From NCBI GenBank assembly GCA_029850515.1, contig JARCRW010000093.1:1-48090 (forward strand): DNA of 48,090 nucleotides, read 5' to 3'. This DNA comes from Nitrosotalea sp. GTDB lineage: Archaea; Thermoproteota; Nitrososphaeria; Nitrososphaerales; Nitrosopumilaceae. Below, piece by piece: positions 1 through 48,090 of the stretch. A program made the position numbers and the translations under genes. The stretch's first letter is position 1. Every line of letters starts with the position of its first letter. The notes under the pieces were generated by a model. It saw only the letters and a list, made by a program, of their open reading frames with translations. It did no database searches and had not been told where the DNA came from.

Positions 1-1320
1 ATTAAGCTCAGACGAACCTTGGGCTATCATTATTACATTTACGCCTTTTTTTGCTACAGCCGTGAATACTTTGGAGGCAACGCCTGTAATTCCCCTCATT
101 CCAGAACCAATGAGAGCCAAGATGGAGACGTCTACTGTAACATCTACTTTTTTAATGACTTTGCCAAGCAAGTTCATTTCAAGTGCATTTACTGCCTTGT
201 CCAAATCGTTCTTCTTCACTATAATGGATATGGATGACTCGGATGGACTTTGAGATATCATCATTATGTTGATACCTTCTTTTGCAAGTATTGAAAATAT
301 TGTAGCTGCAGTACCGGGCGCACCAACCATACTTCCGCCCCTAACATCAATTAGTCCGGTATGTCTTATTGTGCTTACACATTTTACGGTCTTTTGTGTA
401 TCAGCTTGGGGGGTAGCAGTAACCAGTGTACCTGAATTATCAATGTTAAAGGTATTTCTTATACGTAAAGGAATTTTTTTTGCAACAAGCGGCTCAAGTG
501 CTCTTGGGTGAATGTATTTTGCACCAAACAATGCCATTTCCATTGCTTCAATGTATGATACCTCCTTGATCAGTTTAGCATCTTTTACAATCTTTGGATC
601 AGTTGTCATCAAACCGTCTACGTCACTCATTAACCAGACTTCGTCTGCCTTTATGCTTGATGCAATAATAGTTGCAGTATAATCAGACCCACCTCTTCCA
701 AATGTAGTTATGTTGCCATGCTGATCGGCTCCAGCAAATCCTCCAATTACTGGCATGGTTTTCTTTTGCAGAAGACTTTCTACTGTATGAGATACATGTA
801 AGCGCGTTGTATCCATGAGCGGCTTCGCCCCTCCAAAATTAGAATCTGTAACTATTCCTACATCTTTTCCTGTAAGCGGTACCGCCTTTACGCCCATCTC
901 ATTTAATGTAAATGCAACCAAGTTTATGGATAGTCTTTCACCAAATGAGATCATGTAATCAGAAGATCGCTGTGTAACCTCTCCAAGTAGCAACATTCCA
1001 TGCAACAGATCCTGGAATTCATCAAGATCTGCCTTCATTTTACTGATCAAGTCTTTTTTTATTTTTGAGTTCTTTACACATTGTTCCGCAATATCAGTAT
1101 GCATCTTGATGATTTTCTTTGCAAGCGAACTTGCAGCTTCCTTGTTTCTATTTTGAATCAAATGTGTTATTCTGATTAAATCATCTGTAACCCCACTTAT
1201 GGCAGAAAACACTGGAATGATTTTGTGTTCTTTTGTTAGTTTTTTTATGAGAGTTGCAACATTTTGTATATTTTGCGGAGAGGAAACAGAAGTTCCGCCG
1301 AATTTTAGAACAAGTTTCAA
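1..1320 (-). CDS. lysC: Aspartate kinase, 3' end cut by window edge
   Basis: Phosphorylates aspartate, the first step towards lysine, threonine and methionine. The start is TTG at 1320, because an in-frame stop lies three codons upstream. The protein opens with the amino-acid kinase motif KLVLKFGGTSVS, continues with a GRGGSDYTA substrate loop, and then carries two ACT domains, the first around SMVGAPGTAATIF. The second ACT domain runs into the window edge at IAQGSSELN, so I estimate that about 40 C-terminal residues are missing. The ACT pair suggests allosteric feedback by an end-product amino acid (family knowledge). It lies 36 nt downstream of pcn and is probably the last visible gene of the rpo11-tfs-pcn transcript. 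Confidence 0.93.
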   Translation of the reverse strand, partial: MKLVLKFGGTSVSSPQNIQNVATLIKKLTKEHKIIPVFSAISGVTDDLIRITHLIQNRNKEAASSLAKKIIKMHTDIAEQCVKNSKIKKDLISKMKADLDEFQDLLHGMLLLGEVTQRSSDYMISFGERLSINLVAFTLNEMGVKAVPLTGKDVGIVTDSNFGGAKPLMDTTRLHVSHTVESLLQKKTMPVIGGFAGADQHGNITTFGRGGSDYTATIIASSIKADEVWLMSDVDGLMTTDPKIVKDAKLIKEVSYIEAMEMALFGAKYIHPRALEPLVAKKIPLRIRNTFNIDNSGTLVTATPQADTQKTVKCVSTIRHTGLIDVRGGSMVGAPGTAATIFSILAKEGINIMMISQSPSESSISIIVKKNDLDKAVNALEMNLLGKVIKKVDVTVDVSILALIGSGMRGITGVASKVFTAVAKKGVNVIMIAQGSSELN

Positions 1321-1356
1321 ATCAGTTTAACCTCGTCCCATTATCCTTAAAATCTT

Positions 1357-2103
1357 TTAACTCTCGACTCTAGGAGCAAGGTAAAAGTGAATTCTTCCTA
1401 TGTTTGCTACCTTAAATTCTAATCTAAGCGGCATTTTACTGGAAAATTCGCAAATCACTGTGCCTGCTACAGTACCTATTGCTTTCACTATACTATTGAG
1501 ATATTCCAAGCTGTAGGTTGCATTACTATCTTCCTTTACCTCAATTTCTGGCATTTCAGGCATTCCTTTTTCAAGTGTTATGGTTGCCTCGCCAGAATCA
1601 CCACGTCCTGAAAATTCTGCTTTTGTGGGATTAGCATTAATTGAGAGATATTCTGAAACTACCTGTATATCTCCAAGTATTTTGTCAAATTCTGTAGATA
1701 GTACACCCACTTTTGCATTGTAGGTAATTTTTGGAAGTGGTGTATCAGTTGCTGAACTTTCAATCAGTCGCATTTTGTATTTTTTATTTTTACCTATTGT
1801 AACAAGTAAAAGTTTGTCTTCAGAAATGCTGATTTCTATATTGTCTTTTTTATCAGCTCTTTTGATCAGTTTTGAGAACTCGTCTATTCGTACTCCAAAC
1901 TTGACATCTTCATCACAAACATATTTTTCAAATGCAGAATTAGGCCAAGCGATATCGATTAATGCTACGTGTGATGGATCCATTCCGCGGAAGGCAATTC
2001 CTTCACCAGTAGCTTCGAATGTAGCTTCTTCAACTAGGGTTGATATGGCAGAGATGACTGCTTTCCATTCTTCAGAACCCCCAGTCTTTGCAGAAAATAC
2101 CAA
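1357..2103 (-). CDS. pcn: DNA polymerase sliding clamp PCNA
   Basis: Homotrimeric ring that tethers PolD/PolB, FEN1, ligase and other PIP-box proteins to DNA. The 248 residues are the normal PCNA length. The start FSAKTGGSEEWKAVISAISTL, the GIAFRGMDPSHVALIDI segment near residue 35 and the C-terminal GRIHFYLAPRVES are characteristic. The start is TTG at 2103; an in-frame stop lies three codons upstream and no ATG is available there. It lies 35 nt downstream of tfs in the rpo11-tfs-pcn row, which couples transcription-factor and replication-clamp genes. I see one PCNA gene in this window, as expected for a homotrimeric clamp. Confidence 0.97.
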   Translation of the reverse strand: MVFSAKTGGSEEWKAVISAISTLVEEATFEATGEGIAFRGMDPSHVALIDIAWPNSAFEKYVCDEDVKFGVRIDEFSKLIKRADKKDNIEISISEDKLLLVTIGKNKKYKMRLIESSATDTPLPKITYNAKVGVLSTEFDKILGDIQVVSEYLSINANPTKAEFSGRGDSGEATITLEKGMPEMPEIEVKEDSNATYSLEYLNSIVKAIGTVAGTVICEFSSKMPLRLEFKVANIGRIHFYLAPRVES

Positions 2104-2138
2104 ACTTACTCACATCTGAAGAATGTTCAAGTTAAACC

Positions 2139-2453
2139 TTATGCGTAGTTTCTCCAAGTATAGCTGCATTTTATGCATCGATAAAACTGAGTGGTTGGTT
2201 CATCTGCACTTCTTGTTTGAAGCATCCACCACACTGCTTCATTATTTCCACATTTTTCGCAATCGATCTTGATTGTTGGTAATGCTTCTTTCATTTCTTT
2301 ATCGTCTAATGCAATAATTGTAGGAACAACTTCATTTTTTACTTCTTTTGTTACCTTGCTTCCTTTTTCACTGTATCCACACTTGGGACATACAAATTCA
2401 GAGTCAGAGCTATCTATCTTTAATCGTGCCTGACATTTGGGACAGAATTTCAT
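2139..2453 (-). CDS. tfs: Transcription factor S (TFIIS/RPB9-like cleavage factor)
   Basis: Rescues backtracked RNA polymerase by stimulating cleavage of the nascent RNA. It has 104 residues. An N-terminal zinc ribbon uses Cys4, Cys7, Cys22 and Cys25, and a C-terminal ribbon uses Cys65, Cys68, Cys93 and Cys96. The loop RSADEPTT carries the acidic pair Asp84-Glu85 that enters the polymerase active site in TFIIS-type factors, so this should be an active cleavage factor and not only an RPB9-like subunit. Its ATG directly abuts the rpo11 stop codon (0 nt between), which indicates translational coupling. Confidence 0.96.
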   Translation of the reverse strand: MKFCPKCQARLKIDSSDSEFVCPKCGYSEKGSKVTKEVKNEVVPTIIALDDKEMKEALPTIKIDCEKCGNNEAVWWMLQTRSADEPTTQFYRCIKCSYTWRNYA

Positions 2454-2735
2454 TTAGTCACCTTTAATTTTAGAAAAAATTATTTTTTTTAGTTCAGCAG
2501 TATATTCCAGTGCTGTTTTTGTTGCCTTTTCGATTTCCTTTACTGGATTGCCTTTTGAAGTGTTTACTCGCATCGCAAGTTGTCTAGTAAGTGGGTGTCT
2601 CAAGACCACACCTGCAAACTCTACAGTAGGATCCTTGAGCATCTCATACTGTACTATATAGAGAGTGCTAATGTCGGATTTGCTTATGTCCAATTGAACC
2701 TCTTTTGGAGAAGACTTTTTCAGTTGAACATCCAT
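2454..2735 (-). CDS. rpo11: DNA-directed RNA polymerase subunit Rpo11 (RpoL)
   Basis: Forms the Rpo3/Rpo11 assembly platform of archaeal RNA polymerase, the counterpart of RPB11 and of one bacterial alpha subunit. I start it at ATG 2735, giving 93 residues, the normal family length. The reading frame stays open 58 codons further upstream, but that stretch runs through the divergent promoter region and into the neighbouring gene. The core LRHPLTRQLAMRVNTSKGNP followed by a C-terminal helix is typical. A TATA-like element lies about 30 bp upstream, which supports this start. It is the first gene of the rpo11-tfs-pcn row. Confidence 0.92.
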   Translation of the reverse strand: MDVQLKKSSPKEVQLDISKSDISTLYIVQYEMLKDPTVEFAGVVLRHPLTRQLAMRVNTSKGNPVKEIEKATKTALEYTAELKKIIFSKIKGD

Positions 2736-2781
2736 GTAAGTCAAAAAAATACTTATTGAGGATATAAACCATCCCCAATAG
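2736..2781. promoter_or_regulatory. Divergent promoter between rpo11 and a conserved hypothetical gene
   Basis: Only 46 bp separate the chosen start of rpo11 (minus) from the plus-strand gene at 2782. On the minus strand the TATA-like element GGTTTATATC (2761-2770) lies 26-35 bp upstream of the rpo11 ATG. The A/T-rich stretch at 2749-2757 is at the right distance for the plus-strand gene. The two promoters would therefore nearly overlap. Confidence 0.45.
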
Positions 2782-3324
2782 TTGACTAGTGATAAAAATA
2801 CAATAAGTGGAGTTTCTCTGGTAAAAGCATCGGACAAGCCAGGAATAGAAGACAATGTTACAATAAACGTAAAATTTTCTGTAACAGGCGCACTAAGAGA
2901 AGCTTTCACTGAGAGAAACTGGGAAAAAGCTTACAATAATCATGACAACACCTTCAAGCTTAGATATGGAGTAAAACTCCACACAGGTGGCCTCCGAAAG
3001 AAGGAAATTGGTAAGCCCCTAGATACGTACAAAAAAGTTGCCCTTTTTTGGACACGAAATCCAAAGCTGACCCAGATTGGAGAGAAAAAGATTTGGGTAC
3101 AGATATCCAAGAACTTTGAGCCAATTATTCCAAATAGCCAATCTGAGGCTCAACAGATATTTCTTGACTTTGATGAAAAAATGCAATTTAGTGCATCAGA
3201 GCTTGGAGTGGGTAAACATAAGATAGAAGCAGAAGTTTATGTCTCGTGGTTCAAACATGATTATGCAGAACCGTTTGATGAAACTGTGCGCTCTAAAGAA
3301 ATTGAGATTGAAGTTACCAAATAG
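2782..3324 (+). CDS. Conserved hypothetical protein, beta-rich
   Basis: I do not recognise a named family. It has 180 residues from a TTG start at 2782, with no signal peptide or membrane segment. The composition is rich in charged residues, with alternating hydrophobic stretches (VTINVKFSVTGAL, VALFWTRNP, KKIWVQISKNFEP, KHKIEAEVYVSWFKHDY, SKEIEIEVTK) that suggest a beta-sandwich. It contains no cysteine. It is transcribed divergently from rpo11 and probably alone. Codon use and length look like a real gene. It may be a lineage-specific thaumarchaeal protein, but that is an impression and not a match. Confidence 0.75.
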   Translation: MTSDKNTISGVSLVKASDKPGIEDNVTINVKFSVTGALREAFTERNWEKAYNNHDNTFKLRYGVKLHTGGLRKKEIGKPLDTYKKVALFWTRNPKLTQIGEKKIWVQISKNFEPIIPNSQSEAQQIFLDFDEKMQFSASELGVGKHKIEAEVYVSWFKHDYAEPFDETVRSKEIEIEVTK

Positions 3325-3441
3325 TAGGATTTATTATAATAACTGCGATCTGCTTACAGATTTCTTTGTTAGAGATGAATGAAAATTGGTTGGCTATCTC
3401 CACTTTTTAACACTCATAAATGGAATTATTGGTGGATCAGT

Positions 3442-3588
3442 ATGACAAAATTCGATGGACTTAGAGGACAAGAACTGCTTGAAGTAGAAGAAAAAAATGA
3501 CGAAATAACTTTGATCTTCAAGGATAACAGATTTTTGTTTATCAAACTTGAAAACGGCAAGATGGTAACTACATCCATACCAGAGTAA
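3442..3588 (+). CDS. Small hypothetical protein (48 aa)
   Basis: Encodes a 48-residue acidic protein beginning MTKFDGLRGQELLEVEE with a two-stranded pattern (EITLIFKDNRFLFIKLENGK). I prefer ATG 3442 because GGTGG lies about 8 nt upstream. An in-frame ATG at 3379 would add 21 aromatic-rich residues (WLSPLF...WNYWW) that look less like a natural N-terminus. The function is unknown. It converges on the phosphatase gene with one base between the stops. Confidence 0.55.
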   Translation: MTKFDGLRGQELLEVEEKNDEITLIFKDNRFLFIKLENGKMVTTSIPE

Positions 3589-3589
3589 A

Positions 3590-4084
3590 TTACTTGTTTA
3601 GGGATTTGTAGTATAGGCTGATTGCTATTTCTTGGGATTCAGACTGGATAGAACCTGGTCTTTCTTTTCGTACTTTTTGTATAGCGTCCTTTGCTGAGAC
3701 CTTTTGATATTTGACAAGATAACAAGCAAGAATAGTGCCTGCTCTTCCCATACCTGCCGCACAATGAACCATTACAGGTTCGTTATTTTCAATTCTTTTT
3801 TGAATAAACTCTACTGCTTCATCAATTTGTTCCATGCCAGGTGCAGAGAAGTCTTCTGTTGGAACATGAAGATATTTTACATTCTTTATCCATGATTCAG
3901 GAAGTGAGTTCTCAGTCATTGTAACAATGGATTTTACTCCTTGCTTTAGTACCCAATCTATTTCAGAAACAGAGGTTGGCATTCCACTACCAGCTAACTT
4001 GTCACTGATTAACCAACTAAAATTTGTGGGCTTTTTTGCTATTTTTCCATGCACTTTTCGCCAGAGATTTCCGGGTTTGCTCAC
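3590..4084 (-). CDS. Dual-specificity protein phosphatase family
   Basis: Predicted cysteine-based phosphatase of 164 residues. The P-loop HCAAGMGRAGT gives the nucleophile Cys108 and phosphate-binding Arg114. Asp78 in the TEDFS loop is the likely general acid. This is the compact archaeal/bacterial DSP type, and it could act on phospho-Tyr/Ser or on a small phosphorylated molecule. The start is GTG at 4084. There is no signal peptide, so it is cytoplasmic. It is a single gene between a convergent small ORF and the ferredoxin gene. Confidence 0.85.
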   Translation of the reverse strand: MSKPGNLWRKVHGKIAKKPTNFSWLISDKLAGSGMPTSVSEIDWVLKQGVKSIVTMTENSLPESWIKNVKYLHVPTEDFSAPGMEQIDEAVEFIQKRIENNEPVMVHCAAGMGRAGTILACYLVKYQKVSAKDAIQKVRKERPGSIQSESQEIAISLYYKSLNK

Positions 4085-4165
4085 AAGATATTATAAAACT
4101 GTACCATATATGTAGAAAACGAAGTTTAGAAATAAAAATAAGAAAAAGAGAAATTTTATGCGGAC

Positions 4166-4465
4166 TTAATCTATTAGTTCAGTCCAACCCTTTACGAACA
4201 CAGAGTTTCTGTAGAGTGGCACTGGTTGACCTGGAGTAAAGTCCATTGGTCTCATCCAGAAGATTGCCTTTGTTGGGCATACACCTATGCATGCACCATC
4301 TGAAATGCATCTTTCTGGATAAAATACAAATGCTTTACCTCTCTTCCAGCCTTCTACTGGTTTTACTCTTAATACGTCTGGGCCTAGTGATGTACAAATC
4401 TCTACGCAGAGTGCACATCCTATGCACATTTGTTCGCCTATATCTGGAATAATTCCAACTGGCAT
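4166..4465 (-). CDS. 7Fe-type dicluster ferredoxin
   Basis: Small electron carrier of 99 residues from ATG 4465. A longer frame to 4567 is less likely because a TATA-like element sits about 26 bp upstream of 4465. The first cluster motif is complete, with Cys14, Cys17, Cys20 and Cys24 (CIGCALCVEIC). The second, CISDGACIGVCP, has Cys53, Asp56, Cys59 and Cys63, so Asp replaces the second cysteine. In archaeal ferredoxins with CxxDxxC this gives a [3Fe-4S] or Asp-ligated [4Fe-4S] cluster. It is monocistronic and could donate electrons to ferredoxin-dependent metabolism; its partner is not visible here. Confidence 0.88.
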   Translation of the reverse strand: MPVGIIPDIGEQMCIGCALCVEICTSLGPDVLRVKPVEGWKRGKAFVFYPERCISDGACIGVCPTKAIFWMRPMDFTPGQPVPLYRNSVFVKGWTELID

Positions 4466-4486
4466 GGAAGTACTTTTAGAAATGAT

Positions 4487-4497
4487 CTTAATATAAC
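4487..4497 (-). promoter_or_regulatory. TATA-like element of the ferredoxin gene
   Basis: Read on the minus strand the element is GTTATATTAAG. It is centred about 27 bp upstream of the ATG at 4465, the spacing expected for a leaderless archaeal transcript. This supports the shorter start of the ferredoxin. Confidence 0.45.
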
Positions 4498-4606
4498 TTG
4501 CTGAAAAATGGCATGTTATAACGGCGTTTGAGAATTTTATAACACCGTTAATTTGAGATCGTCTCATTCCAAATCTTTAGAATGATAATTGTTCGAACCG
4601 ACGTTT

Positions 4607-4618
4607 TTTTATAATTTA
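4607..4618 (+). promoter_or_regulatory. TATA-like element of the parvulin gene
   Basis: TTTTATAATTTA is centred about 24 bp upstream of the ATG at 4636, which fits a leaderless or near-leaderless transcript. Confidence 0.45.
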
Positions 4619-4635
4619 TTGCCAATCAAATAACC

Positions 4636-4911
4636 ATGGGAAGTAAAATTCACTGTGCACATATTTTGGTTGAAAAACTAAGTGTTGCACAAGATCTTAA
4701 GACAAGAATTTCAAAAGGCGAAAGCTTTGCAAATCTTGCCAAAGAATATTCAATGGATGTCTCAAAAAAGAGGGGTGGAGATCTTGGATTTTTTTCAAGA
4801 GGAGCTATGGTATCAGAATTTGAAAAAGCGGCTTTTGCATTAGAGAAGGGACAGGTTTCTGATATTGTGAAAACCCAGTTTGGATATCATATAATAAAAA
4901 GGCTAGACTAG
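4636..4911 (+). CDS. Parvulin-type peptidyl-prolyl isomerase
   Basis: Stand-alone single-domain PPIase of 91 residues, the Pin/PpiC fold without WW or membrane domains, as known from Nitrosopumilales and Cenarchaeum. It starts HCAHILVEKLS, contains the central GGDLGFFSRGAMVSEFEKAAF and ends VKTQFGYHIIKRLD, all conserved parvulin blocks including both active-site histidine regions. It has no signal peptide, so it is cytosolic or released by a non-classical route. Its 3' end overlaps the convergent RecA-like gene by 9 nt. Confidence 0.94.
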   Translation: MGSKIHCAHILVEKLSVAQDLKTRISKGESFANLAKEYSMDVSKKRGGDLGFFSRGAMVSEFEKAAFALEKGQVSDIVKTQFGYHIIKRLD

Positions 4912-5517
4912 TGGAATTAAGTTTGAAGGAATAACAAGCTTGCAAGAGTCACTAGGCATGCTTAACACAATACCTTCTTTTTCAGGTTCAAGAAGAATTT
5001 TTTTGCTATTTTTTGTTTCAACTAGTCGTTTACCTGTGGGGGATAGGATCCAGCCCTCTTCTTTTTTGTACCTAACCATGCTTGCAACAACAAGATATGA
5101 TTTGGTCATCTTTACTATACTAGCAAATAACATCATGATAGACATGACAGTCTTGCCAACATTCTTTTTTCGATTTAGAATGTTGAAGAGCCCATTGAGT
5201 GAATCTACAATAATTATGGTTTGAGATAGACTTGCTTTGACTAGGATCTCTTTGATCATTTGATACAGAGTTTCACTGGTAGGCTGGAATAGAGTTACAT
5301 TTTCTTCTACTGGAATTGTTCCTGAGACCACGTATCCACTGTATAACAAATCAAGATCTAGGTAGAGAACTTGAAGTTTTGTGTCTTGAACTAATTTTGA
5401 GATAAGTCCTACCTTTAGGAATGGATCAGAATAGAATATGGAATTGATAAGATCCTGCTCTAGTATTGTTTGCAAATTTAACTTGGATTGAGAGTCATCA
5501 CTAGGATTTTTAAACAA
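4903..5517 (-). CDS. RecA/RadA-fold protein with degenerate Walker A
   Basis: Looks like a RecA-superfamily ATPase core: a hydrophobic strand LQVLYLDLDLLYSGYV, then a Walker B-like strand TIIIVDSLNGLFN (about residues 100-112), then MLFASIVKMTKSYLVVASM. The position where a P-loop belongs reads IFYSDPFLKVGLISKL, without GxxxxGK[ST], so nucleotide binding is doubtful. I start it at TTG 5517 (204 residues). A longer frame to 5643 would overlap the start of the divergent aminotransferase gene. The 29-bp gap to that gene suggests overlapping promoters. It may be a lineage-specific RadA-like accessory protein; the exact role is unknown. Confidence 0.6.
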   Translation of the reverse strand: MFKNPSDDSQSKLNLQTILEQDLINSIFYSDPFLKVGLISKLVQDTKLQVLYLDLDLLYSGYVVSGTIPVEENVTLFQPTSETLYQMIKEILVKASLSQTIIIVDSLNGLFNILNRKKNVGKTVMSIMMLFASIVKMTKSYLVVASMVRYKKEEGWILSPTGKRLVETKNSKKILLEPEKEGIVLSMPSDSCKLVIPSNLIPLV

Positions 5518-5546
5518 TACAAATACTAGTAGATTGTAATATAATA

Positions 5547-6689
5547 ATGAATTCAGATTATTCCCAAGACTTTCCATACAAAGAGAGAATCTACCTAAAT
5601 AATGCTTCCACTTCCAGAATGCCAAGATCAAGCATAACAGCAATGAGTGATTTCCTTGTAAAATACAATGAACTAGGCCCTGATTCAGAGGCTTCGGATA
5701 ATTATGTAAAAGAAAGACTTGGAAACCTACGAAAAGAAATTTCAGGGTTAATCAAATGCAGACCAGAAGAGATAGTGCTAACCCAGAGTGTAACCGATGG
5801 AATAAACTTTGTAGCAAATGGATTGAAATTAAATCCAAATTCTAATATTATAACACGTGGCTCAACTCATGAACATCCAGCCAATCACTATCCATGGGTA
5901 AGAGTAGGTCAAAGGGTCGAATTAAGAAGTTTACCCATCAATGAAACGGGCTATTTTGAGCCAGATTCTTTTACAAGTACAATTGATAAAAACACTGGAC
6001 TTGTTGTACTCAGTCATGCATTGTTTAACACAGGTGCAATAATTCCAGTAGAAGAAATCGGTAAAATACTTTCAGAAAAGAACATACCATATTTTGTAGA
6101 TGCGGCACAAACTATTGGTTGTATTAGCGATGTTGATGTAAACAAGATTAATTGTAATTTCATGTCTTTTAATGGTTCAAAGTGGTTATGTGGTCCAATG
6201 GGTATGGGCATCTTCTTTTGCAGAAGAGATTCAAGTGATCTCATTGAACCACTTCAGATTGGTGGAGAGTCTGCCATATTCCATGAAGACAAGATATCTC
6301 ATAAAGAAATGCCTGCAAGGTTTCAGGCAGGTTTTCGAAACTGGTCAGGTGTTGCAGGCCTCGAGGCATCAGTGACTTATCTGAAAAAGATAGGGATTTC
6401 AACCATCAGAGAGAGGAACATCAAGCTTGCAAATCTATTGCGACAAGAGATTTCAAAAATTGATGGCGCGGTTCTGTATGGTCCAGAGGAGGAAGAACAG
6501 CGAACAAGCATAGTCTCCTTTTCAGTTAAAGATCAGGATTCAAAGACTTTGGTTGCAAGACTTGAGAAAAATAACATAATACTAGCGGTAAGGGACATCT
6601 TTTCTAAAAAGATTGTAAGGGCTTCTCCACACTTTTATAATACAGAATCAGAAATTCATGCTGTTATAGATACAGTAAAAAAAGGCTAG
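5547..6689 (+). CDS. Class V aminotransferase, cysteine desulfurase-like
   Basis: PLP enzyme of 380 residues with the fold of SufS/NifS-type enzymes. PLP-binding features are Lys212 in NGSKWLCGPMGMGIF, the VDAAQ motif (Asp185, Gln188), SHALFNTGAIIPVEEI near 156-171 and the THEHPANHYPW loop near 107. In cysteine desulfurases a catalytic cysteine sits in a C-terminal RxGxHC segment; here the region reads VRASPHFYNTE and has no cysteine. It is therefore more likely a lyase, epimerase or aminotransferase of the same class than a sulfur donor. Start ATG 5547. Its stop abuts the convergent Lrp-like gene. Confidence 0.85.
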   Translation: MNSDYSQDFPYKERIYLNNASTSRMPRSSITAMSDFLVKYNELGPDSEASDNYVKERLGNLRKEISGLIKCRPEEIVLTQSVTDGINFVANGLKLNPNSNIITRGSTHEHPANHYPWVRVGQRVELRSLPINETGYFEPDSFTSTIDKNTGLVVLSHALFNTGAIIPVEEIGKILSEKNIPYFVDAAQTIGCISDVDVNKINCNFMSFNGSKWLCGPMGMGIFFCRRDSSDLIEPLQIGGESAIFHEDKISHKEMPARFQAGFRNWSGVAGLEASVTYLKKIGISTIRERNIKLANLLRQEISKIDGAVLYGPEEEEQRTSIVSFSVKDQDSKTLVARLEKNNIILAVRDIFSKKIVRASPHFYNTESEIHAVIDTVKKG

Positions 6690-6947
6690 TTACTTTTCTT
6701 GCTCTTCAATTACCATCATGGTCAAGGTAGAGTAAACCTTGTCTATTTTTCTAATCTTATTTGTAATGATGCTTCTTAGAAGATCCATAGAATCTGCTGT
6801 TATCTTGACTATGATATCATATACGCCATACACACCCTGAATCTCATATTTGATGCCGCTCTCGCCTCCAAGTATTTGCTTTATCTTTTGAATTATTTCA
6901 ACATCCGAGCCTAGATCTGAGTTGATCAGGATGTAAGTGGTTGGCAT
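6690..6947 (-). CDS. Lrp/AsnC ligand-binding (RAM) domain protein
   Basis: Single RAM/ACT-like domain of 85 residues (TYILINSDLGSDVEIIQKIKQI, then VYGVYDIIVKITADSMDLL), with no helix-turn-helix. Stand-alone RAM proteins of this size form ring oligomers and bind amino acids or join full-length Lrp regulators (family knowledge). No DNA-binding partner gene is adjacent. It is convergent with the aminotransferase gene with no gap, and a short A/T-rich region separates its start from amrS. Confidence 0.85.
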   Translation of the reverse strand: MPTTYILINSDLGSDVEIIQKIKQILGGESGIKYEIQGVYGVYDIIVKITADSMDLLRSIITNKIRKIDKVYSTLTMMVIEEQEK

Positions 6948-7017
6948 GACTTAATTCGAGTTACACGATATTTAACCTTTGATTAGAATTCAAAAATAGA
7001 TTCTGATCTTAGAAATG

Positions 7018-8079
7018 TTAGAGTACAAACTGGAATCTGTTTTGTTTATAGTTTTTAGAAAGTTTACCATCAATTGCTATTTTAGCACCACAAAAATTAC
7101 AATTGTTATTATCATCAAGATACCACCCCTGGATGTCAAAGCCATATCTTTTAACAACAATTTTCTTGCATTGTGGGCAGTATGTATTTTCAAGAGGATG
7201 GCCTGGGACATTTCCCAAATAGGCATAATTGAGTCCAACTTGCTTTGCAATCGTATGATGTTTCTCAAGGGTAAATATTGGTGTTGACTCGAAATCCATC
7301 ATTTTGTAGTCTGGATGGAATCTGAGAAAATGGATTGGCATGTCAGGCCCAAATTCATCATAGATAAATTGGCATAATTTTTTGGCATATTCTAGATTAT
7401 CACCAACTTGGGGTACTATCAAGTCAGTTATCTCTACGTGAATCTTTGTTTTGCGGTGTATTTCTTTGAGGGTATCAAATATAGGTTGAGGATCTGGGAT
7501 TCCAATATATTTCCGTGAAAATTGTGGCTCTGCATTTCCCTTAAAATCTACTGTAATACAATCAAGAAATTCATTCATCATGTTGACTGTTTCTGGAGTG
7601 TCATAACCATTTGATACAAAAATATTGAACAATCCATTTTTTCTTGCAATTACTCCGCAGTCACGTGCAAATTCGATAAATATGGATGGCTGATTGTAGG
7701 TATATGCAATTCCATCAGAACCTGATTGTTTTGCCAAGTCAACTACTTCTTGAGGTGTCATGTCAGTTCCTTCTATCTTTCGCCGTTGACTGATGTCATA
7801 GTTTTGACAATATTTGCAAAGCCAGTTACAGCCAGTTGTAGCAATAGAAAATATGCTGGTACCAGGTTTGTAGTGAGTTACTGGTTTTTTCTCAATTGGA
7901 TCTACATGACCAGTAATTACTTTCCCATATGCAAGAAGATCAAGCTTGCCGTTGTTATTTGCTCTTATTCCACAAAGACCGATCTGATCTTTTCCAATTT
8001 CGCAGTATCTAGCACATGCTGTACATTTGACCTTGTCATTAGGTAACTTTTGATAGAGAATTGCTTCCTTTGCCGTCAC
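7018..8079 (-). CDS. amrS: AmmeMemoRadiSam-system radical SAM enzyme
   Basis: Radical SAM protein of 353 residues related to pyruvate formate-lyase activating enzymes. The cluster motif TGCNWLCKYCQNYD gives Cys84, Cys88 and Cys91 (CxxxCxxC). An N-terminal Cys set (19, 22, 26, 36; CTACARYC and GLCG) and a C-terminal zinc ribbon (CPQC...CNFC) are the extra features of the AmrS family. The target modification is not known. The partner genes AmmeMemo (AMMECR1 and MEMO1) are not in this window. Start GTG 8079, 18 nt downstream of cdc48, so possibly co-transcribed with it. Confidence 0.9.
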   Translation of the reverse strand: MTAKEAILYQKLPNDKVKCTACARYCEIGKDQIGLCGIRANNNGKLDLLAYGKVITGHVDPIEKKPVTHYKPGTSIFSIATTGCNWLCKYCQNYDISQRRKIEGTDMTPQEVVDLAKQSGSDGIAYTYNQPSIFIEFARDCGVIARKNGLFNIFVSNGYDTPETVNMMNEFLDCITVDFKGNAEPQFSRKYIGIPDPQPIFDTLKEIHRKTKIHVEITDLIVPQVGDNLEYAKKLCQFIYDEFGPDMPIHFLRFHPDYKMMDFESTPIFTLEKHHTIAKQVGLNYAYLGNVPGHPLENTYCPQCKKIVVKRYGFDIQGWYLDDNNNCNFCGAKIAIDGKLSKNYKQNRFQFVL

Positions 8080-8097
8080 GTGATATCAACTAATTTA

Positions 8098-10248
8098 TCA
8101 TATAATTGCTGGTGTTATCACTTGTTTTGGTTTTGCAGTAGGCGGTCTAATCTTCCGTATTGCATTCTCAAAATCTTCCTGAGTTATCTTGATTGTTTTT
8201 ACATTCTTTTCTTTCTTATCTACATAGCGTCGTATGGAGCTCATTGCTGCTCTATTGCAAACTCCTTCTATTTCTGCGCCGCTAAAGCCATCAGTCAACT
8301 GCACTAGTTTTGTAAAGTCAGTATCCTCTGCAAGCGGTTTCTTTCTTGTGTGTATTTTGAATATGTTTTCGCGTCCCTTTGTATCTGGTAATGGTACCTC
8401 AATGATTCTATCAAATCTTCCCGGTCGTAGTAATGCACTATCGATAAGATCGACTCTGTTAGTAGCACCTATTATTAGCACATCCTGTAATTCCTCAAGA
8501 CCATCTATCTCAGTTAATAGTTGAGATACTACCCTTTCTGTAACACCAGAGTCAGAACTACCTGAGCTTCTACTTGGAGCCAAGGAATCAAGCTCGTCAA
8601 GAAATATGATACAGGGAGCAGCCTGGCGCGCCTTTCTAAATATTTCACGGACCCCTTTCTCAGACTCTCCAACCCATTTTGAGAGCAATTCAGGACCCTT
8701 GATGCTAATGAAATTAGATTCCGAGGTGTGTGCAACTGCTTTTGCAATCAATGTTTTTCCTGTGCCAGGAGGTCCATAGAGCAAGATTCCTTTTGGTGCT
8801 GCAACATCAGCGTGTTCAAAGGCCTCTCTGTGTTTGAGTGGCCATTCTACTGACTCGTAAAGTTCCTCTTTTAGCGATTCCAATCCACCAACATCATCCC
8901 ATGTTACATTTGGTACCTGAACTAGAACTTCTCGTAATGCAGACGGTCTTACCTCTTTTAGCGCATCCTTGAAATCACTATCTGTAATGATAATTTTTTG
9001 AAGAATTTCTACTGGAATTTTTTCAGCTTCTAGATCCAAATCAGGCAAAATTCTTCTAAGAGATCTCATGGCAGCTTCTTTTGCAAGTATTTCCAAATCA
9101 GCGCCTACAAATCCATGAGTCACTTTTGCGAACTGATCCAAGTTGACTTTTTCTTCAATTGGCATTCCTCTAGTGTGGATGTTTAGTATTTCGGTTCTTC
9201 CTTGTTGATCTGGGATTCCAATCTCTATTTCACGATCAAATCTTCCCGGTCTGCGCAATGCAGGATCTATCGAGTCAGGTCTGTTGGTTGCTGCAATTAC
9301 AACTACTTTGCCTCTTGATTTCATTCCATCCATTAAAGTGAGAAGTTGGGAGACAATTCTCTTTTCTACCTCACCTGTTACTTCTTCCCTCTTTGGAGCA
9401 ATCGAGTCAATTTCATCTATGAATATTATACTTGGAGAATTTTCCTCGGCTTGTTTGAATATCTCTCGTAATCGCTCTTCACTTTCTCCATAGAATTTTC
9501 CAATAATTTCGGGACCACTGATAGAGGTAAAGTGAGAATTGGTTTCTCCTGCAACTGCTTTTGCAATCAATGTTTTTCCTGTGCCAGGAGGTCCATAGAG
9601 CAATACTCCTTTTGGCGCCTCAACTCCCAGTTTTTCAAATAATTCCGGATGTCGCATAGGAAGTTCCACCATCTCTCGTATCTTTTGAACCTCATTTCGT
9701 AGTCCACCAAGATCATCATATGTTATCCTGGGAATAGAATTGTCAATGGCTTTGGTCATAGACCCTAATTTGAACTCGGTTTGCTCTGATACTATAACCG
9801 GCTTTGTAGATGGCATGGTACCACTAACAACAAGCTGTGTTTTTCCACCCAACTGAGTAGTTACGATTAATGTATCACCAGTAGTTAGCACATGACCCAT
9901 GTAGTATGTTTGCATATACTCTTGAAGTCCATCCTCACCTAGTTTTTCTATAGGTGAAAGTGTTACCTGTTCAGCTTCTATTGCATCTACTTTCTTTACT
10001 GTGATCTTTTCGCCTATCCCTGATCCTATGTTATGACGGGTAATTCCATCTATTTTGATTATCCCTGTACCATAATCTGGAGCATATCCAGACCAGAGTT
10101 TAACATGACTTTTCCTGTTTCCTATTAACTCAAGAATTTGGCCAGCTTCCCATCCATTATCTTCAACAATTTTAGGATCTACTACAGCTATTCCTTTTCC
10201 AACATGTCTCTGTGCTGCCTCTGCAATTTTTAATGTAATTTCACTCAT
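8098..10248 (-). CDS. cdc48: CDC48/VCP-type AAA+ ATPase
   Basis: Hexameric unfoldase of 716 residues. A double-psi barrel N-domain (1 to about 175) precedes AAA D1 and D2. D1 has Walker A GPPGTGKT at 219-226, Walker [13 protein letters not shown] near 274-285 and arginine fingers in [10 protein letters not shown]2 has Walker A at 492-499 and Walker [13 protein letters not shown]. The C-terminus ends [10 protein letters not shown] without an obvious HbYX proteasome-docking tail. It unfolds substrates for the proteasome and remodels complexes in the cytosol. Start ATG 10248, 25 nt downstream of the hsp20 stop, which suggests a protein quality-control transcript. Confidence 0.97.
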
Positions 10249-10273
10249 AATTTTATCACCATAAAAAATAAGG

Positions 10274-10810
10274 TTACTCGACCTGCACCGTCCTTCCTTG
10301 CGGTCGATCCTCTTCTTTGAGTTTGAATTTTACTTCCAATATTCCGTTAGAATATGTTGCCTTGACGGAATCTTCGTCAACCTTTTGTTTGATTGGGACT
10401 TTGGTGTGGTATTTTTTGTCGTTATTTTCTGCGTCAAGATTTACAGCTCGTCCTACTACTTCGATCTTGATATCTTTCTTTTCTACTCCGGGTATCTCAG
10501 CTACAATTTTGAGAACTTTTTCTTTGTTATCCACGATAACGTCTACAAATGGTTCTCTTGTCTCTGATTTCTGGAGAAGACCAGGTTGGACATTTCCATA
10601 CTCTTTAACCACGGGTTTTCCATCAGGTCCTACAGTTAGGGAATACCCATAGTAGTAAGGACCAAATGTCTGTGCATTCTCAGAACTGGTCATGTCATTC
10701 CACATTTTGTCTAATCCCTTGAAAGGTTGCATCATTTTTTGGAAGAGATGGTCAAACTCATCCCATTCATTTATGTCATAGTTATGCATATTATGTAATA
10801 GGTATGACAT
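10274..10810 (-). CDS. hsp20: Hsp20/alpha-crystallin small heat-shock protein
   Basis: ATP-independent holdase of 178 residues. The N-terminal arm is long and acidic/aromatic ([21 protein letters not shown]) and contains a Gly/Tyr stretch [13 protein letters not shown] seen in many archaeal members. The alpha-crystallin domain covers about 85-178 ([37 protein letters not shown]). Client proteins could be passed to the thermosome or CDC48, both encoded here. Start ATG 10808-10810. The 72-bp gap to the divergent gene is extremely A/T-rich and must hold both promoters. Confidence 0.94.
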
Positions 10811-10882
10811 TATATAAAGATTATGAGATAATGGATTATTATATTACATAAATTAATATAATTAGCAGTAGCACTTACTATT

Positions 10883-11545
10883 ATGCGAACCCCTAACCTA
10901 TCAGTTCCTGATGCGGTAAGAGAGATAATTACAAAAAATAGATCTATTTATGACTGCATCAAAATGGGCTTGATAAATTACACATCACTGGCAATAAAAC
11001 TCCAAAAGGAAGTCGAGTCTCAGGTAGGCGGCCCAGTTAATCCCAATACAATAGTGGTAGCAATCAAAAGATATGCAGACTCTTTTGAAAAAAAAGATGA
11101 AATGCAAAATGAGACAGTATTGAAAAATGCAAGACTTTCTCTGACTGATGGAATTGTAGACATTAAATTTTTCTCAGAAGATTTCGAAATGAAAGATGCT
11201 ATAGATTTGATGGATAGATTTATGCGAGTTGATCCAGACTATGAGTTTTTCCGATCTACTGATTCTTTTAGGTTTTTGACTGAGGACATAAGTGATGTAA
11301 GAAAAATTTTAGAATCTTTTTCATCACATAGGAATTTCTTTCAGACTGGGCTAGCAAAGATAACCATACACATTCCTGAATCTGAACACAGTTCCGATGT
11401 GGTTTCGTACGTGTCTGAGATTTTACATGATAATGGAATCGAGCTTTTTAATGCGTTTTTCGGACAAGATTACATAGTAACAGTCTTGCATGAAAAAGAT
11501 GCTGCTAGAGCATATCAAATTTTAAGAAGCGAAATTTCTCGCTAG
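10883..11545 (+). CDS. Conserved archaeal protein, HTH-like N-terminus plus ACT-like domains
   Basis: 220 residues. The first 70 residues (SVPDAVREIITKNRSIYDCIKMGLINYTSLAIKLQ) look like a small helical DNA-binding or dimerisation module. The rest holds two ACT-like segments, about 90-150 and about 152-218 (LAKITIHIPESEHSSDVVSYVSEIL, then FFGQDYIVTVLHEKDAARAYQIL). This architecture is widespread in archaea as an uncharacterised 'ACT domain' family, and an amino-acid-sensing regulator is a plausible role (inference). Start ATG 10883, transcribed divergently from hsp20. Confidence 0.75.
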   Translation: MRTPNLSVPDAVREIITKNRSIYDCIKMGLINYTSLAIKLQKEVESQVGGPVNPNTIVVAIKRYADSFEKKDEMQNETVLKNARLSLTDGIVDIKFFSEDFEMKDAIDLMDRFMRVDPDYEFFRSTDSFRFLTEDISDVRKILESFSSHRNFFQTGLAKITIHIPESEHSSDVVSYVSEILHDNGIELFNAFFGQDYIVTVLHEKDAARAYQILRSEISR

Positions 11546-11560
11546 TATTAGAATATCTTT

Positions 11561-11881
11561 CTAAATTCCAGTAGTTTCTGCTCTTGTCATTTCTAGGTAG
11601 ACCTTGTCTCCTACTGCAAGATTCAGTTCTTTGTATTCGCGCATATCAAGCTTGATCGAGGTTGTGGAACTTGATTGGCCCATGCCACCCCCAGAGAGCA
11701 TTTTGTTGAGGTTTTTTACCATATCGTCCATATTTGTAAAACCCATTACCCCTCCGGCACCAAATGGAGATGGAGGTGTGCTCTGTTCTCTAAAGTCTTT
11801 TGATGTAGAAAGTGAGACTATCACGTATGGAGATCCATCCGGTGACGCATCTATTCTTACAATAATATACTCTTTCTTCAT
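11561..11881 (-). CDS. Hypothetical protein with Gly/Met-rich middle
   Basis: I do not recognise the family. It has 106 residues: a beta-rich N-terminus (EYIIVRIDASPDGSPYVIVSLS), a flexible central region rich in Gly, Ser and Met (about 38-75; FGAGGVMGF, MLSGGGMGQSSSTT) and a C-terminal strand-rich segment with a VGDKVYLEMTRAE motif like small barrel folds. No signal peptide, cysteine or membrane helix. It converges on the ACT-domain gene and starts about 100 bp from the NDH-2 gene on the other strand. Confidence 0.65.
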   Translation of the reverse strand: MKKEYIIVRIDASPDGSPYVIVSLSTSKDFREQSTPPSPFGAGGVMGFTNMDDMVKNLNKMLSGGGMGQSSSTTSIKLDMREYKELNLAVGDKVYLEMTRAETTGI

Positions 11882-11982
11882 GTCTTAACTTCACAAATCA
11901 GCATATTTTACCTTTCGCCCAAATAACATGTAGAATACAATAAGAATCATTATTACCTTTTTCATCCTCGCAGATAGCATAG

Positions 11983-13344
11983 ATGGATACAATGTCTAAA
12001 GCCAAAAAAATTCTTGTTTTAGGAGGTGGATTTGCAGGGGTAGAATGTGTACGAAAACTCGAATCGTATTTTCGAAAGGAAGGGGACATTCAGGTTACTT
12101 TAGTAAGCGAAGATAACTTCTTCTTGTTTACTCCAATGCTCCCTCAGGTAGCTTCAGGAACAATTGAGACTAGACATATTGTGATTCCAGTTAGAACCTT
12201 GTTGAAAAGGGCCAAGTTCTATGAGGCTGAAGTCAAAAACATTGATCCGTACGGTAAAACAGTAACTCTTAGCGGTACAAAAGAAAAACGTGGAATTTCA
12301 CTGCATTATGATTATCTTGTCTTAGCTCTTGGTAGTCAGACAAATTTCTTTGGAATGGATAAATTAGAAGAATTAGCTTATTCAATGAAAACTCTCAATG
12401 ATGCAGTGGTATTACGAAATCGAGTCATAGATATGTTAGAGCAAGCAGATAATGAAACAGATCCGATCCTCAAGAAAAGTTTGCTTACCTTCGTAATTGT
12501 GGGAGGAGGATTTGCAGGTATAGAAACTGCAGGGGAATTAATGGACTTGTTACATGATGCTAGAAAATTTTATCCCAATATTGAAAAAACTGACATCAGA
12601 GTTATCGTTCTTGAGGCAATGTCAGCTATACTTCCAGGCTTTAATGAAAAGCTTGCAAAATTTGCGTTAGAAAAACTTTATGGGCGTAGAATAGAGGTTA
12701 AGGTAAGTACAAAACTTTCTAGTTTTACAGGTGATGAAGTTTTAATTGAGGATGCTCATCCGCAGGTAGATCCCAATAAACAATCTTCGGTGAGCGCAAT
12801 ACAGACAAGAACCTTAGTGTGGACTGCAGGTGTTACGCCCGTAGATATTATAAAAAAATCAGTCTTTAAAACCAACAGAGGTGGAATTGTGGTAGATGAA
12901 TTTCTTCAAGCAGTTGACTTTCCCGAAGTTTTTGCAGTTGGAGATTGTTGTTATATTATTGATCCCAAGACAAACAGGCCTCTTCCACCAACAGCACAAA
13001 GTGCGGAATCAGAAGCTGAAATTGTTGCAAAAAATCTTCATGCCTTAATCACAAATAGAGAAAAAGAAAAATTTGTGTATTCACCTAAAGGCCAGATGGC
13101 CGTAATAGGAAAGCGGAGTGCAATTGCAAGTATGTTTGGAATTCATTTGCATGGAATTTTTGCTTGGATGCTTTGGAGAGTAATATATCTCTCAAAAATT
13201 CCACGATTAGATAAAAAAATAAGAATTTTTCTTGATTGGTCAATAGACATGTTTTTTGATAGAGACATTGCTCGATTGAAGGTAATGCGTGAAAAGCCCA
13301 TTGAGGAATTCAAAGAACTTGACGAAGTGGATGATGTTTGGTAA
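11983..13344 (+). CDS. NDH-2-like FAD/NAD(P)-dependent oxidoreductase
   Basis: Flavoprotein of 453 residues with two dinucleotide folds: GGGFAG at 14-19 (FAD) and VGGGFAGIE at about 172-180 (NAD(P)H). VFAVGDCC near 320 closes the FAD site. The C-terminal 90 residues (FAWMLWRVIYLSKIPRLDKKIRIFL) are amphipathic and would attach it to the inner face of the membrane, as in type II NADH dehydrogenases. The likely role is non-proton-pumping transfer of electrons from NAD(P)H to quinone. It starts at ATG 11983; ATG 11992 is also possible. cbiE follows by 41 nt. Confidence 0.85.
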   Translation: MDTMSKAKKILVLGGGFAGVECVRKLESYFRKEGDIQVTLVSEDNFFLFTPMLPQVASGTIETRHIVIPVRTLLKRAKFYEAEVKNIDPYGKTVTLSGTKEKRGISLHYDYLVLALGSQTNFFGMDKLEELAYSMKTLNDAVVLRNRVIDMLEQADNETDPILKKSLLTFVIVGGGFAGIETAGELMDLLHDARKFYPNIEKTDIRVIVLEAMSAILPGFNEKLAKFALEKLYGRRIEVKVSTKLSSFTGDEVLIEDAHPQVDPNKQSSVSAIQTRTLVWTAGVTPVDIIKKSVFKTNRGGIVVDEFLQAVDFPEVFAVGDCCYIIDPKTNRPLPPTAQSAESEAEIVAKNLHALITNREKEKFVYSPKGQMAVIGKRSAIASMFGIHLHGIFAWMLWRVIYLSKIPRLDKKIRIFLDWSIDMFFDRDIARLKVMREKPIEEFKELDEVDDVW

Positions 13345-13385
13345 GATAGAATTCTGCATTGCTGAAATATATTGAACATTACAAA

Positions 13386-14096
13386 ATGGCATTTATGGGA
13401 AAGGTCTATGCTGTTGGTGTTGGACCAGGATCACCAAAGTATGTAACTGAGATAGTAAAAGAAATAGTGCTAAATTCTGATATTGTTATCGGATACAAAT
13501 ACACACTCAAAACTATAGAAGCGTTCTTGAAAAATAAAGAGATACATGAAATCACTATGAAAGACCAGGAAGAGGCGTACCAAAAGGTCTCAAAGACTCT
13601 GGGAAACAAGACATGTGTTGTTCCTTTTACAGGAGATGTGAATTTCTCAGAATCAGAAGTTGTAGACAGGTTGATTGAGATATTTGGAGATGTACAAATT
13701 ATTCCAGGAATTAGTTCTACACAGGTTGCTGCATCAAAGGCACGAGTACCAACAGATAAGAGCAGGGTCATTACTATGCATATTTCCACAAGCATAGAGG
13801 AAAAGAAACTTGAGCTTCAAAAGGCACTCATTGACGGATTTAGTGTAATACTTGTGCCAAGACCTTGGCCAAAAGAACCTTCTAAACACTTTATGCAATC
13901 AGAGATAGCAGTATACCTAAAAGATCATGGTTTTGACACTTCAAAGATTAAGGTACATGTATTTGAATTTCTAACTACCGATAAAGAGACACATTTTATA
14001 GGCAAGGTAAAAGACTTGGAAGGAAAACAGTTCTCTGATCTATCCGTAATGGTTTTTGATCAGACAAAGCTGGAATCATATATTAATTTCAAATAA
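13386..14096 (+). CDS. cbiE: Cobalt-precorrin-7 C5-methyltransferase-like (CbiE)
   Basis: SAM-dependent tetrapyrrole methyltransferase of cobalamin biosynthesis. The N-terminus GKVYAVGVGPGSPKYVT is the SAM-binding start of the family, VPFTGDVNFSES matches the conserved GDP-like loop, and IIPGISSTQVAASKARVP is the CbiE signature. I start at ATG 13386 (MAFMGKV, 236 residues); ATG 13395 or an upstream TTG at 13359 are alternatives. The other cbi/cob genes are not here, but thaumarchaea make cobalamin de novo, and a BtuF-like protein lies near the window end. Confidence 0.88.
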   Translation: MAFMGKVYAVGVGPGSPKYVTEIVKEIVLNSDIVIGYKYTLKTIEAFLKNKEIHEITMKDQEEAYQKVSKTLGNKTCVVPFTGDVNFSESEVVDRLIEIFGDVQIIPGISSTQVAASKARVPTDKSRVITMHISTSIEEKKLELQKALIDGFSVILVPRPWPKEPSKHFMQSEIAVYLKDHGFDTSKIKVHVFEFLTTDKETHFIGKVKDLEGKQFSDLSVMVFDQTKLESYINFK

Positions 14097-14120
14097 TTTA
14101 ATGAAGACTGGAGTTAGTTA

Positions 14121-15779
14121 TCATGGTGGTGTTCCACCAATTACATATGATGAAGTTGGAGGCATTGAAATTATCACGCCATTCATCCAAGTGTACTGTG
14201 GATCATAAAATCTAACAATTCCAGTATCATTTACAACAACCATGAATGTTTGTCCTGGAGCTATCTTACCACTTACTATTTTTCCATCAGGGGTAAATGG
14301 ATTATCATTTTTTTGTGTGCTAACACCACTGAAAATGGTATGATCTATAGAATCATTGTTTATCCAAATGATGGGAGTGCCAGGAACTATCTGTATAGTA
14401 TCTGGTGTATAGTACGTATTGTATTGATTATACGTCTGCAGAGTTGCGGTTCCCCTTGGTGATGATGAGCCCGGATTTATACTAATTTTAATTGGAGCAA
14501 TTTGACCTGTGGTTGCAGGTGTTGAAATAATAATTCCATTTATCCATGTATATGTTGGATCAAAGATTTGCGTAGAACCAGTTCTACTAAAAGTAATTTG
14601 GTAATGCTGCCCTGGGGCTATTATACCGCTATCAATATTTCCATCTGAAACAAAGTGAGGACTAACTGTTTTTCCAGCAGCGCCTTTTCCACCCGCACTC
14701 TCTGTTGTTGATATTAACTGGCCACTCATTATTCGATGTGGAACAGAATCGTTGTTAGTCCAAACTACAACTGTACCTGGTGTAATTTGGAGTGATGATG
14801 GTGAAAGGAACTGTCCATTATTAGAATTAGATGAGCCGCTAACTATGTTCATTTGAACTGTTTGTGTTTGCATTGTTTGTGAAAGTGGTGCAATTATTCC
14901 TACCATGAATTGGTAAGTGGGATCAAAGAAGGTAATGTCACCTACTGTTTCGTCTTGTGGAATGTTGTAACGTGCTGCAACCCTAGGATCTAATGATTGA
15001 GTAGTATCAAAACTAGTTATTGTATACTGGAATGATTGCCCTGGGGCTATTATACCGCTATCGATCTTGCCATCTGGAATAAGCGCGGTGGATGATTGAT
15101 TAGTGGTTAGTACTTTTGCCACACCACTCATTATTCGATGTGGAACAGAATCGTTGTTAGTCCAAACTATGGTGGTACCAAGAGTCACTTGTACATTTGA
15201 TGGAGAATAGTGAACTTGGTTGTTGATATCATATGCGCTTGGTAGGATGCTTATGTTCACTGTAGACGATGATGTAGGCTGAAGTGTGGTTGTTGGTTTT
15301 GTAATTACAGCATTAGTAGATAATATTTTAGCACTGTAACTTACTTTCATAGTTTCAGATCCAGTTATCTTTCCTGATATACTAAAAACAGAACCATCTT
15401 GATTGCTATCTATTATTCTTCCAAACAAATTGAGATGAATCATGTTTCCATTTTCATCCTGTGCATTACCTTGGATTACAAAGTACTTGCCATCTCGCAA
15501 GATTGAGACTTGCCACAATCCAGAATTAAGATATTGAGTATTTGCTATAGTAACAAGGCCATTATCAAGTGTGGCTTGTGTACTACTTCCATTATTAGAT
15601 CCTACCGTAATCTGTAAAGCAATACTTGAATCAAAAATAGTTTTATTTCCTGAGAGATAACCTGAGGCATCAATCAAGTATTTTCCATTAGATGAGAAAT
15701 CAGAATATGCATTAGGTAAATACACCATAGTAGCAGCAAGTCCTGCAATTACTATTAGAAACAGAAATACGTATTTCAT
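14121..15779 (-). CDS. Secreted protein with three cupredoxin-like repeats lacking Cys
   Basis: 552 residues with a hydrophobic signal peptide (about 1-26, MKYVFLFLIVIAGLAATMVYL). A beta-rich N-terminal domain (27 to about 165) is followed by three plastocyanin-like repeats at about 180-300, 310-420 and 430-545. Each has a TPGTxVxWxNND strand, a histidine (His214, His348, His480 in VPHRIMSG or IDHTIFSG), an SGIIAPGQ turn and an FDPxYxxMxGII end. Type I copper sites need Cys-His-Met in the last loop; here that loop is FDPTY/YDPQY and the whole protein has no cysteine, so blue-copper electron transfer is unlikely. Possible roles are a cell-surface scaffold or a metal buffer. Confidence 0.85.
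   Translation of the reverse strand: MKYVFLFLIVIAGLAATMVYLPNAYSDFSSNGKYLIDASGYLSGNKTIFDSSIALQITVGSNNGSSTQATLDNGLVTIANTQYLNSGLWQVSILRDGKYFVIQGNAQDENGNMIHLNLFGRIIDSNQDGSVFSISGKITGSETMKVSYSAKILSTNAVITKPTTTLQPTSSSTVNISILPSAYDINNQVHYSPSNVQVTLGTTIVWTNNDSVPHRIMSGVAKVLTTNQSSTALIPDGKIDSGIIAPGQSFQYTITSFDTTQSLDPRVAARYNIPQDETVGDITFFDPTYQFMVGIIAPLSQTMQTQTVQMNIVSGSSNSNNGQFLSPSSLQITPGTVVVWTNNDSVPHRIMSGQLISTTESAGGKGAAGKTVSPHFVSDGNIDSGIIAPGQHYQITFSRTGSTQIFDPTYTWINGIIISTPATTGQIAPIKISINPGSSSPRGTATLQTYNQYNTYYTPDTIQIVPGTPIIWINNDSIDHTIFSGVSTQKNDNPFTPDGKIVSGKIAPGQTFMVVVNDTGIVRFYDPQYTWMNGVIISMPPTSSYVIGGTPP
14608..14633. repeat. 26-bp intragenic direct repeat, copy A
   Basis: Identical over 26 bp to 15037-15062. It encodes the SGIIAPGQ turn of the second cupredoxin-like repeat. 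Identity at synonymous positions points to recent duplication or conversion. Confidence 0.85.
14722..14767. repeat. 46-bp intragenic direct repeat, copy A
   Basis: Identical over 46 bp to 15124-15169. It encodes the VWTNNDSVPHRIMSG segment of the second cupredoxin-like repeat. Confidence 0.9.
15037..15062. repeat. 26-bp intragenic direct repeat, copy B
   Basis: Second copy of the 14608-14633 sequence, in the first cupredoxin-like repeat of the protein. Confidence 0.85.
15124..15169. repeat. 46-bp intragenic direct repeat, copy B
   Basis: Second copy of the 14722-14767 sequence, in the first cupredoxin-like repeat. The two repeat pairs are not equally spaced (114 versus 87 bp between starts), so an insertion or deletion lies between them. 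Confidence 0.9.
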
Positions 15780-15860
15780 TAGATTATCCAGCCCCTTATT
15801 GCATATTTAATTACTAGGTATAATATATCACACAATTAGGCAATTCCCGGTTAATTATCT

Positions 15861-16403
15861 TTACAAACTAGATTTTGTATGAACTACATTTGATCCAAAA
15901 TGTTGTATCATATAATATTCAATAAATCCCCCAGCAAGCAGAAGAGCCACTACAATTCCTATTTCGATAGCAGTTTGACGTAGTTCAGTTTTTAGAGATT
16001 TTTTTCTTATTATTACAAGTATGAGTAAAAAGCTTCTAGACATTCCAATTGAATAGGCCATAAGCTCCATTATGCCAAAGGGAGACAAGTAAAGTAATGC
16101 AAGTGGGGGAACTTTTGCAAGTGTTGGAGTTGTTGCCACTAGAGCTTCAAACGCAACCCCTGTTGACCAAGCCGCAAAAGAACCCCAGATCAATCCTAAA
16201 CCTGGAATAAACATGGGTAGTGCAACTGATGCATTGTGTTCAAAAATTCCCATAGCATCAATTCCTTTAACCACTTTTTGAAATTCTTTGAGAAATGTGT
16301 GTGATTCATCATCAGATAATTTGCTTTGAGTTCCGATTAAATAAGATAAAGAGAAAATGCCAATGAAAATAACAAATACTAGAATTCTTTGTTTACTGAA
16401 CAA
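15861..16403 (-). CDS. SpoIIM/DUF95-type integral membrane protein
   Basis: 180 residues, probably five membrane helices: about 5-25, a pair covering 60-85, 97-130 and 150-170. The block IFEHNASVALPMFIPGLGLIWG followed by WSTGVAFEAL is the hallmark of the stage II sporulation protein M family, which is common in non-sporulating archaea. The function outside Bacillus is unknown; a role in envelope or membrane remodelling is proposed by analogy only. Start TTG 16403: the nearby ATG at 16411 is out of frame and soon hits a stop. It is divergent from the PolD small subunit gene, sharing a 75-bp promoter region. Confidence 0.82.
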   Translation of the reverse strand: MFSKQRILVFVIFIGIFSLSYLIGTQSKLSDDESHTFLKEFQKVVKGIDAMGIFEHNASVALPMFIPGLGLIWGSFAAWSTGVAFEALVATTPTLAKVPPLALLYLSPFGIMELMAYSIGMSRSFLLILVIIRKKSLKTELRQTAIEIGIVVALLLAGGFIEYYMIQHFGSNVVHTKSSL

Positions 16404-16478
16404 TAATCCATTTTTAAGAGAACTATATTTGAGGTTGGTGGTTGGATCAGATTTAATTAAAAGTCGTATTATGAGACC

Positions 16479-17912
16479 TTGTTGAAAGAAGAAGTTTCCT
16501 CGGCTATAACTTATGCATTAAGTAAAGGCTTTCAGATTCATCCTGATGCGTTTAAGATATTAGAAAAAATTGACATAAAAGAACTCCAAAGCATAATCAA
16601 ACAGGTTGTTCGAGAAAAAGCTAAACAAAATATGTTTTTAATTAATCAAAGTGATCTCAAAATGTTTGTAGAATCAGAAATAGATGACAGTATTGAAAAT
16701 AATCATGTGATTTTGTTTGATCCCACGAAAAAGGTTACGTCTGCAGAGGGGATTGAGGGTTTTCATGCATTATTCAAAGACAGGTACTCAAAATTACTTA
16801 AAATCATGATGCAACGTTCACAGTCAAAGAAACTAACTCCCATCTCAAATGTGACAAATGGTAAGTTGGATGATGAGACTTACATCGCAGGCTTGTTGAT
16901 GGATAGAAGAATAGACAGGGATGTTACCAAGATAGTAATTGATGATCCTACAGGCTCAATAGAACTGTTAATTTTTAATAAAGAGATACAGGAAACTGCA
17001 AATTCTCTGCAGATTGATCAGTTTGCCATGATATCAATTGCAAGTGGAAAGAATGGAGGATTTTTTGTTAAGGAAATTCTTGTTCCAGACATACCTGATC
17101 ACATAGCAAATCGTTCAAAGAGTGAGACCTATGCTGTATTCATCTCGGATTTACACGTGGGCAGTAAATTCTTTATGGAAAAAGAGTTTACCGAGTTTGT
17201 TTCATGGCTTTCAAGCCCTGATCCTATAGCAAGAAAGATCAGATTTGTACTGGTGGGAGGGGACATTATTGATGGAATAGGTATTTTCCCAAACCAAGAC
17301 AAAGAGCTCTTACTACTAGATGTGGACCAACAGATGGCAAAGGCCACCGAGCTTTTAGACAAGATTCCAAAACACATTAAGGTCTTTATCATTCCAGGAA
17401 ACCATGACCCGGGAAGACGAGCTCTTCCCCAGCCAGCAATTCCAGAAAAGCACAATATGCGCCTCTGGAATAGAGAGAATTTTTTCATGTTGGGAAATCC
17501 CTCTATGCTTGAGCTAAATGGTGTAAAGATACTGATGTTTCACGGCCAAAGCCTTGACGATGTTGTTGGTAGTACTCCTGGGCTAAGCTATGCACAACCA
17601 GCAAAAGCCATGCGGGTTTTGCTAAAAACTAGACATCTCAGTCCAATATATGGTAAGAGAACTCCGATTGCACCAGAGTTGGAAGATATGATGGTAATAT
17701 CTGAAGTTCCAGATATCTTACATTCTGGCCACATACATGTAGTTGATCTTGACATGTACAAGGGAACATTAATTGTAAACTCTGGCGCGTGGCAAAGCCA
17801 GACTCCATTCCAAGCCAGTGTTGGAATTAGTCCCACTCCAGGAATTGCTATTATAGTGAACCTTGCCACAATGAAGGTTTTTACAAAAGACTTTACAGAA
17901 AATTCTAGCTAA
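16479..17912 (+). CDS. polB: DNA polymerase D small subunit (DP1)
   Basis: Proofreading 3'-5' exonuclease subunit of the replicative PolD. 477 residues: an N-terminal helical region (1 to about 50), an OB fold (about 130-205) and an MRE11-like calcineurin phosphodiesterase domain. Metal-binding motifs are complete: SDLHVG (223-228), GGDIIDG (260-266), GNHDPGRR (307-314), MFHGQSLDD and HSGHIHVVD. The nuclease is therefore probably active, unlike eukaryotic B subunits. The start is TTG 16479; an ATG at 16471 runs into a stop after four codons. It converges on orc1/cdc6 with 2 nt between stops, and the large subunit lies 4.3 kb away. Confidence 0.96.
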   Translation: MLKEEVSSAITYALSKGFQIHPDAFKILEKIDIKELQSIIKQVVREKAKQNMFLINQSDLKMFVESEIDDSIENNHVILFDPTKKVTSAEGIEGFHALFKDRYSKLLKIMMQRSQSKKLTPISNVTNGKLDDETYIAGLLMDRRIDRDVTKIVIDDPTGSIELLIFNKEIQETANSLQIDQFAMISIASGKNGGFFVKEILVPDIPDHIANRSKSETYAVFISDLHVGSKFFMEKEFTEFVSWLSSPDPIARKIRFVLVGGDIIDGIGIFPNQDKELLLLDVDQQMAKATELLDKIPKHIKVFIIPGNHDPGRRALPQPAIPEKHNMRLWNRENFFMLGNPSMLELNGVKILMFHGQSLDDVVGSTPGLSYAQPAKAMRVLLKTRHLSPIYGKRTPIAPELEDMMVISEVPDILHSGHIHVVDLDMYKGTLIVNSGAWQSQTPFQASVGISPTPGIAIIVNLATMKVFTKDFTENSS

Positions 17913-17914
17913 GA

Positions 17915-19156
17915 TCACAAGAGATCTTCTAAGGCCAGATCTTCCTTGAATGCTTTTTTTACTATATCGGCGTTCAGTGTAAGATTGAATTTTTTTGTCC
18001 TTCCATGCATCCCTTGATGAATAATTTTTCCTGTGATTAATCCAGTCATTTCTATTTCACTTAGCATTTGTGTAATTCTCCGCTGGGTTAGTTCTTTTTG
18101 TCTTGTAATTTTACAGAGGTTTTTGTATGATTGGTATATCTCACCGGTTGTGTTTCCGCTTGCTTTCATTACTCCAAGTATGAGTAGTTTTTCATGTAAT
18201 GGGTATGAATTCAATGCAGTGGTTTCCTTATCTTCTTCCATCTTAAGAGCGGCTTTTCGTATGTGTGCTTCCTTTACTGTATCAGATTGTTCACGTTCGG
18301 CAATCTCACCTGCAACACGCAAAAGATCAATTGCTCTTCTTGCATCTCCATGTTCTTGGCCAGACATCGCAGAACATAGATTTAGGGCTGCTTGGTCCAC
18401 AGTATCCGGTATAAAGGCTACCTTGATTCGTTCTTCAAGTATTTCATTGATTTGTCCAACAGTATAATTGGTAAAGATTACCTCTTCCTCACTCAAACTG
18501 CTTAAAACTCTGGGGTCTAGACGTTCTTTGAATGTGAGATCATTAGAAATTCCAATTAAGGTTAATGTGCCTTTTTTAAGCCTCTCGTTGGCTCTAGTTA
18601 ATGAATAAAATACATCTTTACCTGATTTGGAAACAAGTTCTACAAGATAATCTATCTCATCTATTACAAACACCGTGTTTAGACCATTTTTCTCAATTAC
18701 TGAAATAATGCGATTGAATACTTCACTAATTGAAAGTCCTGTAGAAGGTAATTCTTTTTGTGATGTTAGACCTAGTTGTCTGCCCAATTTTACTAGTAAT
18801 CCATAGAGAGTTGTCTCTTCTTTTGCATTAGCATAAAGTAGTTGAATTGGGAAAGAATTGTCCTTTACTCGTTCTTGTATCTTACCAAGAACTTTCTTTA
18901 CTACTAGTGTTTTACCTGTACCCGGCTTCCCATAAACTAGTAGGTTGGAAGGACGTGATTTTTTTAATAGGGGTAATAGTGATTGGGTGACTTTTTTTTG
19001 TTCATCTTCACGATGTAAAATTATATCAGGAATAAATGTAAAATGTAAGACTTCACGATTTTTGAATAGTGATTTTCCACTTTGAGCATCATCTAATAAT
19101 TTATCAATTGGATCTTTTGTCATTGACGCACACACCATTGTTTCTTCTCTATCCAC
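17915..19156 (-). CDS. orc1: Origin recognition / Cdc6 ATPase (Orc1/Cdc6)
   Basis: Replication initiator of 413 residues that binds origin boxes and loads MCM. Walker A is GKPGTGKT (76-83), Walker B is VFVIDEIDYL (162-171), and a sensor-1 segment LTLIGISNDL is followed by the Orc1/Cdc6-specific DPRVLSSLSEEE. A C-terminal winged helix (about 320-410; TTGEIYQSYKNLCK, ELTQRRITQMLSEIEMTGLI) reads origin DNA. The listed start is GTG 19156, but in-frame ATGs at 19138 and 19123 are also possible. It faces away from the adjacent 439-bp non-coding region, the classic place for an origin that it controls. Confidence 0.96.
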   Translation of the reverse strand: MDREETMVCASMTKDPIDKLLDDAQSGKSLFKNREVLHFTFIPDIILHREDEQKKVTQSLLPLLKKSRPSNLLVYGKPGTGKTLVVKKVLGKIQERVKDNSFPIQLLYANAKEETTLYGLLVKLGRQLGLTSQKELPSTGLSISEVFNRIISVIEKNGLNTVFVIDEIDYLVELVSKSGKDVFYSLTRANERLKKGTLTLIGISNDLTFKERLDPRVLSSLSEEEVIFTNYTVGQINEILEERIKVAFIPDTVDQAALNLCSAMSGQEHGDARRAIDLLRVAGEIAEREQSDTVKEAHIRKAALKMEEDKETTALNSYPLHEKLLILGVMKASGNTTGEIYQSYKNLCKITRQKELTQRRITQMLSEIEMTGLITGKIIHQGMHGRTKKFNLTLNADIVKKAFKEDLALEDLL

Positions 19157-19234
19157 ATATGGATTCTACTCAATTAATTAGATTAGAATAGAATAACTAA
19201 ACCAAATTTAGTATATCATTAATTATTTTTATTT

Positions 19235-19259
19235 TTATTAAAAAAAATTTTTTTAATAA
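19235..19259. repeat. 25-bp A/T-only perfect palindrome
   Basis: A 12-bp arm (TTATT plus seven A) is mirrored exactly by seven T plus AATAA around one central A. No G or C occurs in it. It lies about 80 bp upstream of orc1 and is a good candidate for the DNA-unwinding element; it could also belong to the orc1 promoter. Confidence 0.8.
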
Positions 19260-19355
19260 AGCTAGAGTGGAAGTATAGGTGTGTGAGTCTTCCTAATATG
19301 ATATTAACAATTAGTGAACTTTCTGTTAATATTAGGTCCAGAAAAGCCAGAAATG

Positions 19356-19378
19356 ACCCCCTTATTTCCAGTCCAGGC
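19356..19378 (-). repeat. ORB-like origin repeat 1
   Basis: 23 bp identical to 19418-19440. Read on the minus strand it contains CTGGAAATAAGGGGG, close to the archaeal mini-ORB pattern TGGAAAC-AA-GGGG with its G-run. The 62-bp copy spacing is about six helical turns, and both copies are in the same orientation. Orc1/Cdc6 is the expected ligand. Confidence 0.7.
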
Positions 19379-19417
19379 GTGAAGATGACTCTTAACAATG
19401 TTAATATCCAGAAGAAT

Positions 19418-19440
19418 ACCCCCTTATTTCCAGTCCAGGC
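19418..19440 (-). repeat. ORB-like origin repeat 2
   Basis: Second identical 23-bp copy. Both copies are preceded on the plus strand by related sequence (TTAATAT...CCAGAA) for about 25 bp, so the ancestral duplicated unit is longer than the perfect core. Confidence 0.7.
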
Positions 19441-19522
19441 ATCAGTTTTAGGTATTTTAAATATAAAGCCAAAAGAGCCTGTTAAGGTGTCAACCACATC
19501 TATTCGTGGCCTAGGCAGTGAA

Positions 19523-19546
19523 TGTTAACAAACCTCTATGTTAACA
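19523..19546. promoter_or_regulatory. Pair of TGTTAACA palindromes
   Basis: Two perfect 8-bp palindromes at 19523-19530 and 19539-19546, with centres 16 bp apart, lie 50-73 bp upstream of the ATG at 19596. Partial copies (TGTTAAT, TTAACA) recur at about 19304, 19324, 19392, 19399 and 19569. They may be an operator of the downstream gene or sites for a second origin-binding protein. Confidence 0.45.
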
Positions 19547-19595
19547 ATTCTTCTATGATCTATTCAAGTGTTAATGGGTTATCAGATCGATCTCA

Positions 19596-19994
19596 ATGGC
19601 CCGAAAAAGAATTAGAATAGACCTGGAAGACTCGGATGGAGCCAAATACAACTTTAGCCTAGAGGGTAATGTTACTCGTGAAAAGATGTTAAAAATATTT
19701 GAACTGATGAATCTTATGAATATAGAAGAGCCGGAGGGGGGAGGAGCCCAATTGGACTCCATAGGAGCCAAGATATGGAATATTATAGACAAGAATTTTC
19801 CCATAGGCAAATTTACCTCTTCAATAATATTGGAAAAATATGAAGACGAGTATGAGGAACCAATTAAGCTGAGCGTGATTTCCACCTATCTATCCAGATT
19901 TGCGGTAAAGGGCAAGGTGATGAGGGAAAAACAGGGAAAAGAGTGGGCCTACCAGATACTAAAGATAGCCCAAAGGGAAAAGAGTGGGCCTTAA
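19596..19994 (+). CDS. Origin-adjacent winged-helix-like protein
   Basis: Unrecognised 132-residue basic protein. The N-terminal 30 residues look like a two-stranded segment (KRIRIDLEDSDGAKYNFSLEG), then a helix (EKMLKIFELMNLM), a Gly/acidic linker (EEPEGGGAQ) and a probable winged helix at 57-125 (IGAKIWNIIDKNFPIGKFTSS, then LSVISTYLSRFAVKGKVMREKQ and GKEWAYQIL). Its position just beyond the origin repeats suggests a DNA-binding role in initiation or its control (inference). The last 20 codons include an 18-bp direct duplication that repeats the reading GKEW as REKSGP in another frame. The stop overlaps the convergent AbrB-like gene by 3 nt. Confidence 0.7.
   Translation: MARKRIRIDLEDSDGAKYNFSLEGNVTREKMLKIFELMNLMNIEEPEGGGAQLDSIGAKIWNIIDKNFPIGKFTSSIILEKYEDEYEEPIKLSVISTYLSRFAVKGKVMREKQGKEWAYQILKIAQREKSGP
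19933..19991. repeat. 18-bp direct repeat at the 3' end of the winged-helix gene
   Basis: AGGGAAAAGAGTGGGCCT occurs at 19933-19950 and again at 19974-19991, 41 bp apart. The offset is not a multiple of three, so the second copy is read in another frame and ends at the stop codon. It looks like a small duplication that reshaped the C-terminus. Confidence 0.85.
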
Positions 19995-20143
19995 GAAATT
20001 ACTACCTTTTTGACCACTAGGTGATCTTCCTCTATTGTGATCCTAACGTAATCGCCTTTCTGAAGTTCCAAGAATTTTCTAAAGTCTTTGGGGATTGAGA
20101 TTGTTCCTGCAGTAGTTATTTTAATTAGTTGTTCATTAGGCAT
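19991..20143 (-). CDS. AbrB/SpoVT-type (MazE-like) DNA-binding protein, 50 aa
   Basis: Short gene translating to a swapped-hairpin AbrB domain: MPNEQLIKITTAGTISIPKD, then FRKFLELQKGDYVRITIEED and HLVVKKVVIS. The pattern 'T..G.ISIPK.FRK.L.L.KGD.V' is the family hallmark. Such proteins bind DNA as dimers and act as transition-state regulators or antitoxins. No PIN or MazF-like toxin lies next to it, so a solitary regulator is more likely. Start ATG 20141-20143. Its 3' end overlaps the origin-adjacent gene by 4 nt, tail to tail. Confidence 0.85.
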   Translation of the reverse strand: MPNEQLIKITTAGTISIPKDFRKFLELQKGDYVRITIEEDHLVVKKVVIS

Positions 20144-20316
20144 GTTATTGTATTATAAGAACAATAATTTAAGAATTTACAATTATCTAAGATTATTAAA
20201 TTATAATGATTTTTAATGGGTTGATAGAAAATTAAAGAGATTAGGAATTAATCAAATATAAAATAGCGAGGGACAAGTCATAATTTTCTGATCTGAAAAC
20301 TATTGTATTCTAAAAG

Positions 20317-20877
20317 TTATTGGGCTGGTGCCATCTTGACAATCCCTATCCTTGTAAGACCCTTATCAGTTATTTTATAAGAAAATGGCTTTGTTGTCAT
20401 ATCTCTTTCGACCAAGCCCTCCTCAAATAACTTCTTTAACATACGTGACGTGTGCTCTCTAGTTCTTCCTAATGTGACCTGGATGTCACGTGATGTCATA
20501 GATTTCTCTGTGATTAAGCGTAGAACATGATCAGTGACATTTCCAAACTGCATATTCTGAATTCTCTCTCTTGGCTTCTCCTCTTTAGTCATTACCGGAG
20601 GCTCTTGCTGTACTCTTTGCTCCTTGGGCTTTGGAATTTGTGCTTGGGGAATTTCTTGTGTTTCTTGTGCCATTTCTATTGAATCTAAACGAATTTTCAT
20701 ATCAATCAACAAATTTTCATAATACTGCAAGCGTTCTGTTAGAATTTTTGCATTTTGAGCATCTGATGTCAGTCGTGGCTTTACCTTATTGTATACTGTA
20801 ATAGCTATCAGTCCGCCAATAAATGATGCAAATACACCTAAAATGACTCCTACATCTGGTATGTCTACTAACATCAC
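20317..20877 (-). CDS. Membrane-anchored winged-helix protein
   Basis: 186 residues in three parts: one N-terminal membrane helix (about 8-28, VGVILGVFASFIGGLIAITVY); a coiled-coil-like segment (about 38-70) and a Pro/Gln/Glu-rich linker (about 72-108); and a C-terminal winged helix (about 112-180; TDHVLRLITEKSMTSRDIQVT, TREHTSRMLKKLFEEGLVERD). This places a DNA-binding domain on the cytoplasmic face of the membrane. The role is unknown; a membrane-tethered transcription factor or a DNA-tethering protein is possible. The start is one of two adjacent ATG codons. A candidate operator lies upstream. Confidence 0.75.
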   Translation of the reverse strand: MMLVDIPDVGVILGVFASFIGGLIAITVYNKVKPRLTSDAQNAKILTERLQYYENLLIDMKIRLDSIEMAQETQEIPQAQIPKPKEQRVQQEPPVMTKEEKPRERIQNMQFGNVTDHVLRLITEKSMTSRDIQVTLGRTREHTSRMLKKLFEEGLVERDMTTKPFSYKITDKGLTRIGIVKMAPAQ

Positions 20878-20953
20878 GATGTAACGTCAAATGATGTGAT
20901 TTATCATGTTTGAGTAAAATTATTTCACATCTTACACATCAATACCAAACATA

Positions 20954-20973
20954 TCTTATCACATCTTATCACA
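20954..20973 (-). promoter_or_regulatory. Tandem TGTGATAAGA decamers, candidate operator
   Basis: Two abutting 10-bp copies (20954-20963 and 20964-20973) place identical faces one helical turn apart. A related TGTGAT...TTATCA arrangement at 20895-20906 overlaps the probable TATA region of the membrane-anchored winged-helix gene, and further TCACATC/TTACACATC words lie between. They could be autoregulatory sites. Confidence 0.4.
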
Positions 20974-21009
20974 ACCCTTTACCAAAATACGCCTAATTTT
21001 GAAGCCAAA

Positions 21010-21372
21010 TTATAGATTACAAGTTCGTTTTAGTAATTCATGTATCACAGACATGATTTGTTCCTCACGTTCTGGAAAAACATCACTACTTTGTATCACA
21101 GAAACCTGTTCGGAAAGGCGATTTATCACATCCACATCATCATCACTTAGTACGCCTAGGCTTCTAAGTAGGATCCATGAATAACATAATGCGGTCAACT
21201 TGTCTTTAGATTGAGTTACTTGTCGATAAAATGCCCCTTTACTGATAGTAAACTGTGAATCAACAAGGTCCCTACGTTTTAAAATAATTGCAATTTGTCT
21301 TTCAGTAAACAATGATTTTTTTATAATTTGCCTAATAATATTACTAAAATTATCACCGGGGGGGTTGCTCAT
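21010..21372 (-). CDS. Hypothetical helical protein, possible HTH
   Basis: Unrecognised 120-residue mostly helical protein. I start it at ATG 21372 (MSNPPGDNF); a frame extension to 21402 adds 10 residues that overlap the promoter. The segment FTERQIAIILKRRDLVDSQ followed by ISKGAFYRQVTQSKDKL resembles a helix-turn-helix with a basic recognition helix. The C-terminal half is an acidic helical bundle, perhaps for dimerisation. It is the upstream neighbour, same strand, of the membrane-anchored winged-helix gene (132 bp apart). Confidence 0.6.
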   Translation of the reverse strand: MSNPPGDNFSNIIRQIIKKSLFTERQIAIILKRRDLVDSQFTISKGAFYRQVTQSKDKLTALCYSWILLRSLGVLSDDDVDVINRLSEQVSVIQSSDVFPEREEQIMSVIHELLKRTCNL

Positions 21373-21437
21373 AGCTATACAGATTTGTATAACTATATTC
21401 AATTAAACTTTTAATCAATAGATATTCAACCATACAT
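21373..21437. promoter_or_regulatory. Divergent promoter upstream of GGGP synthase
   Basis: A 65-bp A/T-rich gap between divergent starts. CTTTTAATC (21408-21416) is centred about 26 bp upstream of ATG 21438, and on the other strand TTGAATATAG (about 21395-21404) is about 26 bp upstream of ATG 21372. Both fit TATA boxes of leaderless transcripts. Confidence 0.4.
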
Positions 21438-22187
21438 ATGCAACAGACAGAGAATTATCTTCACGCTACAAGAAAGAAAAAGGGGCCACTTCTCTTCGTA
21501 CTAATAGATTCTGAAAATTCTGCAGGACGTTCTGCCTCAACATTGGCAAAAGAAGCGGAAAAAAATGGTGCCTCTGCAATTTTGGTTGGTGGCTCATCAG
21601 CTACTGATCAACTCACTATGACTGAGACTGTATCTAGTATCAAAAAATCAGTCAAGATACCTGTAATTCTCTTTCCTGGAAACGTTACAGGCGTGGTTCC
21701 TGGTGCTGATGCAATACTTTTTAGCTCACTTTTGAACTCTGATAATCCATACTTTATATCACAGGCACAAGCCTTGGGAGCACCAAGTGTTCTAAGATTT
21801 GGTCTCGAACCTCTTCCTACAGCCTATATCATTATTGGTGAAGGAACAACTGTATGGCATGTAGGCTCAGTAAGAACAATTCCCTTTGACAAGCCAAGCC
21901 TAGCCGTCATGTATGCTTTGTCTGCCCAATTCATGGGAATGCGATTTGTGTATTTAGAAGCAGGTTCTGGAGCCAAATCTAATGTGAAACCTGAAATGGT
22001 TGCTGCAGTAAGGAAACTTTTCAAGGGATTTCTTATAGTAGGCGGAGGTATTCGTAGCCCAGAAACCGCTGAGGAAGTAGCAAAAGCTGGTGCAGATGCC
22101 ATCGTAATTGGAACTTTCATTGAGAAGGGCGGAAGTTTCAAAACGATTTCCGATATCGTAAAAGCCATCCAATCCATAAGGAAATAA
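21438..22187 (+). CDS. Geranylgeranylglyceryl phosphate synthase
   Basis: Joins geranylgeranyl diphosphate to sn-glycerol-1-phosphate, the first committed ether-bond step of archaeal membrane lipids. 249 residues, TIM-barrel of the PcrB/GGGPS family. Visible motifs are FVLIDSENSAG near the start, ILVGGSSATDQLTM, VILFPGNVTGVVPGADAILF, MRFVYLEAGSGAK and the phosphate-binding FLIVGGGIRSPETAEEVAKAG with ADAIVIGTFIEK. It is followed by the PolD large subunit gene after one base, so the two are co-transcribed and probably translationally coupled. Confidence 0.95.
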   Translation: MQQTENYLHATRKKKGPLLFVLIDSENSAGRSASTLAKEAEKNGASAILVGGSSATDQLTMTETVSSIKKSVKIPVILFPGNVTGVVPGADAILFSSLLNSDNPYFISQAQALGAPSVLRFGLEPLPTAYIIIGEGTTVWHVGSVRTIPFDKPSLAVMYALSAQFMGMRFVYLEAGSGAKSNVKPEMVAAVRKLFKGFLIVGGGIRSPETAEEVAKAGADAIVIGTFIEKGGSFKTISDIVKAIQSIRK

Positions 22188-22188
22188 C

Positions 22189-25100
22189 ATGTCTGAGAAC
22201 CTAGCATTGAGACTTAAAGAGGTCCCAATGCCTCAAGATTATTTTGGGTATTATACCAAGATATCAGAGGAAGTCTTTACTATTTTTGAACAAGCCGCAT
22301 CTGCCAAGGCAACACTTGCAGATTCTTCTGGGATGGTAGAACCAAAGATCGCTTTTGATCTTGCAGATCGTGTATCAAAAATGCACGACATTGACGTAAC
22401 TGACAATCTGAGGTCTCTCATACAAAATACCACTAAAGAATTGGCTGCACTAAGGCTTGCAGAAGATATAGCCCAAGGCAAGTATTCTGGACCTGATACA
22501 GATCTTCAGGAAAAACTTGATCTTGCAGTACGTGTGGCTTTGGCCATAGTCACAGAAGGAGTCACAATTGCTCCACTTCAAGGCATAAGTGAGGTTCTGA
22601 TCAAGAAAAATGCAGATGGCACTGAATATCTATCTGTATCATTTGCAGGTCCTATCAGATCAGCGGGAGGAACAGAGGCTGCCTCCACCATGCTCATTGC
22701 AGATCATGTGCGAAAGATAGCGGGGCTTTCAAAATATCAGGCAAATTCATTTGATGATGAGACTGGCCGATTTGTAGAAGAGTTGAGGGTATACGAAAGA
22801 GAGGTTGGGAGCTTTCAATTCCATGTTCCTGACCAGGATGTGATAAATGTAATCTCTAATCTTCCAGTAGAACTTGATGGTGTAGATACCGACCTAGTTG
22901 AGATTGTGAGCCACAGAAACATGGTGCGAATAGGCACCAATAGGGTTAGAGGAGGTGCACTTCGTGTTCTAAATGATGGTCTAATCGGGAGATCTCGCAA
23001 ACTACTCAAACTCATTGAATTATACAAACTCGATGGCTGGGACTGGCTCAAAGACCTCAAGGGGGCCATTCAAACAGGAGATGCTGATGCAGCAGCCCAT
23101 AGGATGAGAGAGGTGATTACAGGAAGATCAGTGCTTTCCATGCCTAAAAAGCTTGGGGGATTTCGACTAAGGTATGGTCGTGCCTGCAATACTGGATTTG
23201 CTTCAATTGGCATTCATCCAGTAGTTGCAGAAATACTTGACCATGCAATAGCAGTAGGTACCCAGATTAAGCTCGATGTGCCTGGAAAAGCCTCAACCGT
23301 AGCCTTTGTAGACTCGATTGATACCCCCATTGTCAGACTAGTCAATGGAAATGTTGTAAAAATAAAGGACACTGCACATGGAATTTCACTAAAACCACAT
23401 ATTGCAAAGATTTTGCATCTCGGTGATATTTTGATTAGCTATGGAGACTTTTTAGAAAACAATGCTGAACTCATACCGACTGGATATGTGGAAGAGTTTT
23501 GGGCTCAGGAATTACAAGATAAAGTATCCAAGTATGAACCAAATGACACTGAACTTCTAAGTTATGTATCAAAGGTACCAGATCTGGATGAGGCCTTTAG
23601 GATATCATTGAATTTTGGTATTGGTCTTCATCCACATTATCTGTACTATTGGGATCAAATTATAATTGAAGAATTTGAAAAAATTCTCAAACCTACAAAA
23701 TTTGATCCAGACCTCATCATTTATCCAATAGATGCAAAAGATGTTCTGGAAAAACTAGGCGTTCCACATGAAGTTGCAGAAAACACTCTTCTTCTAAAAG
23801 ATGTAGAGGCCAAGGTCTTTTTCTATTTGTTATTTAGAAAGCAAATCCAACTTGAAAAAGATCTTTCTGTCCCACAAATCATAACAAAATCATCTGGCAT
23901 AAAAATACCAAATAAATTTTCAACCTCTATTGGAGTGAGGGTTGGAAGACCAGAAAAAGCTGCACTACGAAAAATGAAGCCTCCGGTACACACTTTATTT
24001 CCAGTAGGAAACAAGGGTGGGGCATCTCGTGATTTGCTCAAGGCAGCAAAACAGCCTAACTTTTACTGTAACATATACAACAGATTCTGCAAAAAGTGTA
24101 ATATCCCTTCTATTAGTATAGCATGTCCCAAATGTAACACAAAAACAAGTACGATTTTCATATGTAACAAGTGCAGAGATGAGCTCGAGACAGACTATTG
24201 CACAAAATGCAAGAGCAGGGCACATGGACACTCGTATCGCTCATTTCCTCTCAAAGATCTCTTGTATGCTGCTCAGGAGAAGACTGGATTTAGAGCTCAG
24301 GAGCCATTCAAGGGTGTAAAGGAGCTTATAAACCAAGACAGGGTGCCAGAACCACTTGAAAAGGGTCTAATAAGGCAAAGTCTCGGACTTAATGTCTTCA
24401 AGGATGGGACAATAAGATTTGATACGACTAACGCACCTCTCTCGCACTTTAAACCATCTTGGATTGGAACAACCCCAGAAAAACTAGTTGAGCTTGGATA
24501 TACTCATGATACAAACGGCAATCCACTACAAAACTCTAATCAACTTGTTGAGCTCAGAGTACAGGACGTAATAATACCCAAAGAGTGTGGAGACAGTCTT
24601 GTTTTTGTCTGTCAGTATATTGACCGAGAGCTTACAAAACTTTTTGGGCGCCAGCCGTTTTACAATGTGAAAAATACTGATGATCTTGTGGGCCATCTCA
24701 TAATTGGTCTTGCGCCGCATACATCTGTTGGAATTGTGGGTAGAATAATTGGATACACCAATACCCAAGTGTGCCTTGGAACTGCGGTATGGCATTCTGC
24801 AAAAAGGCGTGATGCTGACGGCGATGCAGATTCTATCATGTTGTTAATGGACAGTCTGCTTAATTTCTCAAGATTATTTTTATCTGACAGAATAGGAGGA
24901 CTGATGGATGCACCACTGCTTGTTCAACCTATTGTAATTCCGCAAGAAGTACAAAGACAAGCTCATAACTTTGAGGTTGTAAAGGCGTATCCACTTTCAT
25001 TCTTTGAAGCTACACTTAGAAGGGAAAAGGCAAGTGAGATCAAAGATGTTGAGATCCTAAAATCAAGACTAGAAACAGAAAGGCAATTTCTTGGACATGA

Positions 25101-25563
25101 TTTTACACACATAACATCTACGCTGACCACATCGAAATCAAGGAGTGCTTATTCTACACTTGGTTCATTACTTGAGAAGCTTGACATGCAGATAAGAACT
25201 GCAGACATCATAAATGCGGTTGACCCAAGTGAAGTAGTTTCAATGGTGATGACCACTCACCTGCTTCCAGATATCATGGGAAATCTTCGAGCATACTCTG
25301 GCCAATCTTTCCGATGTACTACATGTGGTGCAAGCTACCGAAGAGTTCCTCTTGTTGGAAAATGTCTTGAATGTGGCAATAGGCTAATTCAAACCATGAC
25401 TAGGCCCTCTGTACAAAAATATCTCAAACTAGCAAGGAGAATGCTGAACAAATATACGATATCGCCCTATCTTCGAGGACGTGTACTTTCCCTCTTGGAT
25501 GAACTGGAGTTAGTTTTTGGTAAAGAAGAAAATAGCCAATCTATTCTTACAGACTTTGCCTAG
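22189..25563 (+). CDS. polC: DNA polymerase D large subunit (DP2)
   Basis: Catalytic subunit of the replicative PolD, with the double-psi-barrel active site shared with RNA polymerases. 1124 residues, no intein. The GPIRSAGGTEAASTML block near 152, the acidic active-site loop KRRDADGDADSIML near 870-883, a Cys-rich zinc region at about 624-683 (FCKKCNIP, CPKCN, CNKCR, YCTKCKS) and a C-terminal zinc ribbon near 1044-1065 (CTTCGASY, CLECGNRL) are visible. It partners with DP1 encoded at 16479. It is convergent with glyA and the stop codons overlap. Confidence 0.97.
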   Translation: MSENLALRLKEVPMPQDYFGYYTKISEEVFTIFEQAASAKATLADSSGMVEPKIAFDLADRVSKMHDIDVTDNLRSLIQNTTKELAALRLAEDIAQGKYSGPDTDLQEKLDLAVRVALAIVTEGVTIAPLQGISEVLIKKNADGTEYLSVSFAGPIRSAGGTEAASTMLIADHVRKIAGLSKYQANSFDDETGRFVEELRVYEREVGSFQFHVPDQDVINVISNLPVELDGVDTDLVEIVSHRNMVRIGTNRVRGGALRVLNDGLIGRSRKLLKLIELYKLDGWDWLKDLKGAIQTGDADAAAHRMREVITGRSVLSMPKKLGGFRLRYGRACNTGFASIGIHPVVAEILDHAIAVGTQIKLDVPGKASTVAFVDSIDTPIVRLVNGNVVKIKDTAHGISLKPHIAKILHLGDILISYGDFLENNAELIPTGYVEEFWAQELQDKVSKYEPNDTELLSYVSKVPDLDEAFRISLNFGIGLHPHYLYYWDQIIIEEFEKILKPTKFDPDLIIYPIDAKDVLEKLGVPHEVAENTLLLKDVEAKVFFYLLFRKQIQLEKDLSVPQIITKSSGIKIPNKFSTSIGVRVGRPEKAALRKMKPPVHTLFPVGNKGGASRDLLKAAKQPNFYCNIYNRFCKKCNIPSISIACPKCNTKTSTIFICNKCRDELETDYCTKCKSRAHGHSYRSFPLKDLLYAAQEKTGFRAQEPFKGVKELINQDRVPEPLEKGLIRQSLGLNVFKDGTIRFDTTNAPLSHFKPSWIGTTPEKLVELGYTHDTNGNPLQNSNQLVELRVQDVIIPKECGDSLVFVCQYIDRELTKLFGRQPFYNVKNTDDLVGHLIIGLAPHTSVGIVGRIIGYTNTQVCLGTAVWHSAKRRDADGDADSIMLLMDSLLNFSRLFLSDRIGGLMDAPLLVQPIVIPQEVQRQAHNFEVVKAYPLSFFEATLRREKASEIKDVEILKSRLETERQFLGHDFTHITSTLTTSKSRSAYSTLGSLLEKLDMQIRTADIINAVDPSEVVSMVMTTHLLPDIMGNLRAYSGQSFRCTTCGASYRRVPLVGKCLECGNRLIQTMTRPSVQKYLKLARRMLNKYTISPYLRGRVLSLLDELELVFGKEENSQSILTDFA

Positions 25564-26882
25564 CGGATCTTTATGTAATCGTAACCGCCATGTTTGCTTT
25601 CAAAACAATAGCGAACCTTCTGAAAGTCTTTTCTAAATTTCTTGACGTCTAGTGCCACTTTTTTCTTATCTTTTTTATCTATTACTACTTTTTTGATAAA
25701 CCCAGCCACTTCTTTCATATCTGATTCTTTCATACCAAGTCGTGTGAGTTCTGCAACACCGAGTCTCATTCCACCTGGATGAAAATAGTTACGTCCAGCC
25801 TTGATATCTCCTGGTATAAGTTGTCTGTTTACGATAATGTTTGCTTTTTCAAGATCTGCCTCAATTGTCCCACCATCACCAAATGAAAGCACATTTACAA
25901 CTATCTGATGAGATTTTGTAAATCCTCGCTTTTCCCCAAGTACTGAAAAACCAAATGAGTTAAGGCTCTCTGCAAGAGCCTTTGCATTCTTTATGACTTG
26001 GATTGCATATTTTTTACCAAATTCTAGCATCTCTGCATAAGCAATTGCCTTTCCTGCCATGTGGTGCAAATGATGATTACTGGTCATTCCTGGAAATGTA
26101 GCTTTTTTGATACTTTCACCATATTTTTCAAATGAGCAGATCATGCCGCCTTGGGGACCAAACAAAGTCTTGTGTGTGCTCATTGTCATTGCATCTGCAC
26201 CTTCTCTTAGTGGATCCTGAAACTGTCCACCTGCAATAAGACCTGCTACATGTGCACCGTCATAATTGACAAACATATTGTAACTCTTCAGAAAATCTGC
26301 CAGCTCTTTTACTGGATGTGGAAACAAGAAAACCGAGCCTCCAAACATTGCTAATTTCGGAATCTTTCCAGCTTTTTCAAGTTCCTTGACCTTGTCTTTT
26401 GTCTTGTCAACATCAATTGTCATCTCTTCAGCATCAAATGGATAAAATTCAATGTCTAATCCATGGACAAGACCTGCAGTACCGGAATGCTCTTTTTTAC
26501 CATGTGATATGTGACCACCTGACGGAATGGAAGGAGCAAGCATGACATCGCCTGGATTTGTAAATGCGGAATAGATAGCTAGGTTAGCAACAACCCCTGA
26601 AATTGGTCTTACATCAACAAACTCTGCCTTGAATAGTTTTTTTGCCAGCTCCATACACTTGAATTCTACCTTATCTATGTAGATGCAACCAGCATAGACC
26701 CGTTCACCCGGCCAGCCTTCTGCATATCTATTAGCAAAATCTGATACTATTGCTTCTCTGACTGCTGGGCTTGTCACGTTCTCACTTGCAATAAGGGGAA
26801 TTGAATTTGCAAACCACTGGTTATGCGTCTTAAGCATTGAAAGTACTTCATTGTAGGATGATCGCGGTGAAGAACGAGACAT
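25560..26882 (-). CDS. glyA: Serine hydroxymethyltransferase
   Basis: Interconverts serine and glycine with transfer of a one-carbon unit to a folate or pterin carrier. 440 residues. PLP-binding Lys238 lies in TMSTHKTLFGPQGG, with Asp208 and His211 in NYDGAHVAGLIAGG. The N-terminal IPLIASENVTSPAVREA and the YAGCIYIDKVE segment are SHMT hallmarks. The C-terminal Lys-rich tail (KKVVIDKKDKKKVALDVKKF) is the archaeal form. Start ATG 26882. A TATA-like element lies about 28 bp upstream; the divergent gene is the thermosome. Confidence 0.96.
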   Translation of the reverse strand: MSRSSPRSSYNEVLSMLKTHNQWFANSIPLIASENVTSPAVREAIVSDFANRYAEGWPGERVYAGCIYIDKVEFKCMELAKKLFKAEFVDVRPISGVVANLAIYSAFTNPGDVMLAPSIPSGGHISHGKKEHSGTAGLVHGLDIEFYPFDAEEMTIDVDKTKDKVKELEKAGKIPKLAMFGGSVFLFPHPVKELADFLKSYNMFVNYDGAHVAGLIAGGQFQDPLREGADAMTMSTHKTLFGPQGGMICSFEKYGESIKKATFPGMTSNHHLHHMAGKAIAYAEMLEFGKKYAIQVIKNAKALAESLNSFGFSVLGEKRGFTKSHQIVVNVLSFGDGGTIEADLEKANIIVNRQLIPGDIKAGRNYFHPGGMRLGVAELTRLGMKESDMKEVAGFIKKVVIDKKDKKKVALDVKKFRKDFQKVRYCFESKHGGYDYIKIR

Positions 26883-26904
26883 GTTTAGTTGCGACAGTTT
26901 TCCT

Positions 26905-26914
26905 AATTTAAAAA
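26905..26914 (-). promoter_or_regulatory. TATA-like element of glyA
   Basis: TTTTTAAATT on the minus strand is centred about 28 bp upstream of the glyA ATG, suitable for a leaderless transcript. Confidence 0.45.
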
Positions 26915-27007
26915 CATCGTTCAGGGGATGTTAAAAATTATCTATTTCAAGTGTAAAGAAGTCTGATCTCATAAGACATAATAAGGGAAAATTGACCTCA
27001 TGCAAAT

Positions 27008-28705
27008 ATGTCAATTCAGTCTTCTGCTGGTGGAATACCAGTTGTAATTCTCAAGGACGGTGCTCAACAGACCAAGGGTCGTGATGCACAAAAAAACAAT
27101 ATTGCAGCAGCCAAACTAATTGCTGAAATTGTTCATTCTAGTCTTGGTCCACGTGGAATGGACAAAATGCTTGTTGATTCTCTAGGAGATGTTACAATTA
27201 CAAATGATGGCGCTACTATTCTAAAAGAAATTGATGTTCAACACCCAGCTGCAAAAATGCTGGTTGAAATCTCAAAAGCAACTGATAATGAAGTGGGTGA
27301 TGGAACAACATCCGCTGTAGTCCTCGCAGGCGCATTATTGGAAAATGCTGAGGTTCTAATTTTACAAGATGTACACCCTACAATTATCGTGGATGGTTAT
27401 AGAAAAGCTGCCCAAAAGGCAGTAGAACTCTTGGAAAAGATTGCAGACAAAGTTTCTGCAACTGACAAGGATGTACTTGAAAGAATTGCAAGGACATCAA
27501 TGCAGACAAAACTTGTCAGAAGAGATTCTGCTAACCTAGCAGACATGATCGTAAAATCTGTAATTGCAGTAGCTGAGAGAAAAGAAGATGGTTATCTAGT
27601 TGACATTGATGATATTAAAGTAGAAAAGAAGGCTGGTGGCTCTATCAAGGACTGTGCAATTATCAAAGGAATAGTACTTGACAAAGAAGTTGTCCATAGT
27701 GGAATGCCAAAGAAAATTGATAATGCAAAGATTGCTCTAGTCAACAATGCACTTGAGATTGACAAGACCGAGTTTGATGCAAAGATAAACATCACAAACC
27801 CGCAACAGATGAAATCATTTCTAGATGAGGAACAAAAAATGATCAAAAACATGGTAGACAAAGTAATCGCTTCTGGTGCAAATGTTCTACTCTGCCAAAA
27901 GGGAATTGATGATATGGCACAACACTATCTTGCAAAGGCTGGAATACTTACAGTAAGAAGAATAAAAGAAAGTGATATGACAAAACTTGCAAAAGCAACA
28001 GGTGCCAGAATTATTAGTAATTTTGATGACTTGTTTGAAAAAGATCTCGGCTCTGCTGAACTTGTAGAAGAAAGAAAAGTAGAAACTGATAAATGGACTT
28101 TCATTGAAGGCTGCAAACATCCAAAAGCAGTTACTCTTCTCCTAAGAGGCGGTTCCCAACGAGTAGTTGATGAGGTAGAAAGATCAGTTCATGATGCATT
28201 AATGGTTGTAAAAGATGTAATGGAAAAACCATTCATAGTAGCAGGTGGAGGCGCTCCAGAAACTTATGCTGCAACAAAATTACGTGAGTGGGCAAAAACA
28301 CTTGAAGGCAGAGAACAACTTGCAGTAGAAAAATTTGCAGACTCTTTAGAAGTAATTCCAATTACACTTGCTGAGAATGCAGGAATGGATCCAATTGATA
28401 CATTGGCATCATTACGCTCAAAGCAACTCAAAGGAAACAAATGGACAGGTATTGATGTTATGAAGGGCCAAGTTGCTAGCATGCATGCTAGCGATATCTT
28501 TGAACCACTCTCTGTCAAGATCCAAATAATTACATCCGCAACAGAAGCGGCATCAATGATACTAAGAATCGATGATGTTATTGCAACTGCAAAATCTGCA
28601 GGACCACCGCCAGGAGCTGAAGGCATGGGCGGAATGGGAGGTATGGGTGGCATGGGAGGTATGGGCGGAATGGGTGGCATGGGTATGCCACCTATGGATA
28701 TGTAA
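27008..28705 (+). CDS. ths: Thermosome subunit (group II chaperonin)
   Basis: ATP-driven folding chamber subunit of 565 residues. Hallmarks are [57 protein letters not shown] and, in the C-terminal equatorial domain, [10 protein letters not shown]. The last about 25 residues are a repeated Gly-Gly-Met tail ending PPMDM, which projects into the cavity in this family. The start is ATG at 27008. It is transcribed divergently from glyA. Hsp20 and CDC48 in this window complete a proteostasis set, although they are not in one operon. Confidence 0.97.
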
Positions 28706-28758
28706 TTAGTAATTCGTACTCTCTCAAAGTTTATTTGACTAATCTAGATAGGAATTCT

Positions 28759-29037
28759 ATGCAAATAGGCGGAACCAAAATTCTAACTGGTGCAAGATAC
28801 ATCTATCTTGTAGCATTCTTTGCATTGCTCTCTGGAATGTTCTATCCTATAATCACTCATAGTGCGTGGGATCCAGTAATCGTAGGAACCTTCATTCTCT
28901 TTGTAGGCCTTGCGGGAACCGTTTCTATATACAAAGCAACTACTACTGAAAGGCACAAGAAAGCCTATCTCATTATCGGTTTGGTTATTACTTCACTTGC
29001 ATTGTTCCTTGTGTATGGTGCAATTGGTAAAGTCTAG
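28759..29037 (+). CDS. Small three-helix membrane protein
   Basis: Unrecognised protein of 92 residues with three predicted membrane helices (YIYLVAFFALLSGMFYPII, PVIVGTFILFVGLAGTVSIY, AYLIIGLVITSLALFLVYGAI) and a short basic loop TTTERHKKA. I prefer ATG 28759 because AGGAA lies 4-8 nt upstream; an in-frame TTG at 28735 would add eight residues. It follows the thermosome by about 50 bp and may be transcribed with it or on its own. The function is unknown. Confidence 0.7.
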   Translation: MQIGGTKILTGARYIYLVAFFALLSGMFYPIITHSAWDPVIVGTFILFVGLAGTVSIYKATTTERHKKAYLIIGLVITSLALFLVYGAIGKV

Positions 29038-29051
29038 AGGACATGCACACA

Positions 29052-29071
29052 ATTAGATTTGTATATCTAAT
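29052..29071. terminator. Hairpin between convergent genes
   Basis: ATTAGAT (29052-29058) and ATCTAAT (29065-29071) form a perfect 7-bp stem with a 6-nt loop. It sits in the 70-bp gap between the convergent membrane protein gene and glnA, so it could mark 3' ends for either strand. The stem is A/T-rich and weak. Confidence 0.3.
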
Positions 29072-29107
29072 CAATCGCGAAAGATTTAATCAAAAATTTC
29101 CTATTTT

Positions 29108-30592
29108 CTAAATATCAAAATAAAGATAGAATTCATGTGGATGAGGTCTTATTGAAACCTCATGATCGTCTGCTCTTTCTACTTCAATTATCTTATCGAT
29201 TGTATCGTTTGAGAAGATTGGCGAGAGGAACTTTCTATCACTCTCCAACTCATCAAGTGCCTCTCCCAAAGTCGCAGGTAGGTCTTTAATTCCTTTTGCA
29301 ACTCGTTGAGCTTTTGTCATCTTGTAAATATCTTCATAAACTGGGTCACCAGGATCCATTTTCTTTTTAATTCCATCCAACCCTGCTGCCTGTACTGCTG
29401 CAAACACTAGATATGGATTTGACGATGGATCAGGTGCCCTGAATTCAATTCTCTTAATCTTGGAATATTTTTCTCCCTTGAAGTGAGAAGGAATTCTGAT
29501 TATTGCTGATCTGTTGCTTGGACTCCATGCGATATACACTGGTGCCTCATAACCTGGAACTAACCTATGGTAAGAATTTGTAGTGGGCGCAACAATTGCA
29601 GACAATGCTCTTGCATGATTCATGATTCCTCCACAATAGTATCTTGCAATTTGACTGACTTCTTCCTTGTCATCTTTGTCATAGAACATGTTCTTGTCAC
29701 CTTTCCATAGACTGACGTTTGTGTGCATTCCAGAACCTGCATCCATTGAAATTGGCTTTGGCATCATGGTTGCAACTTTATCATATTTTTTGGCAATGTT
29801 TCTTATGACATACTTGTATGTCTGGGCTCCATCTGCAGCATTTGTCATGTTATCATATCGGATATCTATCTCACACTGTCCTGCTGTAGCTACCTCGTGG
29901 TGATGATTATCACATAAAATTCCAAAATATTCATTCAAGCACTCGACACAATCATTTCTAAATTCTGTCAGGGTGTCAGCTGGTGTGCTTGGATAGTACC
30001 CTTTCTTTAATGCCATTGGATAACCCTTGCCCTCTTGGTTCCATGGGGCCTCTTTGGATTCTATTGAATATGACTGACCTTTGTATGGAGTGAGCACATC
30101 CCAGGTAATTTTATCAAATACGAAAAATTCTACTTCTGGACCCCAATAGCTGTTGTCAAATCCTTGAGTTTGTAGATATTTTTCTGCCTTTTGCGAAATA
30201 CCTCTTGGGTCTGATTCTAATCTACCCTTGTTCTTTCCCCAATATACATCACAAATCAACCTAGCAGTCTTTGCATTTGCCAGCCATGGAATTATTGCAA
30301 AGGTGGTAGGATCTGGTTTTAAGATCATGTCAGAATCTTCTATTGATGCAAATCCTACTATTGAAGAACCATCAAGTTTTGGTAGTCCATCTTGCATTTG
30401 TTGTGGAGTAAACAGATTTGCAGAAATTGTAGTGTGATGGAATCTTCCTCTAAGGCCGGTAAATTGTAAATCGATAAATTTTATCTGATCATGCTTTATT
30501 TTTGAAAAAACATCTTCTGCAGAGTAAGAAACTGGTACTGGTTCTCCACCAATCACTTTATATGGCAATTTTGCACCTTGATCATAACACAA
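29108..30592 (-). CDS. glnA: Glutamine synthetase, type I
   Basis: ATP-dependent amidation of glutamate, the main ammonium-assimilation step. 494 residues with the beta-grasp segment FIDLQFTGLRGRFHHTTI, DGSSIVGF, the YWGPEVEFFVFD metal motif, NHHHEVATAGQCEID, the GSGMHTNVSLW glutamate/ATP region, APTTNSYHRLVPGYEAP and the RIEFRAPDPSSNPYL tail. I see no adenylylation-type tyrosine context that I could state firmly. The start is uncertain: TTG 30592 is the longest, but a TATA-like TACTTAAATC only 12-20 bp upstream suggests a start further inside, for example TTG 30568. Confidence 0.95.
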   Translation of the reverse strand: MCYDQGAKLPYKVIGGEPVPVSYSAEDVFSKIKHDQIKFIDLQFTGLRGRFHHTTISANLFTPQQMQDGLPKLDGSSIVGFASIEDSDMILKPDPTTFAIIPWLANAKTARLICDVYWGKNKGRLESDPRGISQKAEKYLQTQGFDNSYWGPEVEFFVFDKITWDVLTPYKGQSYSIESKEAPWNQEGKGYPMALKKGYYPSTPADTLTEFRNDCVECLNEYFGILCDNHHHEVATAGQCEIDIRYDNMTNAADGAQTYKYVIRNIAKKYDKVATMMPKPISMDAGSGMHTNVSLWKGDKNMFYDKDDKEEVSQIARYYCGGIMNHARALSAIVAPTTNSYHRLVPGYEAPVYIAWSPSNRSAIIRIPSHFKGEKYSKIKRIEFRAPDPSSNPYLVFAAVQAAGLDGIKKKMDPGDPVYEDIYKMTKAQRVAKGIKDLPATLGEALDELESDRKFLSPIFSNDTIDKIIEVERADDHEVSIRPHPHEFYLYFDI

Positions 30593-30621
30593 AGAGGTCT
30601 ATGATTTAAGTATTGTTGGAT

Positions 30622-31185
30622 ATGGAAATGTCAGAAACAAAAAAAATTGATGTAAATTTATTGTATGCTATTCTTCTTCGCGAAGTAGAAAACGATACAG
30701 TTCAGGAGGTAGATCCTAATTTGTATCATAACATTGCAGAATTTCTTGGAAACATAAAAAATCATGATTATGATGGAATAGAATCAAAGATTACTGAATC
30801 GCTTGTAAAAATGATAACAGAAATGACCTCAATTCTTCTAAAGATCAGAATTGAAAAGGCAACATCATTAGATGAAATTGATTATTCTAATCTTCTTGAC
30901 GAAGAGAGATTCATTTTAGATTCTGAGGATGAGTTGCGACAAAGAAAAGAAACCATTCTTTCTGCAACACTCAATGGAAGACTAAAACTTTTAGAGACTG
31001 TAGGAGAAAACCACAGAGCAAGATCAATTGTGATACGATTTCTCAAACCCATGGATCAGATAATGGGTACTGATCTCCAGTCTTATGGACCATTTGAAGC
31101 AGAAGATGTTGCTACATTACCCTTTGAAAATGCACGCTCATTGATTGGAAAGAAAGTGGCAGTAAAGGTAAGCTGGGAAGACTAG
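30622..31185 (+). CDS. gins51: GINS complex subunit, Gins51/Sld5-Psf1 type
   Basis: Component of the archaeal CMG-like replicative helicase complex. About 187 residues. The N-terminal two-thirds are helical (A domain; VNLLYAILLREVENDTVQEVD, LYHNIAEFLGNI). The C-terminal B domain has the GINS pattern IVIRFLKPMDQIMGTD, then YGPFEAEDVATLPFENARSLI. An A-then-B order is the Gins51 arrangement. The start may be ATG 30622 or 30628; a TTG at 30613 is less likely. It is divergent from glnA with a very short shared promoter. Its partner Gins23 is not in the window. Confidence 0.85.
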   Translation: MEMSETKKIDVNLLYAILLREVENDTVQEVDPNLYHNIAEFLGNIKNHDYDGIESKITESLVKMITEMTSILLKIRIEKATSLDEIDYSNLLDEERFILDSEDELRQRKETILSATLNGRLKLLETVGENHRARSIVIRFLKPMDQIMGTDLQSYGPFEAEDVATLPFENARSLIGKKVAVKVSWED

Positions 31186-31213
31186 AAATTAGACAACTGG
31201 TATATGATGTATC

Positions 31214-31486
31214 ATGCATAATGGAGTAGATCTTGATGTCTATTTTGAAATCATACTATATCCAGTTATTGGGATATTTGCTATAGAAATGATCTGCAGA
31301 CTGGCAAAGATTCCAAACTGGGCAAAACTCTTGACCCAGGCAATAATGTGTGTGGGCTTTGGCATAGCATATCTTACAATGCAGGTTGCTCATTGGCTAA
31401 CAGCTGGTGTATTGCTTGTGCTTTCAATAGCCCTGTTTTACCAAGCAAGACTCTCAAAGATTGATCCGCAAAAAGCTCTGTACTAA
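31214..31486 (+). CDS. Small three-helix membrane protein
   Basis: 90 residues with three predicted membrane segments (FEIILYPVIGIFAIEMICRL, LLTQAIMCVGFGIAYLTMQV, LTAGVLLVLSIALFYQARL) and a short basic tail. I do not recognise the family. It lies 28 bp downstream of the GINS gene on the same strand and is probably co-transcribed with it. Its stop overlaps the stop of the convergent AN1 zinc-finger gene by 3 nt. Confidence 0.7.
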   Translation: MHNGVDLDVYFEIILYPVIGIFAIEMICRLAKIPNWAKLLTQAIMCVGFGIAYLTMQVAHWLTAGVLLVLSIALFYQARLSKIDPQKALY

Positions 31487-31707
31487 CCGAACTTTCCAAA
31501 AATTCGCTTGACAAAACTTTGTCTGCCTATCCCTTTTGTTCTACGGATCTTTTTTTCTCCAAATTTCTTTGCTCTAATTTGAAATAGTTTTACACATCTA
31601 TGTGACTCAGGTAACCTGTGTTCTGCGCAAAACTTGTCGTTGCAATAATTGCATTCAAAAGGCAAATCCTGTGTTTCTCCACAGTATGCACAATCAAATT
31701 GTTCCAT
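31483..31707 (-). CDS. AN1-type zinc finger protein
   Basis: 74 residues from ATG 31707; a frame extension to 31749 is not needed. One AN1 finger occupies the first 40 residues, with ligands CAYC, FECNYC, FCAEH and ESHRC in the order Cys-Cys-Cys-Cys-Cys-His-His-Cys. The C-terminal half is strongly basic (KFGEKKIRRTKGIGR, FVKRIFGKFG) and could bind nucleic acid or membrane. AN1 proteins in eukaryotes act with ubiquitin and p97/CDC48; a link with the CDC48 encoded here is speculative. Confidence 0.87.
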   Translation of the reverse strand: MEQFDCAYCGETQDLPFECNYCNDKFCAEHRLPESHRCVKLFQIRAKKFGEKKIRRTKGIGRQSFVKRIFGKFG

Positions 31708-31812
31708 GCTTGTAATTAATTGAGATCCTAAATTAGTGTTAGTGAACAAAAGTACTTTTTAATTGACAAAACTTATTTACGCAAGACAGCATGATGAAAA
31801 ATAGTTTTCAGT

Positions 31813-32553
31813 ATGATAAAAGACCAAGTAGCTGTAGTAACGGGCGCTAGCAGCGGAATAGGATATGCAACTGCCATTGCAATAGCAAAGGCTGGTGCAA
31901 AGGTTGCAATTGGTGCCAGAAGGGTTGACAAATTAGAACAGCTCAAAAAAGACATTGAAAAAAATGGTGGAGAATGTATTACTGTATCATGTGATGTAAC
32001 AAAGCGTAATGATTGTGAAAATTTGGTTAATACTGCAATAAAAAAATGGAATAAAGTGGATATTTTGGTAAATAACGCAGGACTGATGCCCTTGAGTTTT
32101 GTAAAAAACCTCAAAATAGACGAGTGGGAACAAATGATTGACGTAAACATCAAAGGAGTAATGTACTGTACCGCAGCCGCAATTCCTCACATGATCACAC
32201 AAAAATCTGGTCATATAGTAAATATTTCATCGATTGCAGGTAGAGTGGTCTTTCCTGCAGGAAGTGTTTACTGTGCAACTAAATTTGCAGTATGGGCTTT
32301 TAGCGAGGGACTTAGACAAGAGCTATCTGTCAGAAACAATATTCGAGTTACAACAATAGAGCCTGGAATAGTAGATACTGAACTTACAAATACCATTACC
32401 GACAAATCTCTTGAATCGTTTGTGACACACTCAAAAACAATCCAGTCCCTCAAGGCAGAAGATATCGCAAATTCCATAATCTTTGCACTCCAATCTCCAC
32501 CTCACATGAATGTAAATGAGATTACAATCAGGCCAACTACACAAGAAAAATAG
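31813..32553 (+). CDS. Short-chain dehydrogenase/reductase
   Basis: Classical SDR of 246 residues. NAD(P) binding is by TGASSGIG (10-17), with NNAG at 87-90, the catalytic Ser near 139-140 (VNISSIAG) and Tyr153 and Lys157 in YCATK. ARRVDK after the second strand favours NADP(H). The C-terminal IEPGIVDTELT is the usual PG motif. The substrate cannot be predicted; the group resembles YdfG/serine-type 3-hydroxy acid dehydrogenases. The SQR-like gene follows by 15 nt, so they are likely one transcript. Confidence 0.9.
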   Translation: MIKDQVAVVTGASSGIGYATAIAIAKAGAKVAIGARRVDKLEQLKKDIEKNGGECITVSCDVTKRNDCENLVNTAIKKWNKVDILVNNAGLMPLSFVKNLKIDEWEQMIDVNIKGVMYCTAAAIPHMITQKSGHIVNISSIAGRVVFPAGSVYCATKFAVWAFSEGLRQELSVRNNIRVTTIEPGIVDTELTNTITDKSLESFVTHSKTIQSLKAEDIANSIIFALQSPPHMNVNEITIRPTTQEK

Positions 32554-32568
32554 AGACTGTGCCTTGCT

Positions 32569-33711
32569 ATGAGACCAACAAACATTGTAATTTTAGGCGG
32601 GGGCTTTGGAGGTCTTGCTGCCGCAAATGAACTCCGAGATAATCTTACACAAGATACAAGAATTACGGTAATTGATAAAAAAGATTGGTTCATGATGGAC
32701 CTAGTCAAGCTATGGATAATCAATGGAACAAGAGAGTTTGAATCTTCCAAGAGACCACTGGAAAATGTTACCAAGAAAGGCATTGAATTTGTAAATGAAG
32801 ATATACTAAAGATAGATCCTATCAACAGATCTGTTCGAACAAAGTATAGGCAATTTCATTATGACTATTTGATAATAGCCCTAGGTGTAGAGCTTGCACC
32901 AGAACAAATTCCGGGTTTGAAGGAAAATAGTTTTGTCCTTTATGACATCAATGATGTTCCAAAAATCAGAGACACGTTAAGGCAGGTCAAGTCAGGCAAG
33001 ATTGTAATGGCAATCACTGGCCTTCCATACAAATGTCCTCCTGCACCCTTTGAGGCAGCTCTTCTAATAAGATCTGTACTTGAGGAAACAGGGGCAAGCG
33101 ATTCTGTCCAGATGGACTTCTACAGTCCGACTCCAATCACACTTCCTGCAGGAGGTCCGGAGGTAAGTGAAGAAATATTTCAAATTCTAAAATCAAAAAA
33201 GATAGAGTTTCATGGAAATCACAAAACCGTTACAGTAGAGCCAAACAAAATAAAATTTGAAAACGGGGAGGCAAGTTTTGATATTTTAATTTCTATTCCA
33301 CCTCACAAGGCCCCCTCAGTTGTGATAGAATCTGGTTTTGCAGAATACGGCAAGTTTGTGGCAGTAGACAAAACCTGCAAGACAAAATATGATCATGTCT
33401 ATGCAATAGGGGATGTAAATCAGATAATGGTGACAGACAAGATAGCTGTGCCAAAGGCAGGAATTTTTGCCGAAGCCGAGGGAATAACTGTTGCAAGAAA
33501 TATTATTGCACAAATAAAAAATGAGTTTGAAAACGCAGTATTTGATGGAAAAGGGGGATGTTTTCTAGAAACTGGCAAGGGAACTGCAGGATATATCCAG
33601 GTTGACATGTTTGCAACGCCGGATCCTCTTACCCAACTAAAATCTTCATCAACAGAACACTTTGCAGAAAAAGAAAAATTTGAGCAAGAAAGACTGAAAA
33701 AATGGCTCTAG
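32569..33711 (+). CDS. SQR/FCSD-like FAD-dependent oxidoreductase
   Basis: Flavoprotein of 380 residues. GGGFGG (10-15) binds FAD and VYAIGDVNQI near 277-286 is the second FAD motif. Cys156 in LPYKCPPAPFEAA and Cys331 in GKGGCFLETG sit where sulfide:quinone reductases keep their redox-active cysteines; Cys270 is extra. The C-terminus is charged, with no clear membrane anchor, although FAxPDPLTQL could be peripheral. It may oxidise sulfide or another sulfur species to quinone, or may be a related disulfide reductase. It is co-directional with the SDR gene just upstream. Confidence 0.82.
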   Translation: MRPTNIVILGGGFGGLAAANELRDNLTQDTRITVIDKKDWFMMDLVKLWIINGTREFESSKRPLENVTKKGIEFVNEDILKIDPINRSVRTKYRQFHYDYLIIALGVELAPEQIPGLKENSFVLYDINDVPKIRDTLRQVKSGKIVMAITGLPYKCPPAPFEAALLIRSVLEETGASDSVQMDFYSPTPITLPAGGPEVSEEIFQILKSKKIEFHGNHKTVTVEPNKIKFENGEASFDILISIPPHKAPSVVIESGFAEYGKFVAVDKTCKTKYDHVYAIGDVNQIMVTDKIAVPKAGIFAEAEGITVARNIIAQIKNEFENAVFDGKGGCFLETGKGTAGYIQVDMFATPDPLTQLKSSSTEHFAEKEKFEQERLKKWL

Positions 33712-33753
33712 ATTTTCAAACACAAATTTCTTGACATCAATTCAATACTACAA

Positions 33754-33763
33754 TTTAATAATT
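33754..33763 (+). promoter_or_regulatory. TATA (box A) of tRNA-Pro
   Basis: TTTAATAATT is centred about 27 bp upstream of the first base of the mature tRNA, the usual archaeal box A position. Confidence 0.5.
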
Positions 33764-33785
33764 TCAACAATAGCCAGCACCTTGA

Positions 33786-33859
33786 GGGGCCGTAGTCTAG
33801 CTTGGTATGATACTAGCCTGGGGTGCTAGAGGTCGCCGGTTCAAGTCCGGCCGGCCCCA
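33786..33859 (+). tRNA. tRNA-Pro (anticodon GGG)
   Basis: 74-nt cloverleaf. The acceptor stem is GGGGCCG with CGGCCCC, the anticodon stem CTAGC/GCTAG encloses loop CTGGGGT with anticodon GGG, and the T arm is GCCGG-TTCAAGT-CCGGC. The discriminator is A at 33859. No intron. CCA is not encoded (next bases TTC), so the 3' end must be trimmed by RNase Z and completed by the CCA-adding enzyme, both encoded in this window. Confidence 0.96.
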
Positions 33860-33921
33860 TTCATGTACGAAGATATAGTTAAGACTAGATTTTGCACAGA
33901 GAAATCGGGACAAACAAATCC

Positions 33922-34320
33922 ATGAAAATATCGTATTTGATAAATCCTGATTTGAAACCAAGGGAAGTAGTCACATTGTTTGTTAATTCTGGCATTAAAA
34001 GACCTGTTAATAATGTTGGAAGAATAAAACGTATGGTTGAGAACGCAAATCTGATAATATGTGCAAAAAATGACAAGAAGCTAGTTGGAATATTGCGTGC
34101 TGTAACTGACTTTAGTTATTGTTGCTATGTGTCTGACTTGGCAGTTGATAAAAAATATCAACGCCTTGGAATTGGAAAAAAACTACTCAAATTAGCACAA
34201 AAAACACTTGGAAAAGACGTCATGATGCTTTTGTTATCTGCTCCAGAAGCAGACTCGTTTTATTTCCATATTGGGATGGAAAACATACAAAATGCCTGGA
34301 AGATTGCTCGCAAAAGATAG
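33922..34320 (+). CDS. GNAT-family N-acetyltransferase
   Basis: 132 residues from ATG 33922. An in-frame TTG at 33892 would add ten residues but lies too close to the TATA-like GATATAGTTAAG at 33869-33880. The GNAT core is clear: strand LVGILRAVTDFSYCCYVSDLAV, acetyl-CoA loop DKKYQRLGIGKKLLKLAQ (Q/RxxGxG/A) and YFHIGMENIQNAW at the end. The substrate is unknown; it could be a protein N-terminus, amine or antibiotic-like molecule. It is a single gene downstream of tRNA-Pro. Confidence 0.88.
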   Translation: MKISYLINPDLKPREVVTLFVNSGIKRPVNNVGRIKRMVENANLIICAKNDKKLVGILRAVTDFSYCCYVSDLAVDKKYQRLGIGKKLLKLAQKTLGKDVMMLLLSAPEADSFYFHIGMENIQNAWKIARKR

Positions 34321-34458
34321 AGTCCATAATATAATGTAAAATCTTGTCTCATCTGTTTTCATATCGCATGCAAAGCAAATTTTGTCATAATTTACAATCT
34401 ACTTACTAATGTCAAATTGTCAAGTCATTTTTTGTATAATTGTGATTGTAACAGGCCC

Positions 34459-34767
34459 ATGGGAAAACGAAAATTCACTATTGACCTTGGCAACGAGAAG
34501 ATTGAGGTAGAAGGGCACCTGCACAAGAATGTTGCAATCAAGTATCTCATGAAGAGACGAAGATCACTGCTTATGACACGAGACAAAGAAAAGGTAGAGA
34601 AACTCTTCAAAGATGCACCAAAAACAATCTCAATAGTGGGCGGTCACCTGATCAAATCTTACAAAGTAAACTGGGAAAGAGAAGGAACAACTGAATTTGA
34701 GGGTTCCAGATTTGTCTTCACCTTGACTGATCTACCTGACAAATCAGTACACGCAATTACAAATTGA
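34459..34767 (+). CDS. Hypothetical basic protein (102 aa)
   Basis: I do not recognise this family. It has 102 residues from ATG 34459; a TTG at 34417 would extend it with a poor N-terminus. It opens with a two-stranded basic segment MGKRKFTIDLGNEKIEVEGH, then a strongly basic helix (AIKYLMKRRRSLLMTRDKEK), then VGGHLIKSYKVNWEREGTTEF and FVFTLTD. The positive charge suggests nucleic-acid binding (inference). The 138 bp before it hold nothing I can support. Confidence 0.6.
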   Translation: MGKRKFTIDLGNEKIEVEGHLHKNVAIKYLMKRRRSLLMTRDKEKVEKLFKDAPKTISIVGGHLIKSYKVNWEREGTTEFEGSRFVFTLTDLPDKSVHAITN

Positions 34768-34805
34768 TTTCCCATCAGTGCTTTTTTTGCGCTAGAAAAT
34801 TTTTC

Positions 34806-36512
34806 TTATATGGTAGACTTCATGCTTGACTCATAGCTTGGAAATCCCAATACATCTTGATATGATTTTGGAATCATTGATTTTGATTGAAGCAAAAGAT
34901 CACTTGCAGCAGAATCAAGAACATATGTAACAGCCCAGTCCTCCTCACTTCTGATTGATCTACCAAAACCCTGTAATAGCTTTGTAAGTGTCTGTGATTT
35001 GTACCATAAAGGAAACTTTTGCATCTTGATCTTGGTTCGTTTCTCGCTAAGGTTTGGATATGGTACCTTTGCTATTATCTGAAATCTTGACAAGTCATCT
35101 TTCAAGTCAACTCCTTCCCATAATGATGATGACAGCAATACACCATCTTCATCAAAAGAGTGTTCCTGCAATACCTCGTCTTGGGTCATACCGTTCTCAT
35201 TTCTGCTGTGGCATATTCTGATTCGCCGTCTATTTTTTTCAGAGAGATTATTTTTTATGTCAAAACATCTCTTCTCTGAAGAAGTAAGTATCAAACCCCT
35301 CTCTGTACCATGCTGTGACATTATCTCATCAATTTTTTTTATTACAGCAAGTTCATCATCCTTACTTGAAGAGTAGCTCAGTTTTTTTGTATTAAGAAAA
35401 TTGATTCTTCTCTTGTCAGGTGGAAATGGAGATCTTGGGGTATCAACAAATCCAACTTTTGATGGATCAAGTCCCGTATTTTCGCAAAAACTATCCTTGT
35501 CTATCGTAGCAGACATGAAAACTTGATTCTCAATGTCAAAGAATGTCTTGACATACTTTGAAATGTCAAGTGGCTTGACAGAAATTGATCTGAAATTTCC
35601 TCTCTCATCATTGAATGGATCATTTACCACAAAATTATTCTTGTTTGAATATATTTCTGCATGGGAATTCGCCATCTTTTCATATCTTGATTCTAGTTTT
35701 GCAAGCAAGGCATAGTCAGGGTTTAGCATAAATGACTTGCTTTCCTGCAAATCAAGTATCTGCTTTGAATATGATCGTGCCAAGTCATCAAGCAACTGAA
35801 CTATCATGCCAATATCTCCAAGATCGTACGTCTTTGCATCAATGCCGCACTCGGAAAGATATCCATTGTAGATGTCTACACCTATGAACTGGATTATCTG
35901 GTCTTCTATCTTATGTGCCTCATCAAAAATTGCTATTGGTTTTGAGACATATTCAGAATAGGCCTTTCTATTGAACTTCATTAATTGAAAATATGCAGCA
36001 TAGTTCCAGATAGAGTGGGGCGAGGTTAGTGCACGATATTTCTGTTCGTAATAATGGCACAAATCCTTGGTAATGTCTTGTGGCTCTCCTAGCTTTGGCT
36101 TGAACTGGCAAACCTCCTTGACTTTTTTTCCGTTCTTCATTATTGTCTCTTCACAGAGGCCTTTTTCACAAGTAAGGCCTTTCTGGATTGCACTTCTTGC
36201 ATCTGATTTTCCGATTGATTCTTGTTCCATCAGTTTGAGGCAGGCAAAATTTGATTTTCCCTTTACAGGCATGAGAAATTTTAGGTCTTTGGAATATTGG
36301 TCCTGTAATTGTTTAGATGCAGTAACTATGAAAGAACTACCATGATATCTTGCAAGCGTAGCAGCAATGAGAGATTTTCCAACTCCTGTTGGTGCAGACA
36401 AGATGATTGTCTTGTATCCTGACTTGATCTTTTGCTCTATTCCCTGCAAGATCTCTTTTTGTATTTCTCTTGGTTTGAATTCCTCTGGAAAGTGTTCTAG
36501 AACAGTATTCAT
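34806..36512 (-). CDS. XPD/Rad3-like iron-sulfur DNA helicase
   Basis: Superfamily 2 5'-3' helicase of 568 residues. Motif I is SAPTGVGKSLIAA (39-51), motif II is DEAH (197-200), the motif IV region is GLILTSSEKR and motif VI is QGFGRSIRSEEDW. Four cysteines, Cys91, Cys115, Cys120 and Cys135, sit between motif I and the DEAH box, matching the 4Fe-4S domain of XPD/DinG enzymes. The role is in DNA repair, as a nucleotide-excision or replication-conflict helicase. Start ATG 36512, 105 bp downstream of the AlkA gene on the same strand. Confidence 0.92.
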   Translation of the reverse strand: MNTVLEHFPEEFKPREIQKEILQGIEQKIKSGYKTIILSAPTGVGKSLIAATLARYHGSSFIVTASKQLQDQYSKDLKFLMPVKGKSNFACLKLMEQESIGKSDARSAIQKGLTCEKGLCEETIMKNGKKVKEVCQFKPKLGEPQDITKDLCHYYEQKYRALTSPHSIWNYAAYFQLMKFNRKAYSEYVSKPIAIFDEAHKIEDQIIQFIGVDIYNGYLSECGIDAKTYDLGDIGMIVQLLDDLARSYSKQILDLQESKSFMLNPDYALLAKLESRYEKMANSHAEIYSNKNNFVVNDPFNDERGNFRSISVKPLDISKYVKTFFDIENQVFMSATIDKDSFCENTGLDPSKVGFVDTPRSPFPPDKRRINFLNTKKLSYSSSKDDELAVIKKIDEIMSQHGTERGLILTSSEKRCFDIKNNLSEKNRRRIRICHSRNENGMTQDEVLQEHSFDEDGVLLSSSLWEGVDLKDDLSRFQIIAKVPYPNLSEKRTKIKMQKFPLWYKSQTLTKLLQGFGRSIRSEEDWAVTYVLDSAASDLLLQSKSMIPKSYQDVLGFPSYESSMKSTI

Positions 36513-36617
36513 GTTAGATCAGTTGATAAAACATTCAAAGAACAATACTTAATCGCTTGTTTTGGCATGTTACAATTTTTTCTAGCCATGTTCAATATCC
36601 TGTGAAATGACAAAGCA

Positions 36618-37223
36618 TCAAATCTTGTTAAACTGTCGCAAGCTCTTCCAAATATACCACGTAGCTGCAGTTCTGTATGGTTTCCACCTCTGACCAAGTT
36701 TTTCAGTTTCTATTTGTTTTGGAATCTCAGGCAAAGAAAACAACATCTGTACTCCTTTTCTCAAAGCAAGGTCACCAACAGGAAAAATGTCTTGCCTTCC
36801 AAGAGAAAAAATGAGAAACATCTCTGCTGTCCACCTCCCTATTCCCTTGACCTGAGTTAGGTGGGATATCACATCCTCGTCACCCATCCTTGAAATCGAT
36901 CGCATGTTCAATTTTCCCTCATCCACATGTTTTGCCAAGTCCTTCAGATACTCAATTTTCATGCTAGAAAGCCCAACTTGGCGAAGTATGGATTTTCTTG
37001 TGGCAAGAATCTCAGAGGCGGTTGGAAATTTTGGATATAGGCTCTTGAATCTCTTAAAAATCGCATCTGCTGCACTGGTTGCAAGCTGTTGAGAGATTAT
37101 TGATTCAACAAGGACAGAAAAATGGTGATTTCTTTTCTTTAGTTTGTATTCACCAATCGTATCTATGACTAGAGCCAGTGCTTGGTCTTTTCGAAGAAAT
37201 GTTATTGCATCATCGATTGTCAT
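36618..37223 (-). CDS. DNA-3-methyladenine glycosylase (AlkA-like HhH-GPD)
   Basis: Base-excision glycosylase of 201 residues. SIISQQLATSAADAIF near 41-56 is the typical HhH-GPD entry helix. The helix-hairpin-helix VKGIGRWTAEMFLIF (125-139) leads to catalytic Asp151 (FPVGDLALRKGVQ). There are no C-terminal cysteines, so no FeS cluster, unlike endonuclease III. It removes alkylated purines. Start ATG 37223, 2 nt after the stop of the cation transporter gene, and therefore in the thpR-cca-kinase-CDF row. Confidence 0.93.
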   Translation of the reverse strand: MTIDDAITFLRKDQALALVIDTIGEYKLKKRNHHFSVLVESIISQQLATSAADAIFKRFKSLYPKFPTASEILATRKSILRQVGLSSMKIEYLKDLAKHVDEGKLNMRSISRMGDEDVISHLTQVKGIGRWTAEMFLIFSLGRQDIFPVGDLALRKGVQMLFSLPEIPKQIETEKLGQRWKPYRTAATWYIWKSLRQFNKI

Positions 37224-37225
37224 TT

Positions 37226-38584
37226 CTAGTTTGGCTCTGGATGTATGGTAACTATGGCATTTTTTATCTGATCTTTAATCTTGTTTTCTATATCTGAGAC
37301 AATATCGTGGACTTCTTCTATTGTAAGATCTTTTTCAAATGAGCAATCAATATCCACTTTGAAGATATCTTGTAGATGTAACGTTATCACCCGGCCAATT
37401 TTTTTTACCTTAGGATATTCTCTTATGATATTGGTAACTTGTTCCTCTATTGTTATGTCCTCCACCGGAATGCTCTCAGGAATTGAAACATATGGTTCAA
37501 GATGAATAGTAATGTGATTGACATTTGCAACAGATTTTTTTATTTGAGATTCTATCTCATCTGATACATGATGTGCATCTTCAAGTGACATACTTCTATC
37601 AACCATTACATGCAAGCTAATGAAGACGCCATTCTCTGCAGAAAATGAGGTTACATTGTGGATTTCCTTTACTCCCTTGACTGAAGTTGCAACTGTATTT
37701 ATGACATAGTTGGCTGGAACATCTTTCCATGTTGGTTCAAAGTGAATAGTGACATTCGAATTTGCAATTGCATTTTTGATGTTCTTTTCCACATTAGCGC
37801 TAATCTTATGGGCTTCCTCAAAACTTGAGGCAGCACTCAATGATATTGTAATTTCAGTAAAGATATCACTACCTGATCTGCGTATTTGTACAGACTCTGT
37901 CCTCATTACTCCTTTGGTATTGTTTACTATATCATGTACTCTTTTGACCATGTTTGCAGGAACTGCATCAGTTAGCTCAAGACCACTTTTGTGGATCAAT
38001 TTCAAGCTCAGTGCAGCAAGCAAGCCCCCAAGAATCAATGCTGCAATGTTATCGCCTTGGTAGAATCCCATTATGACAAGCACGATTCCTACAAGCGCAA
38101 CAGAGGTTGCGCCCATGTCCATGAGGGCATGGTACAAGTCTACCTGAAGTGAGGAACCGTCTGTTTTTTTGAGTGCCCTTCTCAATATGGTAATTCTGAA
38201 AAAGATTGACCCTAGTGTATACACGGCTGCAATTATTGCAAGAATTCCAGGCAAAACCAGGGGTTTTGGTTCCTGGAATCTTGATATAGATTCATAAACA
38301 AAAAACAATGAAATTACAAGAATTATGATCCCTGCTACAAAACTGCCCATCGTCTCAATCTTTCCATGACCATAGGTGTGTTCTCTGTCCGGTGGCTTGG
38401 TAGACCATTTTGCAGCAACAAGCAAAACCATAGTTACAATGGAATCAAGTATGGCATGGATACTATCTGTAACAAGGGCAAGACTGTTAGATGAAATCCC
38501 GATCAAAAATTCTACTACAAAAGCAGAAAGTATCACTCCAAGTGAAATTTTTAGCGCGTTTGTCTTGATGTCTTGGAAACTCAA
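37226..38584 (-). CDS. Cation diffusion facilitator with three C-terminal domains
   Basis: Metal-ion/proton antiporter of 452 residues. Six membrane helices fill about 10-200. Metal ligands are Asp40, His43 and Asp47 (DSIHAILDS) and His152 and Asp156 (YHALMDMGA). The cytoplasmic part holds three tandem copies of the dimerisation domain (about 211-288, 290-375 and 378-452), each ending VTIHFEP, ITIHLEP or VTIHPEP. Normal CDF proteins have one copy and about 290-300 residues. The likely cargo is Zn, Mn or Fe. It overlaps the upstream kinase gene by 4 nt. Confidence 0.92.
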   Translation of the reverse strand: MSFQDIKTNALKISLGVILSAFVVEFLIGISSNSLALVTDSIHAILDSIVTMVLLVAAKWSTKPPDREHTYGHGKIETMGSFVAGIIILVISLFFVYESISRFQEPKPLVLPGILAIIAAVYTLGSIFFRITILRRALKKTDGSSLQVDLYHALMDMGATSVALVGIVLVIMGFYQGDNIAALILGGLLAALSLKLIHKSGLELTDAVPANMVKRVHDIVNNTKGVMRTESVQIRRSGSDIFTEITISLSAASSFEEAHKISANVEKNIKNAIANSNVTIHFEPTWKDVPANYVINTVATSVKGVKEIHNVTSFSAENGVFISLHVMVDRSMSLEDAHHVSDEIESQIKKSVANVNHITIHLEPYVSIPESIPVEDITIEEQVTNIIREYPKVKKIGRVITLHLQDIFKVDIDCSFEKDLTIEEVHDIVSDIENKIKDQIKNAIVTIHPEPN

Positions 38585-39348
38585 TTCTTGTCCAACCCCA
38601 ACATCTTCAGTATTTCATCAAAGTTTTCTCTTGATTGATCATGCTTGTATTTTTTGAGGGGACCTATCATCTTTCTCTTGCTTGGTATCTTGATTATATT
38701 TTTGACCATGCTTGAAAGTACAGAGCCTATGAATATTGATTGAGTGGCAGATGTAACATTAGAAGTTCTTCTGTTTGTACTGGAGCTTTCAAAATCAATC
38801 AAGCATGGTGATTTTCCCACAATGACATGCTTGTGTATATAGCTAAGCTCTCCATGATCAAGATGTATCTTGTCCAAAGTGTGACAATCCTCCAAGACTT
38901 GTTTTACAACAGATCTGAGTGCCGCAGCTCTTCCCCTACCCTTTAGATCTTGTACCCAGTCAGTTATTTTTTTACCCTCAACATATTCCATTACCAAAAA
39001 ATTTTTGCTACTGTCTATCATCTTTGGGCCTATGTTTGCCACATTTGCAATCTTGAGAAGTTTTGCTTCGCTTTTCATCTCTTGTCTGCTAGAATCTATT
39101 CTACGAATCTTGAGGGCTACACTTTTTTTGCCGAGCCTTGACAATACGACAACTCCCACGTAGCCTTTACCAAGTACATGAATGTTGTTCAAAATTGTCT
39201 CGCCCTCAAACATAACTCCTGTAATTCCAAGTTTTTTAAGCTCGGTTAGCCTTTTTGCAAGCTCGCCTTTTGTTGCCTTTGGATATCCTAATATCAAAGA
39301 GTATGGTTCTCTGACAAGCTTACTTGTTGGAACCAAAGATGAGTTCAT
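38581..39348 (-). CDS. Atypical RIO-like serine/threonine kinase family (COG2112-like)
   Basis: 255 residues with a kinase-like fold. The N-terminal part (1-50) is a small helical module. The glycine loop LGKGYVGVV (59-67), lysine Lys80 (VALKIRR) and a DFE motif at 185-187 (PCLIDFESSS) are present. The catalytic loop reads HGEL-SYIHKH (165-174): Glu167 stands where kinases have the catalytic Asp, and His172/Lys173 where Asn is expected. It may be an atypical or regulatory kinase. It overlaps cca by 29 nt and the CDF gene by 4 nt, so it is firmly within an operon with RNA-repair genes. Confidence 0.75.
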   Translation of the reverse strand: MNSSLVPTSKLVREPYSLILGYPKATKGELAKRLTELKKLGITGVMFEGETILNNIHVLGKGYVGVVVLSRLGKKSVALKIRRIDSSRQEMKSEAKLLKIANVANIGPKMIDSSKNFLVMEYVEGKKITDWVQDLKGRGRAAALRSVVKQVLEDCHTLDKIHLDHGELSYIHKHVIVGKSPCLIDFESSSTNRRTSNVTSATQSIFIGSVLSSMVKNIIKIPSKRKMIGPLKKYKHDQSRENFDEILKMLGLDKN

Positions 39349-40654
39349 TGGTAGAGGTTAACTCAGCCAGAGCCTTTTTAATGGATTTGCTTGTCACCTG
39401 ATTACCTCCTGATATCACAAAGCCACGTTTCATGTCCAATATTATACCGCTTGGAATGCCTGCCTTTGACAGGTTTTTCTTCAAAAGTGACTGTAGGAAC
39501 TTTTTTACATCATAGAATTCTCTTTGTTGTAGTGATAGGATCCTTCCTTGATCATCAACCCAGGTTATCTTGTTCTTGGAATTTCGCAAAATAAAGTTCT
39601 CTGATTCTGGTTTTCTAAATACCTCTGGACCATTTTTGAGCATGAATTTTTCAATTACTGTAGACTGCAGCAGGAAAAGCATGGCGGCTTCTGATTTTTC
39701 ATCGGTTGTAGCACTCTTGCGCAATACCTGAAATCCACCAAGCTCAAGTTGGCCAGAAAGTGCAGATGCTCCCCTTTTTACCTGACCCCAAATTATGTCA
39801 GGGCTTCTATGTTTGTAATTGAACTTGACAACTAGAACGTTTTTTAGGCTCTTTGTGTTTGGCAACAATTTTTTGCCATTGAAAAATTCGAGTGATGGCT
39901 TTTTGAGGTAAGCCCTTGCTGCAAGTATGAACTTGCCAAAATTTTGAGCAGAGATTGCAGTGCCGAGGTTTCTGTTGCTATCTATAGGATCTATCAATAC
40001 AAATGACGTCTCGAACTTTTTTGTGGGACTTCCTATTATTTGCCCTTGGGAAAAGTTTGCCGCAGCCTCCAACATTTTCATAAAGCTTCCGTAATGGTAA
40101 ATTAAAACCTCAGAAACATATCCTCCAAACCCTTCTATTGCTATCTCGGCACCGTAGATGCCAACTCCCCCGAGAAACTTTTTGAGTAGTCTTACCTCAT
40201 TTTTTCTCTCTACATCTAATTTCTCAAGTATGAATTTTGTATGAAATGATGACCTGTCAGCTGCACTCTTCCACTGGCCTTTTTCCACGTCATAGCATGG
40301 AACAACGTTTACCTTGGTGTCTTGAACTACTGCCTCAACATATGGATGCTCTGAATACCTAACATACGGATGAAATTTTTTCATGGATTCAAAACCGATC
40401 TTTCTACCAATCTCTTCAAATCGCTTTTCGTCCGTCTCTTTTTTCATCTTGACAAAGATATCAAGGTCCAGATTACCCTTGAGCCATGTTCCCTTTGCAT
40501 AAGACCCGCCAAGCTCAACTGATGTAATTTCTGGATATTTTGCAATCTCTTTTTTTACCAAATTGAGAAGATTTTCTGCAAGTGCTCCTATTTTTTCCTC
40601 TTCTTGTCTTGTGGGAATTGATATCTTTCTTGCCTGTTCCAAAACGTTTCTCAT
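39320..40654 (-). CDS. cca: CCA-adding tRNA nucleotidyltransferase (archaeal class I)
   Basis: Adds or repairs the 3' CCA of tRNAs. 444 residues, the archaeal class I form. The nucleotidyltransferase motif is LGGSYAKGTW (48-57) with catalytic Asp63 and Asp65 in GNLDLDIFVK. The central and tail regions (GFGGYVSEVLIYHYGSF, RAYLKKPSLEFF) match the family. It is needed here because the tRNA-Pro gene has no encoded CCA. Start ATG 40654, overlapping the thpR stop by 4 nt; the 3' end overlaps the kinase gene. Confidence 0.96.
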   Translation of the reverse strand: MRNVLEQARKISIPTRQEEEKIGALAENLLNLVKKEIAKYPEITSVELGGSYAKGTWLKGNLDLDIFVKMKKETDEKRFEEIGRKIGFESMKKFHPYVRYSEHPYVEAVVQDTKVNVVPCYDVEKGQWKSAADRSSFHTKFILEKLDVERKNEVRLLKKFLGGVGIYGAEIAIEGFGGYVSEVLIYHYGSFMKMLEAAANFSQGQIIGSPTKKFETSFVLIDPIDSNRNLGTAISAQNFGKFILAARAYLKKPSLEFFNGKKLLPNTKSLKNVLVVKFNYKHRSPDIIWGQVKRGASALSGQLELGGFQVLRKSATTDEKSEAAMLFLLQSTVIEKFMLKNGPEVFRKPESENFILRNSKNKITWVDDQGRILSLQQREFYDVKKFLQSLLKKNLSKAGIPSGIILDMKRGFVISGGNQVTSKSIKKALAELTSTNELIFGSNK

Positions 40655-41190
40655 TGAGCTAAAATCACCTGTAAATCAGAGTAAATTGGTCCACTAGGGG
40701 TTAAGATGCTTTGCTTGAACTTTAATTCTGTCATGGTATATTTTCCCAGATCAATTTTCTTGAATTTTTCCATGATGCCTGAGATATCATCAACCCTGTT
40801 CTTTATCCTAAATATTGTCAGGTGTGGCTTGAAAGGCTTGTCTGGTCTAAATCCAAGGGGCTCTAGTTTTTTTTCTACCTGGGATACAAGATCTACTAGC
40901 TGTTTTGATGATGTGTCATCTACACCAATCCAGATAACTCGTGGAGATCTTGGGTTTGGAAACGCGCCCACATGTGTAAAATTTACATCTATTTTCTTGA
41001 ATGAAATTGTATCCAATGCTTTTTTTACGCTTGACGCGATATCTTCAGTTATTTCTCCCAAGAAAAGCAATGTAAAGTGCATATTTTTTTTGTTTACCGG
41101 CGTTGCACTTATCTTAAATTCAGATTGAATCTTGGCAATTGCGTCAAGTATGTTATCATCCTGAATCTCTATTGCAACAAAGGCACGCAT
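40651..41190 (-). CDS. thpR: RNA 2',3'-cyclic phosphodiesterase (2H family)
   Basis: 179 residues. The two catalytic HxT motifs are MHFTLLFLG (His38) and KPHLTIFRIK (His122). It belongs to the ThpR/LigT group, which opens 2',3'-cyclic phosphates of cleaved tRNAs to 2'-phosphate and can join tRNA halves in reverse. In archaea it is often next to cca, as here (established association). It is the first gene of the compact minus-strand row. Start ATG 41190. Confidence 0.94.
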   Translation of the reverse strand: MRAFVAIEIQDDNILDAIAKIQSEFKISATPVNKKNMHFTLLFLGEITEDIASSVKKALDTISFKKIDVNFTHVGAFPNPRSPRVIWIGVDDTSSKQLVDLVSQVEKKLEPLGFRPDKPFKPHLTIFRIKNRVDDISGIMEKFKKIDLGKYTMTELKFKQSILTPSGPIYSDLQVILAQ

Positions 41191-41242
41191 TAGTGGAACT
41201 CAGTTGTGGCATCTATAATAATTTCCGGTAGCTTCATAGACT

Positions 41243-41247
41243 GGAGG
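41243..41247 (+). promoter_or_regulatory. Shine-Dalgarno GGAGG that fixes a start
   Basis: GGAGG ends 9 nt before GTG 41257 and 15 nt before GTG 41263, so it favours 41257 over the open-frame start at 41206 for the downstream P-loop kinase. Confidence 0.6.
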
Positions 41248-41256
41248 ATAAAATTT

Positions 41257-41808
41257 GTGAGTGTGAAACTAATCATATGTCTTACGGGAATGCCCGGAGC
41301 TGGAAAAACCACAATAGCTGAGGGACTAAAATCAAAAGGCTTTGATAAAATTACAATGGGTGATGCTGTAAGGGCAGAAGCTACAAGAAGAAAGATAGAT
41401 CCGACGGGGGCCAATCTTGGCAAGCTCATGATTGAGCTGCGAGAAAAAAATGGTCCAGGTGCAGTGGCTGAGCTCATAAAAGATGGAATCCAAAATTCCA
41501 AATCTGATGTTATACTTGTAGATGGGGTGAGATCGCTTGCAGAGGTAAATGTCTTGAAAAAAATTGGCACTGTCAAAGTTCTTGCAATCCATGCATCTGG
41601 TGATACAAGATACAAGTTTCTAACAGAGAGGGGAAGATCTGATGCTCCATCTGACCGTGAAGATTTTACAAAAAGGGATTCAAGAGAAATTGGGGTAGGA
41701 ATGAGTGAATCGATTGCACTTGCAGATGAAACAATCTCAAATAACAACATGACAATTCAAGAACTTGTTGATACTGCATATCGAGTAATCAAAGGTTGGA
41801 TGAATTGA
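41257..41808 (+). CDS. UPF0200/dephospho-CoA kinase-like P-loop protein
   Basis: 183 residues with Walker A GMPGAGKTT near 11-19, a GDAVRAEATRRK nucleoside-kinase-like helix, VILVDGVRSLAEV and the lid RGRSDAPSDREDFTKRD. This matches the archaeal UPF0200 family, related to dephospho-CoA kinases but of unproven substrate. GTG 41257 is chosen by the GGAGG upstream. Its end overlaps the next gene, an RNA-binding COG1325-type protein, a pairing that recurs in archaea (family knowledge). Confidence 0.85.
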   Translation: MSVKLIICLTGMPGAGKTTIAEGLKSKGFDKITMGDAVRAEATRRKIDPTGANLGKLMIELREKNGPGAVAELIKDGIQNSKSDVILVDGVRSLAEVNVLKKIGTVKVLAIHASGDTRYKFLTERGRSDAPSDREDFTKRDSREIGVGMSESIALADETISNNNMTIQELVDTAYRVIKGWMN

Positions 41809-42209
41809 AGATTCCAAGTGTTATCTGCAAGATCGAGGTCTATGCTGCAGTTAATCCATCTGAAGATCCAGACAAGGTCAGGCTTGCAGTATCTCATGTC
41901 ATACTGGAAACAGATTACCAGTACAAGGAAGGGAGTATCAAAGCAACCTCAAACCAGTTGGGCTCGCTTGCAAAAATTCAGGAGACGATCAAGAAGCATC
42001 GAACCAGCAGAATCTACCGAAGACAGATGCGATTTAATACCAAAGGGGATACTACTTGGTTTTACCTCAACAAGCAGGCAGCCTTTGTGGATGTCATTGC
42101 AATATGCGAAGAAGCAGAAGAATCTGCTATGGGTCCAATCAAGGTGATACTTCATTCCAAGGACCTTGACAAGGTAATGGACTGGCTGGCTCCTGAGATG
42201 ACGGAATGA
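41796..42209 (+). CDS. RNA-binding protein, COG1325 exosome-associated family
   Basis: 137 residues, beta-alpha fold of the uncharacterised archaeal family often linked genetically to exosome genes. Visible parts are ICKIEVYAAVNPSEDPDKVRL, GSIKATSNQLGSLAKIQETI, the basic HRTSRIYRRQMRF and DTTWFYLNKQAAFV. It has only non-ATG starts: TTG 41796 or TTG 41805. The second overlaps the preceding stop codon and is the more coupled start. It is co-transcribed with the P-loop protein upstream. Confidence 0.8.
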   Translation: MDELKIPSVICKIEVYAAVNPSEDPDKVRLAVSHVILETDYQYKEGSIKATSNQLGSLAKIQETIKKHRTSRIYRRQMRFNTKGDTTWFYLNKQAAFVDVIAICEEAEESAMGPIKVILHSKDLDKVMDWLAPEMTE

Positions 42210-42284
42210 CTGGATAAATTTACTACACTTGCTCAACTAGTGTGCATTTGTGCTTTTTTATGAAAACCCCAAGAAAAGTATTGT

Positions 42285-43184
42285 TTGATAGGAAAACTGA
42301 TCGTTATTGGAATCATAATAGCTACAATAGCTATCTTGGTACCAAATGCATCGAAATTATTCCAAAGCGTACCGTCATCTATCGATACCGTAAAAGGTAA
42401 TATTGATCAAGTCACAAGCAACAAGGGACTCATCAATGATTCCAAGTTAGCCATCAAGGAAGTGGGTCTGGGTGCAAAATTGCTTACCAATAATTCTCGT
42501 ATCTTGACAGGAGCAAATTCAATCTTAGGTACAGCTTCAACAAATAACAATTCAACATCTGTTTATCAACTTGCTCCACAATACGTAACTCAACAAAACT
42601 ATACGGGCCAAGTCTTTGAAAAGACTGGCAACACATGTCAAATCTCTGTTCCAGAATTGGCCCAGACAATAAATGGAATAAAGCAGCTTACTGGAATAAT
42701 TCAACTTGATCAATGTAAATCAAATGTAGGTGATCCTGTGCAGGTGACAGAACTTACAGCAAAACCTAATTCTCCACCGGTGGATGTTCCAAGCGGCCTA
42801 GTCATTTCTCCTTATTATAATGATGGTAGCACGACCTCAACTGGTACCACATCATCCAGTACATCTGCCTTGCCAACTCTCCCATCTTATTATCAAACAG
42901 TCCAACTAACTACGATAAACCAAGAAAACAATGCAATGCTAAATTTTGATGATACATCTGGTCAGACAAGATCAGTTACAGTTACAATGAGAAACAGTGA
43001 CACTGTCTTGTTTACTGGAACATTTTATTCTTCAAAGTTTTCAACCGAAGTCAAGGATGTTCCAAACACACCACACATAATAGAGATGACAATAGATAAT
43101 GCGATTTATGGAACATTGCACGCGTCTGCATATGCACCATCGAATATGCAGAACTCTACTATAACTGGAATTTTATCACAATAG
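42285..43184 (+). CDS. Secreted or membrane-anchored hypothetical protein
   Basis: 299 residues with an N-terminal hydrophobic segment (about 3-22, GKLIVIGIIIATIAILVPN), a signal peptide or anchor. The following 150 residues are Ser/Thr/Asn/Gln-rich with QVFEKTGNTCQISVPEL and a conserved-looking DQCKSN cysteine pair (possibly one disulfide), then a Ser/Thr linker (STTSTGTTSSSTSALPTLP) and a C-terminal beta-rich domain. It starts with TTG 42285; an ATG at 42260 is out of frame. The function is unknown, probably at the cell surface. Confidence 0.7.
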   Translation: MIGKLIVIGIIIATIAILVPNASKLFQSVPSSIDTVKGNIDQVTSNKGLINDSKLAIKEVGLGAKLLTNNSRILTGANSILGTASTNNNSTSVYQLAPQYVTQQNYTGQVFEKTGNTCQISVPELAQTINGIKQLTGIIQLDQCKSNVGDPVQVTELTAKPNSPPVDVPSGLVISPYYNDGSTTSTGTTSSSTSALPTLPSYYQTVQLTTINQENNAMLNFDDTSGQTRSVTVTMRNSDTVLFTGTFYSSKFSTEVKDVPNTPHIIEMTIDNAIYGTLHASAYAPSNMQNSTITGILSQ

Positions 43185-43522
43185 GGCAAAAAAGCAAATT
43201 CGATATCACTTGATCTAAAATTTTGTAAAAACAGGAAAAGGTGTAATGGCGTGACCCTGTATAGGCAAAAGCATTCTCTTGCCACTTCGTACAACGAATT
43301 GTACTTAACTATATACCATTTTTCACAGGATCACGCAAATTCATTTGTCAGAATTTGCATCTTTCCGCATTGTTCATTATACGTTCTTCTCTTATTTAAT
43401 AATTAGTGTGATTTATTTCATAAATACATTTTATTTTATAGAAATTATTGTTATTATATCTAAAATAATCAACAATTTCCAGTCAATTAGTAGAATTAAT
43501 CTGAAAAATTTGAATCCAGAAA
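43185..43522. other. Non-coding gap with two hairpins
   Basis: 338 bp between convergent genes. It holds a 6-bp hairpin GTACAA-CGAA-TTGTAC (43289-43304) and a 7-bp hairpin GCAAATT...AATTTGC (43335-43358). The part after 43380 is nearly all A/T. A 72-codon frame here (43345-43563) is low-complexity, hydrophobic by composition and overlaps sir2, so I do not call it. I see no tRNA-like or repeat-array structure. Confidence 0.5.
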
Positions 43523-44254
43523 CTAGGATAATATATCAACAAGCCCTGGAAGTGCCTTTGTAGCAGATGTTCTAAGAGACAGGTACATGCTTGAAGACAT
43601 TGGAGTTTGGTCGATATTTACCTCAATCATTGTAGCCCCATTCTGCTTGGCATAGACGGGCAATAGGTTTGCAGGAGAAACTACAAGCGAAGTTCCAACA
43701 ACAAACATCATATCACAAGAGCTTACCTCTTTTATTGCAGACTCCCACACGTTCTGCGGTAAAGCTTCGCCAAACCATACAACATCAGGCCTTAACATAT
43801 TTCCACACTTACAGAGCGGTGGAAGCTGAGAGAACCCGGATGTGATCTTGTCCTTAAAATCACAAACAGTGCACTTGATTGTAATTATACTTCCATGCAA
43901 TTCGTAAACACTTGAGCTCCCAGCTCTTTGGTGAAGACCATCAATGTTTTGGGTCAGAACAGAAATTTGTTTATGTTTTTCAAGTTCTGCAATTGCAACA
44001 TGGCCAGGATTTGGATTTGCGTCAAGTATGTTTTTCCTTCTCTCTTCATACCACTCCCATACAAGTTTTGGATCCTCATAAAATGCATCTATTGTTGCCA
44101 GCTTCATTGGATCATATTTTCTCCAGAAACCATCTTTTCCGCGAAATGTAGGAATTCCACTCTCCTGAGAAATTCCTGCCCCTGTTACAAACACAATTTT
44201 TTCTGCTTGCCTTAGTTTATCAGATATAATATCCCACATTTTATTTGATGTCAA
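43523..44254 (-). CDS. Sirtuin NAD-dependent protein deacylase
   Basis: 243 residues. The NAD-binding GAGISQESGIPTFRG (25-39), TQNIDGLHQRAG (101-112), catalytic His120 and zinc ligands Cys128, Cys131, Cys148 and Cys150 are all present. WYEERRKN contains Tyr69 and Arg72, a YxxR pair that in class III sirtuins (SIRT5/CobB type) binds acidic acyl groups, so succinyl or malonyl lysine may be the preferred substrate (inference from family). Its start overlaps the rnz stop by 14 nt, so it is the last gene of the prs-trmG10-rnz-sir2 row. Confidence 0.94.
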   Translation of the reverse strand: MTSNKMWDIISDKLRQAEKIVFVTGAGISQESGIPTFRGKDGFWRKYDPMKLATIDAFYEDPKLVWEWYEERRKNILDANPNPGHVAIAELEKHKQISVLTQNIDGLHQRAGSSSVYELHGSIITIKCTVCDFKDKITSGFSQLPPLCKCGNMLRPDVVWFGEALPQNVWESAIKEVSSCDMMFVVGTSLVVSPANLLPVYAKQNGATMIEVNIDQTPMSSSMYLSLRTSATKALPGLVDILS

Positions 44255-45140
44255 TCTCTAAGAGATCCCTTGCAGCAATAACTGAACCATGGATTGTCTT
44301 TGCTTCATTGACTAACTCCTCCACATCTTCGTATCTTGCAGAAAAGTGTGTCAAGATAAGATTTGAAACACCTGCTTTTTTGGCAAGCTCTGCAGCTTCC
44401 TTTGATGTAGAGTGATAGTTTTCTTTTGCCTTGTCTTGTAATGCACCAGAATATGTAGAATCAAATGTCATGTAATTGCAACCCTTGAAAAATTCTACAA
44501 GCTTGGGTGTAGGTCTTGTATCTCCTGATATGCCAATCTTGATGCCCTGACGCTTTTCTCCTGTTACATCCGATGGTCTAATCAATCTCTCTCCAATTTT
44601 TACCTCATTACCATTTTGAAGTTCATGCCAGATCTTTCCCTCTGGGATACCAAGCTCCTTTGCCTTTTCTGGGTAAAACTTACCAGGCTTGTCTTTTTCT
44701 GTAAAAAGATACGAATAGGCAGGAATCGAGTGCTCTGCCTCACATACGTGAATATTAAATCCGGAATCGTCAAAGACAAGCCCCTCCTTAATCCTAGTTA
44801 TCCTGACAGGAAATGTCAGGCCAAAATTTAGTATTTTGAGATTTGCTGCAATAAATTCTTCAATTCCGGTTGGGCCATAGATGTCAACAGATTCGGTCCT
44901 GTTCTGTAATGACATGGTCTGCAACAAGCCAAGTATTCCTACACAATGGTCTCCATGCAAATGTGTCACAAAGATTAGCATCTTTTTGTTCCAGCCAAGC
45001 CTTGCCTTTGAAAATGCAATCTGTGCACCCTCACCTGCATCAAACATCAGTATCTCCCTGTCAAGTACCAAACAGATGCAGGTCATGCCGCGTTCCGCAG
45101 TTGGCTGTGCTGCCGACGTTCCTAAAAATACTAACTTCAT
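44241..45140 (-). CDS. rnz: Ribonuclease Z (tRNA 3' endonuclease)
   Basis: Metallo-beta-lactamase nuclease of 299 residues that trims tRNA 3' trailers. LGTSAAQPTAERG at the start, the zinc motif THLHGDHCVGILGLLQT (His60, His62, Asp64, His65), KIGISGDTRPT and NLILTHFSARY are typical. It processes CCA-less pre-tRNAs such as the tRNA-Pro in this window, before the CCA-adding enzyme. It overlaps the upstream methyltransferase gene by 4 nt. Start ATG 45140. Confidence 0.96.
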   Translation of the reverse strand: MKLVFLGTSAAQPTAERGMTCICLVLDREILMFDAGEGAQIAFSKARLGWNKKMLIFVTHLHGDHCVGILGLLQTMSLQNRTESVDIYGPTGIEEFIAANLKILNFGLTFPVRITRIKEGLVFDDSGFNIHVCEAEHSIPAYSYLFTEKDKPGKFYPEKAKELGIPEGKIWHELQNGNEVKIGERLIRPSDVTGEKRQGIKIGISGDTRPTPKLVEFFKGCNYMTFDSTYSGALQDKAKENYHSTSKEAAELAKKAGVSNLILTHFSARYEDVEELVNEAKTIHGSVIAARDLLEIDIK

Positions 45141-46069
45141 CTTACTGCAATCACTCTGGTCAAGCTCTTATGCCTGTAGATCTCGTATTTCTTTGCTTTG
45201 CTGATTTCTTCCACTTCTAGACCTTTCTTGTATACCATTACAAGTTTTTTTCTCTTTGGTATGACTGACACAAAATCTTGGATCAATTTCTTTGGAGAGA
45301 CAGATGACCTTGACGATATTCCATATGGAAGATCAGTTACGATGGCATCTATCTTACCCATGATATTTTGTATCTCTTCATAACCAGAATTTATCACCCT
45401 GGAATCAAATCCATTTGCAGCAAGATTCTTTCTTGTAATCTTGCACATTATTTTATCAAAATCAATTCCAATTGAATTTATTCCCATGGACTCTGCCTCT
45501 AGCAAAATTGTGCCAGTGCCGCAAAAGGGATCACATATGGTATCTTTCTCCTTTAATCCCGACAAATTTACAATACACCTTGCAAGCTTCATGTCTAGTT
45601 CATGCGGATGCTTGATTATCTTTGTTAAAAGTTTTAGTCTATTCTGACGATCAGAATATCCGAGATACTTTTCCGAGTCTGTAATGATAAGATACACTGT
45701 AATCTGCGGGTCTGAGAGTGATACCCTGGAGCCCCATTTTCTTGAGAGTATTCCCCCGACTTGTCTTTCAAGTGCAGACGCGCCTATATTTTTTGATGTC
45801 AAGTTTATTGTTCTGCATACAAATGACTGCGGCACAGGTATCTGCAGGTCAATCTTTGTGACATCATTAAATGTGCCTGCTATAGTCCCAGAGTACCTGG
45901 CAAATGTTGCCCTGCTTGCTATGTTGTACCATGGTATCTTTGATGATACCATAACAAGTCTTGGATCTGATTTTATAGTTGACTTGGGATCATAGCTTTT
46001 CGATATTGTGATTATCTCGTCTCTTGCAAGGTCTTCATATTGTTTTTGCAATACAAAAAAGCTTGACAT
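45137..46069 (-). CDS. tRNA (guanine10-N2)-methyltransferase type (TrmG10/Trm11)
   Basis: Class I SAM methyltransferase of 310 residues. SAM binding is by DPFCGTGTILLEAESMGINSIG with GIDFD; the amino-methylation motif is TDLPYG near 243, which targets exocyclic N2 of guanosine. The N-terminal 150 residues correspond to a THUMP-like substrate-binding part. The similar Trm14 (G6) enzyme is an alternative. It is flanked by prs (0 nt gap upstream) and rnz, so a tRNA role fits the operon. Confidence 0.82.
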   Translation of the reverse strand: MSSFFVLQKQYEDLARDEIITISKSYDPKSTIKSDPRLVMVSSKIPWYNIASRATFARYSGTIAGTFNDVTKIDLQIPVPQSFVCRTINLTSKNIGASALERQVGGILSRKWGSRVSLSDPQITVYLIITDSEKYLGYSDRQNRLKLLTKIIKHPHELDMKLARCIVNLSGLKEKDTICDPFCGTGTILLEAESMGINSIGIDFDKIMCKITRKNLAANGFDSRVINSGYEEIQNIMGKIDAIVTDLPYGISSRSSVSPKKLIQDFVSVIPKRKKLVMVYKKGLEVEEISKAKKYEIYRHKSLTRVIAVR

Positions 46070-46945
46070 TCAGGTTATTGCCTTTGCAATTAATGGCGAT
46101 ACATCAACAACCGATGTCTTGCCTGGTATGGTATTTGCGCTGATTATTTTTGTAACTCCAGCTTTTATGATATTCTTCTCCGCGTCTCCAATTAACAGTG
46201 AATGCGTACAACATGCATAGACCTTACCGCTTTTTTGTTTCTTTAAAAATTCTGCAGCTTTTACAATACTACCTCCCGTACTTATCATGTCATCAACTAG
46301 TATGATGTCTCTACCCTTGATTCCTTCAAGACCCTTGGACTTTATTGCAACATTTCCAGTCTTTCGGTCTCTATGTTTTTCTAGTGCGATATAGTCAACT
46401 CCAAGAAATTTTGCAAAGTTTCTTGCCCTTTCCATTCCTCCCTTGTCTGGTGATACCACAAGAGGGGAATTAAGAGACATTTTCTTGAAATGTCTTGCCA
46501 GCTCTTCTACCGCACTGATGTTTTTTACAGGAATATGGAAATGTTCTAGCGCAGTGGTACTGTGAATATCAACTACAATTATCTTGGTTGCTCCTGCAGC
46601 TTTGAACATTTTTGCAACAAGCTCCATGGTAATAATCTCGCCTGGCAGAAACTGCCTATCTTGTCTGGCATATCCCATGTATGGAATAACAACATACACT
46701 TGGGAGGAAAATGCCCTTGCCTGTGATGTTATTACCAAGCAGCGAAGAAGATTCGAGTCAACTGGTGGGTAGATTGACTGTACCACTAGAATCTTTCCAC
46801 TAGGTTTTCCCCTGAGTGTAATCTTGCTTTCCCCGTCTGGAAATACCCGTAATTCACAGCCAATGAATCTTGATTTTAATTTAGAGGCAATTTTTTTTGC
46901 CAATTGTTCCGAAGATGGTCCACCAATAACTGTAAAATCAGTCAT
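46070..46945 (-). CDS. prs: Ribose-phosphate pyrophosphokinase
   Basis: Makes PRPP from ribose-5-phosphate and ATP for nucleotides, NAD, His and Trp. About 291 residues. FPDGESKITL, IPYMGYARQDRQF, VVDIHSTTALEHF, VVSPDKGGMERARNFA and the PRPP loop DIILVDDMISTGGSIVKA are all present. I prefer ATG 46945 over the TTG one codon upstream. The TATA-like TTAAAACTTAAG on the minus strand is centred about 32 bp upstream. It is the first gene of the prs-trmG10-rnz-sir2 row, with no gap to the next gene. Confidence 0.96.
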   Translation of the reverse strand: MTDFTVIGGPSSEQLAKKIASKLKSRFIGCELRVFPDGESKITLRGKPSGKILVVQSIYPPVDSNLLRCLVITSQARAFSSQVYVVIPYMGYARQDRQFLPGEIITMELVAKMFKAAGATKIIVVDIHSTTALEHFHIPVKNISAVEELARHFKKMSLNSPLVVSPDKGGMERARNFAKFLGVDYIALEKHRDRKTGNVAIKSKGLEGIKGRDIILVDDMISTGGSIVKAAEFLKKQKSGKVYACCTHSLLIGDAEKNIIKAGVTKIISANTIPGKTSVVDVSPLIAKAIT

Positions 46946-47060
46946 CAACCAAATCGAGCCTTGGGCTATTCTTAAGTTTTAAGGGAAATATGAATAGGGG
47001 AATTTACAATCATACAAAACTTGAATACATGTTTAAAGCAAATATCATAGATGATCACTC
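46946..47060. promoter_or_regulatory. Divergent promoters of prs and btuF-like gene
   Basis: 115-bp gap. TTAAAACTTAAG (minus, 46971-46982) serves prs, and GTTTAAAG (47031-47038), about 26 bp upstream of ATG 47061, serves the BtuF-like gene. The second spacing fits a leaderless transcript. Confidence 0.45.
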
Positions 47061-47978
47061 ATGAAACTAGTCTCTTTTCTTCCAAGTGCAACTGAGATTT
47101 TGTATGAGCTAGGAGTAGGAGATCAGGTCCTAGCTGTAACACACGAATGCAACTATCCAACAGAGGCCAAGGCAAAGCCGAGAGTCATCCATTCCTCCTT
47201 TGACCCGCAAAAAATGTCTAGCCAAGAAATTGACAACAAGGTAATGGAGCTGTTAGATGCAGGAAAAGACATCTATATCCTAGATGAACAAGTTCTTAAA
47301 AAAGCAAACCCGGATCTTATTGTAGCGCAGGGAATATGTGAAGTGTGCTCGCCTTATACAAGAGAGATAAACAAAGCAGTCACACTACTTGGAGGCAAAC
47401 CCGAGGTTCTTGTTCTAGATCCAAAAAATCTTGGCGGCATATTGGAAAATATCATTGAGGTGGGAAATAAAGTAGGAAAACAGGAAAAGGCAAAAGATTT
47501 TGTTATAAAATTACAGAAAAGAATTGACTACATAAGAAACACCCCAAAAGTTTCAAGACCAAAGGTACTATGCATAGAGTGGCTTGATCCGTTCTTCTCA
47601 GCAGGTCACTGGATCCCTCAAATGGTGGAAATTGCTGGTGGCATAAACGGAATCAGCTCAACTGGCGACAGGTCAAGAAAAATACAAATTGATGAGGTGA
47701 TATCATTTGATCCTGATATTGTAATCCTAATGCCATGTGGATTTGATGTAAACAGAACACTTGTTGAATGCGAAAAATTGCTTGAAAACAACAAATGGAA
47801 AAATCTCAAGGCAGTAAGCAGGGGAGAAGTTTATGCAGTAAATGCAAATGAATACTTTAGCAAGCCAGGCCCAAGAACTGTAATAGGCCTTGAGATTTTG
47901 GCCAAAATAATTCATCCTGACACATTCCGAGAACTACAAGTTCCGAAACAATCCGTTCAAAAAATTGATTCTGAATGA
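47061..47978 (+). CDS. btuF: BtuF-like cobalamin-binding protein without signal peptide
   Basis: 305 residues of the periplasmic-binding fold of BtuF/FecB type. RLVSFLPSATEILYEL-like start (MKLVSFLPSATEIL), LAVTHECNYPTEAK, NPDLIVAQGICEVCSPYTREI, VLCIEWLDPFFSAGHWIPQM and GPRTVIGLEILA are the typical blocks. The N-terminus goes straight into the first strand with no signal peptide, although the family is normally exported. It may therefore act inside the cell or be secreted by another route. No BtuC or BtuD transporter genes lie next to it within the window. Confidence 0.85.
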   Translation: MKLVSFLPSATEILYELGVGDQVLAVTHECNYPTEAKAKPRVIHSSFDPQKMSSQEIDNKVMELLDAGKDIYILDEQVLKKANPDLIVAQGICEVCSPYTREINKAVTLLGGKPEVLVLDPKNLGGILENIIEVGNKVGKQEKAKDFVIKLQKRIDYIRNTPKVSRPKVLCIEWLDPFFSAGHWIPQMVEIAGGINGISSTGDRSRKIQIDEVISFDPDIVILMPCGFDVNRTLVECEKLLENNKWKNLKAVSRGEVYAVNANEYFSKPGPRTVIGLEILAKIIHPDTFRELQVPKQSVQKIDSE

Positions 47979-47990
47979 TAAATAGGCTGA

Positions 47991-48019
47991 CATCCTCACA
48001 GGGTAGGCTGATGAGGATG
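47991..48019 (+). terminator. Stem-loop downstream of the BtuF-like gene
   Basis: CATCCTCA (47991-47998) and TGAGGATG (48012-48019) form a perfect 8-bp stem with a 13-nt loop, starting 12 bases after the stop codon. No T-run follows closely, so it could be an mRNA 3'-end hairpin or part of a small RNA at the window edge. Confidence 0.35.
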
Positions 48020-48090
48020 CAAGCTAATTCGATGATATGTACCAGACTTGAGATTATTTATTTGAGATCAAATTTTTACTTTCTTATTCT

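Follow-up and report, generated by a model that had tools for sequence, protein, structure and literature searches.

The window analysed here (the whole stretch of 48,090 nucleotides, contig 93 of a draft genome of 97 contigs, 1.70 Mb and 99.55% completeness) carries an orc1/cdc6 gene between the genes for the two PolD subunits, with the longest intergenic gap of the window directly beside it. Named relatives of its Orc1 belong to Ca. Nitrosotalea and to further Thaumarchaeota (96% for Ca. N. devanaterra, among the best 80 of 152 loci) and the same genome encodes an archaeal AmoA, so that the host is taken to be a Nitrosotalea-like member of the ammonia-oxidising archaea, which are very abundant. 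Separately, positions 14121-15779 encode a protein of 552 aa that combines a copper domain of the plastocyanin type (Pfam Copper-bind) with internally repeated similar stretches; proteins with such copper domains are typical of ammonia oxidisers. The features of the locus are listed below, where counts out of 78 refer to usable gaps (the window and 77 relatives, from the best 80 of 152 loci).

16479-17912, plus strand: PolD small subunit (DP1), from domain search
17915-19156, minus strand: orc1/cdc6, sole copy detected in the genome; candidate starts GTG 19156, ATG 19138 and ATG 19123
19124-19595, no strand: probable replication origin region, intergenic from orc1 to p132
19129-19151, minus strand: ORB4, weaker, at the orc1 start and facing ORB3, in inverted repeat I1; core in 64/78 gaps
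19152-19262, no strand: A/T-rich stretch between ORB3 and ORB4, presumed DUE, holding an A/T-only palindrome at 19234-19260
19263-19289, plus strand: ORB3, weaker, inverted, an arm of I1; core in 76/78
19304-19309: TTAAC box 8; core in 71/78
19324-19329: TTAAC box 7; core in 69/78
19356-19378, minus strand: ORB2, tandem, full ORB, 62 bp from ORB1, exact repeat; pair in 78/78
19392-19404: TTAAC boxes 5 and 6, TTAACA-N-TGTTAA between ORB1 and ORB2; cores in 53/78 and 78/78
19418-19440, minus strand: ORB1, tandem, full ORB, exact repeat; pair in 78/78
19480-19485: TTAAC box 4; core in 75/78
19523-19530: TTAAC box 3, palindrome TGTTAACA; cores in 78/78 and 74/78
19539-19546: TTAAC box 2, palindrome TGTTAACA; core in 78/78
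19569-19574: TTAAC box 1; core in 77/78
19596-19994, plus strand: p132, conserved divergent neighbour of 132 codons with a winged-helix-like model
22189-25563, plus strand: PolD large subunit (DP2), from domain search

With the gene set picked by hand from the list of open reading frames, the gap between orc1 and p132 measures 472 bp from ATG 19123 or 439 bp from GTG 19156, against 338 bp for the runner-up, and is the largest non-coding gap of the window, as originally described. The adjoining orc1/cdc6 is likewise intact (Cdc6_lid, Cdc6_C and AAA domains, with a TIGR02928 score above the cut-off), and the flanking PolD genes are where they had been placed. A 92-aa open reading frame inside the gap (19219-19497, minus strand) was rejected as spurious, its frame being broken by stop codons in 77 of the 78 sequences aligned (best 80 of 152 loci), and an RNA family search of 17000-23000 returned no match. 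Between p132 and the PolD large subunit lie two small conserved genes (20317-20877 and 21010-21402) whose order is kept across relatives, one with a C-terminal winged helix and the other with no assigned family. No second orc1/cdc6 was detected in the genome of the window; a distant second Orc1/Cdc6, 29-31% identical, is present in some Nitrosotalea genomes (G035:C1:120505-121638, G014:C1:201047-202213 and G018:C283:125982-127148).

The two identical 23-bp direct repeats that the original prediction had singled out are present and can be identified as tandem ORBs. The minus-strand sequence of the repeat, GCCTGGACTGGAAATAAGGGGGT, agrees at 17 of 20 bases with the common archaeal ORB given in Table 1 of the Ori-Finder 2 article (PMC4164010), TCCA[CG]T[TG]GAAA[TC][GA]AAGGGGT; some relatives within the order but outside family f1 (e.g., G043, G122 and G144) match this tabulated motif in full. 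Searching the genome of the window with the 20-letter ORB pattern at up to 3 mismatches gave five matches, two of them perfect and both within the gap, the other three lying elsewhere with 2, 2 and 3 mismatches, while a reversed control pattern gave one. No other strong ORB site was thus found outside the gap, and the repeat core is not scattered over many places. Closer to orc1, the inverted repeat I1 (19125-19151 and 19263-19289, 74% complementary) encloses the A/T-rich stretch, for which a role in unwinding is presumed, and in which the predicted A/T-only palindrome was recovered as two 13-bp arms (19234-19246 and 19248-19260) with 100% complementarity. The gap therefore presents what is expected of an ORB-type origin: it adjoins orc1/cdc6, holds at least two consensus-like ORBs and an A/T-rich stretch between inverted, degenerate ORBs, and its elements are local to one chromosomal place (for the TTAAC words, as judged from sampled stretches rather than whole genomes).

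To follow the locus in close relatives, we compared 82 entries, namely the window, the close relative G005 and 80 loci of named relatives (the best 80 of 152). Gaps were counted in 78 of these, leaving out L038 and L039 (too little upstream sequence), L063 (none) and L091 (no p132, with the tandem ORB pair visible); these 78 gaps are redundant and fall into 54 groups under 90% identity. Within this set from the best 80 of 152 loci, the tandem ORB pair occurs in every gap with a spacing of 62 bp (57 gaps) or 61 bp (21 gaps) and starts 158-172 bp from p132, whereas ORB3 and ORB4 have degenerate sequences, with no ORB4 core in 14 of 78; the ORB tallies of these gaps permit up to 5 mismatches from the ORB of the window itself, and are hence biased towards it. 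Across the same 82 entries, the gene order dp1-orc1-gap-p132-wh186-p130-pcrB-dp2 recurs wherever the contig is long enough, except in L084 (dp1 and dp2 not in range) and L065 (orc1 shortened, dp1 reversed), and columns conserved at 90% or more make up 36% of the origin gap vs. 23% of the neighbouring p132-wh186 gap (73 sequences, best 80 of 152 loci). The syntenic locus in relatives, suggested beforehand as a place to look, thus retains both the pair and its spacing.

The gap also contains a second repeated element. The TGTTAA words noted at the outset amount to 10 TGTTAA/TTAACA words at 8 places, where 3000 dinucleotide shuffles average 0.63 and never exceed 4, and gaps of relatives carry 8-13 words (median 10, 78 gaps), single cores being kept in 53-78 of 78 gaps and in 34-54 of the 54 groups under 90% identity (best 80 of 152 loci). 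Away from the origin such density was not encountered in the sampled sequence: 472-bp windows in 40 off-origin stretches of G005 reached at most 5 words, and among windows from 20 G035 stretches, those with at least 7 all lay at the origin. The pair TTAACA-N-TGTTAA has 3 further copies in the genome of the window and single words also occur elsewhere; among 10 genomes searched, the exact 13-mer lies at the origin in 7, only elsewhere in G037 and G053, and nowhere in G043, with further copies in G000 (3), G005 (1) and G035 (1). The special feature is the cluster of TTAAC words, not the single word or the pair. None of the 8 boxes falls between ORB3 and ORB4, or between ORB3 and orc1, and no regular period in their spacings was obvious by eye. 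In the alignment, conserved GATC words at 19557-19560 and 19589-19592, in the p132 leader, flank the outermost box.

Boxes around ORBs recur in other families, as where CATTAACAGTGTTAATAGTCAACTTAACGCTCCAGTGGAAAC of G057 aligns with ATTAACATTGTTAAGAGTCATCTTCACGCCTGGACTGGAAA of the window. In G053, ~2.4 kb containing open frames separates the start of p132 from the array, which remains beside the ORBs, where 15 of the 16 GTTAA/TTAAC five-mers of the stretch sit at 24834-25038. For G037, provided that its contig is a circle, the counts are 17 five-mers next to the ORBs, all inside the first 560 bp, and 9 spread over the last 3 kb, of which three come within 230 bp of where p132 starts. As p132 is ~2.4 kb or more away in these two genomes and the array is still with the ORBs, the array is not simply the promoter of p132. 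The same two genomes (G037 on the same condition) bear on a broader alternative, in which all conserved elements would be promoter or operator sites of the divergent orc1 and p132, i.e., initiator autoregulation, and replication would start elsewhere. Both promoters are indeed expected within a gap between divergent genes, and ORB4 abuts the orc1 start; against it speak the position of the array in G053 and G037, beside the ORBs and kilobases from p132, and, in the accessible portions of reviews, the role of ORBs as sites of the initiator at origins mapped in other archaea. We regard this alternative as highly improbable as a replacement for origin function, with which autoregulation may nevertheless coexist.

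We conclude that chromosomal replication in this Nitrosotalea-like ammonia-oxidising archaeon very probably starts in the gap, in keeping with the original prediction. This reading draws on the ORB match and its near-uniqueness, the single detected orc1, the enrichment, conservation and synteny observed above, comparable layouts in further families, and the placement of related origins in the published passages available. The gap is probably also the only origin of the chromosome, although a second one may exist in a draft of 97 contigs. The skew extremum proposed as a further check returned a weak and mixed signal from sampled sequence (40 x 20 kb for G005 and 20 x 20 kb for N. devanaterra, about 41% and 22% of the genomes). 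In G005, the GC skew difference across orc1 (at 1.46 Mb) was 0.0186, near the best split of 0.0191 at 1.48 Mb. Permutation yields a difference of at least that size at orc1, a position set in advance, in 2% of cases, and a split matching the best one at any point of the circle in 25%. The expected extremum did not appear in the AT skew of G005 (best splits at 0.395 and 1.34 Mb, away from orc1), in the GC skew of N. devanaterra (best split at 0.19-0.27 Mb, with orc1 near base 1) or in the cumulative skew of the window, which has no local extremum at the gap.

From this arrangement a tentative order of events may be drawn. Orc1, the product of the adjoining gene, would bind the ORBs. Facing each other from either side of the A/T-rich stretch, ORB3 and ORB4 would guide the MCM helicase onto this stretch, which would melt, and the tandem ORB1 and ORB2 would act as an outer initiator arm. 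As for the eight TTAAC boxes that surround and separate ORB1 and ORB2, another origin protein would most likely bind them, or Orc1 would do so in a different mode, and their binder would shape or regulate the initiator complex.

How far the array extends among archaea was judged from the sequence upstream of orc1. A first genome set suggested an element of ammonia oxidisers only, with at least 5 words in 9 of 9 amoA-positive genomes and 0-2 per 900 bp in 12 of 12 amoA-negative genomes with usable upstream sequence (G059 had just 82 bp), the latter showing 0-5 scattered words over up to 1500 bp. Wider sampling of 40 more upstream stretches refuted this: the amoA-negative families f18, f20 and f22 carry arrays of 4-11 words per ~960 bp (G061 7, G068 7, G064 6, G074 9, G078 4, G072 11, G076 7), f10 and f19 have none, and f21 has 3 words. 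Within f1, the amoA-positive genomes G125 and G167 have only 4 words each, and four genomes without a detected amoA have an array (G159 5, G161 12, G162 13, G179 9 words), perhaps because these drafts are incomplete. The sampling took in a minority of the f1 genomes and neither G130 nor G067, whose orc1 begins at the edge of a contig. Beyond the class, 20 of 40 genomes with an orc1 match were sampled, from 17 families; their stretches held 0-5 words, G205 being represented by just 268 bp, with the exception of G215 at 8, so that the array is not wholly restricted to the class. The simplest reading is that the array would have arisen early in the class and disappeared from several families, the alternative being independent gain.

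What the boxes do can be weighed from their position and company. That they serve transcription control of orc1 only, with no part in replication and with the ORBs alone marking the origin, is conceivable but on the doubtful side: the array stays with orc1, yet its boxes are interleaved with the ORBs, the ORB3-orc1 interval of the window is free of them, and a pair of boxes sits between tandem ORBs in several families. Binding by p132 appears unlikely. The gene is present in 78 of the 82 entries (best 80 of 152 loci; upstream sequence is scant or absent in the remaining four), each of the 8 genomes with boxes that were searched has one such gene, and its AlphaFold model, built with 33 sequences, shows two strands and a helix followed by three helices and a hairpin, an order that seems winged-helix-like at modest model confidence (mean pLDDT 68). 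Foldseek matches to this model were weak (best E 0.09) and mostly winged-helix regulators among the 50 matches listed, with no significant PDB match; sequence searches against Pfam and NCBIfam gave no match, the best PHROGs and PDB hits having E 0.027 and 0.13. Against p132 as the binder, it adjoins orc1 in families with and without boxes (without, e.g., in G042, G045, G046, G047, G048 and G049) and lies kilobases from the array in the two genomes above. Its helix KLS[VIML].STYL shows small differences from the corresponding helix in most array-less families, which may reflect descent only. It is similarly improbable that the boxes are a second kind of Orc1 site: TTAAC abuts or nearly abuts an ORB in other families (e.g., G053, G037 and G152), but Orc1 is also found in array-less families, and the helix before its wing (LTQRR...) looks similar in both groups.

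The ORBs themselves differ in f1. Their 156 ORB1 and ORB2 copies in the 78 f1 gaps start with TGGA (103) or TAGA (53) (best 80 of 152 loci), while those of other families start mostly with TCCA and in some cases with TGCA, TTCA or TACA. The wing of Orc1 contacts DNA, and its motif is G-R-[YRH]-G-R in 19 of 19 rows of other families, GRYGK in the PDB relatives 2qby and 2v1u, and G-[IMT]-H-G-[RN] in 82 of 83 f1 rows, one being gapped (best 80 of 152 loci). The change from TCCA to TGGA/TAGA coincides with a change of the wing, a correlation that is only suggestive since both may go back to one evolutionary event. Putting both strands together, we give an even chance to the proposal that the TTAAC array is an ancient second cis-element of the origins of this class, interleaved with the tandem ORBs, bound by a dedicated origin protein and lost in several families, and that in f1 (Nitrosotalea/Nitrosopumilus) initiator and ORB changed specificity together (TCCA to TGGA/TAGA; wing G-R to G-I/M/T).

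The origin resembles known ones in its ORBs. Nitrosopumilus maritimus has one mapped origin (PMC4010727 and PMC5333045, citing Pelve 2013), and that of Ca. Nitrosocaldus cavascurensis was predicted with Ori-Finder 2 and placed by analogy before ORB repeats and cdc (PMC5797428); both share with the window ORB repeats beside cdc6, whereas the accessible passages of these descriptions mention no TTAAC element. Sulfolobus oriC1 (ORB2-DUE-ORB3 with orc1-1 adjacent; available text of PMC12141716) likewise has inverted ORBs flanking an A/T-rich stretch next to orc1, to which the window adds the tandem full ORB pair 62 bp apart outside the DUE and the TTAAC array, its DUE-flanking ORBs being weak. The ucm/UBP element of Sulfolobus origins is also a second conserved cis-element besides ORBs, but ucm sits inside the DUE, halfway from ORB2 to ORB3, and the ucm oligo in that text has no GTTAA/TTAAC, while all boxes of the window lie outside the ORB3-ORB4 interval. 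According to the same source, ubp is a recent acquisition in Desulfurococcales and Sulfolobales. In the open papers searched, origins of ammonia-oxidising archaea are mentioned only briefly, and in the accessible literature, which includes few subscription papers and so leaves absence unproven, we found no description of a TTAAC element.

As origins of ammonia oxidisers beside ORBs and orc1/cdc6 are already in print, in the published portions available, the origin is the expected find and ordinary in kind; the conserved second element is the less expected part, and worth testing. Dhanaraju et al. 2025 (PMC12141716), in the accessible text, close by asking whether divergent archaea have UBP-analogous origin proteins, and the TTAAC array offers an exact bait sequence for seeking them, just as the joint change of ORB and wing in f1 offers a testable case of initiator-origin co-evolution.
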